A stretch of 64,000 nt of DNA from Lachnospiraceae bacterium (GTDB lineage Bacteria > Bacillota > Clostridia > Lachnospirales > Lachnospiraceae): assembly GCA_029068555.1 (NCBI GenBank), contig JAIECJ010000029.1, forward strand, positions 1 to 64,000. The letters run 5' to 3'. The notes under the pieces are model-generated. The model was given only the letters and a program-made list of their open reading frames with translations. It had not been told where the DNA came from and made no database searches. Positions 1-64,000 of the stretch are shown piece after piece (positions within the stretch are counted from its first letter, which is position 1; the number at the start of each line of letters is the position of its first letter). The position numbers and the translations under genes were made by a program.

Positions 1-128
1 CTTGCCTATTTTCCTGATAGCACTACTCCCCAAGCCTCGACGTAGCCACCGCTACGCCTGCGTTTGTGAAGCAGCACTCTCAGAAAAATATTCTGCGCCA
101 AACTATCCAAAACTCAATTTTCACTGTA
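1..128. repeat. Family B palindromic repeat (MITE-like), right part; left end off-window
   Basis: Near-identical to 35935-36061 (ctattttcctgatagcact..cccaagcctcgacg..agccac.gctacgcctgcgtttgtgaagcagcactct..gaaaaatattctg..caaactatccaaaac.caattttcactgta). Confidence 0.85.
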
Positions 129-908
129 CTAGTCAGCCATAAGCGAAAGTCCCAGCACCATCAAAATGATCATCATCCCCGGAAACAACGCATACCACGG
201 CGCCGAAAAAAGATAGGTCTGTGACTCAGATAACATGCTTCCAAGGCTCGCGTCTGGCGGCTGGACACCGATTCCAAGATAGCTCATGCCCGCTTCCGCA
301 AGAACGGCATTGTTAAAACCTATCATGACCGAAGACATCAGAACCGGCATGGCATTTGGCAGAATGTGAACAAAGATAATGCGAAGCTGCCCCACTCCGG
401 CAAGTCTGGCACTCTTCACATAATCCATATCCCTGTACTTGATGAATTCTCCCCTGACAATGCGGGCAAAGCTCGGTATAAACGCAATGCCAAGCGCCAG
501 TATGACATTGTATTTCCCTGTTCCTAAAATACTGACAAATACAAGTGCAAGCAGTATACTTGGAAATGCAAAAACAATATCATTTATGCGCATAAGCAGC
601 TCATCAAGCCAACCGCCAAAATATCCCGTAAATGCCCCCACAACGACACCAGACACAGATCCGATTAACACAGTAGCCGCTGCAATCACAAATGTATTCC
701 CCATGCCTTTCAACACCCTTGAAAAGATATCACGCCCAAAATTGTCACACCCCATGAGATGTCTTAGCGACGGTGCTGCCAGTTTCGCCGTACTGTCCAT
801 TTTCGTAATGTCATAAGGTGTGTAGATAAAGCCTATTATAATCAGCAAAAGCATTGTGCCCGTAATGACAAGACCTGTTATAAAATTTGGAGAATACTTT
901 TTTTTCAT
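129..908 (-). CDS. Oligopeptide/dipeptide ABC transporter permease (DppC-like), C-terminus apparently cut short by family B repeat
   Basis: 259 aa; DppC-type motifs (GCDNFGRDIFSRVLKG, AGMSYLGIGVQPPDASLGSML); ends at LSLMAD where family members usually continue LLGDGLRD.. Confidence 0.85.
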   Translation of the reverse strand: MKKKYSPNFITGLVITGTMLLLIIIGFIYTPYDITKMDSTAKLAAPSLRHLMGCDNFGRDIFSRVLKGMGNTFVIAAATVLIGSVSGVVVGAFTGYFGGWLDELLMRINDIVFAFPSILLALVFVSILGTGKYNVILALGIAFIPSFARIVRGEFIKYRDMDYVKSARLAGVGQLRIIFVHILPNAMPVLMSSVMIGFNNAVLAEAGMSYLGIGVQPPDASLGSMLSESQTYLFSAPWYALFPGMMIILMVLGLSLMAD

Positions 909-961
909 CTCTTAGCCTCCATATTTATCGTATATACCATGAATCTGCCAAAGCTATAATT

Positions 962-1927
962 CTACACAATGCGCGGATCAACTAGCTGGTATATCACATC
1001 AACAAGGAAATTGGTCACAACAACGACAACTGCAATCAGTATGATGACTGCCTCCACAACCGGATAATCCCTATATGAGATAGAGGTCAGCAGAATACGT
1101 CCGATTCCTGGTATATTAAACACCTGCTCTATCACAATGCTGCCCACAAGCATGTCCGCAAGCGTCATTCCCCACAATGTTATAACCGGAATCATGGCAT
1201 TTCTAAGTACATGCCGATACAAAACCTTGTCCGTGTTATTTCCTTTACTATACGCAGTTCGCACATAATCTTTTCCCGATTCATTAATACACGAACTTCT
1301 AAGCATCTTCACAGACATCGCTATTTTGGGCAATGCTATGGCAATACACGGAAAAATAATATATGCAAGAAAACCGCCAAAATCTGTCTCATAGGACACA
1401 AAGCTCCCAGGTGTAAAAAGTTTTAATACTAGTCCAAAGAAGTAAGTTATCAGAATTCCCATAAAAAAATGAGGCACAGACATCACAACCTGATTGACAG
1501 CCATAATCACACGATCCGCCCGCTTTCCACAATGTTTTGCCGTGTAAATCCCTATAGGAAGCGATATCACTGTCATTATCAGGAAGGAAAAAACAGCCAT
1601 CATCACTGTTATTGGAAGTTTTGACAAAATCATGTTGGCAACGGGCAGATTATATTTGTAAGAAGTACCAAAATCACCACTGACAAAACTGATCAGCCAC
1701 TTAAAATACCTTTCCAGAAAAGGCCTGTCCAGACCAAGCTGCTCTCTTAAAGCTGCAAGACTTTCCGGCGTGGCATCCGTTCCAAGCGCTGCCAGCGCTG
1801 CGTCTCCTGGTATCATATCAAAAGCAAGATAGACGAGAAATGAAATACACAAAAGCGTCATTATCATTGTTGTCAGCTTTTTACCGATATATTTCATGTT
1901 CCCGTCTCCTTCCGAGCTCTTTTTCAT
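962..1927 (-). CDS. Oligopeptide/dipeptide ABC transporter permease (DppB-like)
   Basis: 321 aa; ALGTDATPESLAALREQLGLDRP and VRTAYSKG...HVLRNAMIPVIT motifs typical of DppB. Confidence 0.92.
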   Translation of the reverse strand: MKKSSEGDGNMKYIGKKLTTMIMTLLCISFLVYLAFDMIPGDAALAALGTDATPESLAALREQLGLDRPFLERYFKWLISFVSGDFGTSYKYNLPVANMILSKLPITVMMAVFSFLIMTVISLPIGIYTAKHCGKRADRVIMAVNQVVMSVPHFFMGILITYFFGLVLKLFTPGSFVSYETDFGGFLAYIIFPCIAIALPKIAMSVKMLRSSCINESGKDYVRTAYSKGNNTDKVLYRHVLRNAMIPVITLWGMTLADMLVGSIVIEQVFNIPGIGRILLTSISYRDYPVVEAVIILIAVVVVVTNFLVDVIYQLVDPRIV

Positions 1928-1940
1928 TCTGTCTTATATG

Positions 1941-3503
1941 CTACTCCACAATAGAAAGTTTTGAAAAATCCTGAATATAAAGTGGATAGAATGTATAACC
2001 TGTATAGCCTTTTCTGACTGCCACCAGCTCACACATATCCTGAATATAAATATTTGCGGCAGTCTCTGCAAGGATTGTCTCACATTTCTTGTAAGCTTCT
2101 GTTGCCCTGTCATCATCCATCACCGCCTCTGCCGCAAGCGCATCAGCATATGCAGCATCATACATTTTGTTGTTATAATTCACAAAATTGTTGTGTGCAT
2201 CTGAACGGAAGCGGCTAAGCATCGCTCCTGCTGTCAGTGTCGACGCATCCACACCGACAAGCGTCGCCTCAAAATCACGTCCCTGATACACATCGCTCAG
2301 CCATGTTTCCCACTCAATCAGTTCAATATTGGCTATGACACCAATCTGCTTAAACTGTTCTGCCACAACCTGAGCTGTGTCAATATGCTGCTGATAATTT
2401 GATGGTACTTTCATTGTAAAACTGAAACCGTCAGGATACCCCGCCTCTGTCAAAAATGCCTTTGCTTTCTCAATATCTGTCGTATAGGTACTGTTCAGCT
2501 CTTCAATATAATATTTCCCAAAGGCCGGAAACATACTACTTCCTACTGGTGTCCCTTTTCCTTCTGAAACAAAATCAAGTATCTCCTGTTTGTCCACCGC
2601 ATAACTGAGTGCCTGCCGTACTTTTTCGTTGTTGAACGGCTCCACTGCATTGTTGAGATATACAGCCTGTACAAGATTCATCGTGCCCTCAAGTATCTCA
2701 AAATCATCTCCAAGTTCTGCCGCCTGCGCCGTCGAAACCCTTGCAACCAAATCAACTGCACCTCCCTCAAGATTCATCACAATCGAATCCGCATCAGCAA
2801 GAACCTTTAATGTGACATCTTTGATATGCGCTGGTTCTCCCCAGTAATCGTCAAACCGTTCAAGCACTACATTCTCCTGCAGAGAACGCGAAACAAATTT
2901 GTATGGTCCTGTTCCGACGGGATTCGTCTGAAGGTCGCCAGCATCAGCTGGCACAATGGCAGCTTCAACAGTTGACAAAATTGCCATAAAGGAACTGCTC
3001 GACTCTTTCAATGTAATAACAATCGTATTCTCATCAGGTGTATCCACGCTCACAATGTTAGAAAACGCTGATATAACCGGTTCTCCCCCATTCAGACCAG
3101 CGCATGTATCAATCGAATACTTCACATCCGCAGCAGTAACGGATTTTCCATTGTGAAACTTTATTCCGTCTCTCAATGTAAACATATATACAAGTCCATC
3201 TTCCGACATTGTGTAATCGCTTGCCACGGCAGGGATCAGATTACCCTCGCTGTCCGGTTTATATAGTCCTTCATAGATATTATAAAGAATCTCCTGTGTA
3301 CCCGCCCCCTGTGACAAGCTCGGCACCAGACTGTCCAAATCCTGTGGAATGCCTATGGTAATATGCGATGCGACAGCAGTATCTGCAACCTTTACAGAGT
3401 CTCCATCCTCCTTATCACCCGAGCATCCACCCAGTGCAACAGTCAATGTAAGCAACATACTTGCAAAAAGAACCTTTACAAATCTTTGTCCTCTTTTCGT
3501 CAT
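1941..3503 (-). CDS. Peptide ABC transporter substrate-binding lipoprotein (SBP family 5)
   Basis: 520 aa; lipobox LGGC; SBP_bac_5 pattern (TFTLRDGIKFHNGKSVTAADVKYSI). Confidence 0.93.
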   Translation of the reverse strand: MTKRGQRFVKVLFASMLLTLTVALGGCSGDKEDGDSVKVADTAVASHITIGIPQDLDSLVPSLSQGAGTQEILYNIYEGLYKPDSEGNLIPAVASDYTMSEDGLVYMFTLRDGIKFHNGKSVTAADVKYSIDTCAGLNGGEPVISAFSNIVSVDTPDENTIVITLKESSSSFMAILSTVEAAIVPADAGDLQTNPVGTGPYKFVSRSLQENVVLERFDDYWGEPAHIKDVTLKVLADADSIVMNLEGGAVDLVARVSTAQAAELGDDFEILEGTMNLVQAVYLNNAVEPFNNEKVRQALSYAVDKQEILDFVSEGKGTPVGSSMFPAFGKYYIEELNSTYTTDIEKAKAFLTEAGYPDGFSFTMKVPSNYQQHIDTAQVVAEQFKQIGVIANIELIEWETWLSDVYQGRDFEATLVGVDASTLTAGAMLSRFRSDAHNNFVNYNNKMYDAAYADALAAEAVMDDDRATEAYKKCETILAETAANIYIQDMCELVAVRKGYTGYTFYPLYIQDFSKLSIVE

Positions 3504-3590
3504 GTCTTTTACTCCTTTTCATTCATATTTATTTGTTATTTTACCCCAAAAAGTATAGTCAATATTATTTTCCTATGTACCATCTTTTTG

Positions 3591-3735
3591 GGTAACAGTT
3601 CAGCCTTCAGCTTCCTGTTGCCGGCATCAAGCCATGCAAAATCGCTTCGCGATGGCCTGATGTATCTCAACCACTACGCTATTTCACGGACTTTGCAATA
3701 AATGCAAAGTCCTAAAACGTGTTTGGTTCTGTTAG
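3591..3735 (-). repeat. Family C two-hairpin palindromic element, copy 1
   Basis: Ends GGTAACAGTTC / GGTTCTGTTA; hairpin 3625-3662 (CATCAaGCCAT..ATGGCcTGATG) and hairpin 3688-3712 (GGACTTTGCA-ataaa-TGCAAAGTCC). Confidence 0.7.
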
Positions 3736-3803
3736 ATTTTAAACAAATATAATAAAAAATGCAAGGCATTTTAAAGACAATCTTGTTTTTTATTATATAC
3801 AAA

Positions 3804-4256
3804 TTATTTATCCAATACCTTTTTCAGTTCATCCATAAATGTATTGATATCCTTAAACTCACGGTACACCGACGCAAATCTGACATACGCCACTGCATCT
3901 AAATCCTTAAGCTTATTCATGACAAGCTCCCCGACAACACGGCTGCTGATTTCTTTTTCCTCGCGATTCAGGATATCTGCCTCCACCTCATCAACCAGCA
4001 CATCAATACTGTCCATACTAACAGGACGCTTATGACACGCCCTTAATACCCCTGTCTCAATCTTTGACCGATCATATGCCTCCCTGTTATCATCTTTCTT
4101 GATAATAATAAGGGGAATTGCCTCAACTTTTTCATATGTGGTAAAGCGTTTATTACACACGTCACACACACGTCTCCGGCGTATGGAACTGTTATCCTCA
4201 GCTGGTCTTGAATCAATTACCCTGGTATTATCATGACTGCAAAACGGACATTTCAT
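3804..4256 (-). CDS. nrdR: Transcriptional repressor NrdR
   Basis: MKCPFCSHDNTRVIDSRPAEDNSSIRRRRVCDVCNKRFTTYEKVE zinc ribbon plus ATP-cone; internal Met start preferred over track start 4316. Confidence 0.96.
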   Translation of the reverse strand: MKCPFCSHDNTRVIDSRPAEDNSSIRRRRVCDVCNKRFTTYEKVEAIPLIIIKKDDNREAYDRSKIETGVLRACHKRPVSMDSIDVLVDEVEADILNREEKEISSRVVGELVMNKLKDLDAVAYVRFASVYREFKDINTFMDELKKVLDK

Positions 4257-4374
4257 TCTAACCCTCCATTCTGCCGGCAGCCCGCAAGTTTGGACGCCAG
4301 CACAAATTTCATCCAAATTCAGTATAATTTATGTTTTCGCCGATGTCAATCAGGCGGGGCAGGCTGTTTTCCTT

Positions 4375-4626
4375 TTAGATATCTACTAAAATCAAGTCTG
4401 GTCCAATCTGTCTGATACAGTTATATGGAATGGCAATCACAGAATCATCTGTAATCATTGACCAGAATCCTTTGCAGCCTGGCACAATAATTTTGCAGAT
4501 ACATCCCTTACACTCGTCAATCTCCAAATCACAGACATGCCCAAGCCTTCTACAGTCTTTGATACATATTACTTCTTTTCTCTTTAACTCCTTATAAGTC
4601 ATCATAAAAAATCCCCTTTTCAGCAA
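4375..4626 (-). CDS. YlmC/YmxH family sporulation-associated PRC-barrel protein
   Basis: 83 aa; ELKRKEVICIKDCRRLGHVCDLEID...IPYNCIRQIGPDLILVDI. Confidence 0.85.
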   Translation of the reverse strand: MLKRGFFMMTYKELKRKEVICIKDCRRLGHVCDLEIDECKGCICKIIVPGCKGFWSMITDDSVIAIPYNCIRQIGPDLILVDI

Positions 4627-4685
4627 GGTGCATTTATATATTATATGCGTCTCGCCAAAAACGGGGAATCTTTACCAGACAATCC

Positions 4686-6887
4686 CTATGAAGCCTTAAA
4701 CTCTATCTCTGTTATGTCAACAACCTCGTCTGCATTCTTTGCAAGCAGCAGCATGTAACTGCCTGCATCTGCTTTAAAACTGTGCGCCCCCTCATCAAAA
4801 TACATAAAGGCATCCCGCTCAAGTATGAGTGAAATTTCCCGCGCCTCGCCTGCTTCAAGAAAAATCTTCTCAAATGCTTTTAATTCCTTTGCAGCTTTTC
4901 TAACCTTTGGACACTTATCCGCCACATAAATCTGTGCAACTGCCGCACCAGCACGGCTTCCAATATTGGAAACGTCAAAGCTTACTTTCACACTTTTACT
5001 ATCTGCCGTATCTTCAAGTACTTCTGCTCTGATACCAGTCATCACAAAATCTGTATATGACAGTCCATAGCCAAACGGAAATGCTGTCGCAACGTCATAA
5101 GTATCATAATACCTGTAGCCTACAAAAATATCCTCTCCGTAATTTACCTTGTCCCCTCCCGGAAACTCGCCAAGCACTGCTACCGGGCAGTCTTTTTCAC
5201 TGACAGGGAAAGTTTCCGGCAAATGACCTGATGGATTGACATCCCCAAACAGTACCTCTGCAAGTGCAATTCCTCCCTCCATGCCTGCATACCAGCTATA
5301 TACCAATGTGTCGGCATTGTCAAGCCATGCACTCATATCAACTGGTGAACCTGCGACAAGTGTTATGACTGCATCCGGTCTTACATGCAGAAGTTCGGAA
5401 ATCAGTCTGTCCTGTTCATATGGCAGCTTCATATCCACCCTGTCCTGCCCCTCTGTGTCATAGTCATGTGTCAGACCGCCCACATAGATGACCGCATCTG
5501 CATCTTGTGCCGCCTCCAGGGCTTCTTTCAAATATTTCTCATTCATTTCTTTCTGGCGCTGCTTCTTTTCCTCAGACTCTGTTTTTGTACCCGGTTCCTG
5601 TGAAACCTGTGTCGTATTGTTATCCTGATTCAGGCTGTCTGCCTGACCATTCTCACTGTCGCCAGTATTTGCCCAGATATTGCCGATATCCTCATTGCAA
5701 TATCCCGGCTTATATATAATCTCAGTATTTCCCCCAAGAAGCATATTCAGTCCCATAAGTGGTGTTATCTCGTACAATGCCTTAATTTCTGCACTTCCTC
5801 CGCCAGGTGCATGCTGTCTGTTGGCATTCTCCCCCACAACCAGAAGCTTTTTAATCTTCTTTCTGTCAAGTGGAAGAATTTCTTTATTATTTTTCAGGAG
5901 TACAACAGATTCCCTTGCCGTCTGCCTCAATACAGCTTTATCCTCATAATCATTGTACCCGCCGGCGCTGCGCTCACCGTCAAGCATATGAAGCTTGTTC
6001 ATAACATTTAATATATGGCGGACTTTCTCATCTATCTTCGCATATATAGTCTTTTTATCCACTTCTCCGCCCTCAATCATCCGAATGATCGGTTCTGCCA
6101 TATAATATTCATCAAAATTATCTGTAACGGACATTTCCATGTCAAGTCCATTCAGCAGAGCTTCCTTCGTATCATGTACACCCCCCCAGTCCGATACCGT
6201 GATTCCTTCAAATCCCCATTCCTTGCGAAGAATATCATTCAGCAGGTAATCATGATGACAGCAGTGCGTACCGCGGAGCTTATTGTAAGCCCCCATAACG
6301 CCTTTTGCCTTGCCTTTCTTGACTGCCGCCTCAAATCCTGGCAGATAGATTTCGCGTAATGCGCGTTCGCTAACTTCTACATCCACATCAAGCCGCCTGG
6401 TTTCCTGATTATTGACAGCAAAGTGCTTCACACATGAGGAAACATCATTTTCCTCAATACCTTGCACCACCGGCACAACCATCTCTGATACGAGATAGGG
6501 ATCCTCCCCCATATATTCAAAACTTCTTCCGCACATCGGCGTTCGCATGATATTGATTCCCGGCGCAAGAATCATATCCTTGCCGCGTCCTCTTGCCTCC
6601 TTGCCAAGCAGTCTGCCTGCAGAGTATGCAAGCGCCCTATTCCATGTCGCTGCAAGAGCTGTATTACAAGGAAGATATGATACGTAATCATAGCTTAGAC
6701 CAATGTCTTTCCACACTGCATTTTCAAAATCTTTCCGAACCCCTCTTGGACCGTCTGAAGTCTTAAAAGGAGGTATTCCAAGACGCTCTACCCCTTTTGT
6801 CGTAAAGAAACCATCTCCATGAATCATGCCTATTTTTTCCTGCAATGTAAGCTTTGCTATCAGTTTCTCAATTTTTTCTTTGGTCAT
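4686..6887 (-). CDS. Glycoside hydrolase family 3 beta-glucosidase-like protein
   Basis: 733 aa; GH3 motifs (KHFAVNNQE, GFEGITVSDWGG nucleophile region, FGYGLSYT). Confidence 0.93.
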   Translation of the reverse strand: MTKEKIEKLIAKLTLQEKIGMIHGDGFFTTKGVERLGIPPFKTSDGPRGVRKDFENAVWKDIGLSYDYVSYLPCNTALAATWNRALAYSAGRLLGKEARGRGKDMILAPGINIMRTPMCGRSFEYMGEDPYLVSEMVVPVVQGIEENDVSSCVKHFAVNNQETRRLDVDVEVSERALREIYLPGFEAAVKKGKAKGVMGAYNKLRGTHCCHHDYLLNDILRKEWGFEGITVSDWGGVHDTKEALLNGLDMEMSVTDNFDEYYMAEPIIRMIEGGEVDKKTIYAKIDEKVRHILNVMNKLHMLDGERSAGGYNDYEDKAVLRQTARESVVLLKNNKEILPLDRKKIKKLLVVGENANRQHAPGGGSAEIKALYEITPLMGLNMLLGGNTEIIYKPGYCNEDIGNIWANTGDSENGQADSLNQDNNTTQVSQEPGTKTESEEKKQRQKEMNEKYLKEALEAAQDADAVIYVGGLTHDYDTEGQDRVDMKLPYEQDRLISELLHVRPDAVITLVAGSPVDMSAWLDNADTLVYSWYAGMEGGIALAEVLFGDVNPSGHLPETFPVSEKDCPVAVLGEFPGGDKVNYGEDIFVGYRYYDTYDVATAFPFGYGLSYTDFVMTGIRAEVLEDTADSKSVKVSFDVSNIGSRAGAAVAQIYVADKCPKVRKAAKELKAFEKIFLEAGEAREISLILERDAFMYFDEGAHSFKADAGSYMLLLAKNADEVVDITEIEFKAS

Positions 6888-7789
6888 AATTCCCTGTCCC
6901 CCTTCTCTATTCTGTTAGATGTTTTCAATATACGATACCTTACAAACGCATTCATTCCCACTGCAAAGACAAACATTGCCAGTCCGAGCACTTGTGACAC
7001 TGCAACCTGCGTTCCAGGAATCAAAAGCCGGTCAGTACGAATTCCCTCTATGACAAAGCGTCCTATTCCATATCCTCCAAGATAAAATAGACACATTTGC
7101 CCATGGTACTTTTTCCTTTTATGATATAAGAGCATAGCAGCCAAAACACCCATGTTCCAGATACCTTCATACAAAAACGTAGGATGTACCTGTATGAAAT
7201 TTACATCACCCATCGCAGTCATCCCATCAATATGCGACTGTGCAATATCCCACGGCCGTACTGCGTCAACGGGAAGCCGCATGGCAAAAACAGAGTTTGT
7301 ATAACCGCCAAACACCTCTCTGTTAAAGAAATTTCCCCACCTGCCAATAATCTGTCCAAGCACAAGCCCATAAACCCCGCAATCCCCAATCTGATAAGGT
7401 GAAATCTTTCTGAGCCGGCTATATATAAAAAGAGTAATAAACGCTGCAATCACCGCGCCATATATCGCAAGTCCGCCCTGTCTGAGATTAAAAATACCAA
7501 GAAAATTGTCCTTATATAAATCCCACGAAAAAATCACATAGTAGATTCTTGCCCCAATGACCGAAAAAATTACTGCATAGATGCCAAAATCCCATATAAC
7601 ATCCGTGTCCATTTCCTCTTTTTTTGCTATCTGTACTGCCGTCAACACTCCGAGCATAACCCCAATGCCGATTATCAATCCGTAAAATGCAATCTCAAAG
7701 CCAAACACTGAAAAACTTTTGGGAAGATTTTTCAGATAAATTCCAAGATGCGGAAAGGCTATATCATTTACTCCCATTATATCAGGCAT
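6884..7789 (-). CDS. lgt: Prolipoprotein diacylglyceryl transferase
   Basis: 301 aa; GGLAIYGAVI, GRWGNFFNREVFGG, HPTFLYEGIWN, GRFVIEGIRTDRL. Confidence 0.96.
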   Translation of the reverse strand: MPDIMGVNDIAFPHLGIYLKNLPKSFSVFGFEIAFYGLIIGIGVMLGVLTAVQIAKKEEMDTDVIWDFGIYAVIFSVIGARIYYVIFSWDLYKDNFLGIFNLRQGGLAIYGAVIAAFITLFIYSRLRKISPYQIGDCGVYGLVLGQIIGRWGNFFNREVFGGYTNSVFAMRLPVDAVRPWDIAQSHIDGMTAMGDVNFIQVHPTFLYEGIWNMGVLAAMLLYHKRKKYHGQMCLFYLGGYGIGRFVIEGIRTDRLLIPGTQVAVSQVLGLAMFVFAVGMNAFVRYRILKTSNRIEKGDREL

Positions 7790-7823
7790 ATATTTTACCT
7801 CGCTTAAATATTATCATATCATT

Positions 7824-8921
7824 CTAAACATTAAACCGGAACAAAATCACATCCCCGTCTTTTACCACATACTCCTTGCCCTCGAGACCGACAAGTCCTT
7901 TATCCCTTGCTGCCGCAAGAGAACCATTTTCCAGTAAATCCCTGTAATTCACAACCTCTGCACGAATAAAACCTCGCTCAAAATCTGTGTGAATCTTTCC
8001 TGCCGCCTGCGGCGCCTTGGTGCCGACCTTAATCGTCCATGCGCGGCATTCATCCTCTCCCGCCGTCAGGAAGCTGATTAATCCCAGCAGCCTGTAGCTT
8101 GCTGATATCAGCTTGTCCAGTCCGGATTCCTTTAATCCTAAATCTTCAAGGAACATTATTTTTTCATCATCATCAAGCTCTGCAATTTCCTGTTCAATCT
8201 GGGCACAAATTACAAATACCTCAAAATCTTCTCCTGCAGCATACTCACGGACTTCCTTCACCCCCTCATTGCCTGCACCATCATTTGCGAGATCGTCTTC
8301 CGCCACATTTGCAGCAAAGATAACAGGTTTATCTGTCAATAGATTGTAACCATTTCTCCATAGAATTTCCTCATCATCTTCTGTCACAAAGCTTTTTGCC
8401 ATTTTCCCTTCCTCAAGGTGTGCCTTGAGCCGCTCTGCAAGTGCAAGCTCCTTTGCCTGAGTCTTGTCATTTTTGGCGCCCCTTGTAACCTTTGCAATGC
8501 GTCTCTCAAGTATCTCAATATCAGAGAAAATAAGCTCTAAGTTTATCGTCTCAATATCTCTTAATGGATTAATGTTTCCGTCAACATGGACGATATTGGA
8601 ATCCTCAAAGCATCTTACCACATGGACTATCGCATCAACCTCACGGATATTGGCAAGAAACTGATTTCCAAGTCCTTCTCCCTTTGATGCACCCTTTACC
8701 AGTCCCGCTATATCAACAAATTCAATCACTGCGGGTGTTACTTTTTTCGTGTGGTAAAGCTCGCCAAGAAGCCTGATTCTCTCATCAGGCACCGTTACCA
8801 CGCCCACGTTCGGATCAATTGTACAAAACGGGTAGTTTGCAGACTCTGCACCTGCCTTTGTCAAAGAATTGAATAATGTACTCTTTCCTACGTTTGGAAG
8901 TCCGACGATTCCTAGTTTCAT
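7824..8921 (-). CDS. ychF: Redox-regulated ATPase/GTPase YchF
   Basis: 365 aa; MKLGIVGLPNVGKSTLFN, FVDIAGLVKGASKGEGLGNQFLANIREVDAI, TGS-like C-terminus. Confidence 0.97.
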   Translation of the reverse strand: MKLGIVGLPNVGKSTLFNSLTKAGAESANYPFCTIDPNVGVVTVPDERIRLLGELYHTKKVTPAVIEFVDIAGLVKGASKGEGLGNQFLANIREVDAIVHVVRCFEDSNIVHVDGNINPLRDIETINLELIFSDIEILERRIAKVTRGAKNDKTQAKELALAERLKAHLEEGKMAKSFVTEDDEEILWRNGYNLLTDKPVIFAANVAEDDLANDGAGNEGVKEVREYAAGEDFEVFVICAQIEQEIAELDDDEKIMFLEDLGLKESGLDKLISASYRLLGLISFLTAGEDECRAWTIKVGTKAPQAAGKIHTDFERGFIRAEVVNYRDLLENGSLAAARDKGLVGLEGKEYVVKDGDVILFRFNV

Positions 8922-9008
8922 ATCTTGTTATACCTGCTCAGAAATCCTTTATTTTCAAGGGTTTCTGCCTTTCTCTATATTTTTACTACACAAATTACTA
9001 CACAATTT

Positions 9009-9168
9009 TTAAGGCACTTTCATTTTTTCAACTTCTTTGACCATTTCATCTCCGGTTACATGGACGTATAAATTCATCGTAATACCTACATTGGCCTGAT
9101 CTAAAATCACCCGTAAAGTCTTAGGGCGTGTTTGAAAAATGCTCCTTGCCTTTTAAGTCTTTACCCAT
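9009..9168 (-). pseudogene. Remnant of a tyrosine-type (Tn916-like) integrase: N-terminal MGKDLKGKE joined through a family A solo end to a C-terminal fragment
   Basis: Minus strand 9168 onward reads MGKDLKGKE then HFSNTP*; 9009-9123 in another frame reads PKTLRVILDQANVGITMNLYVHVTGDEMVKEVEKMKVP*, a typical integrase C-terminus. Confidence 0.75.
9124..9142. repeat. Family A solo terminal repeat (scar)
   Basis: GGGCGTGTTTGAAAAATGC preceded by TTAG; no partner end nearby. Confidence 0.75.
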
Positions 9169-9406
9169 AAAATCAACTCCCTTCTGCTGTTTTCCAGCAA
9201 AAAGAGTCTGATACAAGCCTATATTATAGCATATTGTCCTTCATTTTGGAATAATCAAATTGAATTTTATACTTAAATCTTATCTTAAATTTCCTAACTA
9301 CTTGATATGTATGGGAGTTTGACAGCTGAACATTAGAAAAAGTACTTGCAGGACACAAAAGCAGAGCCGCTCAGATCACATTCCATGCTGACAGACAGAT
9401 CGACTA

Positions 9407-9618
9407 GAGCGTGTTTGAAAAATGCTTTCTGCCAGGTGTGCGTCACAGTTTGCGGGAGATTCAATCATCTAACAGATGACTGGCCAAATGAAGGAGACGT
9501 AGGAGGCAAAGGCATAAAGGGCAATGCCTTATGTCGACTGAATTTGGTGCAAAAATCACACAAAGCAGGAATACGACGCTTTGGCATCGTTATGCAGGTG
9601 GCAGGAATGATTTTTCAA
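9407..9618. mobile_element. Family A MITE-like element, right terminus truncated
   Basis: ctaGAGCGTGTTTGAAAAATGCTTTCTGCCAG...GGCAGGAATGATTTTTCAA; aligns to copies at 20914, 26388, 35672, 46020. Confidence 0.88.
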
Positions 9619-9643
9619 TTCTATTCTGCCTGCAACGGCAATT

Positions 9644-10885
9644 TTACTGCTGCCGGAACTGTCTCCTCACGATTTTTATGATGCGTTCCATATCCTCTTT
9701 TGTATTCTTGATATCACTTGGCAGACAAAGTCCTCTGTGAAAAATATCCTCACTTACGCTTATCCCATCCTCTATCTGAATAAAATCGTACGCTTCAAAT
9801 ATAGGCTGCAAATGCATCGGTTTCCATATCGGTCTTGTTTCAATGCCTTCCACCTTTAAGGCATCCATAACCTGCGTTGGCGTTACACTGCTGTCCTGCG
9901 AAATCGTCATGCAGGAAAGCCAGTTGTTGTCAAAAGCCTCCCTGTTCAACGGATTCATTTCTATTTCTTCTATATCCGAAAAGGCTTCTTTATACGCTTG
10001 ATAAATTTCGTGTTTCTTCTGTATATGCTCCTCAATATGCTGCATCTGCCCGCATCCTATCCCGGCAACAACATTTGACATCCTATAATTGTAACCAATT
10101 GTAGAATGCTGATAGTGCCTGGCAGGATCACGAGCCTGTCTTGATAAAAACCGGGCTTTATCCACATTCTTTTCCTGTTTAGCGACCAGTATGCCGCCGC
10201 CCGAAGTAGTAATAATCTTGTTTCCATTAAATGAGTAAATTCCATAATCCCCGAAAGTACCTGTCATTTTCCCCTTGTATGTCGTACCTAACGATTCAGC
10301 CGCATCTTCAATTAAGGGAACATCATGCTCTTTACAAAGAGCGCATATTTCGTCCATATTCGCTGATGTGCCGTACAAATGCACAGCCATGACAGCCTTC
10401 GGGTGAGGATATTTTTCAAACGCTTTCCTTAATGCCGCTGCATCTATATTCCAAGTGTCACGTTCTGAATCAATAAAAACAGGAGTTGCATATTCGTATC
10501 TAATTGGATTAACACTTGCTGCAAAGGTCAGGGAAGGAACGAATACAATATCATTCTCCTTCACACCCGCTAAAATAACCGAAAGATGCAGTGCCGCAGT
10601 TCCAGATGAAAGGGCAGCGGAAGAAGATGCTCCTACATAAGCCGCCACTGTATCCTCAAATTCATCTACATTCGGTTCTAACGGTGAAATCCAGTTCGTT
10701 TCAAACGCCTTCTGAACATACTGCTGCTCCTCCGTATGCATGGTAGGAGTAGCTAAAGGAATTTTCTTCATCATTGACACAAATTCCTTTTCACGAGGAC
10801 AAATATCTGGTACAACCTGCGCCATTTTTTCGGTATCTGTTGTTGTGGAACCGGAATTTAAAGGAACATTTCTCTTTATCTGCAT
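9644..10885 (-). CDS. DegT/DnrJ/EryC1/StrS family PLP aminotransferase
   Basis: 413 aa; LSSGTAALHLSVILAGV, IEDAAESLGTTYKGKMTGTFGDYGIYSFNGNKIITTSGGG; alternative start 10771 (MKKIPLATPTMHTEEQ). Confidence 0.93.
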   Translation of the reverse strand: MQIKRNVPLNSGSTTTDTEKMAQVVPDICPREKEFVSMMKKIPLATPTMHTEEQQYVQKAFETNWISPLEPNVDEFEDTVAAYVGASSSAALSSGTAALHLSVILAGVKENDIVFVPSLTFAASVNPIRYEYATPVFIDSERDTWNIDAAALRKAFEKYPHPKAVMAVHLYGTSANMDEICALCKEHDVPLIEDAAESLGTTYKGKMTGTFGDYGIYSFNGNKIITTSGGGILVAKQEKNVDKARFLSRQARDPARHYQHSTIGYNYRMSNVVAGIGCGQMQHIEEHIQKKHEIYQAYKEAFSDIEEIEMNPLNREAFDNNWLSCMTISQDSSVTPTQVMDALKVEGIETRPIWKPMHLQPIFEAYDFIQIEDGISVSEDIFHRGLCLPSDIKNTKEDMERIIKIVRRQFRQQ

Positions 10886-10904
10886 ATTTGTAACACCCCT
10901 TTCG

Positions 10905-11489
10905 CTATTTCAACATGCTATACACACACTCTGATAACGTTAATGCAAGAATAATGTTAATTACCCTGTAATATTTTTGGTATGCTCTCTGTATCAGGAC
11001 ACCCATACCAATCCATGTAAGAGTTGCAATCGTTCCAATCGTGGCTATGATAATCTCAAATAAGAGCAAAACCCATAAAGAGGCACTATATTCCATGATA
11101 TATCCTGTTAATGCAGTAATTCCAAATAAATAAATTTTCACGTTGACAAACTGCAACAAAAATCCTTTTAGAAATGATGCTGACTTTTCTACAGTGCTTG
11201 TAGTTGGTTTGCTTAACGCAATATGGACTGCCAGCCACAGAATATAAGCAGCGCCTATGTATTTCATAATACCAAGCACATCTGGTAAAAAAGTGCTTAC
11301 TCCAAACACAAAAACAGCACATATTATCTGCACAACATAATATCCTGCAAATATCCCCCAATAAAGCGGTTTCCCTTTTTTGTACCCATAGTTCGTTACC
11401 GTATTCAGTGCCAAGATATTTCCCGGTCCCGGTGTGAAAGCATTGATCACAGAATAAATAAAAAAATTACCTAATACATAAACCGGCAT
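10905..11489 (-). CDS. LysE family amino-acid exporter-like protein
   Basis: 194 aa; FTPGPGNILALNTVTNYGYKKG signature. Confidence 0.88.
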   Translation of the reverse strand: MPVYVLGNFFIYSVINAFTPGPGNILALNTVTNYGYKKGKPLYWGIFAGYYVVQIICAVFVFGVSTFLPDVLGIMKYIGAAYILWLAVHIALSKPTTSTVEKSASFLKGFLLQFVNVKIYLFGITALTGYIMEYSASLWVLLLFEIIIATIGTIATLTWIGMGVLIQRAYQKYYRVINIILALTLSECVYSMLK

Positions 11490-11589
11490 TTTTATGCCTC
11501 CTTTCCGCTTCTATATCTTAGCACGGAATGTCATGTAATAGGTAATATCTGTTTTATATGCTGTTACATAGGTTGAGCCTATGTTTTGT

Positions 11590-12489
11590 TTATGTTTGGT
11601 ACTGTTTCAAAGCCTCAACATAAATCTCTCCTAATTCTGATAACTCTTTATCCTTGTTCAGTATGTATCCAATATGCATCACTTCATCTTCCTCCAAAGG
11701 AATAGAAACGATAGATTCACCTTGCAGATATTTAGGGAAAATACCGCTTGAAATCGTATATCCATCCAACCCAATCATTAGATTTACAATAGCCGCACGG
11801 TCACTCACCTTGATACTTCTCTCAGCAGGTTCGTTGCTGAAAAGCTCCTCTGAAAAATTAGAAGATTCATACGTTCCCTGTACAAAACTAAGCCGGGGAT
11901 ATGGTTCTAAATCATCCAGCCTGACAGATGTGCATTTTGCCAACGGGTGGTCTTTGCATATAAAAATATGCGGCGTTGCGGTAAACAATTCAAAAAAATT
12001 CAGATTATATTCTTCAAACAGCTTTCTCAGCACATTTTCATTACTGTTACAAAGATAAAGGATTCCCAAGTCGCTAAATCTGTTCCGTACATCTTCTACA
12101 ATCTGATGCGTCTGCGTTTCATTCAGAATAAATTCAAATCTTTCCTGTCCAAAATGTTGTATCAGTTCCACAAACGCATTTGTTGTAAAGGTATAGTGCT
12201 GTGTAGAAACACAAAACCTCTGTTTTGCAGGCTTTTTATCAATATATTTTGATTCCAGAAGTTCCATCTGCTGAACTACCTGCCTTGCATATCCTAAAAA
12301 CTCCATTCCCTCCTTTGTCAGTGCCACTCCTGCCCGACAACGGCTGAAAATTGTTATCCCAGCTTCCTTTTCCACCTCTTTGATAGCACCGGAAAGACTC
12401 GGCTGAGAAATATACAGCTCTTTTGCTGCCTCTGTAATAGAACCTCTTTCTGCAACGGTTATCACATATTTTAATTGTTGTAGTGTCAT
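11590..12489 (-). CDS. LysR family transcriptional regulator
   Basis: MTLQQLKYVITVAERGSITEAAKELYISQPSLSGAIKEVEKEAGITIFSR HTH. Confidence 0.94.
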   Translation of the reverse strand: MTLQQLKYVITVAERGSITEAAKELYISQPSLSGAIKEVEKEAGITIFSRCRAGVALTKEGMEFLGYARQVVQQMELLESKYIDKKPAKQRFCVSTQHYTFTTNAFVELIQHFGQERFEFILNETQTHQIVEDVRNRFSDLGILYLCNSNENVLRKLFEEYNLNFFELFTATPHIFICKDHPLAKCTSVRLDDLEPYPRLSFVQGTYESSNFSEELFSNEPAERSIKVSDRAAIVNLMIGLDGYTISSGIFPKYLQGESIVSIPLEEDEVMHIGYILNKDKELSELGEIYVEALKQYQT

Positions 12490-12663
12490 ATGCGTATCCT
12501 CCAACTATGAATCCTTAAGCATAAAATTTTTATGATATTTCAACTCTGCATTAAATACCGCAATAAATACTTCCTCTTAATTTCATATCTGTTTCTCCTT
12601 TCCATCATTAAGCGGCTTTTGTCTATTTTCATTGTTTGGGCATGGATTAGGTCTTACTATATT

Positions 12664-12690
12664 AAAAAAGGACTGCTGTCTGCAATCCTT
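12664..12690 (-). terminator. Rho-independent terminator downstream of rpe
   Basis: Minus strand AAGGATTGC-agaca-GCAGTCCTT followed by TTTTAATA. Confidence 0.75.
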
Positions 12691-12714
12691 CCTCTATTCT
12701 ACTGATATATGCCA

Positions 12715-13362
12715 TTACATCCTTTTCAAAAAATCTTTGACGTTTGCCTCAATGTCCCCATGAAATATTGCAGAACCAGCAACAATCACATTCGCTCCTG
12801 CATCAAGATTTGTTACAAGATTCTCAAGTGTCACGCCGCCGTCAATCTCAAGCTTTACATCTGGATATTTCTCGTCAATCACCCCACGCAGCATCTTAAT
12901 TTTATCCATGCACTCCAGAATATATTTCTGGCCGCCAAATCCAGGACGCACAGTCATCACAAGTACCATATCCACCATTGCGATATATGGAAGCACTGCG
13001 CTTACAGGTGTCTCGGGATTGATGGCTATGCCGCACTTTGCCCCTAACTGTTTAATCCTTGCCAACGTTTCTGGTATGCAGTCACACGCTTCGACATGAA
13101 TGGTTATTCCGTCCGCTCCAAGCCTAATCAGTTCCTCGATATACCGCTGTGGCTGCTCCACCATCATATGTACATCCATAAAAAGTCCAGAATGCTTTTT
13201 TACACACGCAAGCACTGGCATCCCAAAGGATATGGAAGGAACAAACATTCCGTCCATAACATCTATGTGCAGAAAAGGTGCGCCTGCTTTTTCCACAAGT
13301 TCAATTTCTTTTCCAAGTTCACAAAAATCCGCTGCCAATATTGAAGGACATAAATAATTCAT
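12715..13362 (-). CDS. rpe: Ribulose-phosphate 3-epimerase
   Basis: 215 aa; LCPSILAADF, HIDVMDGMFVPSISFG, MTVRPGFGGQKYI. Confidence 0.97.
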   Translation of the reverse strand: MNYLCPSILAADFCELGKEIELVEKAGAPFLHIDVMDGMFVPSISFGMPVLACVKKHSGLFMDVHMMVEQPQRYIEELIRLGADGITIHVEACDCIPETLARIKQLGAKCGIAINPETPVSAVLPYIAMVDMVLVMTVRPGFGGQKYILECMDKIKMLRGVIDEKYPDVKLEIDGGVTLENLVTNLDAGANVIVAGSAIFHGDIEANVKDFLKRM

Positions 13363-13363
13363 A

Positions 13364-14248
13364 CTAATATTTCCTCTTTTCCTTTTCTCTCAATTCATCG
13401 TAGAATGCTGTATAATTGTCATATCTGACTTGATTGATTTGACCTTCCTCCAAAGCTTTCTTCACTCCGCAAACAGGTTCATGGATATGCACACATGTCA
13501 TAAACCTGCACTGCTGTTCATATGGATCAAACTCTGGATAAAATGTCTTTAACGCTTCTTTCTCCATATCAAATAACGATAGTGAACTAAATCCTGGCGT
13601 ATCCATGATGTACGTATCGTCAGAAATGGTAAGAAGCTCTGAATGCCTGGTGGTATGCTTTCCACGCGCAATCTTTTCACTGATAGCCCCGGTCTCCATT
13701 TTTTTTGTCCCTTGAAGGCAGTTCACAATAGAGGATTTGCCGACTCCGCTTGGCCCTGCAACTGCAGTGGTTTTGCCGCGCAGCCTCTCTGTAAGCTCAT
13801 CCATTCCTTCCCTTGTCACAGCGCTTACATACAATGTTCTGCAGCCACTCTTTTCATATATTTTTTCAACAGCTTCTCTTTCCGCCCTGTTTGAGAGATC
13901 CCTTTTGTTAAAGCAAAGAATACATTCGAGTCCCTGCTGCCGCATCATAATAAGAAACCGGTCAAGCAGGTTATAGTTAGGTTCTGGTTTTGTCATTGCA
14001 AATATCAACAGTGCCTGATCAATATTGGCAACAGCAGGGCGTATGAGTTCACTTTTTCTCGGAAGAATCCCCACAATATTTCCCTCCGAGTCTTTTTCAT
14101 GCGTGATTTCAATTTCCACATTGTCACCCACAAGCGGCTTCCTATTTTCTTTACGGAATATACCTTTTGCCTTACATTCATATATGCCTTTTCCAGCTAT
14201 ATGCACATAATAGAAGCCGGCTATTCCCTTTACAATTTTTCCTTCCAT
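13364..14248 (-). CDS. rsgA: Ribosome small subunit-dependent GTPase RsgA
   Basis: 294 aa; circularly permuted GTPase, AVAGPSGVGKSSIVN, DTPGFSSL, C-terminal Cys/His cluster. Confidence 0.97.
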   Translation of the reverse strand: MEGKIVKGIAGFYYVHIAGKGIYECKAKGIFRKENRKPLVGDNVEIEITHEKDSEGNIVGILPRKSELIRPAVANIDQALLIFAMTKPEPNYNLLDRFLIMMRQQGLECILCFNKRDLSNRAEREAVEKIYEKSGCRTLYVSAVTREGMDELTERLRGKTTAVAGPSGVGKSSIVNCLQGTKKMETGAISEKIARGKHTTRHSELLTISDDTYIMDTPGFSSLSLFDMEKEALKTFYPEFDPYEQQCRFMTCVHIHEPVCGVKKALEEGQINQVRYDNYTAFYDELREKEKRKY

Positions 14249-14250
14249 CG

Positions 14251-16806
14251 CTAATTCCTTGTAAATTGAACATTTTGCTTTATCTGCGCTGGTACCGGAC
14301 TTACCTGTGTTGTCAGATTTCCATCAGCGTCTGTCACAGTTTCCTCCTGATTTCTCAAATAGGTAATAATGATGATTCCATAAGCTGACGGACTTTCAAA
14401 ATTATTTAAATTGATAGATACAGGAAAAGCAGTTACATTGGATGAAGCCCACAACTGCCGGCTTCCATCCGCCGTAACAAGTATGACTTCTGCATTTCCA
14501 CCGATGTAGTCCTCCGGTGCCTGCACCATCAAACTGCAGTTATATGTTGTAACCTCGCTTCCAATACTTACTTTCAGGTCAACTGTTGTCCCTGCACTGA
14601 CCGTTGTTCCCGCCTCATAGCTCTGGTAACATACCTGCCCTTCAGGATATTCCGCACTATAGGAATCCTCTACAGATCCCACTACAAGACCTGCTGCTTC
14701 CAGAACACTGACTGCGGCATCTTTAGAATTTCCTACTACCTCCGGCATACGTACCTCGACGTTATCAGTGCCTTTGCTAATAACAATTGTAATCTCTGAT
14801 TCAATCGGCGCTATACTATTTCCTTCAGGTGACTGTGATATAATTGTTCCTTTGGCATACTCCGCCGAATACTCATCCGATTTTATCACCTTGAATCCTG
14901 CTGTTGTCAGTGTTGCTGTTCCCTCTGCCTCCGTCATTCCCTCCACTGCAGGCACATTGATTCCATCCGCACCTGCACTGACTGTAAGAACAATTGTCGT
15001 ATTCATAAGTATCTTGTCGTTTGGAAGAACCGTCTGACCATCCTCCAGCGCTGCTGATATTACTTTATTTTTAGCATATTGTGCAGACTCTATAAATGTA
15101 GTTTTACAACCAAGTCCGACAGCATTGAGTGATTCTTTGACTTCACTGATGTCCAAATCCACAAATTCCGGCATCACCGCCCGTTCTGCACTATTACTGC
15201 TGTTTGTCAATCCGGCGCCTGAACCGCTAATCTGCTCAAAAATCCCTGTTGCCTGACCTGCAAAATATAAAAGAATGCAGCCAATAACTACCGCCGCGAT
15301 CACAGTCAGTATTGTCGTAAAGCGCTCTGCCTTCGGATTATAATCATATTCATTTCTACCATAACTGTTCTGATAATCGTCTTCATACGCAAAGTCACCA
15401 GAACGCACATTCTGCCGATTTACAGTCTCCTGGGCATAGTCATTCTCATAGTAATCATACTCTTTATTGTAATTCTCCTGATTGTATTTCTCTTTCTTCT
15501 GCTTTCCTTTTGTATTCTGTTTATTCTTACTTTCCGATTTATTTCCTGTTTTCTTCCCTGCGGAATTTTTCGTCTTATCACTTCTGGCGCTGTCAGCAGC
15601 CTTCGAAGACTTTTTCATGCCACCCTTGGCAGGCTGTTCCATGACAACCTCACCATAATATGTGTCCTCCGCATAATACGACTCATTATAGGAATCATTA
15701 CTGTAATAATCATCCTGATAAATGTCATTGCTATAATTTGAACTATTTTTTCTTTTTCTCGGTTTTACCTGATTCGGTATCGCATCAAGTTCCTCCTCAT
15801 CAGCGTATGTCTCCTTGCGCGGAACCCTGTCCTCCCAGACTGTATCAAGCACCGCTGGCATTGAAATGGGTGCGGATATTTGTGCTGCTGCCTGATTCCC
15901 CACAGCATTTCCCTGACTGCCAATCGGCGTCACAATTTTCGTCTTTCCTGCCTCGTCCGCTGTATCTACCTGAGCTATCACCGCATCCGGATTAATCAGG
16001 GAATGTTTCAAATCCGCTATCATCTCACTCATACTCTGATATCTTCTGTCGGGGCTTTTCTGTGTGCACTTCATCACAATATTTTCCACGCTCATCGGTA
16101 TCTCCGGCACAAAATCTTTCATGGACGGCATCGGATCCTGTATGTGTCTGATAGCAATGGACACTGTTGTATCACCATTATACGGTACACGTCCTGTCAG
16201 CATCTCAAACATGGTGATTCCCATTGAATAAATATCACTTTTTTCATCCGAAAATCCACCTCTTGCCTGTTCTGGTGATGTATAGTGGACGGATCCCATC
16301 ACATTAGAAGTAATTGTGTTACTTGATGCTGCTTTTGCAATGCCAAAATCCGTTACTTTTACTTTTCCCTCTTTGGATATAATGATATTCTGCGGTTTGA
16401 TATCCCTATGTATAATATGATTGTTATGTGCTGCCTCTATTCCCATTGCCACCTGTATTGCTATACTGATGGCTTCTTTCGTTGTAAGTCTGACCTTTTT
16501 TTCGATATATTTCTTAAGTGTGATACCTTCTACAAGTTCCATTACAATATAATGAATGCCGTTTTCCTCGCCTACATCATACACATTTACGATATTCGGA
16601 TGCATGAGTCCGGCAGCTGCCTGTGCCTCCACACGGAATTTTGAAACAAAATTCTTATTTTCGGAAAACTCCTGTTTTAATATCTTGACCGCTACAAACC
16701 GATTCAGCTTCTGATCCTTCGCCTTATATACATCCGACATACCGCCAGTGCCGATTTTTTCAAGCACCTCATAGCGTTCCCCTATCAGCATTCCTAACTT
16801 AATCAT
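14251..16806 (-). CDS. prkC: Serine/threonine protein kinase with extracellular PASTA repeats
   Basis: Kinase domain (HRDIKPQNII, DFGIAKA), TM segment, three PASTA-like repeats; start 16806 after GGAGG. Confidence 0.96.
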   Translation of the reverse strand: MIKLGMLIGERYEVLEKIGTGGMSDVYKAKDQKLNRFVAVKILKQEFSENKNFVSKFRVEAQAAAGLMHPNIVNVYDVGEENGIHYIVMELVEGITLKKYIEKKVRLTTKEAISIAIQVAMGIEAAHNNHIIHRDIKPQNIIISKEGKVKVTDFGIAKAASSNTITSNVMGSVHYTSPEQARGGFSDEKSDIYSMGITMFEMLTGRVPYNGDTTVSIAIRHIQDPMPSMKDFVPEIPMSVENIVMKCTQKSPDRRYQSMSEMIADLKHSLINPDAVIAQVDTADEAGKTKIVTPIGSQGNAVGNQAAAQISAPISMPAVLDTVWEDRVPRKETYADEEELDAIPNQVKPRKRKNSSNYSNDIYQDDYYSNDSYNESYYAEDTYYGEVVMEQPAKGGMKKSSKAADSARSDKTKNSAGKKTGNKSESKNKQNTKGKQKKEKYNQENYNKEYDYYENDYAQETVNRQNVRSGDFAYEDDYQNSYGRNEYDYNPKAERFTTILTVIAAVVIGCILLYFAGQATGIFEQISGSGAGLTNSSNSAERAVMPEFVDLDISEVKESLNAVGLGCKTTFIESAQYAKNKVISAALEDGQTVLPNDKILMNTTIVLTVSAGADGINVPAVEGMTEAEGTATLTTAGFKVIKSDEYSAEYAKGTIISQSPEGNSIAPIESEITIVISKGTDNVEVRMPEVVGNSKDAAVSVLEAAGLVVGSVEDSYSAEYPEGQVCYQSYEAGTTVSAGTTVDLKVSIGSEVTTYNCSLMVQAPEDYIGGNAEVILVTADGSRQLWASSNVTAFPVSINLNNFESPSAYGIIIITYLRNQEETVTDADGNLTTQVSPVPAQIKQNVQFTRN

Positions 16807-17539
16807 CCTGACCTCCAAACGGTTCCACAAGAACCACAGCTATATTATCACGTCCGCCGTTTTCGTTGGCTGCCTGTATAAGACGTCTTCCCGCATCCTC
16901 AAGGCTGCTGCTTCCAACGATAATCTTGTGTATTTCTTCGTCCTTTAGCATATTTGTAAGCCCGTCTGTGCAGAGCAGCAATTTTTCTGTTCGTCCTATA
17001 TGTACATCAAAAAAATCCACAAGCACATACTCTTTTACACCAACCGCTCTTGTGATAATATTTTTGTCTGGATGTTTTCTTGCAGCCTCACGATCAATTC
17101 CTCCCATATCAATCATTTCTTCCACAAGTGAATGATCCTTGGTAATCTGCGTGATAAAATCATTGATAACATACAGTCTGCTGTCACCCACATTTGCCAC
17201 AGTCACATGATTTTCCTCAAATGTAGCTGCCACAAATGTTGTTCCCATTCCTTTCAGACTCCGGTTCTGTCTTGAAATTTTATTGATATGCGTATTGGCA
17301 TCATCAATCGCTTTCTGCAATATATTTTCCGCATCATATTCCTCCGTGAAATCCCGAATTGACATAACCGCTTTCTCCACGGCGTGCTGTGACGCATAAT
17401 CGCCTGCATTGTGTCCTCCCATACCATCGGCAACAATAAAAAGGTTGGGAAGATTTCCCACCGGCTCATCTGAAGTAAATAAATAGTCCTCGTTTATTTC
17501 CCTTCTCCTGCCCACATCCGTTATAGAAAATAACTTCAC
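16799..17539 (-). CDS. stp: PP2C family Ser/Thr phosphatase
   Basis: ITDVGRRREINEDY, VADGMGGHNAGDYAS, GGRDNIAVVLV; GTG start 17539 preceded by GGAGGAG. Confidence 0.95.
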   Translation of the reverse strand: MKLFSITDVGRRREINEDYLFTSDEPVGNLPNLFIVADGMGGHNAGDYASQHAVEKAVMSIRDFTEEYDAENILQKAIDDANTHINKISRQNRSLKGMGTTFVAATFEENHVTVANVGDSRLYVINDFITQITKDHSLVEEMIDMGGIDREAARKHPDKNIITRAVGVKEYVLVDFFDVHIGRTEKLLLCTDGLTNMLKDEEIHKIIVGSSSLEDAGRRLIQAANENGGRDNIAVVLVEPFGGQDD

Positions 17540-17671
17540 TTTTTCTCCTCCAATCAGTGAAAAATCACGCATTTTGCAATCATTTCTAATCCCTGTAATT
17601 TCCACATTCCTTATATATTAGCACAAATGGCACCTTAATTCAAGAATGAATCTTTTACCCATGCAATTGTG

Positions 17672-17721
17672 TGTAACAGTTCATCCCTCGGCTTCCTTGA
17701 TGCATCTCAGCCACTGCTCTA
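17672..17721 (-). repeat. Family C element, truncated copy 2
   Basis: gtaacagttcatcc..ggcttccttgatgcatctcagccactgctcta resembles part of copy 1; second hairpin absent. Confidence 0.5.
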
Positions 17722-18783
17722 GGACTCCATCTGGTCAGAAACTGGACTCGTGAGCCGAAGCCGTCTGCGCAGCTGTCCGCATGCACCGTCGATATCCCTT
17801 CCCATCTCTCTGCGAATAGTAACATTGATGTGTTTTTTCTCCAGTTTGTTTTTAAAATTTAGGATATCCCTGCGCTCCGATGCAATATAATCCCGTTCCT
17901 GAATTGGGTTGACAGGAATCAGGTTAATATGACAGTTAAGATCGCCGACCAGACTGCACAGATTATCCGCATCCTCATCTGTATCGTTGACCCCGCCAAC
18001 AAGACTATATTCAAACGTGACACGCCTGCCTGTCTGTTCATAGTAATAGCGGCAGGCAGCAATAACTTCGTTAATATCGTATTTATTTGCAACTGGCATT
18101 AGCTCGCGCCTTTTCTCCTGTGTAGAACCATGCAGTGACAGAGCCAGCGTAATCTGAAGTTTTTCATCCGCAAGACGCCGCATATTCTCCACAATACCGC
18201 ATGTCGAAACCGTAATACTTCGCTGACTGATATTCAATCCATTCTCATCCGTTACCATATGTATAAAACGGAGCAGGTTGTCATAATTGTCAAGTGGCTC
18301 CCCTGTCCCCATAACAACAATATTCGACACACGTTCTCCTGTGCTTTTTGATATGGCATATATCTGATCCAACATCTCCGACGGTGTCAAATTTCTCTCT
18401 AACCCTTCAAGCGTTGATGCGCAGAACCTGCAGCCCATACGGCAGCCAACCTGTGATGAAATGCAGACAGAGTTGCCATGATGGTACTGCATCCATACAC
18501 TTTCCACATAATTACCATCCGGAAGCGCAAAAAGGTACTTTCTTGTTCCGTCAATCTTCGATATCTGGACTGTAACCTCCTTCAGTGATATATACGGATA
18601 ATCCCGCGCCAGACATTCCCTTAGTTTTTTTGGTATATTTGTCATTACATCATAGTTCCGCGCCATTTTTACGTGCATCCATTCATATAACTGTTTCGCG
18701 CGAAATGCTTTCTCACCCATCTTTTCTACTTCAAGCGTTAATTCATCCAGTGAGAGTGATTTTATATCCATATCCTTATTCAT
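17719..18783 (-). CDS. rlmN: Dual-specificity RNA methyltransferase RlmN
   Basis: 354 aa; radical SAM GCRMGCRFCASTLEGLERNL, VVMGTGEPLDNYDNL. Confidence 0.97.
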   Translation of the reverse strand: MNKDMDIKSLSLDELTLEVEKMGEKAFRAKQLYEWMHVKMARNYDVMTNIPKKLRECLARDYPYISLKEVTVQISKIDGTRKYLFALPDGNYVESVWMQYHHGNSVCISSQVGCRMGCRFCASTLEGLERNLTPSEMLDQIYAISKSTGERVSNIVVMGTGEPLDNYDNLLRFIHMVTDENGLNISQRSITVSTCGIVENMRRLADEKLQITLALSLHGSTQEKRRELMPVANKYDINEVIAACRYYYEQTGRRVTFEYSLVGGVNDTDEDADNLCSLVGDLNCHINLIPVNPIQERDYIASERRDILNFKNKLEKKHINVTIRREMGRDIDGACGQLRRRLRLTSPVSDQMES

Positions 18784-18791
18784 TTCAAATC

Positions 18792-20180
18792 CTACACCTC
18801 CGAAGCTTCGAATATGCTGATAAAAAATCCGTCTGTTTCATGTATTCCCGGCAGTAACTGCAAATATCCGTCTCTGGTGGTATCTGTATGTAAACTCTTT
18901 GGCAATGTATCATCAAGTGACACAGGTGTCAATTTCATTTCATTTTTCAGCCACATAAAGTTCTTTTCATTCTCGTCACTGTTTATCGTACACGTACTAA
19001 AAAGCAGCCTGCCTCCTGGTTTCACATAGGACACTGCCACCTGTAATATTTTCCTCTGAAGTTTTATGATGTCCGTGGCTGCCTCCGGCGTGATATTGTA
19101 CTTGATATCCCTTTTCCTGCCAATCACGCCAAGCCCTGAGCAGGGAACATCCGCAATTACAATATCTGCTGTACCGACCAGCTCATCCTCTTTCAGACAT
19201 GCATCCCCTACAGCTGCCACTGCATGTTTCAGTCCGCACCTGTCAAAGTTCTGCTGCATCAGCATTATCTTATTCTGTGAGATATCTCTTGAGACAACAG
19301 CATAATTGACACCACATTTCTCCAGCATATCCGCAGCAAGCATTGATTTGCCACCTGGTGCCGCACAAAGGTCAAGAACACGCATAGGTTTTGCACTATC
19401 GCCACAAGCAATTTTTTCGATTCCGAGGGCAGTAACTGCAAGCATTGAACTGACATCCTGTATCACAAATGCCCCGTTTTCATAATAGGGCAGTCTTGTG
19501 ATGTCATCCGTTCCTGACACATTGTATGCATAAGGCAGGTACGGATGTCCTTCCATCTTACCCCCCTGCCTCACAATTGCCTCCTGTACAGCGTGCACGG
19601 CACTGTCGATATCTACCTCTGTTATCTCAGGAACATCCCTGAACCGAAGCGTTACAGGTTTTTCCCTGAGCAATCCCGCCAGCACAAGCTCTGTCCTTTC
19701 CTGTCCAAGCTGTGCCGTCCACATATCCACAATCCATTCCGGCATGGAATACTTTACAGACAGGTTTGTGTACTCGATACTTTCCTTATTGCGTGCGATG
19801 TTTCTCAGCACACCGTTCACAAAACCTTTCAGTGTGGCGAATCCCTTTTTCTGGGCAAGTTTCACCGCCTCGTTACATGCTGCCGCATCCGGCACTGCAT
19901 CCATATACAATATCTGGTAAGCACCCATCCGCATAATGACGCGTATCACTTTTTTCATTTTATGAACTTTTACCTTGGAAAACTCGTTTATCACATAGTC
20001 AAGCTCGATCTGCCGCTCTAAAATTCCCTCATACAGGCGTTTTATAAATGACTTCTCCTGCTGCGCCAGATAATTGTATTTGTTAAGCACATCCCTCACA
20101 ATCACATGGGAATAAACGTTCTCCGTCAGAAGCATCTCCATCACAAGCATGCGCAGGTTCACATTTCCATCCATCATCAA
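18792..20180 (-). CDS. rsmB: 16S rRNA (cytosine(967)-C(5))-methyltransferase RsmB
   Basis: 462 aa; NusB-like N-term plus VLDLCAAPGGKSMLAA, DVPCSGLGVIGRKRDIKY. Confidence 0.95.
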   Translation of the reverse strand: MMMDGNVNLRMLVMEMLLTENVYSHVIVRDVLNKYNYLAQQEKSFIKRLYEGILERQIELDYVINEFSKVKVHKMKKVIRVIMRMGAYQILYMDAVPDAAACNEAVKLAQKKGFATLKGFVNGVLRNIARNKESIEYTNLSVKYSMPEWIVDMWTAQLGQERTELVLAGLLREKPVTLRFRDVPEITEVDIDSAVHAVQEAIVRQGGKMEGHPYLPYAYNVSGTDDITRLPYYENGAFVIQDVSSMLAVTALGIEKIACGDSAKPMRVLDLCAAPGGKSMLAADMLEKCGVNYAVVSRDISQNKIMLMQQNFDRCGLKHAVAAVGDACLKEDELVGTADIVIADVPCSGLGVIGRKRDIKYNITPEAATDIIKLQRKILQVAVSYVKPGGRLLFSTCTINSDENEKNFMWLKNEMKLTPVSLDDTLPKSLHTDTTRDGYLQLLPGIHETDGFFISIFEASEV

Positions 20181-20896
20181 TCATTCCTTTTCCCAAACAG
20201 CATCACGAGCCGCAGAAGCTGTAATATAGAGGCTGCTGCTGCCGCTACATACGTATATGCCGCCGCCTTTAATACCTTTGCACTTTTTCTGCGCTCGTCA
20301 CTTGTCACGATGCCATACTGTTCAATGCAGACAAGTGCCCTTTTGGAAGCATCAAATTCTACCGGAAGCGTCACAATCTGAAAAAGCACCGCTATTGAAA
20401 ACACCCAGATACCAATGTTTACAAGCACTGGATTGCTGCCTAGTATCAATCCCAAAATAATAATGGGAATTCCAAGTCTTGAACCAATATTCGCCGCCGG
20501 GACAAGTGCTGTCCTGATATTTAGCGGCGCATATCCCTCATGATGCTGCATGACATGTCCGCATTCATGGGCAGCCACACCGATCGCTGCTACTGAACTG
20601 GAAGAATATACACTGTCAGACAGCCGCACTACTTTCTTTGACGGGTCATAATGGTCGGTCAGATTTCCCCTGATATGCTCCACACGCACATCATGAATCC
20701 CCTTACTTCTCAGAATCGCTTCAGCAGTCTGTGCCCCAGTCATGCCTGACATACTACGCTCCCTTGCATATTTATGAAATGTAGAATTCACTCTCGCCGA
20801 CGCAATCATGCTGAGAACTGCCCCTATCAGTACCAATATATAGGTTGGGTCGAAATAATATCTAAAATACGGCATAAATCCTCCTTTCCTGTCCAT
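20177..20896 (-). CDS. Zinc metallopeptidase (YugP-like membrane protein)
   Basis: 239 aa; AAHECGHVMQHHEGY zinc motif; VSDSVYSSSSVAAIGVAAHE. Confidence 0.92.
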   Translation of the reverse strand: MDRKGGFMPYFRYYFDPTYILVLIGAVLSMIASARVNSTFHKYARERSMSGMTGAQTAEAILRSKGIHDVRVEHIRGNLTDHYDPSKKVVRLSDSVYSSSSVAAIGVAAHECGHVMQHHEGYAPLNIRTALVPAANIGSRLGIPIIILGLILGSNPVLVNIGIWVFSIAVLFQIVTLPVEFDASKRALVCIEQYGIVTSDERRKSAKVLKAAAYTYVAAAAASILQLLRLVMLFGKRND

Positions 20897-20913
20897 AGAC
20901 AGACAATATGCCA

Positions 20914-21116
20914 GAACGTGTTTAGAAAATGTTTTTTAACAGATGTTCATCGTACTTTGTGGGAAATTTGTGCCAAATGAAGGAGACATAGGGGTCAAAG
21001 GCATAAAGGGCAATGCCTTATGTTGACTGAATTTGGCGCAAATATCACGCAAAGTGGTGAATACGACGCTTTGGCGTCGCTATGCAGGTGGCAGGAATGA
21101 TTTTTCAAACACGCTC
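20914..21116. mobile_element. Family A MITE-like element abutting fmt stop codon
   Basis: GAACGTGTTTAGAAAATG...GGCAGGAATGATTTTTCAAACACGCTC then TAG. Confidence 0.88.
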
Positions 21117-22060
21117 TAGCACCCAAGGCACATTCCCGCCTTCCATTGGTTTCCGAGCAGAAAACTTTTTGTGTCCATACGCTTTTTGCCTGCAAGCTGC
21201 AATTCGTTAATCCTCAAAATTCCGTTCCCGCATACCACATCAAAAGAGTCCTTTGCAACTGATACAATTGTTCCCGGCTTTTCTGTTCCATTGCTGCCCT
21301 CATATTCTAAAACAACATCACTGTCCCAGATTTTCACCGTTTTTCCCTGATAAGAAGTGTACGCGCTTGGCCACGCGTTCAGTCCCCTGACAAGCCTTTC
21401 AATGACAGCCGCATCCTGTGTCCAGTCTATTCTCCCCATAGATTTATCCATCATTTTTACATGGGTCGCAAAACTCTCATCCTGTTTTACCGGAGTTATC
21501 TCACCCCGTTCAAGCATCGGAAGCGTTTCCACAATCAGCTCCGCCCCTGCCTTTGAAAGCTTGTCAAAAAGACTTTCTGCCGTCTCCTTATCCTCTATTA
21601 TAACCTTTTTCTGCGTAAGTATGTCCCCCGTATCAACGCCTGCGTCCATCTGCATGATCGTGATACCTGTTTCCTTCTCACCGTCAATGATACACTGGTT
21701 TATCGGTGCGGCGCCCCTGTATTTTGGCAAGAGAGACGCATGAATATTGATGCACCCAAATTTCGGCATTTCAAGAATCTGCTTTGACAAAATCTGTCCG
21801 AAAGCCGCCACAACATAGACATCCGCCTCATATGTTTTCAATTTGTCTATCGCTTCCGGTGTCTTTATTTTATCAGGCTGAAACACCGGAATATTATATC
21901 TAAGGGCGCATGCCTTTACTGGTGAGAACTGTACCTGGCCGCTTCTTCCCTTTGGCTTGTCAGGCTGTGTCACAGCTGCCGTCACTTCATGGCCTGCCTT
22001 TATCAACGCCTCAAGCGCTCCCACCGAAAAATCAGGTGTTCCCATATAAACTATCTTCAT
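21116..22060 (-). CDS. fmt: Methionyl-tRNA formyltransferase
   Basis: 314 aa; MKIVYMGTPDFSVGALEALI, HASLLPKYRGAAPI. Confidence 0.97.
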   Translation of the reverse strand: MKIVYMGTPDFSVGALEALIKAGHEVTAAVTQPDKPKGRSGQVQFSPVKACALRYNIPVFQPDKIKTPEAIDKLKTYEADVYVVAAFGQILSKQILEMPKFGCINIHASLLPKYRGAAPINQCIIDGEKETGITIMQMDAGVDTGDILTQKKVIIEDKETAESLFDKLSKAGAELIVETLPMLERGEITPVKQDESFATHVKMMDKSMGRIDWTQDAAVIERLVRGLNAWPSAYTSYQGKTVKIWDSDVVLEYEGSNGTEKPGTIVSVAKDSFDVVCGNGILRINELQLAGKKRMDTKSFLLGNQWKAGMCLGC

Positions 22061-22072
22061 TTTCCTGCTCCT

Positions 22073-22552
22073 TTAATCCTCATCCTCAGGCGGCTCAACA
22101 TCCATAAGCTCACCTTCCACTTTCTCGACATAGAGATGTCCGTCAAGATGCTCAAGCTCATGACAAAATGCCCTTGCAAGAAGCTCCTCTCCTTCTATCT
22201 CAAATTCATTCAGTTCCTCATCCTGCGCCACCACTTTCACATAATTCGGTCGTATCACTGATCCTGTTTTTCCTGGCACGCTAAGGCATGCCTCGTTTCC
22301 TTCCTGCTCCCCGCTCATCTCCACGATACGGGGATTGATCAGCAGAATCGGATCTTCCCCTGTCGCATCAATCACGACAATTCTCTTGAGCACGCCTACC
22401 TGCACTGCCGCAAGCCCAACACCATTTGCCTCGTACATCGTCTCAAACATGTCATCTATCAGATCCTGAACCCTCGGTGTTATCTCCTTAACCTCCTTCG
22501 AAACCTTGTTTAAAACGGGATCTCCTATTTCTCTGATTGTTCTGATTGCCAT
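22073..22552 (-). CDS. def: Peptide deformylase
   Basis: 159 aa; GVGLAAVQVG, EACLSVPG, CHELEHLDG. Confidence 0.97.
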   Translation of the reverse strand: MAIRTIREIGDPVLNKVSKEVKEITPRVQDLIDDMFETMYEANGVGLAAVQVGVLKRIVVIDATGEDPILLINPRIVEMSGEQEGNEACLSVPGKTGSVIRPNYVKVVAQDEELNEFEIEGEELLARAFCHELEHLDGHLYVEKVEGELMDVEPPEDED

Positions 22553-22594
22553 AGCTATTTCCTTACCTTTCCTTATCCAATTTATTTTTCAAAA

Positions 22595-24889
22595 TTAATA
22601 ATTCCTCATAGGATCGAAATCAAACTGCACACTTTCCGTATTCCACCGCATAGTATCAATATACGCCTCAAGTGCATCCTTGATCTCCGTAAGCACATGA
22701 TAATCCCTGTGCTTGATATAAAAAATGTATCGAAATACATCATTTATCTTTCCAATTGATGCCTCTGTAGGTCCGATAATCAAAGGTCTCGCATCACCGG
22801 ACATCCTTTTTGCCTGCTCTGCAAGCTCCTGCGCGTGCCCTGCCCCTGTAAGCGCATCGGATGAAAGTATAAGCACCGCCATCATATGTGCTGCTGGCGG
22901 GTACATCATCAAATCACGGTAGGACATCTCCTCCTCATAAAACCCCTCGTAATCCTGGTTTGCCGCATGTATAATCGCATAGTGCTCCGGCTGGTAGGTC
23001 TGTATGACTACCTCACCCGAAAGTGCACTTCTGCCTGCCCTGCCTGCCGCCTGCGTGAGGAGCTGAAACGTGCGCTCCCCTGCTCTATAATCACCTGCAT
23101 GCAGTGACATGTCCGCTGCCAGAATCCCCACCAGTGTCACTTTCGCAAAGTCATGTCCTTTCACAATCATCTGTGTGCCCACAAGGATATCTGCCTCCTC
23201 ATTGGCAAACTGTGACAAAATCTGTTCATAGCTGTCCTTGTTTCTAGTCGTGTCTGCATCCATCCGAAGTACCCTTGCAGCTGGAAACTCCTTATGTAAA
23301 AGCTCCTCGATCTGCTGTGTTCCCGCCCTGAAACCCAGAATATACTTCGAGCTGCACTGTGGACAGTTTGTCACACCCGGCGTCTCATAGCCGCAGTAAT
23401 GGCAGACCAGTTTACTTATCCTTTTATAACGGTCTGTGTGCTCTGACAGCGACACATCACAGTGCGGACATTTCATAACATACCCGCACGCCCTGCATGA
23501 TACAAACCCGGCATATCCCCTGCGGTTAAGAAAAAGCATCGTCTGCTCTCCCTTCTCAAGCCTGTCACCAATGAGCGCGTGCAGCCGCCTGCTAAATATC
23601 GAACGGTTTCCAGATTTCAATTCCTGCCTTAAGTCCTCCACATATACCTGCGGAAGCTGACCGCCAGCAAGCCGTTCTTTCAGTGCAAAGAGTTTTATCT
23701 CACCTTTCTTTGCTTTAAAATACGACTCAAGAGATGGTGTCGCCGACCCTAGTACCAGAATAGCGTCTTTCATACGGCAGAGTTCCCCTGCCGTCTCTCT
23801 TGCATGATACTTTGGCATATTTTCGCTTTTATAGCTGCCCTCATGCTCCTCGTCTATAATCACGAGTCCGAGCCTTTCAAACGGCGTAAACAACGCCGAT
23901 CGTGGACCTATCATAATATCAATTTCCCCTTTTGCTGCGCGCTCACACTGATCCGATCGCTCACCCGCAGAAAGCCGTGAATTCATGACAGATACTCTTT
24001 CACCAAAACGCTGATAAAAACGCACAAGTGTCTGATACGTGAGTGCGATCTCCGGTATCAGTACAATCGCCTGTCTGCCCTCCGCGATTACTCTGTCTAT
24101 CAGTTCCATATACACTTCCGTCTTCCCGCTTCCTGTCACCCCGTGAATCAGATAAGTCTGACGAACACCAGCTTTGAAGTCTGTGAGAATACTGTCTACA
24201 ATCCTTCCCTGATTTTCAGACAGCGGCTTTCCTTTCTTTTTCTGCCATCCCTCCGCAACATTTTCAGGCAGTGTACTCCGGTAAGTTTCCTCTGACTGAA
24301 CTTCTATAAGTTTTGCCTTTTTCAAAGCCTGAATTGTCTGTACTGTGATGTTGAGTTTTCCTGTGACCAGCGTATATGGCAGTGCTGACTGAACCGAAAG
24401 CTCCTGCATCAGCCTTGCCTTCGCCGTCTGGTGCTTCCGCCCAAACTCTTCTGCCATTCTTGCTGCCGTGTTCCCGTCTGCCATACAAATAATTGTCTTC
24501 CTGACAAGCCGCTTTCGCTTCTGTTTCACGGGAAGTACTGTTTTCAACGCGGAAATCATGGTAGAACCGTAATTTTGCTTTATCCACCAGGCAAGCCTGA
24601 TAGAATCGCCCTGTGCGCTGACCCCGTCCTTCACAATAGAGTCAACTTCCTTTAACCGGCTTTCGTCATACTCTGCTTTGTCTGTAATTTCCATCACATA
24701 GCCATTCATCAGTTTGTTTCCCCGGCCAAAGGGGATTGTCACTGCCATTCCAACAGCTATTTTCCCCATTAATCGTTCAGGTATGCGATACTGAAATGGT
24801 CTGTCAACATTCTCATGGGATATATCTACGATAATATTCGCAAATCTGTCTGTCATTTGTCTGTCAATTCTTTCTGTTCTTTCTGTCAT
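22595..24889 (-). CDS. priA: Primosomal protein N' (PriA helicase)
   Basis: 764 aa; GVTGSGKTEVYME, IIDEEHEGSYKSEN, zinc-binding CxxC cluster. Confidence 0.97.
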   Translation of the reverse strand: MTERTERIDRQMTDRFANIIVDISHENVDRPFQYRIPERLMGKIAVGMAVTIPFGRGNKLMNGYVMEITDKAEYDESRLKEVDSIVKDGVSAQGDSIRLAWWIKQNYGSTMISALKTVLPVKQKRKRLVRKTIICMADGNTAARMAEEFGRKHQTAKARLMQELSVQSALPYTLVTGKLNITVQTIQALKKAKLIEVQSEETYRSTLPENVAEGWQKKKGKPLSENQGRIVDSILTDFKAGVRQTYLIHGVTGSGKTEVYMELIDRVIAEGRQAIVLIPEIALTYQTLVRFYQRFGERVSVMNSRLSAGERSDQCERAAKGEIDIMIGPRSALFTPFERLGLVIIDEEHEGSYKSENMPKYHARETAGELCRMKDAILVLGSATPSLESYFKAKKGEIKLFALKERLAGGQLPQVYVEDLRQELKSGNRSIFSRRLHALIGDRLEKGEQTMLFLNRRGYAGFVSCRACGYVMKCPHCDVSLSEHTDRYKRISKLVCHYCGYETPGVTNCPQCSSKYILGFRAGTQQIEELLHKEFPAARVLRMDADTTRNKDSYEQILSQFANEEADILVGTQMIVKGHDFAKVTLVGILAADMSLHAGDYRAGERTFQLLTQAAGRAGRSALSGEVVIQTYQPEHYAIIHAANQDYEGFYEEEMSYRDLMMYPPAAHMMAVLILSSDALTGAGHAQELAEQAKRMSGDARPLIIGPTEASIGKINDVFRYIFYIKHRDYHVLTEIKDALEAYIDTMRWNTESVQFDFDPMRNY

Positions 24890-26370
24890 TTGTCACTTTT
24901 TATCTCATCCAGTATTTCCTGAATGAGTACTCTCTCATCCATCGGATACTTCACACCCTTAATCTCCTGATAGTCCTCATGCCCTTTTCCTGCAAGCACG
25001 ATGATATCTCCCTTCTGCCCATGCGTGATGGCATACCGGATTGCCTCTTTTCGGTCACATATCTCCACATACTTTCCGTCTGTTTTACCGATTCCGGTCC
25101 TGATATCCTCAATAATGTCCTGTGGTTCCTCGTCACGCGGATTGTCAGAGGTAATAATCGTGAGGTCGGCAAGCTTTCCGCTGACCTCGCCCATCTCATA
25201 CCGCCTAAGTCTGGAACGGTTTCCGCCGCACCCGAACAGGCAGACTAGCCGTTTCGGGTGATATTCCCTTAATGTAGTAAGCAGGCTTTCCAGAGCCATA
25301 GCGTTGTGCGCATAGTCAATCATCAGTGTAAAAGCATCCGATACCCTGACCATCTCAATCCTTCCTTTTACAGTCGCTCCCACAAGCGCCGTTTTGATAT
25401 CCTCCTCCTTCACACCAAAGTGCCTGCATATCGCAATCGCTGTAAGCGCATTGTATGCACTGAATTTTCCGGGAATATCGGTCTCTATTTCCATATCCAG
25501 AAGTCCAGATACCCTGAACTTAATCCCAAGAAACCCTGTGCCTGTCACAAGTTCCAGATTACTTCCGCGCAAATCTGCACGCTTGTCAAATCCATACGTC
25601 TCAAGCGCGCAGGTATGATCTGCTGTCACCTGCTTCCAATGCTTGTCATCACAATTTACAATACCGACTCTGCACTGCCGGAAAAGCATCGCCTTGCACG
25701 CGAGATATTCCTCAAAGGAAGCGTGCTCGTTTGGTCCGATATGATCTGGTTCAATATTGGTGAAAATACCATAGTCAAAGAGAAATCCCTGCGTACGGTG
25801 CATCATAAACCCCTGCGAAGACGCTTCCATAACAACTGCATCACACCCCGCATCCTCCATCTCCCTGAAATATTTCTGCAGAATAAAAGATTCGGGTGTC
25901 GTATTGGATGCCGGAATAACCCTGGCTCCTGTATTAATCTCTATTGTCCCCACAAGTCCTACTTTGTACCCCGCTTTTTCCAGTATGTATTTGACAAAAT
26001 ATGCCGTTGTTGTCTTGCCTTTTGTTCCAGTCACCCCAATAATTTTCATGCTGTCAGCCGGATTACCGAAAAAATTGGCAGATATAAATGCCATGGCATA
26101 TCTGGTATCTTCAACCTGAATCACGGTAACCTCTCTATCCTCCGGAAGATCTACTACGTGACTGACTACAAGTGCTGCCGCTCCCTGGCGCACTGCCTCC
26201 GCTGCCGCCGTGTGTCCGTCAAAATTTGCACCCTTTATGCATATAAAAAGACAGTCCTTTGTAATTTTTCTGGAGTCGTTTACCACCTCAGATATCTCCA
26301 CATCCGTACTGCCCTCGATGCACTGGTATTCAAAGCCGCTTAATAACTCTCTGCACTGATACATATTCAT
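24886..26370 (-). CDS. murE: UDP-N-acetylmuramyl-tripeptide synthetase
   Basis: 494 aa; GVTGTKGKTTTAYF, DYAHN, TSDNPRDEEP (DNPR motif). Confidence 0.96.
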   Translation of the reverse strand: MNMYQCRELLSGFEYQCIEGSTDVEISEVVNDSRKITKDCLFICIKGANFDGHTAAAEAVRQGAAALVVSHVVDLPEDREVTVIQVEDTRYAMAFISANFFGNPADSMKIIGVTGTKGKTTTAYFVKYILEKAGYKVGLVGTIEINTGARVIPASNTTPESFILQKYFREMEDAGCDAVVMEASSQGFMMHRTQGFLFDYGIFTNIEPDHIGPNEHASFEEYLACKAMLFRQCRVGIVNCDDKHWKQVTADHTCALETYGFDKRADLRGSNLELVTGTGFLGIKFRVSGLLDMEIETDIPGKFSAYNALTAIAICRHFGVKEEDIKTALVGATVKGRIEMVRVSDAFTLMIDYAHNAMALESLLTTLREYHPKRLVCLFGCGGNRSRLRRYEMGEVSGKLADLTIITSDNPRDEEPQDIIEDIRTGIGKTDGKYVEICDRKEAIRYAITHGQKGDIIVLAGKGHEDYQEIKGVKYPMDERVLIQEILDEIKSDK

Positions 26371-26387
26371 CTCACACCCCTTTGCTA

Positions 26388-26608
26388 GAGCGTGTTTGAA
26401 AAATCATTCCTGCCACCTGCATAACGACGCTAAAGCGTCGTATTCACCACTTTGTGTGATATTTGCGCCAAATTCAGTCAACATAAGGCATTGCCCTTTA
26501 TGCCTTTGCCCCCTATGCCTCCTTCATTTGGCTAATCATCTGTAAGATGATTTAATCTCCCACAAACTGTGACGCACATCTGGCAGAAAGCATTTTTCAA
26601 ACACGCTC
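26388..26608. mobile_element. Family A MITE-like element, intact, just upstream of murE
   Basis: CTAG-AGCGTGTTTGAAAAATCATTCCTGCCA...TGGCAGAAAGCATTTTTCAAACACGCT-CTAG. Confidence 0.92.
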
Positions 26609-26716
26609 TAGGCTGTTCAATCCTAATGCTTTATATAAATTTATGAACTCTATTCTAAAGAATACCATATCCCCCTTTAATTATCAAGAAAAGAAAACGT
26701 TTCGCGTATAAATACA

Positions 26717-26744
26717 ATAAGAGCCAGGATAGACCTGACTCTTA
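26717..26744 (-). terminator. Putative terminator downstream of recJ
   Basis: Minus strand AAGAGTCAGG-tctat-CCTGGCTCTT followed by ATTGTATTT. Confidence 0.55.
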
Positions 26745-26930
26745 CCGTATATTTTCTTATGAGGGGGGAGATAGTGAGTGCTTCAACTATCTGTATATTA
26801 CTATACCCATTAAATGTGTCAAAAATGTGTTTAAATCATAAAAATAGAATAATTTTTCTTAACAAACAATAAATCATGTTAATTTTTAACCTCAAAACTG
26901 TTAAAAACAGCTTGTTATACCCCATAGAAG

Positions 26931-28736
26931 TTATTGATAGTATTTCATTACCATCTGCAATGACACATTGCCCCTATACTCATTTATATCTGGGTAATAT
27001 ACCACTGATAAAATAATATCCTCTGCTCCCGTCTGTGTTCCCATATTGTACAGACTCGCCACTGCCGCTGCACTATATTTTTCCCCTATATACTCATGGA
27101 ACGCTTCAATGTCGCCAAAATATATCATTTCATATCTTCTGCCTTTTTCATCCTCCACTGTATACTTTCCCACACTGCGATTCGCACCGAGTACTCTTCC
27201 GCTCACAAAACGGATATTCTTCTGGGCAAACTGCGGCTTCGGATTTCCGTTTCCAAAAGGCTCCAGCTTAGAAATCTCCGCAACAAATGCAAGGCTTGCA
27301 TACTCCATCGGCATGGGCACATCAATCAATATCTTCTCCTCAAAATCTGCGTCAGTAAGCGTGCAGTTTTCGTTGAGCCTGCGCCGGAAAACATCTACAT
27401 TTTCCTCTGGAAGAGACAAACCTGCCGCCAGCTTATGTCCCCCATACTTGGTAAAAAGCTCCTTGCATTTTGTCATCTCGTCATACATATGAAACGCTTC
27501 TATGGAACGACCCGAACCTTTTACACCTTCCTCCGCCCTTGTGAGTACAAAGACTGGTTTACTATACTTCTCACGGATTCTGCCTGCAATAATACCAGCA
27601 AGACTTTCATGTACTTGGGGAAGATACACGACAAGCACCCTGTCCCTGACAAGCCCGTTGCTCTCAATCTGCCTTATGGCTTCCTCCACGCCTTTTAACG
27701 TGAGTTCTTTTCTGCTGTCATTCATGGACTTCAAATCTCCGGCAAGTACTGCTGCCACATCCACATCTGCCGCCTTAAAGAGCTCCAGCGCATTGACTGC
27801 CGTGTCCAACCTTCCCGTGGCGTTAAGACAAGGACCAAGTACGAATCCTATCGTATAAGGCTTTATGTGCATCGGATCCGTTCCCGTCGCCTGCATCAAC
27901 GCTTTCAATCCAATATTTCTTGTATGCTTCATCAAGTCAATGCCGCTTTTTACGATAATGCGGTTTTCATCTTTCAGCTCCATCACATCCCCAATTGTCG
28001 CAAAAGCTGCAAGTTCCAACAGTTCCAGTCCGATTTCTGACTCCATGACCTCCTGCCAGTTGCTGCCTTCTTTCTGTGCTATCAGTGCAAGCACAAGCTT
28101 GTATGCCACAACCGCGCCGCAAATCTCCGGAAACGGATAACCGCAGTCCTCCTGTTTGGGATCCACAACCGCTCTTGCCTCTGGCACTCTGTACCGCCTC
28201 ACTCCGTCATTTTCGTCATAGGGAACCTCATGGTGATCTGTCACAATTACCGTCATACCAAGGGAATTTGCAAATGCAATCTGTTCATACGCCGCAATAC
28301 CGTTGTCACAGGTAAGTACTGTATCCGTACCTGCATTATATGCCTCCTGTATCAGGTTCTCATTCAATCCGTAACCATCCCGTATTCTGTGCGGAATGGC
28401 TGTATCTACATCCGCACCGCACTCTGAAAGTCCCCTGTATAATATGTATGTAGAACAGATGCCGTCAATATCATAGTCCCCTATAATGCGTATATGTTTT
28501 CCCTGTTTAATCTTTTCCAGAAGAATGTCCACTGCCTTATTCATGTCTTTTAAAAGCTCTGGGGCGTACAGATGCTTCCTTGTGCCATTTAAAAATCTGT
28601 CAATATCCTTATCCTCTACCACATCCCTATTCCTGATAATGCGCGCAAGTACAGGACTAATATGATATTTCCTGGAAATGGCATCAAAATCAGCCTTTTT
28701 TGTCGCTACCATCCATTTACTCATAACAATAACCAA
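26931..28736 (-). CDS. recJ: Single-stranded-DNA-specific exonuclease RecJ
   Basis: 601 aa; IIGDYDIDGICSTYILYRGL, VIVTDHHEV, GGHKLAAGLSL. Confidence 0.95.
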   Translation of the reverse strand: MVIVMSKWMVATKKADFDAISRKYHISPVLARIIRNRDVVEDKDIDRFLNGTRKHLYAPELLKDMNKAVDILLEKIKQGKHIRIIGDYDIDGICSTYILYRGLSECGADVDTAIPHRIRDGYGLNENLIQEAYNAGTDTVLTCDNGIAAYEQIAFANSLGMTVIVTDHHEVPYDENDGVRRYRVPEARAVVDPKQEDCGYPFPEICGAVVAYKLVLALIAQKEGSNWQEVMESEIGLELLELAAFATIGDVMELKDENRIIVKSGIDLMKHTRNIGLKALMQATGTDPMHIKPYTIGFVLGPCLNATGRLDTAVNALELFKAADVDVAAVLAGDLKSMNDSRKELTLKGVEEAIRQIESNGLVRDRVLVVYLPQVHESLAGIIAGRIREKYSKPVFVLTRAEEGVKGSGRSIEAFHMYDEMTKCKELFTKYGGHKLAAGLSLPEENVDVFRRRLNENCTLTDADFEEKILIDVPMPMEYASLAFVAEISKLEPFGNGNPKPQFAQKNIRFVSGRVLGANRSVGKYTVEDEKGRRYEMIYFGDIEAFHEYIGEKYSAAAVASLYNMGTQTGAEDIILSVVYYPDINEYRGNVSLQMVMKYYQ

Positions 28737-28761
28737 ACCTTTCCAGTCTGTTCAACCGTTA

Positions 28762-29475
28762 TTAAAACTTAAATTCAACCACCGCATACGTGTCGCCCGC
28801 CCCGTCATTCAATGCTACCTGATGCTGCTTTTGCGCCTTCCTGACAGATGCCGTCAACCTATCGCCATAGACGGCAGGTTTCCTGTATTCTACCCGCAAT
28901 TCCCTAATTTCCGCGCTCCCTGACAGTGTCTCCATTGCAAGCCTTACATATTCCACATTATTCATATGCCTGTTAGAATCAATCTGATACTTTCTTACCT
29001 GAAATTCTTCCTGAAACGCCGCATTGTCCTCATCTGCAAGCAGCACAATCTTTCGCGGTGCGTAGTCCATATTCAGTTTGTCTGCCAGTTCATACCCTGC
29101 TATCATCTCCTGAGTAGGTTTTACAGGACGAAGTTTTGCCGTGTCAATTAATGTCCATATTGACGACGCTCTGACAATACTGTCCCCCACTGTATCTGAC
29201 ACCATAAAATTACGGTAACCCAAAAAACCCCTGAAATCATATGGCGATGTTGTAATCTTTATTTTCTCATTCAATACTGGACGTCTGTCTATCACAATCT
29301 GCCACGAACTGAGAAGCCATGCGATATTTCTGCTATACAGATAATCAACCGTAATACTGCCATTCTCAGCCTCAAAAATCGCCGCATCCTGAAAACAATC
29401 TAATATGGCAGGTACTGTCATGTGTAGTGACTCATCCAGAACACTGTAACCCACATTTATCTCATATGTATACAT
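28762..29475 (-). CDS. Acyl-ACP thioesterase-like protein
   Basis: 237 aa; FatA/FatB-like two-hotdog pattern (SWQIVIDRRPVLNEKIKITT, DSNRHMNNVEYVRLAMETL). Confidence 0.88.
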   Translation of the reverse strand: MYTYEINVGYSVLDESLHMTVPAILDCFQDAAIFEAENGSITVDYLYSRNIAWLLSSWQIVIDRRPVLNEKIKITTSPYDFRGFLGYRNFMVSDTVGDSIVRASSIWTLIDTAKLRPVKPTQEMIAGYELADKLNMDYAPRKIVLLADEDNAAFQEEFQVRKYQIDSNRHMNNVEYVRLAMETLSGSAEIRELRVEYRKPAVYGDRLTASVRKAQKQHQVALNDGAGDTYAVVEFKF

Positions 29476-29505
29476 CCCATCCCTCTTTCCTGTCTCTATC
29501 CTCTT

Positions 29506-30222
29506 TTACCCCAGTATCCTGCCCAAATTGAGTCTTATCAGCCCAAACAACAGCAGGTGAACCGGATAAATCGCATAAAACAAATATTTCATCTGTCTGC
29601 CGCGCATCCCATTGTAAAAATGAATTGGTATAAAAGCAAGCGGCGCTGTAATTTCATACGCAAATGCACATACTCCCACAAAATTGCGAATCCACTCTTT
29701 CATATCCCTTACGTAGTAAAACATGATGATAAACAGCACACCCTTCCAATGATAATCCACATCTAACACTTCGCCTGCATATGCGAACAGAAAAACAACA
29801 GCCGCCTTAAGTATAATATATTTTTCTTCATATTTGTATCGAAACTTTTCCAGAACCATCATCGCGCACAGTCCAATACATAACGTAAAATAAATATTCT
29901 GCCCACGAAGATAGACAGCCTTCCCAAAAATAGCCATATCAAACGGAATCTCTGAAATTATGGCAAACAACAAACAGTTCCGCAGATACTTTGCAGTACT
30001 CCTCGTATGAAAAAAACCTTCCACAAGCAGAAAACAATATATCGGAAAAGCTATCCTCCCGATTTTTCTCATAATATTATAGACATCATAATCATAATAT
30101 GGCAGCAGCCAGTAAATAGATGCCGCAAAATGGTCAATAACCATAGTCACAACTGCTATCCATTTGAGCACAGCCGCCGAAATTCCGCACTTCTGATGCA
30201 CTGTCACATCCATCTCCTGCAT
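29506..30222 (-). CDS. TraX-like membrane protein
   Basis: KWIAVVTMVIDHFAA...IGRIAFPIYCFLLVEGFFHTRS typical of TraX family; internal ATG preceded by AGGGGAA. Confidence 0.85.
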   Translation of the reverse strand: MQEMDVTVHQKCGISAAVLKWIAVVTMVIDHFAASIYWLLPYYDYDVYNIMRKIGRIAFPIYCFLLVEGFFHTRSTAKYLRNCLLFAIISEIPFDMAIFGKAVYLRGQNIYFTLCIGLCAMMVLEKFRYKYEEKYIILKAAVVFLFAYAGEVLDVDYHWKGVLFIIMFYYVRDMKEWIRNFVGVCAFAYEITAPLAFIPIHFYNGMRGRQMKYLFYAIYPVHLLLFGLIRLNLGRILG

Positions 30223-30283
30223 ATTTGCTTCCCCTGCACAAATGGCAGGGCATACAGCCCTGCCATGCAAATCCAGACAATTA

Positions 30284-32518
30284 TTACTTTTTCAATTTCG
30301 TTTTAAGAACATACCATAATGCACCTGTAATACACACAGAAGAATACGTGCCACATACAATACCTACCATAAGCGGAAGGGCAAACTCTCTGATGGAAGT
30401 AACACCTAGTACATACAGTGCAGCAACCATGATAAATGTTGTCAGTGAAGTAAAAATACTTCTGGAAAGTGTCTGGCTAATACTTCTGTTGACAAGCTCG
30501 TCAAGCGTGTCCTTTTTCAGCATCGATCCGAGATTCTCTCTGATACGGTCAAATATTACAATTGTCGCATTGATAGAATAGCCGACAATCGTAAGCATAC
30601 ATGCAATAAAGGTACTGCCTACAGATACTTTCGCAACCGCATAGAATGTAAGGACAACAAGTACGTCATGCAGCAGCGCCGCAACAGAACTTGCTGCAAA
30701 CCGGATATCCTTAAACCGGAACCAAATATAAATCAACATACAAATTGTGGATATAATGACCGCAATAACAGCGTCGCTCTTCATCTCGGAACTAATGGTG
30801 GAACTAATCGTCTCAGCGGTGATAAGCTCCTTGTTTACGCTGAACTTGTCAACCAGAGCTGTTTCCAGTTCCTGCCTCTCATCCACATTGAGCTCCCTTG
30901 TCTTGAAAATAACCTCATTGGAACCCGCAACCTTCTGCACCTGAATCGCACCATCACCTGTCACACCGCTGAATACTGGAACAACATTTGCGTCAATTGC
31001 AGCAAGATCCATGTCCTCGTTGAATGTAACATTCGTGGAAGTACCACCCACAAAGTCAAGACTATAGTTCAATACCTTTCCTGTCGATGCACTGTTGATA
31101 CCCATAAATACAAATCCCAGAACAATCACAGCAATGGAACATACAAAGAAAATATTTTTCTTTCCAAGGAAATTAACAATGCCTTTCTCCTTATTCGTAC
31201 CATAAAACTTAACGTCCTTCAGCCCAACTGCGAAAAATGCCCTGAGAATCATTCTTGTCACAAAAAGCGCCGTAAACATAGACAGAACAATACCAAGACC
31301 AAGTGTGTATGCGAATCCCTTAACCGTTCCAGAGCCCTTGATGCCAAGCACAAAAGCCGCAATCAGTGTTGTCACATTGCCGTCAATAATTGCAGAAAGC
31401 GCTTTCTGGAATCCGGTGTCTATTGCATTCCTGACAGTCTTACCTGCTGTGAGCTCCTCCCGGATACGCGCAAATATGATAACGTTTGCGTCAACTGCCA
31501 TACCAATAGACAGAATAATACCCGCAATGCCCGGAAGTGTCAGTGTAATCTCAAACATATTCAAGCACAATACAATCAGACATGTATAAATAATTAACGC
31601 AAGTACAGACGAAAAACCCGGAATACGGTATACAATAATCATGAACAACGCAATAATAATCAGTCCAATGATGGCTGCCTGTAAACTTGTATTGACAGCC
31701 TCTTCTCCAAGTTGTGCACCTACCACGTTGGAGCGCAGCTCCTCAAGCTCAAGCTTCAGCCCGCCGATACGAATCTGACTTGCAAGTTTCTCCGCCTCCT
31801 CAAAGCTTCCCATACCTGAAATCTGTGCCTTGCCATCCCTGAGCGCTGCCTGCACTCTTGGCACACTGATAAAGTCGCCATCATAATAGATACCGATGGT
31901 CTCTCCCTTTGAAAACGCCTTTGTCGTAGCATCGGCAAACTTTGTCGTGCCTTCACTTGTGAACGTAAGGTCTACCACAAACTGGCTGTTTCCCAGTTCG
32001 TCATTTGCAGATCCCCCCTGTGCCGCACTGACATCCGTACCCTCCAGGACAATACCACCATCGGCTTGCAGCTCCTCAATTGTCTTGTCCAGCGAATACC
32101 CAGTAGCACCAGAACCTGTATACGAATAGTTTTGGTTACCATCATCATCCGTCTGTGCTATAAAGTACAATGCACCTGGTCTTCCCAAATCCTCAAGAAT
32201 CGAATTGGCATCCGATACGCCGGGAATCTCGATATTGATACGGTCAGATCCTTCCTGATATACCTGTGCCTCTGTACTGTATACCTCCACGCGTTTCTGC
32301 AGCTTATAGATTGTATCACTCATATCTGCGGCGGAGGGCGTCTCATCCCCCACTACTTGATAAGTAATGCTCACACCGCCAGCAAGGTCAAGCCCCTGCT
32401 TGATTCCGGATGCGGCACCCGCTTTTTCTGTGCCAATACCCCATATTGCCACATATCCTAAAGCCGCCATGATCAGCACTGTCAGGATTAAAGTAATAAT
32501 GCCTTTATTTTTTTTCAT
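30284..32518 (-). CDS. secDF: Fused protein translocase subunit SecDF
   Basis: 744 aa; GLDLAGGVSITY, GMAVDANVIIFARIREEL, SLDFVGGTSTNV, GYSINATIVIFDRIREN. Confidence 0.96.
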   Translation of the reverse strand: MKKNKGIITLILTVLIMAALGYVAIWGIGTEKAGAASGIKQGLDLAGGVSITYQVVGDETPSAADMSDTIYKLQKRVEVYSTEAQVYQEGSDRINIEIPGVSDANSILEDLGRPGALYFIAQTDDDGNQNYSYTGSGATGYSLDKTIEELQADGGIVLEGTDVSAAQGGSANDELGNSQFVVDLTFTSEGTTKFADATTKAFSKGETIGIYYDGDFISVPRVQAALRDGKAQISGMGSFEEAEKLASQIRIGGLKLELEELRSNVVGAQLGEEAVNTSLQAAIIGLIIIALFMIIVYRIPGFSSVLALIIYTCLIVLCLNMFEITLTLPGIAGIILSIGMAVDANVIIFARIREELTAGKTVRNAIDTGFQKALSAIIDGNVTTLIAAFVLGIKGSGTVKGFAYTLGLGIVLSMFTALFVTRMILRAFFAVGLKDVKFYGTNKEKGIVNFLGKKNIFFVCSIAVIVLGFVFMGINSASTGKVLNYSLDFVGGTSTNVTFNEDMDLAAIDANVVPVFSGVTGDGAIQVQKVAGSNEVIFKTRELNVDERQELETALVDKFSVNKELITAETISSTISSEMKSDAVIAVIISTICMLIYIWFRFKDIRFAASSVAALLHDVLVVLTFYAVAKVSVGSTFIACMLTIVGYSINATIVIFDRIRENLGSMLKKDTLDELVNRSISQTLSRSIFTSLTTFIMVAALYVLGVTSIREFALPLMVGIVCGTYSSVCITGALWYVLKTKLKK

Positions 32519-32570
32519 TGCCTGTATACTCCTTTACTTTCTTTTGCTTATGCCCATAACGTAATTTTTC

Positions 32571-32710
32571 ATAACAATTCAGTACCCTCATAGACATGAG
32601 CATCAAACCATGCAAAACTCACTTCGTAATTGCTTGATGCGTTGCTGCCACTATGCTTTCATATGGATTTTGCATCGCAGTGCAAAATCCGTGCGCTGAA
32701 CAATTACTAT
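32571..32710 (-). repeat. Family C two-hairpin element, copy 3
   Basis: Hairpins 32600-32640 (GCATCAA..TTGATGC) and 32665-32690 (GGATTTTGCA-tcgcag-TGCAAAATCC); ends AACAATTCAG / GCTGAACAATT. Confidence 0.75.
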
Positions 32711-32714
32711 AATT

Positions 32715-34094
32715 CTATGTTTCTTGGGCAAGAGCAGCCTTTATCATGATTGCACATTCAACACGTTTCCTCTGAAGCTCACAGCCCAAGTCGTAAGCAT
32801 CATTGATGTTTCCATGAAAATTGTAGGAATTTGCCGCACATCCTCCGCTGCAATAGAATTTTGCGAAACAGTTCTTACATTTTTCCTTTGAATATACATT
32901 GCATGCCTTAAATTGTTCACGGATATCCATATTGGTTATCCCCTCGTCCACATTTCCCATAAGAAACGATTCCTGACCAACAAACTGGTGACATGGGTAA
33001 AAATCCCCCCACGGCGTCACAGCCAGATATTCTGTCCCCGAACCACAGCCCGACAGTCTCTTGTAGACACACGGACCACCTTTCAAGTCTATCATAAAAT
33101 GAAAGAAATTAAAACCCCTTCCTTCCTTATGTCTTCGAATCATCTCGGCAGCAAGCTTGTCATACTCTGCAAGAATTTCAGGAATATCCTCCGGTACAAG
33201 TGCATAGTCCTCACTCTCGGGCGCCACAACCGGTTCCACGGATATCTGCTGAAATCCCAAATCAGCCAGATGGCACACATCCGATGCAAAATCTTTATTA
33301 AAATGCGTGAAAGTACCTCGCACATAATAGTTTGTCTGATTTCTGCTCTCTGCCACCTTTTTAAACTTCGGAATCACCAAATCATAACTGCCCTGTCCGC
33401 CGGCAAGCGGACGCATTTTGTCATGAACTTCTTTCCTTCCGTCTACACTCAACACAATATTTGCCATCTCCCTGTTTGCAAAATCTATTATGTCGTCATT
33501 CAGCAACACACCATTTGTCGTCAGTGTAAAGCGAAACTTCTTGTGATTCGGTTCCTCAAGGCTTCTGCCATATGCGACCAAATCCTTTACAACCTGCCAG
33601 TTCATCAGGGGTTCTCCGCCGAAAAAATCCACTTCAAGGTTTACGCGGCTGCCTGAATTTGCTACAAGAAAATCCAGCGCCTTTTTGCCGACCTCATAAC
33701 TCATAACGGCTCGTCTGCCATGGTACTCCCCCTCCTCCGCAAAGCAGTATTTGCACTTAAGGTTGCAATCATGCGCTATATGCAGGCAGAGTGCTTTCAC
33801 TACTGTCTCGCGGTTTCTAAAGGCGTCAATGCTCTTTTCATAAATATCCTCTGTGAAAAGCATTCCGTCCGCTTTCAATTCATATATTTCATCGACAAGC
33901 TCACGCAGCTCCTCCGTCTTATCCACAAATTTTTTTTCTAATGTGTCTAGTGCTGTTTCCTTATCCACACCTTCAAGTTGGTTCTCCACCATGCAGGCAA
34001 TCACGTCATAGACACTGTCATCAACAACATGTACAGAACCGCTGTTGACATCCAGGACAATATTGTATCCATTATTTTTATACTGATGTATCAA
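32715..34094 (-). CDS. SCIFF peptide maturase (radical SAM/SPASM thioether-forming enzyme)
   Basis: LIHQYKNNGYNIVLDVNSGSVHVVDD N-term, CNLKCKYC radical SAM motif, C-terminal SPASM cysteines; TTG start at 34094 preceded by AGGAAGG (track start 34184). Confidence 0.93.
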   Translation of the reverse strand: MIHQYKNNGYNIVLDVNSGSVHVVDDSVYDVIACMVENQLEGVDKETALDTLEKKFVDKTEELRELVDEIYELKADGMLFTEDIYEKSIDAFRNRETVVKALCLHIAHDCNLKCKYCFAEEGEYHGRRAVMSYEVGKKALDFLVANSGSRVNLEVDFFGGEPLMNWQVVKDLVAYGRSLEEPNHKKFRFTLTTNGVLLNDDIIDFANREMANIVLSVDGRKEVHDKMRPLAGGQGSYDLVIPKFKKVAESRNQTNYYVRGTFTHFNKDFASDVCHLADLGFQQISVEPVVAPESEDYALVPEDIPEILAEYDKLAAEMIRRHKEGRGFNFFHFMIDLKGGPCVYKRLSGCGSGTEYLAVTPWGDFYPCHQFVGQESFLMGNVDEGITNMDIREQFKACNVYSKEKCKNCFAKFYCSGGCAANSYNFHGNINDAYDLGCELQRKRVECAIMIKAALAQET

Positions 34095-34188
34095 TTTCTT
34101 TTCCTTCCTATTCTCCATATAAACGAATCCACATGCAATATGGCATTGCTTCATATAACTTATCATATTCGAATGATTACACACATAA

Positions 34189-34220
34189 TAAGCAGCGATT
34201 AAAATAAAAACCGCTGCTTA
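34189..34220 (-). promoter_or_regulatory. Hairpin between SCIFF peptide gene and maturase gene
   Basis: TAAGCAGCG / CGCTGCTTA 9-bp perfect stem with U-rich loop (minus strand). Confidence 0.5.
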
Positions 34221-34308
34221 CTTATAAGTCTACTTTATAAGTGTTCTGTTATAAATCTTCTGTTGTAAAATCCTTTAGCAAAATACACTGTAACATCTGT
34301 ATATATAC

Positions 34309-34452
34309 TTATTTTGTATGCTCACAGCTCTGATTTCCAACAGTGCAGGATGTCTTACATGCCGACTGGCAGGATGTCTGACACTCACCGCATCCACCTT
34401 TCTTTACAGACTCTTTATAGTCTCTAGTCGTTAATGTCTTAATGTGCTTCAT
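34309..34452 (-). CDS. SCIFF (six-cysteine) RiPP-like precursor peptide; absent from ORF track
   Basis: My translation: MKHIKTLTTRDYKESVKKGGCGECQTSCQSACKTSCTVGNQSCEHTK*, 47 aa, 6 Cys, upstream of its maturase. Confidence 0.95.
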   Translation of the reverse strand: MKHIKTLTTRDYKESVKKGGCGECQTSCQSACKTSCTVGNQSCEHTK

Positions 34453-34560
34453 ACCAATTGCCTCCTTAAAAGTTATTTCGTTATATGTTGTTTTAGTCTA
34501 AAGTAGTATATCACATATTTTTATATCCGAAAAGTATTTTTTTTAATTCTCTACACTTTT

Positions 34561-35592
34561 CTACATAACTTTCTGAAGGTAAGATGTATATGCAAACAGT
34601 GTTTGACCATTTAGCACCACCCTTGACCATCCATTATTCCCAATACCTGTGCGGAATATCATGTCTCCGGGATTAATCGGTACAACAATCGTTTCCGGAT
34701 TGTCTGTGCTGGGTACAGTGCGCAGATTCACTGTTGTTGTGGCAGTCACAACCTCATTTACCTCAATATACTGCACATTTGCTGCATTTTCAGCACTTAC
34801 CAAGGCAGCCCCGCTCGGATCTTTCGGTTCGGCGATTCCGTCATAATTAAAATAAGAGACATTCATGTCCACATTGCCTGGGATTCCGGGAATAACTGCC
34901 TTGCTTGTATACTGCCACATCGCCTGAACACCTGCATAACTGCTTGCTGGTGTGATCGGAAACGGCTCTGCCGGATACTGTGAAACCCACACCTTATATT
35001 TGTTCAGAATATCCATATTCCAATCCTTATTGTCTGTCATCTCGTTTCTCGATGCATAAAACATTGGCGTGTACCCTCTTGCTGCAATTGTGTCAAGAAA
35101 TTTGACTGCCAGCGCTGTCCTTACATCCCTGCCAAGTGTGTATTGCCTGCTTGAGGCATTTCTAAATCCCTCACAATCAAACGCTACCGGAAATGTAATT
35201 TTGTACTTGTCAAGAATATTTGCAGTAAAAATTGCTTCCTCAACCGCCTCCGCCTCGTTGACTGCCGCGGAAAAAAAGTATGCTCCAACCTTCAAGCCTA
35301 CCCTCTGAGCTTCCTGCAGGTTATACCGCGCATACGGGTCCTCATTCAGGACGCCTGTACTTTGTGTGCGGTACCCGACCCTGATTATCGCAAACTGCAC
35401 CCCGGAAGCAGCTACCTGATCCCAGTTTATCAGCCCCTGATAGCGTGATACATCAACGCCCAGCGCCGCCTGCGCAACTTCGTTTGGCGCTGCCTGTGCT
35501 GTCATTTGTGGAACCGCTATTGATAAAAAGATGATTATCGACATCAGAAGTGCCTTTACCCTTGCTGTCCTCTTACGTACTATTTGCCTCAT
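34561..35592 (-). CDS. Secreted glycosyl hydrolase family 25 (lysozyme-like) protein with C-terminal SH3-like region
   Basis: LGVDVSRYQGLINWDQVAASGVQFAIIRVGYRT; start 35592 (MRQIVRKRTARV) after GGAGAGGAG; track start 35646 lies in a repeat. Confidence 0.92.
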   Translation of the reverse strand: MRQIVRKRTARVKALLMSIIIFLSIAVPQMTAQAAPNEVAQAALGVDVSRYQGLINWDQVAASGVQFAIIRVGYRTQSTGVLNEDPYARYNLQEAQRVGLKVGAYFFSAAVNEAEAVEEAIFTANILDKYKITFPVAFDCEGFRNASSRQYTLGRDVRTALAVKFLDTIAARGYTPMFYASRNEMTDNKDWNMDILNKYKVWVSQYPAEPFPITPASSYAGVQAMWQYTSKAVIPGIPGNVDMNVSYFNYDGIAEPKDPSGAALVSAENAANVQYIEVNEVVTATTTVNLRTVPSTDNPETIVVPINPGDMIFRTGIGNNGWSRVVLNGQTLFAYTSYLQKVM

Positions 35593-35640
35593 AAATACTC
35601 CTCTCCTTGTACTTTGCGTAACTATTTTGCTTTTTAAACA

Positions 35641-35902
35641 GAACATGTTTGAAAATCATTCCTGCCATCTAGAGCATGTTTGAAAATCATTCCTGTCATC
35701 TATATAACGACGCGTATGCGTCGTATTCACCACTTTGCGTGATATTTGCACCAAATTCAGTCAACGTAAGGCATTGCCCCTTATGCCTTTGACCCCTATG
35801 CCTCCTTCATTTGGCACAAATCTCCCACAAACTGTGACGCACATCTGCCAGAAAGCATTTTTCAAACACACTCTAGCAGAAAGTATTTTTCAGACACGCT
35901 CG
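35641..35902. mobile_element. Family A MITE nested inside a second, internally deleted family A MITE (inner 35672-35873)
   Basis: Outer left gaacatgtttgaaaatcattcctgccatCTAG; inner agcatgtttg..aaacacactCTAG; outer right cagaaagtatttttcagacacgctc. Confidence 0.85.
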
Positions 35903-35903
35903 T

Positions 35904-36061
35904 ACAGTGAATATTAAGCAATTGGCAGTTTGGCTTTCCTATTTTCCTGATAGCACTGCCCCCAAGCCTCGACGCAGCCACTGCTACGCCTGCGTTTGTG
36001 AAGCAGCACTCTCTGAAAAATATTCTGTGTCAAACTATCCAAAACTTAATTTTCACTGTAC
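35904..36061. mobile_element. Family B palindromic repeat, full copy
   Basis: TACAGTGAATATTAAG...TTAATTTTCACTGTA inverted ends; matches window positions 1-128. Confidence 0.85.
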
Positions 36062-36150
36062 AGTATAACATAAACAGACAAAAAATAAAGTTTTTTTACA
36101 AAATATTTACGTTTCCACATTATGTTAGCCCACACACTTTATCTGAGTAC

Positions 36151-36522
36151 TCACCCAAGCATTCCGCCAAGCATCCCGCTGCCAAGGCAAATCAGGAGTG
36201 TTGTAATACAGGAATTACTTATCAGTGTAAATCCGGGATCTGCAAAAGCCGATACTGCACAAATAATGGCAAAGTATGCTGCTCCTGCCGCCATTCCCCA
36301 TATAAATCTCCGACTTGCCGCTCCCTTTGAAAAAAAGAGTCCCGCCAAAAGAGAAGATATGCAATAAATAACGATAATACTAATGTCAACTACATTCTCG
36401 CCAAGCGAAAACTTGTACAGTAGCCCTGCCACCGCCAGGAGCAAGACCCCTGTTATCAGATATGCCGCCATAAGGCACTTAAATAATGCAATCAGCCTTT
36501 CCGTACCCCACGTATTTTTCAC
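36151..36522 (-). CDS. TIGR04086-like small integral membrane protein
   Basis: 123 aa, about four hydrophobic segments; near SCIFF/secDF as commonly seen for this family. Confidence 0.65.
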   Translation of the reverse strand: MKNTWGTERLIALFKCLMAAYLITGVLLLAVAGLLYKFSLGENVVDISIIVIYCISSLLAGLFFSKGAASRRFIWGMAAGAAYFAIICAVSAFADPGFTLISNSCITTLLICLGSGMLGGMLG

Positions 36523-36753
36523 ACTACTCTACCTCCATTTTTCATATTAATCTTCATGCATCAGTCAAATTCCTGCAAATCTGTGCCTCTGCACAAAATT
36601 GTCGTGCAAAAATTATTCACACTATCTTGTATTATTTCATTAACACTGTTATAATCTATGCTGATACGTTAAATAATATGACCTGCCAGTTTTTTGTTTT
36701 CCTTTCGGCAGATCATAGAAAACATTCTTATATATATAAAAGGAGTGATTTTT

Positions 36754-38064
36754 TTGGATACCCCTGGTGCCATACAACTTGTAATTCTTGTAGTACTTAT
36801 AGTACTGTCAGCTTTCTTCTCGTCAGCAGAGACTGCACTCACCACACTGAGCGATGTGAAGGTACGTGCCATGGCAGATGCCAGTCCCACCAGACGAGTT
36901 CTCACACTTCAAAAAATTCTTGACAACAGGAGTAAGCTTATCAGTGCGATTCTGATAGGAAACAATGTTGTAAATATCAGTGCCTCCTCTCTTATGACCT
37001 CACTTGTCATACGCATATGGGGGAATGCCGCTGTCGGCATAGGTACCGGCGTACTTACTCTGGTGGTTCTTATTTTTGGAGAAATTGTTCCCAAGACATG
37101 GGCTATGTGCAACAATGAAAAGCTGTCACTTGCCTATGCAAGAGTCATTTATTTCCTTATGCAGCTGCTGACTCCTGTAATTTTTATCATTGACAAGATC
37201 GCAGGATTTTTCCTTGGAATAATGCATATTGACTCGACAGCACGTGCCACCATGACAGAAACCGAGCTCAAAACTTATGTGGATGTGAGTCATGAGGACG
37301 GTGTCATTGAACAGGAAGAGAAAAAGCTTATCTATAACGTGTTCGAGTTCGGCGACTCTGTGGCAAAGGACATTATGATTCCACGTATTGATATGACCAC
37401 AATAGATGTCAATTCCACTTATGACGAGCTGCTGTGTTTATTTCGGGAATCTATGTATACCCGTATCCCTGTCTATGAAAATGACACTGATAATATCATT
37501 GGTATTGTAATTGTAAAAGACTTCCTTTTGGTTGAGGACAAAGAACATTTCAGGATTCAAGACATTATGCGCGAGGGATACTACACATACGAATACAAAA
37601 AAACTGCCGATTTGCTTTTGGAAATGCGTCTGAGTACTACCAACATCTCACTGGTGCTAAACGAGTACGGCGCAACAGTCGGAATGATTACTGTTGAAGA
37701 TTTGCTTGAAGAGATTGTAGGCGAAATCCGGGACGAATTTGATGCTGATGAGGAAGAATTATTGAAAAAAACTGGTGACAACGAATATGAAGTCGGCGGA
37801 AGCATGAAACTTGACGATATCAATGATGTTCTTGACACTAAGTTTGGCTCTGAAGATTACGACTCTATCGGCGGTATCATGATTGAGCTCTTAGACCGCT
37901 TTCCGACAGAAGGCGAATCCGTCACAACGGATAACGGCATCACACTCACTGCCAAAAAAGTGGATAACAACCGCATTGAAACCGTTATAATCCTTCTTCC
38001 TGAACCTGAGATCCCGTCAGAAGAAGGTAACAATACTCTGGATTCCGAAGAACACCAGCAATAA
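36754..38064 (+). CDS. CNNM/HlyC-CorC family membrane protein with CBS pair and CorC_HlyC domain
   Basis: DUF21 region, CBS domains, GMITVEDLLEEIVGEIRDEFD; TTG start after AAAGGAG (track start 36694). Confidence 0.94.
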   Translation: MDTPGAIQLVILVVLIVLSAFFSSAETALTTLSDVKVRAMADASPTRRVLTLQKILDNRSKLISAILIGNNVVNISASSLMTSLVIRIWGNAAVGIGTGVLTLVVLIFGEIVPKTWAMCNNEKLSLAYARVIYFLMQLLTPVIFIIDKIAGFFLGIMHIDSTARATMTETELKTYVDVSHEDGVIEQEEKKLIYNVFEFGDSVAKDIMIPRIDMTTIDVNSTYDELLCLFRESMYTRIPVYENDTDNIIGIVIVKDFLLVEDKEHFRIQDIMREGYYTYEYKKTADLLLEMRLSTTNISLVLNEYGATVGMITVEDLLEEIVGEIRDEFDADEEELLKKTGDNEYEVGGSMKLDDINDVLDTKFGSEDYDSIGGIMIELLDRFPTEGESVTTDNGITLTAKKVDNNRIETVIILLPEPEIPSEEGNNTLDSEEHQQ

Positions 38065-38096
38065 TAGTCAATCCAATTAAATTGGGGATATGCATA

Positions 38097-38126
38097 AAAA
38101 ATTGAGTGCTTTCGCACTCAATTTTT
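38097..38126. terminator. Bidirectional terminator between convergent genes
   Basis: AAAAATTGAGTGC-tttc-GCACTCAATTTTT perfect palindrome. Confidence 0.92.
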
Positions 38127-40447
38127 TACATATCAGAATAAAACTTGTATGTATTCATCATCTCATCCGGCACCTCTGGCGTAACCTTCTGTAGTGCCTT
38201 TATTTTCAGCTCAAACTCCTGCTTCTTCTTCTGGGCATTCCGAAAACTTCGCGCCTGTGCCAATTCATATGGTCTCTGAACATTCAGTTTCATTCTAAGC
38301 TCTTTTGCAAACGGACAATATGTCGCAAGTATCTCCCTTGCCACCTTATTCATCTTCATGGAACCGTTTGCCTCATTCTTAATCCAGGACTCATAGTCTA
38401 TCAGAAATGTCTCTCTTGAATTATTTCTTGACTTCTGAATCTGAAGCTTAACCTTGTCGCGCGCTTCGTCTGACAAATCCCTATTTTTCCTGTAAAACTG
38501 GATATAGTCCATGTACTCTGAAGTAAGTGATTTTACTTTTACATCATTCCATGCCATACCCTGTATACAACGGCAGAGTTCCCAGCGGAAACGTCCAAAT
38601 AACTTAACCATCATATCATCTATGTTGGAATTTGTCATAATAGGGAAGCAGAAACGGCCTGGCGTTCCTTTATTTTTTCCGCCAATTTCCTGCCACATGG
38701 ACGCGTTAGTCCCAAACAGCGGGAACAAAATCACATCAGGATATACATTCCGCATGACAGTTTCATTTATAATTTTCAATTCTGTATTGGAATAAATAAC
38801 TTCCCTATAAAATACAGAATAATCAACCTGCGTAAGTTTCTGCACACTTTCGTTTATTTTCTTTTTGGTGATAAGTATTTTATCCAGATATCCAAATATT
38901 GCTTCCTTGTATAGAATCGGCATGTAAGAGGACGGCTGACCATAAAGAGTACGTGTATTGCTCATCTGCATATTCATAACCTCATACTCCACGCGCTTAT
39001 CCATATTCTGAAGCAATGCTTTTTGTTCATTCTCCGTAATTTCCCCCTGTTTCTTGAGTGAACGGAGATTCTCAACATAATCCTCATCAAACTCACTCTT
39101 TGATGGATCACGCTTACCTTCATGTATCATGTCAAGCCATTCCATCATTGTAACCACTTTACATGGTCCCTCATTTTTATCTGGCTCAATGCTACACAAA
39201 AATCTTAAATGTTCCTCGTCAAGCAGCCGTTCATCAAGCATGCCATAATTCATAAAAAGCTCCACTGATTTTGGTGGATGCATCAGCCCTTCTTTTATCT
39301 TTCGATAGCATGACAAATATAGTCTAAATACCAGCGGCGTAATTGTCTTTTTCGCCTTCTTGACATCATCCTCCACTGACATCCTGTCCGGCACCTCTAC
39401 AAGATGATTCACATTTTTTCTGAGTGTATCATTATCTTCATCGCTAAGTGTTGCGAATTTAAGAATCTGTTCCATGGAACCTTTCAGCGAAGCGACATCG
39501 CGCCTAATATCCTCTTCTTTCTCTTCCTGGGACTTCTGTTCCACAACAGGTGCCTCACCAGAACTCAACCCGTCAATTTTTCCTCTCAGATGCGCTGCAT
39601 CAAAGTCGAACACACTCTCTGTCTGGTTTTTAACCTCCTTATACTGGAATGCCATCTCGTCCGCTATCCCGCTCAGCAGCACAATCATTTCATTTGGGAT
39701 ATCATCCTTTTCCTTAATCTCCTGCGCTGTATCGCAGATACAGTCAAACAGGCTGTTTCTTGGTCTCAGGCAGACTACTTCTATCAGATTTTTAATATAT
39801 TCCGTTACCTCGGCACAGTCTTCAAGAAGCGCAGATGAGAGCTCTATAATCTCATTAACCTGAAAGTTTGCCATCTCCTCGCGGTATGAAAAGTAAACTT
39901 TGTTGGCACTCAGCGGAATCTTTGCCGCCTCCTCATAATATGCAATCCTGTATTCGTTGACCCCCTGTGTATCTTCGTAGGGCTGAAGTTCCTCAAGCTC
40001 CTCAATGCCAATTGCCGGAACTTCAAATGCCTTACAAATATTTTTATATTCTGCATAGCTTCCCTGAACAAATGAACATAAACGCTCCGCGCGCTCAATA
40101 AGACTTGATTTCAATCGGTATATATCTATCGCTGTCCGAAATTGTGAAGAAACCATAATCGCACGATAATCCGCATTTTTCGAAACAATATTTTTTATCG
40201 TCTGCTCTCCTTGCGTTGGAAGCGCATATATCACAGAATCCTCCAGCGCAGTATAGGTTGCATGGTATGTCTGATCGTTATATCCATTCAGGGCAAGATA
40301 GTTTCCTTGCGACCTTATCATTTTTACATACTCCCCCTGCATAATTACCTTACCGGAAAGAATAATTCCTATCTGGGTTAATTCCTCACCTTTCTCAAAA
40401 ATGACCTCACCTTTTTTTACAATATTTTTTCCGCTGACCTTTAACAT
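38126..40447 (-). CDS. Large protein with N-terminal cyclic-nucleotide-binding-like domain, remainder of unknown function
   Basis: 773 aa; GEVIFEKGEELTQIGIILSGKVIMQGEYVKMIRSQGNYLALNGY resembles a CNBD fold; no recognised domain elsewhere. Confidence 0.7.
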   Translation of the reverse strand: MLKVSGKNIVKKGEVIFEKGEELTQIGIILSGKVIMQGEYVKMIRSQGNYLALNGYNDQTYHATYTALEDSVIYALPTQGEQTIKNIVSKNADYRAIMVSSQFRTAIDIYRLKSSLIERAERLCSFVQGSYAEYKNICKAFEVPAIGIEELEELQPYEDTQGVNEYRIAYYEEAAKIPLSANKVYFSYREEMANFQVNEIIELSSALLEDCAEVTEYIKNLIEVVCLRPRNSLFDCICDTAQEIKEKDDIPNEMIVLLSGIADEMAFQYKEVKNQTESVFDFDAAHLRGKIDGLSSGEAPVVEQKSQEEKEEDIRRDVASLKGSMEQILKFATLSDEDNDTLRKNVNHLVEVPDRMSVEDDVKKAKKTITPLVFRLYLSCYRKIKEGLMHPPKSVELFMNYGMLDERLLDEEHLRFLCSIEPDKNEGPCKVVTMMEWLDMIHEGKRDPSKSEFDEDYVENLRSLKKQGEITENEQKALLQNMDKRVEYEVMNMQMSNTRTLYGQPSSYMPILYKEAIFGYLDKILITKKKINESVQKLTQVDYSVFYREVIYSNTELKIINETVMRNVYPDVILFPLFGTNASMWQEIGGKNKGTPGRFCFPIMTNSNIDDMMVKLFGRFRWELCRCIQGMAWNDVKVKSLTSEYMDYIQFYRKNRDLSDEARDKVKLQIQKSRNNSRETFLIDYESWIKNEANGSMKMNKVAREILATYCPFAKELRMKLNVQRPYELAQARSFRNAQKKKQEFELKIKALQKVTPEVPDEMMNTYKFYSDM

Positions 40448-40489
40448 CTGTCTCCCTCCATTTGGCTATGCTCATAAGTTACTGACTTC

Positions 40490-40618
40490 ATAACTATTCA
40501 GCGCCCTCATAGTTACAAACATCAAGCTATGCTCGTGATTGGCTTGATGTGTTGCTGTCACAATGCTTTCATACAGATTTTGCAATGTAGTGCAAAATCC
40601 TGTGCTGAGTAGTTACCT
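40490..40618 (-). repeat. Family C two-hairpin element, copy 4
   Basis: Hairpins 40520-40549 (CATCAAGC..GCTTGATG) and 40576-40599 (GATTTTGCA-atgtag-TGCAAAATC); ends TAACTATTCAGC / GCTGAGTAGTTA. Confidence 0.78.
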
Positions 40619-41281
40619 AATATCTATTATACTCAGTTTTTCAGGAAAATTACCCGTCCTGCTGCATACGCAAGTCATATATCCCTCAAGCTCATCATAA
40701 AGCCTTATATTGATCATCTGCATGTCATTTACATCATATACCCGGCTGTAGTCCTGCGCAGTTACATACCCGCCTATTCCAGCCCCGATTCCCCGTCCGC
40801 TCAGCTTCACGACACTTTCTTTTGCCGTCCATATGCTGTAAAATTCCTTCGTTCTTCTATCTAAATCATACTCCTTTATCGCAAGAAGTCTGTCGTATTC
40901 ATCCACATCGTAAAATCTTTTTGCCAACTGCATTTTCCAGCTTTTCATCTCCTGAATATCTGCGCCTACTGGCATTTCATCCACTGCACATACAATCCAC
41001 TCTCCTGAATGCGACAGCGAATACTGAAAATCATTATACCCTTTGATATATGGTTTTCCGTATAAACCTTTTTCTATTTCAACCTCATGCCACTCTTTTG
41101 TGCCATATCCTGCTTCCAGAAATGCGTGCCGGAGCAAAAGTCCCGCATAAATACTCTGCTCTATCGCTTTTCTATTTTTCAGTGACAATACCTTTCTCTG
41201 CCTGTCCCTGTCAAGAAGACCACACATCACCTCTGACTCCGGCAGCTGTATGGCACTAATTCTTGTAGCATATAATTTCAA
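40613..41281 (-). CDS. 4'-phosphopantetheinyl transferase (Sfp type)
   Basis: 222 aa; GKPYIKGYNDFQYSLSHSGEWIVCAV, VGADIQEM, FYSIWTAKESVVKLSGRG. Confidence 0.94.
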   Translation of the reverse strand: MKLYATRISAIQLPESEVMCGLLDRDRQRKVLSLKNRKAIEQSIYAGLLLRHAFLEAGYGTKEWHEVEIEKGLYGKPYIKGYNDFQYSLSHSGEWIVCAVDEMPVGADIQEMKSWKMQLAKRFYDVDEYDRLLAIKEYDLDRRTKEFYSIWTAKESVVKLSGRGIGAGIGGYVTAQDYSRVYDVNDMQMINIRLYDELEGYMTCVCSRTGNFPEKLSIIDIR

Positions 41282-41366
41282 CTTATCACTCTAACTCCCA
41301 TCTGCCCGCTATAGCGGGCGTACAAATCAAAATGGTGAAATTCCATATTTCACGCCACTTTCAACA

Positions 41367-41394
41367 CTACCCCGGCATTTTGCTGCCGGGGTAG
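41367..41394. terminator. Strong hairpin downstream of chemotaxis receptor gene
   Basis: CTACCCCGGCA-ttttgc-TGCCGGGGTAG, 11-bp perfect stem, no clear U-tract. Confidence 0.5.
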
Positions 41395-41416
41395 AAGATA
41401 ACACGTTATTTTATCT

Positions 41417-43255
41417 TTAATATTTTCCAAAGTCTGAATCCAGTGAAATAATGCTCTCATTATCAACATAATCACTCTCAACACTAGACGACATATCATC
41501 ATAATCAGACTTTACATTTCTTCCGGCAAGAAGTCTGTATTTGCCGACTGCATTCTGAAGCTGTCCTGCAAGACTTGAAAGCTCAGCGCTTGCAGCCGCA
41601 CATTCTTCAGATGTTGCAGAATTTGTCTGTACTACATCCGCTATCTGTGTAATACCTGCATTTACCTGCCCTACGGAACTTGCCTGATTTACTGAAGCCT
41701 CTGCTATGTTGCTCACAATTGAGGCAATATTCTCAACAGATGACAAAATTTCCTCGAGCGCTGCCGCAGTCTCCACAGCAAGCTTCGAACCAACTTCCAC
41801 TTTTTTGATGGAGTCTTCAATCATCACTGCAGAATCCTTTGCAGCCTCAGCCGACTTGTTCGCAAGACTTCTGACTTCATCTGCAACCACTGCAAATCCC
41901 TTGCCATGCACGCCTGCCCTTGCAGCTTCTACAGAAGCATTCAATGCAAGAATGTTTGTCTGGAATGAGATATCGTCGATTACCTTCATAATCTTTGAAA
42001 TATTTTCAGAAGACTCATTGATATCCTGCATTGCAGCAATCATCTGCTTCATCTGCTCATTGCCGCGTATTGCCCCATCCTTTGTATTCTGTACCAGCTC
42101 ATTTGCCCTGTTTGCGTCATCTGCATTTACCTTTGCGCCATTTGCTATCTCTTCTATAGAAACTGTAATCTCCTCAATAGCGCTTGCCTGCTGCGTCGTA
42201 CCCTGTGCCAGAGAATTGCTTGCACTGGCAACCTCGTTTGCACCTGATGTCATTCTTGCTGCCGCATCACGTATTGTAGACAGGTTCCTGTTATTGTCGC
42301 GAAGCATTTTCACAATTGCTGTTCCGAGTGCATCGTCCTCGCTCGCTTTCTTGTAAGTTGCGGTAAGATCACCCTCTGCAACCTGTTCTGTAATGCGAAC
42401 CTGATCCCCGATTGTCTTGATCATTAAAATGAAATCATCTGTCAAATCACCAAACTCATCATTTGATGTCTTTTCTATATGGACATTAATATCCCCTTTT
42501 GCCATTCTCCTTGCAACTGTTGAAAGCGTATTCAGCGGATACTGAATCTTTCTCTTTGTGACAACTGTCGCAAAGAAAATACAAACAACATAAATGACAA
42601 TTGCCATACCGACAATAAAGGTCTGTCTAATCGAGATGTAATCATTGATTGTATCTCTTTCCTTTGATGCACAGACCATTCCGACAATCTGATTTGAGCT
42701 GTCTGTCACAGGAACATAAAAACCATAATAAAGCGATCCATTAATCTCAAAATCATTTCTGGAATACACGTTTCCAGCGTTCAAAACCTCTGCTGCAACT
42801 TTAGGGTCTGCCTTTGTTCCCACAATCGGGTTTCCCTGCGAATCCCTTATCGTTGTCGCACGCCTTACATCCCCAAAAAACAATGTAATCTCACTGTTGT
42901 TCGCATTCGCGTAATTGTCTACCAATGCGCCCATCTGCTGGGAAAGATTTACATCGCCCTTATACAGGTCATCACCCTGCATGGAATACTCTCCCGACGA
43001 TACTCCGTCAAGTGCAAGCATCGTACCTCTTGACAAAGCTTCCAATGTCTTAAATGTCTCTGACTCCATACCCTGCCTGAGTGTCATTGTTGAAACAGTC
43101 ACAATAACAATACATGCCAACATCATCGGCAGCGATACCAATAAAATCACCAGCCACTTAATGCTAAATCTGCGCCCTAATTTGTTTTGTTCATTCATAA
43201 GTAACATCCTTTCACACAATATACTATTAAAATTTATATTAAGGCTACCATTCAC
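41417..43255 (-). CDS. Methyl-accepting chemotaxis protein
   Basis: 612 aa; two TM segments, [41 protein letters not shown]. Confidence 0.96.
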
Positions 43256-43370
43256 AATTATTCTGATATCCTTAACTACTTAATCTCTATTTTAAATTGT
43301 TTCTACGATTAAGTCAATAGTATATATTGTCTGTCACTTAATTTTTTTCAATATTATTACTGTCTCCCGC

Positions 43371-43432
43371 TCCAGTAACAGGTAAAACTCATGCAAAATA
43401 TGCTTCACAAAAGGATTTTACTTCCAGGCGGC
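43371..43432. repeat. Family D palindromic repeat, copy 1
   Basis: cagtaacaggtaaaactcatgcaaaatatgcttcacaaaaggattttacttccaggcgg; resembles reverse complement of 59048-59110. Confidence 0.5.
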
Positions 43433-43447
43433 ATATTTTTACAATAC

Positions 43448-44230
43448 TCAGAATACCAAATATTTTTTCATAGTTCGCAGCGCGTTCTTCTCGAGTCTTG
43501 ACACCTGTGCCTGTGAAATACCAATATATTCAGCCACCTCCATCTGCGTCTTTCCTTCAAAAAAGCGCAGATTAATAATTTCATTCTCTCTCTCGTCTAG
43601 TCTTTTCATTGCTTCGCTCAGGGATATATTTTCAACCCAGTTGTCCTCCTTGCACTTTTTATCGCTTATCTGGTCCATCACATAAAGCGTGTCTCCGCCT
43701 TCTGTGTAAACCGGCTCGTACAGACTCATCGGATTTTGTATCGCATCTAGTGCATACACAATATCCTCCTTTGGTATACCAATTTCCTCCGATATCTCCA
43801 TAATGGTCGGTTCCCGGAGATTTTTTTTTGTCAGATTTTCCTTCGCATAAATTGCCTTGTACGCAGTGTCCTTCAAGGAGCGACTCACCCTTATCGGATT
43901 GCTGGAATCACGTAGGAACCGCCTAATTTCACCGATAATCATAGGAACCGCATAGGTAGAAAACTTCACATCCAGGCTGGAATCAAAGTTGTCTATCGCC
44001 TTTATAAGTCCGATACACCCTATTTGAAACAAATCATCAACATTTTCATTAGACTGTGAAAATCTTTTTATCACACTCAATACCAGCCTTAGGTTTCCCC
44101 TGATATACTCCTCCCTTGCTGACAAATCCCCCTGCTCTATCCTGGCAAAGAGCGCCTGTTTCTCCTCATTTTTCAATACGGGAAGCTTTGACGTATTTAC
44201 ACCGCATATCTCAACTTTTCCAAGTGCCAT
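43448..44230 (-). CDS. sigG: RNA polymerase sporulation sigma factor SigG
   Basis: 260 aa; KVEICGVNTSKLPVLKNEE N-term, sigma70 regions 2-4, directly follows sigE. Confidence 0.95.
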   Translation of the reverse strand: MALGKVEICGVNTSKLPVLKNEEKQALFARIEQGDLSAREEYIRGNLRLVLSVIKRFSQSNENVDDLFQIGCIGLIKAIDNFDSSLDVKFSTYAVPMIIGEIRRFLRDSSNPIRVSRSLKDTAYKAIYAKENLTKKNLREPTIMEISEEIGIPKEDIVYALDAIQNPMSLYEPVYTEGGDTLYVMDQISDKKCKEDNWVENISLSEAMKRLDERENEIINLRFFEGKTQMEVAEYIGISQAQVSRLEKNALRTMKKYLVF

Positions 44231-44383
44231 ATTCTAATCCTCCTATATATCTATGCCCTGCTGATAATCAATTTCTGCCGGACATATGTAAAGAGGTGTA
44301 AATACGTTTTCATTGTAACGTGCTGAATATTTCGTCAGCCTGTGAGTCTCAGAAGCGCTGCACAGCGGCAGTCTCGGTGTACA

Positions 44384-45112
44384 CTAGCTCACCATTTCTT
44401 TTTTCAGGCGTTTCATAATCTTCTTTTCAAGTCTTGATATATAGGACTGTGAAATTCCCAGATAGTCTGCTACTTCTTTCTGTGTCATTTCCATATCGTC
44501 GGGATTGTTTAGTCCAAAACGCAGCATAATAATGGTTCGCTCACGCTCCCCTAATTTCGATATCGCACGCTTGAGCTGGCTTCGTTCCACCTCATTCTCA
44601 AGATCTTTATATATCACATCCTCGTCCGTTCCAAGGATATCTGACAAAAGCAGTTCATTTCCGTCCCAGTCCACATTTAATGGTTCATCAATGGAAACTT
44701 CAAGCCTTGTCTTATTGTTCCTTCTCAGATACATCAGAATTTCGTTTTCAATGCATCTTGACGCATATGTTGCAAGCTTTATGTTTTTGCTGCGATTAAA
44801 GGTGTTAATTGCCTTTATCAAGCCTATCGTTCCTATGGAAATCAAATCTTCCACGCCCACTCCGGTATTGTCAAATTTTTTTGCAATATACACGACAAGC
44901 CTCAAATTATGTTCTATCAAAAGCGCTCTTGCCTCGTTTGCGTATTCCGTCTCGAGTCCGTTTATTGCCCTGTTCTCTTCTTCTCCTTCCAGTGGAGGCG
45001 GCAGTACCTCAGAACCTCCTATATAATGAATCTCGTTCCCAGCAGTGCCTTTATTGCTGTTCTTGCCCAGAGACAGCCTCATTCTTCCCGGTAAATACAA
45101 CTTTATAATCAT
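44384..45112 (-). CDS. sigE: RNA polymerase sporulation sigma factor SigE (pro-form)
   Basis: 242 aa; [33 protein letters not shown]. Confidence 0.96.
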
Positions 45113-45151
45113 AATACTACTCCTCCATTTCTTTTTTATAAAAGATGTCTT

Positions 45152-45955
45152 TCATGCTGATATCAGACTGTGGTTCAATATCATCTGAAACGTGCCATCT
45201 TTTGAAAGTTTCCCCTTATACAGCGCCACAATTGTCTCCTTTTTCACTACTTGCCCTTCTTCCTTTTGTATCATCATCCGATCCACCACAATCCCCTCCA
45301 GAATACCGTGTTCATTTCCTACACTCTGATAAGGAATAATTCTGTATTTCTGTGGATATTTTGCCAGCCACTGCCTGATTTCATCTGTCTCCTCCATCAC
45401 TGATACTGGTTTTCCCGACACAGGATCGCACAATAAATTACCGGTGTCAAACAGTGCCCTGAGTGCGATATTCTCTCCATTCTCTGTCAACGTCACATCA
45501 TAGATATTCTGACCCGCTATTCTGCGATATAACACCAAAAATGCCACAATGCCTGTGATTACAACTGTAACTACAATCCTGGAAAAACGCACTCCCACGA
45601 GTCTTATCACGCACTCCATAAGTTTTACGTAGGCAGACGTCATGCCATGCAGGTAGATTATACCCATAGCAGGACGGCGAAAAAAAATCCTGTGATGTTC
45701 TGTCGGATGGTATGTGCATATAAAAACCATCACGCCATCCAGAAAAAGCACGCTAAGCACATATATAACACTAAATCTTATTCCTGACACCAATAGCAAT
45801 ACAGCTCCCACACCTCCGGCCAGCGTTGCCGCAAGCAGTCTTTTCCATCGTATTTTTTCCTTCAAAAGCAGTAAGACCAATATCAATAGCTGTACATCCA
45901 TCATCACATTTTCTATAAAATAAATATCAATATATACCTCATAAATCCGTATCAC
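45152..45955 (-). CDS. spoIIGA: Sigma-E processing peptidase SpoIIGA
   Basis: 267 aa; IYEVYIDIYFIENVMMD, ALFDTGNLLCDPVSGKPV aspartic protease motif; upstream of sigE. Confidence 0.94.
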   Translation of the reverse strand: MIRIYEVYIDIYFIENVMMDVQLLILVLLLLKEKIRWKRLLAATLAGGVGAVLLLVSGIRFSVIYVLSVLFLDGVMVFICTYHPTEHHRIFFRRPAMGIIYLHGMTSAYVKLMECVIRLVGVRFSRIVVTVVITGIVAFLVLYRRIAGQNIYDVTLTENGENIALRALFDTGNLLCDPVSGKPVSVMEETDEIRQWLAKYPQKYRIIPYQSVGNEHGILEGIVVDRMMIQKEEGQVVKKETIVALYKGKLSKDGTFQMILNHSLISA

Positions 45956-46019
45956 CTCCGTTTCGGCAGGCTATAGTATTTCTGGACAATGCCACCGCAT
46001 CGCCGTCATTTTTCACCTA

Positions 46020-46136
46020 GAGCGTGTTTGAAAAATGCTTTCTGCCAGATGTGCGTCACAGTTTGTGGGAGATTTGCACCAAATAACACGCAAAGCGGGG
46101 CGTATAGATGACAGGAATGATTTTTCAAACACGCTC
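46020..46136. mobile_element. Family A MITE-like element, internally deleted (117 bp)
   Basis: CTAG-AGCGTGTTTGAAAAATGCTTTCTGCCAG...GACAGGAATGATTTTTCAAACACGCT-CTAG. Confidence 0.92.
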
Positions 46137-46190
46137 TAGCACTGGCACGAACCATGCAGCCTTTCCTTATGTGCCTATGGGCATTATAAC

Positions 46191-46231
46191 AAAACAGTCC
46201 CATGCTTTTTGTCAAAGCATGGGACTGTTTT
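46191..46231 (-). terminator. Terminator downstream of ftsZ
   Basis: AAAACAGTCCCATGCTTT-ttgtc-AAAGCATGGGACTGTTTT perfect 18-bp stem with U-rich flank. Confidence 0.92.
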
Positions 46232-46282
46232 ATGTTTATTTTTCGACTTTATTCTTATTACATATGTTTCTTTCAAGCATTT

Positions 46283-47497
46283 TTACCGTTTTAAGAAATT
46301 CGGTATGTTCAGGGTCTGCTCCTTCACATTGCTTCTCAAATCCGTGGGCGGCTTGATACCATTAACCGGCCTTTGCTGCGCATTCTGCGGCTGACCGTTC
46401 GGCTGAATCACATTTACCCCTGCCGGTGCCTGCGGTCTTGGTCTCACTGATGTATTCGGAACATTGCTGGGCTTTACAGAAAAGTTACTGTTTATTTTGC
46501 CCATATTATTAATCGGAGAATTGTAATTTGACTCCACAATACCTGTTGCAATTACTGTAACGGTACAAGAATCCGCCATATCCTCATTATACATTGCACC
46601 AAAGATAACATTAATATCTTCGCCTGCAAGCTGCTGAACATAGCTTGCCGCATCATTCGCGTCAAAGATTGAAATATCACCCGAAATATTAAGAATGACA
46701 TCCGTCGCACCGCTGAGCGTTGTCTCAAGGAGTGGTGACTCAACCGCCATCTTAATTGCCTCGGCAGCTTTATCTTCGCCCTTGCCGTAACCGATGCCAA
46801 TATGCGCGATACCTTTCTCTTTCATAACAGTCTGAACATCGGCAAAGTCAAGGTTTATGACAGAAGGAACGTTAATCAAATCTGTAATCCCCTGTACTGA
46901 CTGCTGAAGGACTTCATCGGCTTTCTTGAGCGCATCAGGCATGGTTGTCCGCCTGTCGACAATTTCAAGCAGCTTGTCATTCGGAATCACAATCAGCGTA
47001 TCAACATGCTCCTTTAATTTCTCAATACCAGTCAGTGCATTGGTCATACGTGTGCGTGCTTCAAACTTAAATGGCTTGGTGACAACACCAACTGTAAGGA
47101 TACCCATTTCCTTAGCAATCGCCGCTACAATAGGGGCTGCACCTGTACCAGTACCTCCACCCATACCACAAGTAACAAATACCATATCAGCGCCCTTTAG
47201 CGCCTCTTTTATATCCTCTGAACTCTCCTCAGCTGCCTTCTCACCCACTTCAGGTTTCGCACCTGCACCAAGTCCCTTTGTAAGCTTCTCACCAATCTGC
47301 AAAAGCTTCGGTGCCTTGCAAAGCTGTAAAGCCTGCTTGTCCGTATTGACTCCTATAAATTCAACACCTGTAATCGTCTCATCTATCATTCGGTTCACGG
47401 CATTATTGCCTGCACCGCCTACTCCTACTACAATTATCCTTGCTGCTGCATCTGTTTCATTTGATCTAATTTCGAGCAAGTTTCCTTCCTCCTTCAC
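46283..47497 (-). CDS. ftsZ: Cell division protein FtsZ
   Basis: 404 aa; [28 protein letters not shown]-term NIPNFLKR. Confidence 0.98.
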
Positions 47498-47581
47498 AAT
47501 TCCTATTAAAATCCATCTAACTTATCATATAATTTTTTTGGCAATTAATCAACCTATTTTTTATTTTATTGTGACCTTTTT

Positions 47582-48355
47582 TTATTTTTCCCCTTCAAAA
47601 GTGATGCTTTTGCGGTCAGAAGTATAGTTCTGTAAATCAAGTGTTCCTCTCCTGCCCTCCAGTGATGGCAGAATCTGAGGCAGCTGCATCAGCTTTTCAT
47701 CAAGGTTTTCCAGTGCGCCAATATTAACTTTTACACCTTCATATCCCAATGTAACATTAAAATTACTGTCAAACTGCATTTTGTCACAAAGAACATTATA
47801 TTTGTTTAAAAGCTTTGTGATTGTCAGTATATTCTGGAAAACCGCATTATTCTCAACCGGAAGCTTCTCATGCAGCACTACATGATCTATGTCAAGCCCT
47901 ACGACCTGCGGAATCCCCTTCGTTGCAACCTTTGATGCTTCAACTACAACACCCTCATTATCAAAGTACATATACCTTCCAAGATACTGCACATATCCCG
48001 CAAGCGCTTTTTCATATACATTAATTCTGATGGTATCATTGGACTGGACTACTACATCCATCGTCTCCACGAAAGGAATTCCCTCTATATCTTTATTTTT
48101 GTACTTCATAGACAAATAGAGGGAATTGTCACCAAAATACCCTGTCATAATCATAGTCTTTATCTCTTCAGCAGAATAATGTTTATTGCCGTCTACCTGG
48201 ACATTCTTAACTGCATAATATGTAAGCACAAAATACGATGCTGCAAGAAATATGTTTATGATGCCCAATGCTATGATAACACGTACTTTTGCTCTTGTAT
48301 CAGGCATTTTCGTTATGATACTGTCCTTTTTTACAATTGTTCCCTTCGTCCTCAT
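47582..48355 (-). CDS. ftsQ: Cell division protein FtsQ/DivIB
   Basis: 257 aa; single TM plus POTRA-like region; between murA and ftsZ. Confidence 0.85.
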   Translation of the reverse strand: MRTKGTIVKKDSIITKMPDTRAKVRVIIALGIINIFLAASYFVLTYYAVKNVQVDGNKHYSAEEIKTMIMTGYFGDNSLYLSMKYKNKDIEGIPFVETMDVVVQSNDTIRINVYEKALAGYVQYLGRYMYFDNEGVVVEASKVATKGIPQVVGLDIDHVVLHEKLPVENNAVFQNILTITKLLNKYNVLCDKMQFDSNFNVTLGYEGVKVNIGALENLDEKLMQLPQILPSLEGRRGTLDLQNYTSDRKSITFEGEK

Positions 48356-48394
48356 AATGACTTTCCCCGTATCTGCAATTCGTCAGCCTTACGG

Positions 48395-49723
48395 CTAATC
48401 TACATAGCCAATCCGCGCACCAAGACCCGTAAAATCTCTCACTATATCCTGATAGCCTCTTCTGATATACCCGGAATCCGCCACTGTTGTAATGCCAGAC
48501 GCACACAATCCAGCTATAACCAAGGCCGCCCCGCCTCTCAATTCCCTCGCTATGACATTTCTTCCCTCCAGTCCTCCGCCGCCTGTCACAACAGCCATGT
48601 CGCCATCCACATCAATCCGGGCTCCCATCCGTTGCAGCTCCTCCACTATGCGGAATCTGCTTGAGAATATCCTTTCTCTTACTTTTAATGTTCCTTTTGC
48701 CATACAGGCTGCTACCAGCAAAGGTGACTGCAAATCTGTCGGAAACGCTGGGTAGATATCTGTTTCTATGTATGGAATGTTCACTATCCGGTCTCTGTCA
48801 GCTGCAGTGACTGTAATCTCACTTTTATCTGCGTCCGCCATAATCCCGGCGCCCATCTTTGATATTATATCACACACACTCCCAAGTTGTCTGATGGGAA
48901 CATTTTCCAGTATCACTGACCCACCGGCCGCCAGCGCCGCAAACATATATGTTCCTGCGACAATCCTATCCGATATAATGTGATATTCCACCTCGTGAAG
49001 TCTCGAAAGCTCTACACCATGTATCACAATTCTCCTATCAGGCATATAAACCTTCGAAAAATCAATATTTGCCCCCGCCTGATTCAGGAATCTGCACAGT
49101 TCAGTAACTTCCGGCTCTCCTGCAGCATTTCTGATAACTGTTGTTCCCCGTGCCGTCACTGCTGCCAATATGACATTCTGTGTAGCACCTACACTGGGAA
49201 ACGGAAAGTCAATCACAGCCCCTTTCAGCTCATCGGCATATGCGCGAATATGATTTCCCTCTGTCCAAATCTGTGCCCCAAGTTTTTCCAGCCCATACAG
49301 ATGCAGATCAATCGGTCTTTCCCCAATCACACATCCCCCCGGATAATTGACATGTACCTCCCCAAGCCTTCCAAGCATGGCACCCATCATGACAACCGAA
49401 GATCGCATGGCTGACACATATTTTTCCGGCAGCCTGTGTTCCCTTACATGCCTGGTATCGACTTCCAGCTGTATTTCCGTTTCTGTATCGGTAATGCACA
49501 CCTCGGCGCCAGCGCTTTTCAGGAGACTGCACATATATCCTATGTCCGTTATATCCGGGCAGCCCTTCAGTGTACACTTTCCAGGTATCAGCATACATGC
49601 TGCCAATACAGGAAGTGCTGCATTTTTCGACCCCTGTATCTGTATTCTGCCATCAAGCGCTCTTTTTCCCTCCATCCGTATAGACTCATTATTTCTGCCA
49701 AAATGGGTCATAGGCTTCACCAC
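48395..49723 (-). CDS. murA: UDP-N-acetylglucosamine 1-carboxyvinyltransferase
   Basis: 442 aa; QGSKNAALPVLAACML, YPGGCVIGERPIDLHL, TDIYPAFPTDLQ. Confidence 0.95.
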   Translation of the reverse strand: MVKPMTHFGRNNESIRMEGKRALDGRIQIQGSKNAALPVLAACMLIPGKCTLKGCPDITDIGYMCSLLKSAGAEVCITDTETEIQLEVDTRHVREHRLPEKYVSAMRSSVVMMGAMLGRLGEVHVNYPGGCVIGERPIDLHLYGLEKLGAQIWTEGNHIRAYADELKGAVIDFPFPSVGATQNVILAAVTARGTTVIRNAAGEPEVTELCRFLNQAGANIDFSKVYMPDRRIVIHGVELSRLHEVEYHIISDRIVAGTYMFAALAAGGSVILENVPIRQLGSVCDIISKMGAGIMADADKSEITVTAADRDRIVNIPYIETDIYPAFPTDLQSPLLVAACMAKGTLKVRERIFSSRFRIVEELQRMGARIDVDGDMAVVTGGGGLEGRNVIARELRGGAALVIAGLCASGITTVADSGYIRRGYQDIVRDFTGLGARIGYVD

Positions 49724-49868
49724 GTAATAAATTGAATTATAATATTATATGCGAAAGCCTGCTTAAAATTACATCCGAACCTCCATGTGGCAGCCAAATT
49801 ACTACGAATTTGTGTCTTCGCCGCACAATTCCCTGCGAAAAACGCCGTTCCTCTGGTTTTTTTTAATA

Positions 49869-51020
49869 TTAGCGACAGTGTTTACTGACATTTAGTACAA
49901 TTCCAATCTCCATCAGCAAAAATAGTGATGATGTACCGCCATAGCTTATAAAGGGAAGTGTAATGCCTGTATTTGGAATTGTGTTTGTTACAACAGCAAT
50001 GTTTAATATTACCTGTATGGCATAGTGTGCCATAACCCCAACTACCAAAAGTGAGCCGAATCTGTCCATTGTCTTGTTGGCTATCACCATACAGCTCCAT
50101 ATCAGCACAATAAACAACAAAATGATTGTCATCGCGCCAAACAATCCGAGTTCCTCACATAGAATAGAAAAAATCATATCATTCTGCGCTTCTGGAAGGA
50201 AATTTCTTTTTTGCATACTCTGACCAAGTCCTTTTCCCCATATGCCGCCTGAACCAATTGCATACAATGCCTGAAGTGTCTGAAATGCCTTATCCGTACT
50301 AAATGATTCCGGATCCAGCCATGCCTTTACACGCTCCAGGCGGAAACTCGAACCAGACATATCTGTATTTGACACATACATTACCAGGGCAGCGACTGCT
50401 GCAATCCCCGATATACCTACTCCTACAAACCATTTGTAATCCGGAACCGCCACAAACAACATCGCAACCGCGATCCCCATTATGATAGCCGCTGAACTTA
50501 GATTTTTTGTCAGCACATAAATCATACCCGCTATAATCGTAGGAGGCACCAATATGATTGCAAGTCCCTTCGGCGTTCGTACCACATTCTTTCCCAAGCT
50601 TTCAAGTCTCTGGATAATGCTTGCCAGATAAACAATTACGCCGATCTTAGCGACCTCCGCAGGCTGAAATGTTGTAAATCCCACATTAATCCAGCGGCTC
50701 GCACCGTTTCTGGTGATGCCAATAGGTGTTTTAACCAACATAATCAATACTGCAGATACTACAATCGCAATCACATCAAATCTCTGTAATGCCTTATATG
50801 GAAACTTTATCATCACAAAAAGTCCGGCAAAACCAATTATTGTAGATTGTGCCTGCTTTTTTAGATAATAACCGGAATCATTGTAATCTATACCAGCTTC
50901 ATATGAGCTCGCTGAATATATCATCAAAAGCCCAAATCCAACCAGAAACAGCACAACTGTCAAAAGTATGTAATCCATATTATGTTTACTGCTCCGAAAT
51001 TTAACCAGTTGTCTCGCCAC
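49869..51020 (-). CDS. ftsW: FtsW/RodA/SpoVE family peptidoglycan glycosyltransferase
   Basis: 383 aa; GNGASRWINVG-like GASRWINVGFTTFQPAEVAKIG, ITLPFISYGGTSSL. Confidence 0.95.
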   Translation of the reverse strand: MARQLVKFRSSKHNMDYILLTVVLFLVGFGLLMIYSASSYEAGIDYNDSGYYLKKQAQSTIIGFAGLFVMIKFPYKALQRFDVIAIVVSAVLIMLVKTPIGITRNGASRWINVGFTTFQPAEVAKIGVIVYLASIIQRLESLGKNVVRTPKGLAIILVPPTIIAGMIYVLTKNLSSAAIIMGIAVAMLFVAVPDYKWFVGVGISGIAAVAALVMYVSNTDMSGSSFRLERVKAWLDPESFSTDKAFQTLQALYAIGSGGIWGKGLGQSMQKRNFLPEAQNDMIFSILCEELGLFGAMTIILLFIVLIWSCMVIANKTMDRFGSLLVVGVMAHYAIQVILNIAVVTNTIPNTGITLPFISYGGTSSLFLLMEIGIVLNVSKHCR

Positions 51021-51024
51021 GCTA

Positions 51025-52422
51025 TCACCCCTCTATACGATTTACATATTCTTTGAACTGATTTCCCCGCACTTCATAATTTGGAAACATTCCCCAGCTT
51101 GCGCAGGCAGGGGATAACAGGACTGCATCCCCAGGCACCGATTCGTCCACACATACATCAAGTGCTGCCTCAAAGGAATCCCTATAGATAATATCCTCTT
51201 TTGGAAAACCGCATTTTACCGCACACTCTGCTATTTTCTCCCTTGTCTGCCCAATGAGAACCAGTTTTTTGACTTTTCCGTCAAAGCAGCGAATCCAGTC
51301 TTCGTACTCACTGCCTTTGTCATAGCCGCCTCCTATCAATATTGTTGGCCGTTCCATCGCCTTAATACCCTGTATAGCTGCATCTGTATTGGTTGCTTTA
51401 GAATCATTGTAATACATAACACCCTTTTTCGTCGCAACGTACTCTATCCTGTGCTCCACGGCAACAAACCTTCTAATTGTTGCAAGTATATTTTCCATCG
51501 GCACTCCGGCACTGACACTTATTCCTATTGCCGCCATCACATTCTCTATGTTGCAGATGCCTACCAGATTCATATCGTTCTTTACGTTCATTAATCTATG
51601 CGGCACACCATGCTCAGCCATATATATATCATCACCCTCAAGATACAAACCATCCTCAAGCTTTCTCACAGATGAGAAATAGACAACCGTTGCCGGACAT
51701 CTGCTGCCAAAGTCCCTTGTATACTCATTTTCATAGTTTAATATACAGAAATCATCCCTTGTCTGATTTCGTGTCACCGCTTCCTTTGCCGCCACATAAT
51801 TCTCCATCTTGTGATGGCGGTTCAGATGATCTGGCGTGATGTTTAATATTGCCGACACCTGCGGGTGAAAGTCTTCGATTGTTTCAAGCTGAAAGCTTGA
51901 TATCTCTGCAACGGACACTGTATTTTCTGTCATATCAGATGCTGCATCCGTATATGGGTTTCCGATATTTCCGACAATATATACACTATCATAATACTCT
52001 TTCATTATCTGTCCTACAAGCGTTGTTGTCGTTGTCTTCCCATTCGTTCCAGTTATCGCAATTACCCTGCCTTTTGCAAAGTGGTAAGCAAGCTCAATCT
52101 CGCCCCATATCGGAATCCCCTGTTCTTTCATATACACCACAAAATCAGCATCCACGGGAATCCCAGGACTTAACACCGCAAGCTCCGCGGCGTTTACTAT
52201 TTCCTTTGGGAATTCTCCCAGATATAGTTCCGCCTTGCTGTCACACCCAAGCTTTTCCCTGATTGATGCCCTTACCGCCTTCTTGTCAGTCTGTTCATTA
52301 CTGTCATATATAACTGGCAAGGCACCATTTTTTTCAAGCAATACGGCCGACCCAATTCCACTCTTGCCAGTTCCGGCTACAATTACTTTTTTGTCCCTAA
52401 GTTGTATCATTTTTACTGCCAT
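51025..52422 (-). CDS. murD: UDP-N-acetylmuramoylalanine--D-glutamate ligase
   Basis: 465 aa; AITGTNGKTTTTTLVGQIM, YYNDSKATNTDAAIQGI. Confidence 0.97.
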   Translation of the reverse strand: MAVKMIQLRDKKVIVAGTGKSGIGSAVLLEKNGALPVIYDSNEQTDKKAVRASIREKLGCDSKAELYLGEFPKEIVNAAELAVLSPGIPVDADFVVYMKEQGIPIWGEIELAYHFAKGRVIAITGTNGKTTTTTLVGQIMKEYYDSVYIVGNIGNPYTDAASDMTENTVSVAEISSFQLETIEDFHPQVSAILNITPDHLNRHHKMENYVAAKEAVTRNQTRDDFCILNYENEYTRDFGSRCPATVVYFSSVRKLEDGLYLEGDDIYMAEHGVPHRLMNVKNDMNLVGICNIENVMAAIGISVSAGVPMENILATIRRFVAVEHRIEYVATKKGVMYYNDSKATNTDAAIQGIKAMERPTILIGGGYDKGSEYEDWIRCFDGKVKKLVLIGQTREKIAECAVKCGFPKEDIIYRDSFEAALDVCVDESVPGDAVLLSPACASWGMFPNYEVRGNQFKEYVNRIEG

Positions 52423-52457
52423 ACCCTTTCTTTTTGAAAAATAATTGATACTTTAAG

Positions 52458-54251
52458 TCATTCATCATATCCTATTTCTTCCAAATATGGAAGAATATTT
52501 TCAAACAACTGTCTCACAACAGGTGCCGCAATCTGTCCTCCATAGTAGGTTCCCTGCGGTGTGTCAATAATTGCCAGTGCCATAATCTTTGGATTATCTG
52601 CAGGTGCAAAGCCCAGAAACGATGCAATATATCTCCCGCTTCCTCTGGGAAGCGTCTGGCTTGTAGCCGTTTTGCCACCTACCCGGAAGCCCTCCACATA
52701 ACCATTTTTGCCGCCGCCGTTCTCCACAACCTGTTCCAGAACATATTTCAATTTTTCTGTCGTATTCTCCGAAACAATCTCATCCGACACGGGATATACA
52801 AACTCATCCACTACAGTTCCATCCTCGTTCACCGCCTTCACGCCAAAATGCGGCGTCACCAGCTTCCCTCCATTGATGAGACCAGAAACCGTCGTCATCA
52901 GCCTGATTGGTGTAATCTGAAAAGACTGTCCAAACGAGATTGTCGCAAGCTCTACCTCACCTATCTTATCAGGCTGATGCATAATAGTGCCTGCCTCACC
53001 CGGAAGGTCAATACCCGTCTTCTGCTTTAAACCAAATCTGGTAAAATAATTGTAATAACGCTCTGCGCCAAGGCGAAGTCCTACTGTAATAAACACTGGA
53101 TTGCAGGAATTCATAACTGCATGTGTAAAGTCTTCAGCGCCATGCCCCGCTATCTTGTGGCAGCGTATTTTCCTGTCATCTACAATGATAAAACCTGGAC
53201 ATGAGAAGTTATCCTCCAACCGCACTGCACCGCTCTCAAGACCTGCGGCAGCCGTTATGATTTTGAACGTGGAACCAGGCTCATACGTGTCATTGATGCA
53301 GCCATTTCTCCACATCATATTCAGCAAATCCTGATCGCTGACCTGTTTTACCGCTGTCTGCCCCTCCTCTGGAGTATCATTCTGCTGCACCTTCTCAATC
53401 TGAAATTCATCAATCAGTGTAAATGGTTCATTCAGATTAAATTCAGGAACATCTGTCATAGCAAGAATTTCGCCATTATTGACATTCATGACAATTATGG
53501 ACACCCCTGCTGCCTGTTTTGTTTCATATGCCTGCTTTGCGAGTTGTGTCGCGTACTTCTGTATATTGACATCCAGACTTATGTGCAGATCCTTTCCTGC
53601 TACTGGTTCTTTTCTGCGCTCTCCCATGCCGTCAAGTTCGATTCCTTTGGCATCTGTCAGTGTCAGTATCTGTCCCTTCTTGCCAGTCAGGTATTTCTCG
53701 TACGTTACTTCCAGTCCGATAATACCCTGATTATCTCCACCAGTAAACCCTAACACTTTAGATGCAAGCTCACCATATGGATAATAGCGCTTATAGTCCT
53801 CATCCACCTTCACTCCTGCCAAATCATAATTTCGTATCCTGTCCCCAATCGTTTTATCCACATTGCTTTTGATTCGTTCTCTGGAACTGTACTTTTCGAC
53901 ACGCTTGCGCACATATTCCTCCGAGAGATCCAGTTCACGGCTCAGTATTTCGATAACTTTCTCCGGTTCCCTTACCTGACTGTGTATCACAGATATCGTG
54001 CACACAGTCTTGTTATCTGCCAGAATCGTTCCCGTCGAATCAATAATCCTGCCTCTTGCCGCCTTGATATCACGCTCTCTCTCATGAAGCTCAGTTGCAC
54101 GCTCTGTATAATATTCAGAGCACATTATCATCAGATAACCCACACGCACTTCCAGCAGCAAAAGTGCTATTATAGACATCACACACAGCACAAAAGTCTT
54201 CCTTTTCTGCACAGTCATATTTCGTCTGCCTGTGCTGTTTTTAACCATCAT
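52458..54251 (-). CDS. Class B penicillin-binding protein (FtsI/SpoVD type)
   Basis: 597 aa; YEPGSTFKIITAAAGLESG (SxxK), KTGIDLPGE, VGGKTATSQTLPRGSGRYIASFLGFAPADNP. Confidence 0.95.
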   Translation of the reverse strand: MMVKNSTGRRNMTVQKRKTFVLCVMSIIALLLLEVRVGYLMIMCSEYYTERATELHERERDIKAARGRIIDSTGTILADNKTVCTISVIHSQVREPEKVIEILSRELDLSEEYVRKRVEKYSSRERIKSNVDKTIGDRIRNYDLAGVKVDEDYKRYYPYGELASKVLGFTGGDNQGIIGLEVTYEKYLTGKKGQILTLTDAKGIELDGMGERRKEPVAGKDLHISLDVNIQKYATQLAKQAYETKQAAGVSIIVMNVNNGEILAMTDVPEFNLNEPFTLIDEFQIEKVQQNDTPEEGQTAVKQVSDQDLLNMMWRNGCINDTYEPGSTFKIITAAAGLESGAVRLEDNFSCPGFIIVDDRKIRCHKIAGHGAEDFTHAVMNSCNPVFITVGLRLGAERYYNYFTRFGLKQKTGIDLPGEAGTIMHQPDKIGEVELATISFGQSFQITPIRLMTTVSGLINGGKLVTPHFGVKAVNEDGTVVDEFVYPVSDEIVSENTTEKLKYVLEQVVENGGGKNGYVEGFRVGGKTATSQTLPRGSGRYIASFLGFAPADNPKIMALAIIDTPQGTYYGGQIAAPVVRQLFENILPYLEEIGYDE

Positions 54252-54322
54252 TCCTGCCCTCTGTCAATTACTTTATTATTATCATATTATTATGACAAAG
54301 AATCAGATATGTTTTAAATCTG

Positions 54323-56575
54323 TCAAGTATTTCCCTTTTTATCCGTTTCGCTGCCATCTGCTCCGTTCTCTCCAACTGGAGCAGTGTCATCTCCCTCCAT
54401 ACTGTAATCCATCACAGCTTTCTCTCCTGTGACAGCATCTATTAGTTCTCCTGTATCAGGGTCAACTATATAGGCTGGTTTACCACTGTCCTGTGTATCA
54501 GTGTTTCCATCTCCGTTCCCTGCTTCTCCTGAAGCAGCCCCGCCACCCTGTCCGTTGTCTCCTTCAACAGGCTCACCGCTATCTCCTGCCCCCTCAGGAT
54601 TGTTAGCCTGCACGATATTCCCCAGCACCCTGTCAACTTCTTCCTGCTCTGCTATTGTCATCTCCTCTGTCCTGCCAATATGCAGATACGGGAGTACCTC
54701 TGTGAGAATATTTTTGACAATCCCTGTCGCATAAGACGCATGCGGCTGATCTGCTACATTTGGTCTGTCCACTACACAGTAAATCACAATCTGCGGGTTG
54801 TCAGCCGGCGCATACCCGATAAAGGATACAACGTAATTTTTATGGTCTCGCGGCACCATCTCTGCAGTACCTGTCTTGCCACCGATCGCATACCCTGCCG
54901 GACGTGCTGACTTGCCTGTTCCCTCTGCAACAGCAGCATATAGATACTGCCGCATCTGTTCGGATGTTGTTGATGAGATTGTCTGCTTCAAAACCCTTGG
55001 TTCTATATTCTTGACCGTATCACCGTTTGCGTTTGTTATCTTGCTGACCATATGCGGCTCATAATAATATCCCCCATTTATAATAGAAGAAAAAGCTGTC
55101 ACCATCTCTATCATTGTGACATTATAACCTTGCCCAAAGGATGCCGTCGCAAGCTCTGACGATCCCATCGACTTCTCATTAAACACCACGGAAGCAGTCC
55201 TTGCCTCTCCCGCAAGGTCAATGTTTGTTTTCAGTCCGATGTTAAATATCTGTTCAAATTTTATCGTATTCTTGACACCAAGCGCCTCACCCATTTTCAT
55301 GAATGCCACGTTGCATGACTGTTCCAACGCACCGCTCACATCCAGCGTGTTATGTCCTGTCCTGACATTACACCTGATACGATGATCTGCCACATCCAGC
55401 GCACCGCTGCACTCGTAGATCTCATTCCCGACAACCCTTCCTGTCTCTAGTCCGGCAGCCAGAGTAAGTGCCTTTGCTGTGGAGCCTGGCTCATATGTAT
55501 CTGATATGCAGAAATTTCTCCATAGATTATTCAACGTATCATAATATGTTTCGTCCGTCTCCATCTGGGCAATTTCTTCCTCAGTGTAATAAGCAGATAT
55601 ATCCCTTGGATTATTGAGGTCAAAATTAGGATAACTTGCCATTGACATGATTTCTCCGTTGTTACAATTCTGAATAATAACAGCACTGTTAAACGCACCA
55701 AGCCCCTCTCTCGCTTCGTCTGCATGTTCATCATTAAACTGCTTCAGGTATTTCTCACAGATTGCCTGTATATTAGCGTCAATCGTACTCACAAGTGTAT
55801 TTCCATCTACTGCCGCCACCGTATTGCGCTCCAGCGTGGCATCATCATTGAGATACCCATATTCCCTTCCATTCGTACCATTCAGTACATCATTATAATA
55901 TTCTTCCAGTCCATACGTACCATTATTGTCCGTGCCTGTAAAACCAATTACATCACATGCAAGTGTATTGTTGGGATAGCGTCTGATATATTCCTCTTCA
56001 AACCATACACCGTTAATAATTCCCATTTTCTCATTACCTTTTTTTGACGCTTCCTTATTGTGTTCATTTTTCCGGTCTAAAAAAGGACTCATTTCTTCAT
56101 ACGTAATTCTTTTCTTGAGCACATAGTACTGTGAATTCGGATTATCTTTTACATATTTTTTTAAGTCGGACAAATTTAAATCAAAACACTCTGCCAGCGC
56201 TGTGAGTGTCGGCTCCTCATTTATCTCCTTGTCAAGCATAACCTTACAATCAAGAACAACATTGTAAACTTTTTCGCTTGCTGCAAGAATTGTCCCATTC
56301 GCATCCAGAATACTCCCCCTTTTAAATGGAAGCGTCTTGGAATCATACCGTTGCTGCGACAATATTCTTTTCTGATAATCATTCCGGTTATCACGCGCGA
56401 TACAATAGAGTCTCCCCCCCAACCCCGTAAAAGCCAGCAGAATGATTATCATCATCACAGCCAGCTTCATAGATTTTATTTTATTGATATTTATGTTCTC
56501 TCTTCTTCTCTTTTTTCTGCTTGCTCTTTTGCTGCCATTTTTATTGCGATTACTACTTTTATATCTGTCTGCCAT
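54323..56575 (-). CDS. Class B penicillin-binding protein (FtsI/SpoVD type) with acidic low-complexity C-terminal tail
   Basis: 750 aa; YEPGSTAKALTLAAGLE, GGKTGTAEMVPRDHKNYVVSFIGYAPADNP. Confidence 0.95.
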   Translation of the reverse strand: MADRYKSSNRNKNGSKRASRKKRRRENININKIKSMKLAVMMIIILLAFTGLGGRLYCIARDNRNDYQKRILSQQRYDSKTLPFKRGSILDANGTILAASEKVYNVVLDCKVMLDKEINEEPTLTALAECFDLNLSDLKKYVKDNPNSQYYVLKKRITYEEMSPFLDRKNEHNKEASKKGNEKMGIINGVWFEEEYIRRYPNNTLACDVIGFTGTDNNGTYGLEEYYNDVLNGTNGREYGYLNDDATLERNTVAAVDGNTLVSTIDANIQAICEKYLKQFNDEHADEAREGLGAFNSAVIIQNCNNGEIMSMASYPNFDLNNPRDISAYYTEEEIAQMETDETYYDTLNNLWRNFCISDTYEPGSTAKALTLAAGLETGRVVGNEIYECSGALDVADHRIRCNVRTGHNTLDVSGALEQSCNVAFMKMGEALGVKNTIKFEQIFNIGLKTNIDLAGEARTASVVFNEKSMGSSELATASFGQGYNVTMIEMVTAFSSIINGGYYYEPHMVSKITNANGDTVKNIEPRVLKQTISSTTSEQMRQYLYAAVAEGTGKSARPAGYAIGGKTGTAEMVPRDHKNYVVSFIGYAPADNPQIVIYCVVDRPNVADQPHASYATGIVKNILTEVLPYLHIGRTEEMTIAEQEEVDRVLGNIVQANNPEGAGDSGEPVEGDNGQGGGAASGEAGNGDGNTDTQDSGKPAYIVDPDTGELIDAVTGEKAVMDYSMEGDDTAPVGENGADGSETDKKGNT

Positions 56576-56673
56576 CGTATCTCCTTATACACTCTTTTGA
56601 TAAACATTTCATAACCGTTTAGGGACAGCCCATGACATAACACCTTGTCTGTCTGTCCCTGACCACTTTTTCA

Positions 56674-57180
56674 TCATTTTGGTATTTCACTGTACTGGCG
56701 CACATAGTCGTTTCCCTCGCCAGTATATTGTACTACCTGCCCCTCCTTCGCATATTTCATCCCTAGCTCATTTACGGCAATTCGTTTTATCTCCTCCAAG
56801 TCAATGCTGCTCATGATTTTTGTATACGTCTCATCATTTGCAAGCTTCATTTCATTTAACTGACTCTCAAGCTGTGATATGCTGGTGATATGATTCGTAA
56901 TATCTGATTGTAACTTAATATAACTTATAAGCACACAACAAACAATAACAAAAGCAACAGCAGCAACAGCAATATATCCCATATTCATAGGAACTGCTTT
57001 TACAACATTTCTACGTGCAGACCGCGTCCGAGTCACAAGTCTTGCAGACTCCCGTTTTACAGATGAAGGCTGCAATTTTCTTACCGCGCTTCCGTCTACA
57101 TAATCATCATATATTCTGTCATGACTGCCCCTGTTTTGTCTGTTCATACCTGCCCTTTCATGCAAACCGTCATGTCTCAT
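56674..57180 (-). CDS. FtsL-like cell division protein
   Basis: 168 aa bitopic protein, one TM plus coiled coil; position between rsmH and PBP. Confidence 0.75.
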   Translation of the reverse strand: MRHDGLHERAGMNRQNRGSHDRIYDDYVDGSAVRKLQPSSVKRESARLVTRTRSARRNVVKAVPMNMGYIAVAAVAFVIVCCVLISYIKLQSDITNHITSISQLESQLNEMKLANDETYTKIMSSIDLEEIKRIAVNELGMKYAKEGQVVQYTGEGNDYVRQYSEIPK

Positions 57181-57214
57181 TTTTCATACCCTTTCTTTTT
57201 CATAATACATTCCT

Positions 57215-58162
57215 CTAAATTCTCTCAAAAACTCTAAGCTTTGCACTTTTTGACCTTGAATTTTTCTCCTTTTCTTCCTCCGACGGTAATATCGGTTTCC
57301 TTGGCACAGTTCTTCCATATGGAATCTTCCCGCATACGCAGACCGGAAATTCTGGCGGACATGTACATGGATTTTCCATATCCCTGAAAAAGTTTTTAAC
57401 AATCCTGTCCTCAAGTGAGTGAAATGTAATAATGCACAGCTTTCCCTGCGGCTTCAGCATATTCACCAAATCCTCCAAAGAGTTTTTGAGTACATCCAGT
57501 TCATGGTTGCATTCAATCCGTATCGCCTGAAATGTCCGTTTGGACGGGTGTCCGCCAGACGCCCGCATTTTTGCAGGTATTGCGGCCTTGATAATCTCAT
57601 TTAATTCATATGTTGTCTCTATCGGCTTTTTCACCCGAGCCTGCACAATATGCTTCGCAATATTTTTGGCAAACTGATCCTCTCCATAATCCCTTATGAC
57701 TCTGTACAATGTCTGCTCATCATAATTATTTACAATGTCCCTTGCCGTCAGTTTCTGCCGCTGATCCATGCGCATGTCGAGCGGGGTATCATATTTGTAT
57801 GTGAATCCCCTCTCCACTGTGTCAAGCTGGTACGAGGATACGCCGAGATCAAGCATAATACCGTCAAAGTGATCCACACCTTTTTGTTTCAGTACTTCCC
57901 TCGCATTGCAGTAATTGTTTCTGATAATTGTAACCCTGTCACCAAATTCTTCTAATCGCTTTCCCGCCGCTTCTATGGCAGCCTCATCCTGATCAATTCC
58001 ATAAAAGCGTCCTTTTTCGCCAAGTCGCCTGCATACCTCATAAGCATGACCGCCACCCCCAAGTGTGCCATCCAGATACACCCCCTCTGGTCTGATATGC
58101 AATGCTTCAATTGTCTCATTAAGTAATACTGACGTGTGCTTAAACTCCGTTTTTTCTGGCAT
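57215..58162 (-). CDS. rsmH: 16S rRNA (cytosine(1402)-N(4))-methyltransferase
   Basis: 315 aa; [44 protein letters not shown]. Confidence 0.97.
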
Positions 58163-58228
58163 ACATGGTCTCCTTTCTGGAGTATTCCACCTGACACATA
58201 TGACCGTTATCCGGCAAGCTGGCGCTTA

Positions 58229-58660
58229 TTATATCATGAGTCCCAGCTCTGACATATGCTCTGCGATATCATCCATATCGTCGTACTCCGAAGCTTCCTC
58301 CCACCTTTCTTTGCTCCAGATTTCGATTCGTCCCCCTACTCCTATGAGAACAACTTCCTTATCCAGAGCTGCAAACTCCCTTAACACGGACGGTATCAGT
58401 ATTCTTCCCTGCTTGTCCACCTCCACATTCGCAGCACCTGCGAGAAAAAAACGGACAAACTTACGAGATTCCTTGTTCATAAGCGGCAAAGCCTTTAGCT
58501 TTTCTTCAAAAGCGGACCATTCAGTGTTATCGTACACAAACAGGCAGCCATCCAGTCCCTTCGTCACCACGAAATCATCTCCCAAAACTTCGCGGAACTT
58601 TGAGGGAATAATCAGCCTGCCCTTCGCGTCTATTGTATGATTGTATTCACCCATGAACAT
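58229..58660 (-). CDS. mraZ: Transcriptional regulator/division cluster protein MraZ
   Basis: [24 protein letters not shown]; start 58660 preferred over track start 58744. Confidence 0.96.
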
Positions 58661-58670
58661 GCAATCACCC

Positions 58671-58710
58671 ACCACTTCAAACCACTTAGTTCCACTTTCC
58701 ACCACTTTGA
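58671..58710 (-). promoter_or_regulatory. MraZ-box-like operator: four AAGTGG-type repeats at exact 10-bp spacing
   Basis: Plus strand CCACTT at 58672, 58682, 58692, 58702, directly upstream of mraZ start. Confidence 0.82.
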
Positions 58711-58847
58711 TAACTATTTTACATGAAAAACGCAGAAAGTACAAGTCTTTCTTTCGCTTAAAAAAAGCTTAATAAATGATTTCATTCCTTAAAATGGCTA
58801 AAATAGCCTCACTTTGTTCAATTACGTAGCATGTTATGTTCTTCTTA

Positions 58848-58904
58848 AAGTGTGTTTGAAAAATGTTTTCTGTCAGATGTGCGTAACAGTTTGTGGGAGA
58901 TTCA
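58848..58904. repeat. Family A partial copy
   Basis: aagtgtgtttgaaaaatgttttctgtcagatgtgcgtaacagtttgtgggagattcaat. Confidence 0.8.
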
Positions 58905-58907
58905 ATA

Positions 58908-58968
58908 AAAAAAGTGGAGGATATTCCCATAAAGTTAACTAAACTTATGGGAATTATCTCCACTTTAA
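58908..58968 (-). terminator. Long imperfect hairpin, possible terminator downstream of polC
   Basis: AAAGTGGAG..ATTCCCATAA-AG..CTTATGGGAAT..CTCCACTTT, A/T runs on both sides. Confidence 0.6.
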
Positions 58969-59025
58969 TTTTACACTATATTTCTGTCTTAAAAACTTTA
59001 ACCGTTACTGTTCAAACGGGGCTTA

Positions 59026-59045
59026 GAGCGTGTTTGAAAAATCAT
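59026..59045. repeat. Family A solo terminal repeat
   Basis: ttaGAGCGTGTTTGAAAAATCAT with no partner end. Confidence 0.75.
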
Positions 59046-59047
59046 AG

Positions 59048-59118
59048 CGCAGCAAAGTAAAAATTCATTTACGCAGCAAATTTTGCATGGATTTTTACCT
59101 GCTGCTGAAACGGAGTAA
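59048..59118. repeat. Family D palindromic repeat, copy 2
   Basis: CAGCAaaGTAAAAATtCAT..GCAAAtTTTGC..ATGgATTTTTACctgCTGCTG. Confidence 0.5.
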
Positions 59119-59128
59119 GCAGTAACCA

Positions 59129-62100
59129 TTAACCGACAAGGTCAAACAGGCTAATCTGGTTGGATTCTGGTATGTCACCCAGAAGTCCTAAATCCGCCAT
59201 CAGGTCAATTACGGTCTTGGACACCTTTGTCCTGCTCCTGAAATCATCCTTTGACAAGAACGGTCCATCCTTCGCCGCCTCCATAATCGCATCTGCTGCC
59301 TTCTCACCAAGTCCCTCAATACTGCTCAATGACGGCATGACTTTACCGTTTACAATCTGGAAATTTCTTGAATGTGCCCGAAAAATATCAATTGGCTCAA
59401 ACTCAAATCCCCTCGCGTACATTTCCTGAACAATACGCATATCCTTTACCGCATCCTGTTCCTTATTGGACAGGCTGTCGCTGCGCTTTTTATAATCCGC
59501 CATGACACGCTCTAGATGTTCACGCCCAAGGCACATAATTTCATATGAAAATGCCGATGCCCTGATGCTGAAAAATGCACAGTAATAAGCCAGCGGATAA
59601 TTTATCTTGCAGTATGCGATACGCCATCCCATCATAACATAAGCCGCCGCATGTGCTTTTGGAAACATATATTGTATTTTTTCACATGACCACACATACC
59701 AGTCTGGTACATTGTGTTCAAGCATATCCTTTTTCCATTCCCCCCAGTTTCCGCATTTTCCCTTTGCCACGGTTCCCTTTCGCACTGCCTCCATAATCTT
59801 AAACGATTCCTCTGAATCCAGTCCCATACCAATCAGGTAGGTCATGATATCGTCACGTGTACAAATTGCCGTGGAAATTGTCGCCTTTCCCTCCTGAATC
59901 AATGTCTGCGCATTACCAAGCCACACATCTGTGCCATGTGACAATCCTGATATTCTGACCAAATCCGAAAAGTACTTTGGCTGTGCATCAATCACCATCT
60001 GCATGGCAAAATCCGTGCCAAACTCCGGGATTCCCAGACAGCCAAGCCTGCATCCCCCAATGTCTTCTGGTGTAATCCCCAGCGCAGACGTATTCTGGAA
60101 AAGTGACATAACCTCCTTATCGTCAAGCGGTATCTCTGTCGGATCTATCCCTGTCAAATCCTGAAGCATACGAATCATCGTCGGATCGTCGTGTCCGAGA
60201 ATATCAAGCTTTAACAGGTTGTGATCAATGGAATGATAGTCAAAATGTGTCGTTATGGTATCTGTTGTCATATCATTTGCCGGATGCTGCACCGGCGTAA
60301 AAGAGTCAATTTCCTCGCCCACAGGCAAAACGACAATGCCCCCGGGATGCTGCCCTGTTGTCCGTCTGACACCGACACATCCCTCGACAATCCGGTTAAT
60401 CTCGCTGGTTCGCTTATGTTTTCCGCGTTCTTCATAATAGTTCTTTACATATCCAAATGCTGTCTTATCAGCAAGTGTACCAATTGTTCCGGCGCGGAAT
60501 GTCTGCCCATAACCGAAGATGACCTCTGTATACTTATGCGCCTTACTCTGATATTCTCCCGAAAAATTCAAGTCAATATCCGGTTCCTTATTTCCCTTGA
60601 ATCCAAGAAATGTCTCAAATGGTATATCAAAGCCGTCCTTTATCAACTTCTGACCACAGACAGGACAGTTCTTGTCAGGCATATCGCATCCTGCCATGCC
60701 TGCAAATTTCTTCACTTCATCCGAGTAAAAATCACTGTAATGGCGGTTTTTACAATAATAGTGCGGACTTAACGGATTGACCTCTGTAATCCCCGCCATA
60801 GTCGCCACAAACGAAGATCCTACAGATCCCCGTGAACCTACCAAGTAACCATCCTCCACGGATTTCCACACAAGCTTCTGCGCAATAATGTACATAACAG
60901 CAAATCCATTGCTGATAATAGAATCTAACTCCCGCTTAAGCCTTGCCTCCACAATATCAGGCAGTTCGTCACCATACATTTCATGTGCTTTCCTGTAGCA
61001 AATATCTGTAAGCTGCTGGTCACTGTTTTCAATGACCGGAGGGCACTTATCCGGGCGCACTGGCGCAATTCTGTCACACATATCTGCAATCATGTTTGTG
61101 TTTGTGATCACAATTTCCTCCGCCTTTTCACTACCTAAATAATACGCAAACTCGTCAAGCATTTCCTCTGTAGTACGCAGGTACAGCGGCGCTTGGTCAT
61201 CGGCATCTTTAAATCCTTTACCAGTCATGATAATTCGTCTGTAAACCTCATCCTCAGGGTCTAAAAAATGGACGTCACAGGTCGCGACAACTGGTTTATG
61301 AAACTGCTCCCCGAGCTTCACAACCCTTTTGTTCAGAGCCGTCAAATCCTCCTCCGAATTGATATCCCTGTGTCTCTCCGACTCAATCATGAATCTATTG
61401 TTGCCAATCGGCTGTATTTCCAGATAGTCATAAAAACCTACAATGCGGGCAATCTGTTCTTCACTCTGCCCGTCGAGCAACGCCCGGAATAGTTCTCCCG
61501 CTTCACAGGCGCTGCCAATAATCAGTCCCTCCCTGTACTTTTCGATCTGGCTCTTTGGTATCAAAGGTCTCTTGTAAAAATACTTCAAATGCGACTGGGA
61601 AATCAACCTGTATAAGTTTATGCGACCCGTCTGGTTCTTTGCCAATATAATAATATGATATGAATGAAGCTTTCTGACTGCATCCACGCTCGCTTTTCCC
61701 ATATCATTTAACTCTGCAAGTGTACTCACATTATCCTTTTTAAGCATTTCAATAAACCGGACAAATATTTGTGCCGTACATTCTGCATCATCAACTGCCC
61801 TATGGTGATTTTCAAGGGATATCTTTAAAGTCTTGGCAACTGCATCAAGGGTATATTTTGCCTGCCCCGTCAGAAGTGTCCTTGCAATCGCAACTGTATC
61901 GACATATGTAAAGTCAGCAGAAATGTTCTGCCGTCTCGCATTTTCTTTGATAAAACTGACATCAAAACCCGCATTATGTGCCACAAGAACTGCATCACCC
62001 ACAAATGCCAAAAACTTCGGAAGCACCGCCTCTATCTTCTCCGCTTCAATCACCATGCTGTCATTGATACTGGTAAGCTTCTCAATCTCAAACGGAATCG

Positions 62101-63670
62101 GCACCTCTGGATTGACAAAGGTAGAAAATCTGTCCACTATCTGTCCATTTACCACCTTTACAGCGCCAATTTCTATTATGCGGTTGGTAACTGGCGAAAA
62201 ACCTGTTGTCTCAATGTCAAACACCACATATGTTTCATCCAGTGCCTGCCCCCTGCCATCTGTCACGATCTCCTTCAGGTCATCAACCAGATACCCCTCC
62301 ACACCATAAATGACCTTGAAATCATCACCATGATCCAAAGCATGGTTTGCGTCTGGAAAAGCCTGTACGCATCCGTGGTCAGTGATGGCAATTGCTTTGT
62401 GCCCCCATTTTTTTGCGCGCTTAATTATATCCTTTACATCGGAGACACCGTCCATGTCACTCATCTTCGTATGACAATGCAGTTCAACACGTTTTCTGGC
62501 ACTGTTATCCATACGGGCTGTCGTGAAGTCAGGAATTTTCATCACACCAATCACGGATCCTATTGTAAGTTCCCTGTCAAACGTATCGTTAACCGTGACA
62601 CCTTTCAGCTTTAAAAATGCCCCGACCTTTAAATCCGCCGTAAGCTCGGAAAGCTGCTCATTGTGCACAAACATCTTCACCTTAATCGTATCTGTGAAAT
62701 CTGTTATCTCAAAACTCACTATTGTCCGTTCGTTTCTGATTTCGCGCGTCTCAAGGGCACGTACCTTCCCCCGGATAGTGACTTCTCCCATCTCGCCCCA
62801 GATTTCTTCTATATTGATGCTCCCATCCTCAAAGTCGCGTCCAAAGATGACATTTGGATTATCTGAACGCTTAAGCGCTCTTTTTTGCATTCCTCTTTCA
62901 CGCAACCCCTTCTCCCCTGCTCTTTCGGGTCTGCTATATGATTTCTTCTCCATCCCTGAAGAAACTGATGCCTCATTTTTCTTTTCTGGCACCTGTGATT
63001 CTGTCTCCCCTGATGTTTTTACTTTTTTTGCCATCACTTCAGGCGTCGCCAGAGTGATATTTCCCTGTCCGGATTCTTCACTGACTTTCCCTTCCAGACG
63101 ACTGCTGATTCCTGCAACTATTTTTTTAATACGAAGTTCATCATCTTCTTTATATTTTCCTGTCTTTGCTTCTTTATAGGAAGTCTGAAACTTTACCCTG
63201 AATCCGCATCTCTCGTTCAAAACCTTGTCCAGAATCCCAACAATCTCCTCCTCTTTTGACTTTGCAATTACACTGTCCTCGAGGATTAGCTCCATCACAT
63301 TGTCTTCCGGAAAACTAATATCCGCCTGTCTGAACATGGTATAGAGCATATGCTCACATTCCTTCAGTTCCATCAAAATGCTCTCCCGGTAAACACCCAT
63401 CAGTTTCTCCGGCGTATATTGTTCCGACAAAAAAAACTTTTCATATATTTTAATAACAAGATACTCCCTTGGAAAAAACTGTCTTTTTATCTCATTTTCC
63501 ACGGAATAAATGATTTCCTTTTCAATTAATCTCTCACTCCGAATATAGATGCGCAGCAAATCTTTTCGCTTTGTAGCTGTAATTTTTTCTACAACCACCT
63601 GGTCAAAAAAATCCTTATGCACCCCTTCGAGCTTAAGATTGGGAAACGCTTCAAAAAATTTCTTTTCCAT
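59129..63670 (-). CDS. polC: DNA polymerase III alpha subunit, PolC type
   Basis: About 1513 aa; OB-fold, PHP (ELHCHTKMSDMDG), proofreading exonuclease (YVVFDIETTGFSP), polymerase core; track start 63685. Confidence 0.97.
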   Translation of the reverse strand: MEKKFFEAFPNLKLEGVHKDFFDQVVVEKITATKRKDLLRIYIRSERLIEKEIIYSVENEIKRQFFPREYLVIKIYEKFFLSEQYTPEKLMGVYRESILMELKECEHMLYTMFRQADISFPEDNVMELILEDSVIAKSKEEEIVGILDKVLNERCGFRVKFQTSYKEAKTGKYKEDDELRIKKIVAGISSRLEGKVSEESGQGNITLATPEVMAKKVKTSGETESQVPEKKNEASVSSGMEKKSYSRPERAGEKGLRERGMQKRALKRSDNPNVIFGRDFEDGSINIEEIWGEMGEVTIRGKVRALETREIRNERTIVSFEITDFTDTIKVKMFVHNEQLSELTADLKVGAFLKLKGVTVNDTFDRELTIGSVIGVMKIPDFTTARMDNSARKRVELHCHTKMSDMDGVSDVKDIIKRAKKWGHKAIAITDHGCVQAFPDANHALDHGDDFKVIYGVEGYLVDDLKEIVTDGRGQALDETYVVFDIETTGFSPVTNRIIEIGAVKVVNGQIVDRFSTFVNPEVPIPFEIEKLTSINDSMVIEAEKIEAVLPKFLAFVGDAVLVAHNAGFDVSFIKENARRQNISADFTYVDTVAIARTLLTGQAKYTLDAVAKTLKISLENHHRAVDDAECTAQIFVRFIEMLKKDNVSTLAELNDMGKASVDAVRKLHSYHIIILAKNQTGRINLYRLISQSHLKYFYKRPLIPKSQIEKYREGLIIGSACEAGELFRALLDGQSEEQIARIVGFYDYLEIQPIGNNRFMIESERHRDINSEEDLTALNKRVVKLGEQFHKPVVATCDVHFLDPEDEVYRRIIMTGKGFKDADDQAPLYLRTTEEMLDEFAYYLGSEKAEEIVITNTNMIADMCDRIAPVRPDKCPPVIENSDQQLTDICYRKAHEMYGDELPDIVEARLKRELDSIISNGFAVMYIIAQKLVWKSVEDGYLVGSRGSVGSSFVATMAGITEVNPLSPHYYCKNRHYSDFYSDEVKKFAGMAGCDMPDKNCPVCGQKLIKDGFDIPFETFLGFKGNKEPDIDLNFSGEYQSKAHKYTEVIFGYGQTFRAGTIGTLADKTAFGYVKNYYEERGKHKRTSEINRIVEGCVGVRRTTGQHPGGIVVLPVGEEIDSFTPVQHPANDMTTDTITTHFDYHSIDHNLLKLDILGHDDPTMIRMLQDLTGIDPTEIPLDDKEVMSLFQNTSALGITPEDIGGCRLGCLGIPEFGTDFAMQMVIDAQPKYFSDLVRISGLSHGTDVWLGNAQTLIQEGKATISTAICTRDDIMTYLIGMGLDSEESFKIMEAVRKGTVAKGKCGNWGEWKKDMLEHNVPDWYVWSCEKIQYMFPKAHAAAYVMMGWRIAYCKINYPLAYYCAFFSIRASAFSYEIMCLGREHLERVMADYKKRSDSLSNKEQDAVKDMRIVQEMYARGFEFEPIDIFRAHSRNFQIVNGKVMPSLSSIEGLGEKAADAIMEAAKDGPFLSKDDFRSRTKVSKTVIDLMADLGLLGDIPESNQISLFDLVG

Positions 63671-63675
63671 CCATC

Positions 63676-64000
63676 CTACTTCCAATTGTCCAACTCATGC
63701 TTCAATGTATTTAAAAGCTCACGCTCTGGGACTTTTTTTATAATCTCTCCCTTTTTAATAAGAAGTCCTTCATCAATCCCTCCGGCAATTCCAATATCTG
63801 CTTCCTTTGCTTCCCCAGGACCATTTACGGCACATCCCATAACTGCCACTTTAATGTCAAGATCATACCCCTGTACCATATTTTCCACCTGATTCGCCAG
63901 TCCGATCAAGTCTATATTGGTTCTTCCACAGGTAGGGCATGACACAACTTCGATACCGCCTTTTCTTAACCCGAGTGTGCGCAATATCAGTTTGGCGGAC
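63676..64000 (-). CDS. ispG: 4-hydroxy-3-methylbut-2-en-1-yl diphosphate synthase, C-terminal part (runs off window)
   Basis: SAKLILRTLGLRKGGIEVVSCPTCGRTNIDLIGL...KVAVMGCAVNGPGEAKEADIGIAGG; frame open to window edge. Confidence 0.95.
   Translation of the reverse strand, partial: SAKLILRTLGLRKGGIEVVSCPTCGRTNIDLIGLANQVENMVQGYDLDIKVAVMGCAVNGPGEAKEADIGIAGGIDEGLLIKKGEIIKKVPERELLNTLKHELDNWK

Follow-up and report, generated by a model that had tools for sequence, protein, structure and literature searches.

A stretch of 64,000 nucleotides of Lachnospiraceae DNA (hereafter the window) very probably contains a canonical SCIFF ranthipeptide locus, and this applies both to family membership and to the modification step. 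The locus consists of a precursor gene, scfA, and a maturase gene, scfB (Table 1). The window copy is one more member of a widespread family, and it is rather its relatives that provide the more interesting observations. These are precursors with glycine at position 37, which favour Thr34 over Thr37 as the general cross-link acceptor between conflicting published assignments, and lineages with the precursor and without the maturase, in which the peptide's role is separable from that of the thioether.

Table 1. Features of the SCIFF locus and its surroundings in the window.
Feature	Coordinates	Strand	Basis
scfA, SCIFF precursor gene, 47 aa	34309..34452	-	TIGR03973 and PF13165
AAGGAGG, ribosome-binding site of scfA	34461..34467	-	sequence, 8 nt 5' of ATG
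scfA leader, residues 1-20, Gly-Gly end	34393..34452	-	alignment of 80 loci
scfA core C21..E44, six Cys, proposed thioether Cys32-Thr34	34321..34392	-	conservation; cross-link by analogy with CteA
Hairpin, terminator-like, weak T tail	34187..34222	-	fold of the scfA-scfB gap
AGGAAGG, ribosome-binding site of scfB	34103..34109	-	sequence; kept before TTG in L121, L122 and L125
scfB, SCIFF maturase (scfB/CteB family), 459 aa, corrected start TTG 34094	32715..34094	-	TIGR03974, CteB identity
Radical SAM motif CxxxCxxC, C110/C114/C117	33744..33767	-	alignment to CteB
secDF fusion, conserved downstream neighbour	30284..32518	-	TIGR01129 and TIGR00966 over cut-off
TIGR04086/DUF3792 membrane protein	36151..36522	-	85.6 bits, cut-off 30

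SCIFF genes are easily overlooked due to their small size (PMC5300114). The preliminary description had proposed a 47-aa ORF as the precursor, and we found both its coordinates and its sequence to be right. The proposed identity was borne out by the precursor HMM, as TIGR03973 gave 86.7 bits against a cut-off of 50 (E=7e-25), and PF13165 gave 86.5 bits against a cut-off of 27 (E=1e-24). Considering its short length, one might suppose that this frame arose by chance and yields no product. In our view, the HMM search and the conservation data already rule out this extremely improbable idea: the former E-value was obtained with a curated equivalog model, the cognate maturase adjoins, the ribosome-binding site is good, and a near-identical peptide is present in 78 relatives. 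GGAGG-like sites also precede scfA at other loci. In the genome from which the window comes, a single precursor and a single maturase exceed the cut-offs, and they lie side by side. A consensus scan for the scfA promoter gave promoter-like sites no more often than in shuffled sequences, a PDB sequence search with the SCIFF peptide returned no matches, and neither did an Rfam scan of the window.

The cysteines of the window peptide occupy positions 21, 24, 28, 32, 36 and 43, and this spacing (C-x2-C-x3-C-x3-C-x3-C-x6-C) was found in all 80 loci of a class-wide set covering about 49 families. In these loci the leader is variable except for residues 3-7 (H/R-I/V-K-T-L/I) and Gly20. Fifteen of the 24 core positions are invariant (C21, E23, C24, S27, C28, Q29, S30, A31, C32, K33, T34, S35, C36, N40 and C43), and their codons vary synonymously. 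Thr34 is present in 80 of 80 loci, and position 37 holds Thr in 64 and Gly in the other 16, each of which has an adjacent maturase. A Cys32-Thr34 link was reported upon co-expression of CteA and CteB, a Cys32-Thr37 link was reported in vitro for two precursors, and the discrepancy was called unresolved in a review (all in PMC8326336). If all SCIFFs are linked alike, Gly37 in 16 maturase-linked loci means that Thr37 is not the general acceptor, and conservation points to Thr34 as most likely taking this part. A variant core, CKECANSCQSACKTSCTVANLxCE, is found in one family (L077, L078, L104, L105 and L106); it has Lys22, Ala25, Asn26 and Leu41, and its cysteines and KTSC are unchanged.

The neighbouring radical SAM gene had been taken for the maturase, and the maturase HMM agrees (TIGR03974, 787 bits against a cut-off of 425). 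Its end at 32715 had been placed correctly; the start proposed at GTG 34184 lies too far 5'. We assign the start to TTG 34094 because AGGAAGG precedes this codon, the TIGR03974 model and CteB both start at its residue, and in relatives L122-L125 an in-frame stop lies a few codons 5' of the equivalent TTG. The protein read from this codon begins MIHQYKNNGYNIVLDV, a start common to relatives. Its N-terminus, where a leader-binding RRE would lie, can be aligned to CteB from residue 1, and nine further cysteines (C342, C350, C368, C406, C409, C415, C419, C438 and C447) all correspond to cysteines of CteB, those of the auxiliary clusters being conserved. The Pfam SPASM model scored 21.1 bits, just under its cut-off of 21.5.

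By analogy with CteA and CteB, the pathway probably runs as follows. The scfA gene, whose sequence is in the window, would be expressed as a 47-aa precursor, and the leader of this peptide would dock on the N-terminal RRE of ScfB (PMC8326336). ScfB, using SAM and its auxiliary SPASM clusters, would then join Cys32 to a threonine by a non-alpha thioether, with Thr34 as the most likely acceptor; the step itself is modelled on CteA/CteB and the choice of Thr34 is backed by conservation. Release after Gly19-Gly20 would presumably be carried out by a protease encoded elsewhere.

The two genes are separated by a strong hairpin (z=-2.1 for the whole gap). When terminator-like hairpins are defined in one simple way, such a structure occurs in the scfA-scfB gap of 55 of 79 Lachnospiraceae loci and 50 of 67 diverse loci, against about 6-7 expected from shuffling in each set. 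The window hairpin was not picked up by a stricter consensus terminator scan that allowed shorter loops only. Judging from sequence, the hairpin may cause partial termination after the precursor, and precursor mRNA would then probably exceed maturase mRNA in amount.

On the minus strand the genes are arranged in the order GH25 protein, scfA, hairpin, scfB, secDF, TraX-like, thioesterase-like and recJ, where the thioesterase-like gene (which has no family match) and recJ were assigned by eye. As had been noted before, secDF directly follows the maturase, beyond a 196-nt gap holding a dispersed repeat. The claim that no exporter or protease is adjacent also stood, as none was recognised among the GH25, TIGR04086, CNNM/CBS, secDF and TraX-like genes scanned. 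The nearest named relatives of the window belong to Lachnospiraceae. Of 80 maturase loci in this family, 79 have SCIFF upstream; in one of them (L127) the precursor is cut by the contig start, with the core intact, and at the single locus where SCIFF was not seen (L164) the contig starts 183 bases upstream. The next gene is secDF in 76 of the 77 loci with enough downstream sequence, L184 being the exception. The order scfA-hairpin-scfB-secDF is therefore the usual one in Lachnospiraceae, and the window copy is ordinary.

The repeat in the scfB-secDF gap is an intergenic element of about 140 bp, located at 32550-32714(-) and again at 40487-40616(-), with 11 further matches of 71-86% identity in its own genome. 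Its absence from the same gap of the nearest relative, L121, suggests a small mobile (MITE-like) element. Elsewhere in the window, 38126-40447(-) encodes a protein of 773 aa whose N-terminal domain is cyclic-nucleotide-binding-like and which matched no other family.

Within the class-wide set, whose families were counted by hand from genome labels, the maturase lies directly 3' of SCIFF in 70 loci; in the remaining 10 it is not adjacent, and is present elsewhere in all 10 genomes. The TIGR04086/DUF3792 family occurs 5' of SCIFF in about 33 of the 80 loci, and clusters that gave matches to yajC and TIGR04086 precede SCIFF in about 33-36. It could be proposed that SCIFF acts at or with SecDF/YajC, and that this is the reason for the yajC-TIGR04086-scfA-scfB-secDF block. 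The near-constant position of secDF in Lachnospiraceae, its presence near SCIFF in 35 of the 80 class-wide loci (22 families) and the upstream clusters all agree with such a role, as does the fact that in L040, L058, L059 and L087 scfA stays beside secDF despite a maturase located elsewhere in the genome. However, secDF is not nearby in 45 of 80 loci, precursors without maturase are found in unrelated places, and conserved housekeeping gene order accounts for the linkage without any functional tie. We thus consider a role in Sec function improbable; the secDF linkage can reflect ancestral gene order.

It was expected from published work that every ScfA is accompanied by ScfB (PMC5300114). Among 196 evenly sampled Clostridia genomes, 163 contain the precursor and 162 contain the maturase, and these are nearly always the same genomes. 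In one genome, G094, which is 99% complete, the precursor is intact and a search at E<=1e-10 gave no relative of the maturase. In its family the precursor is present in 7 of 37 genomes and a maturase over the cut-off in none, and in its order, which comprises small-genome Clostridia, the precursor is present in 22 of 117 genomes and the maturase in 4. In total, 18 of the 22 precursor genomes of this order carry an orphan precursor (L201, L233-L238 and L246-L256); they represent three families, 17 of them are at least 90% complete, and most are drafts. Looser maturase searches in these genomes found no relative at E<=1e-8 to 1e-10 in 14 of the 18, and the remaining 4 gave weak, distant radical SAM matches only. 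The orphan precursors contradict the expectation cited above.

Contamination is argued against by neighbours common to different species: L233 and L237 are both flanked by recG and, on the opposite side, by gatB (from which L237 is separated by two additional genes), and L251, L252 and L253 are each followed by mutS2. By parsimony, the ancestors of these syntenic pairs would already have lacked the maturase. The weakest orphans are those of G281, G293 and G222, as they are located close to the end of a contig or on a short one, and the G+C of the peptide gene is raised. Core types are mixed within the order (TVGNQ, TVANQ, GIANQ, GVANQ and AVANQ), so repeated gain or repeated loss of the maturase is possible. 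Another genome, G175, was rejected as maturase-less, as its contig ends about 200 nt past scfA and a separate contig carries part of a maturase. The maturase of G020 is split in two, its assembly being fragmented, and was counted as present. A 24399-aa open frame at L240 was dismissed as a product of masked bases (1474 N in a 4005-base locus).

None of the 18 orphan peptides has lost any of the six cysteines, and QSACKTSC is unaltered in each. Comparison of seven pairs showed 4-15 synonymous codon differences in the core and 0-1 that alter a residue, so the orphan cores look to be under strong purifying selection. Residue changes are common in the leaders of the same pairs, where the counts for L253 are inflated by a small insertion in its leader. 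Comparing the leaders of maturase-less genomes revealed no clear relaxation at any position (position 4, p=0.056). A terminator-like hairpin lies within 120 nt downstream of 8 orphans, against 0.5 expected. Two orphans (L254 and L255) have Lys in place of the otherwise invariant Glu23 (CGKC; p=0.04 for E23K, uncorrected).

As precursors without maturase exist, the thioether is not needed everywhere, and as the peptide is nearly unchanged in one order without the enzyme, it may act on its own. Whether the SCIFF peptide has a selected function without thioether maturation, the thioether being a refinement of a six-cysteine peptide, seems to us evenly balanced. Orphan peptides might conceivably be modified by an unrelated enzyme. 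A more specific proposal is that SCIFF is a metal- or redox-handling peptide in which the six cysteines are functional and the thioether only tunes them. Both the retention of all six cysteines in the maturase-less genomes and the scarcity of residue changes among the synonymous ones speak for it, but the conserved non-Cys residues (QSA, KTS and N40) imply more than metal ligands, and we find this proposal rather doubtful.

The biological role had been called unknown in the preliminary description. This holds only in part: as two reviews summarise it (PMC8326336, PMC8102284), disruption in C. beijerinckii of the genes for the precursor and the radical SAM enzyme decreased the expression of sporulation genes and increased that of agr (Chen et al. 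2020). One could read these changes, as far as the reviews relate them, as a sign that mature SCIFF is a secreted quorum-sensing signal. Such a reading is unlikely, since a core near-identical over about 49 families gives no room for species specificity, none of the adjacent genes was recognised as an exporter, and the agr change can be indirect. As the core hardly changes across Clostridia, a role inside the producer is the most likely one, and a bacteriocin or a species-specific pheromone is disfavoured. We would give a conserved role inside the producer roughly an even chance of being correct; it is perhaps regulatory or redox/metal-related.

Compared with known members of the SCIFF/ScfA family (CteA of Clostridium thermocellum and Tte1186a of Caldanaerobacter subterraneus), the window peptide has the same length, six-cysteine spacing, leader motif and core, and differs by ordinary variation of leader and tail and nothing more; the fourth cysteine is Cys32 in CteA as well. 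The window maturase is 61% identical over 445 residues to CteB (ScfB/CteB, TIGR03974; structures 5WGG and 5WHY), from which it differs in its TTG start and in no further notable sequence feature. PapB-type ranthipeptide maturases (NF047865) and the not_ScfB group (NF040492) belong to the same radical SAM/SPASM superfamily; however, the window maturase scores below both cut-offs (272 bits against 340 and 580 against 855, respectively) and thus falls outside both groups.
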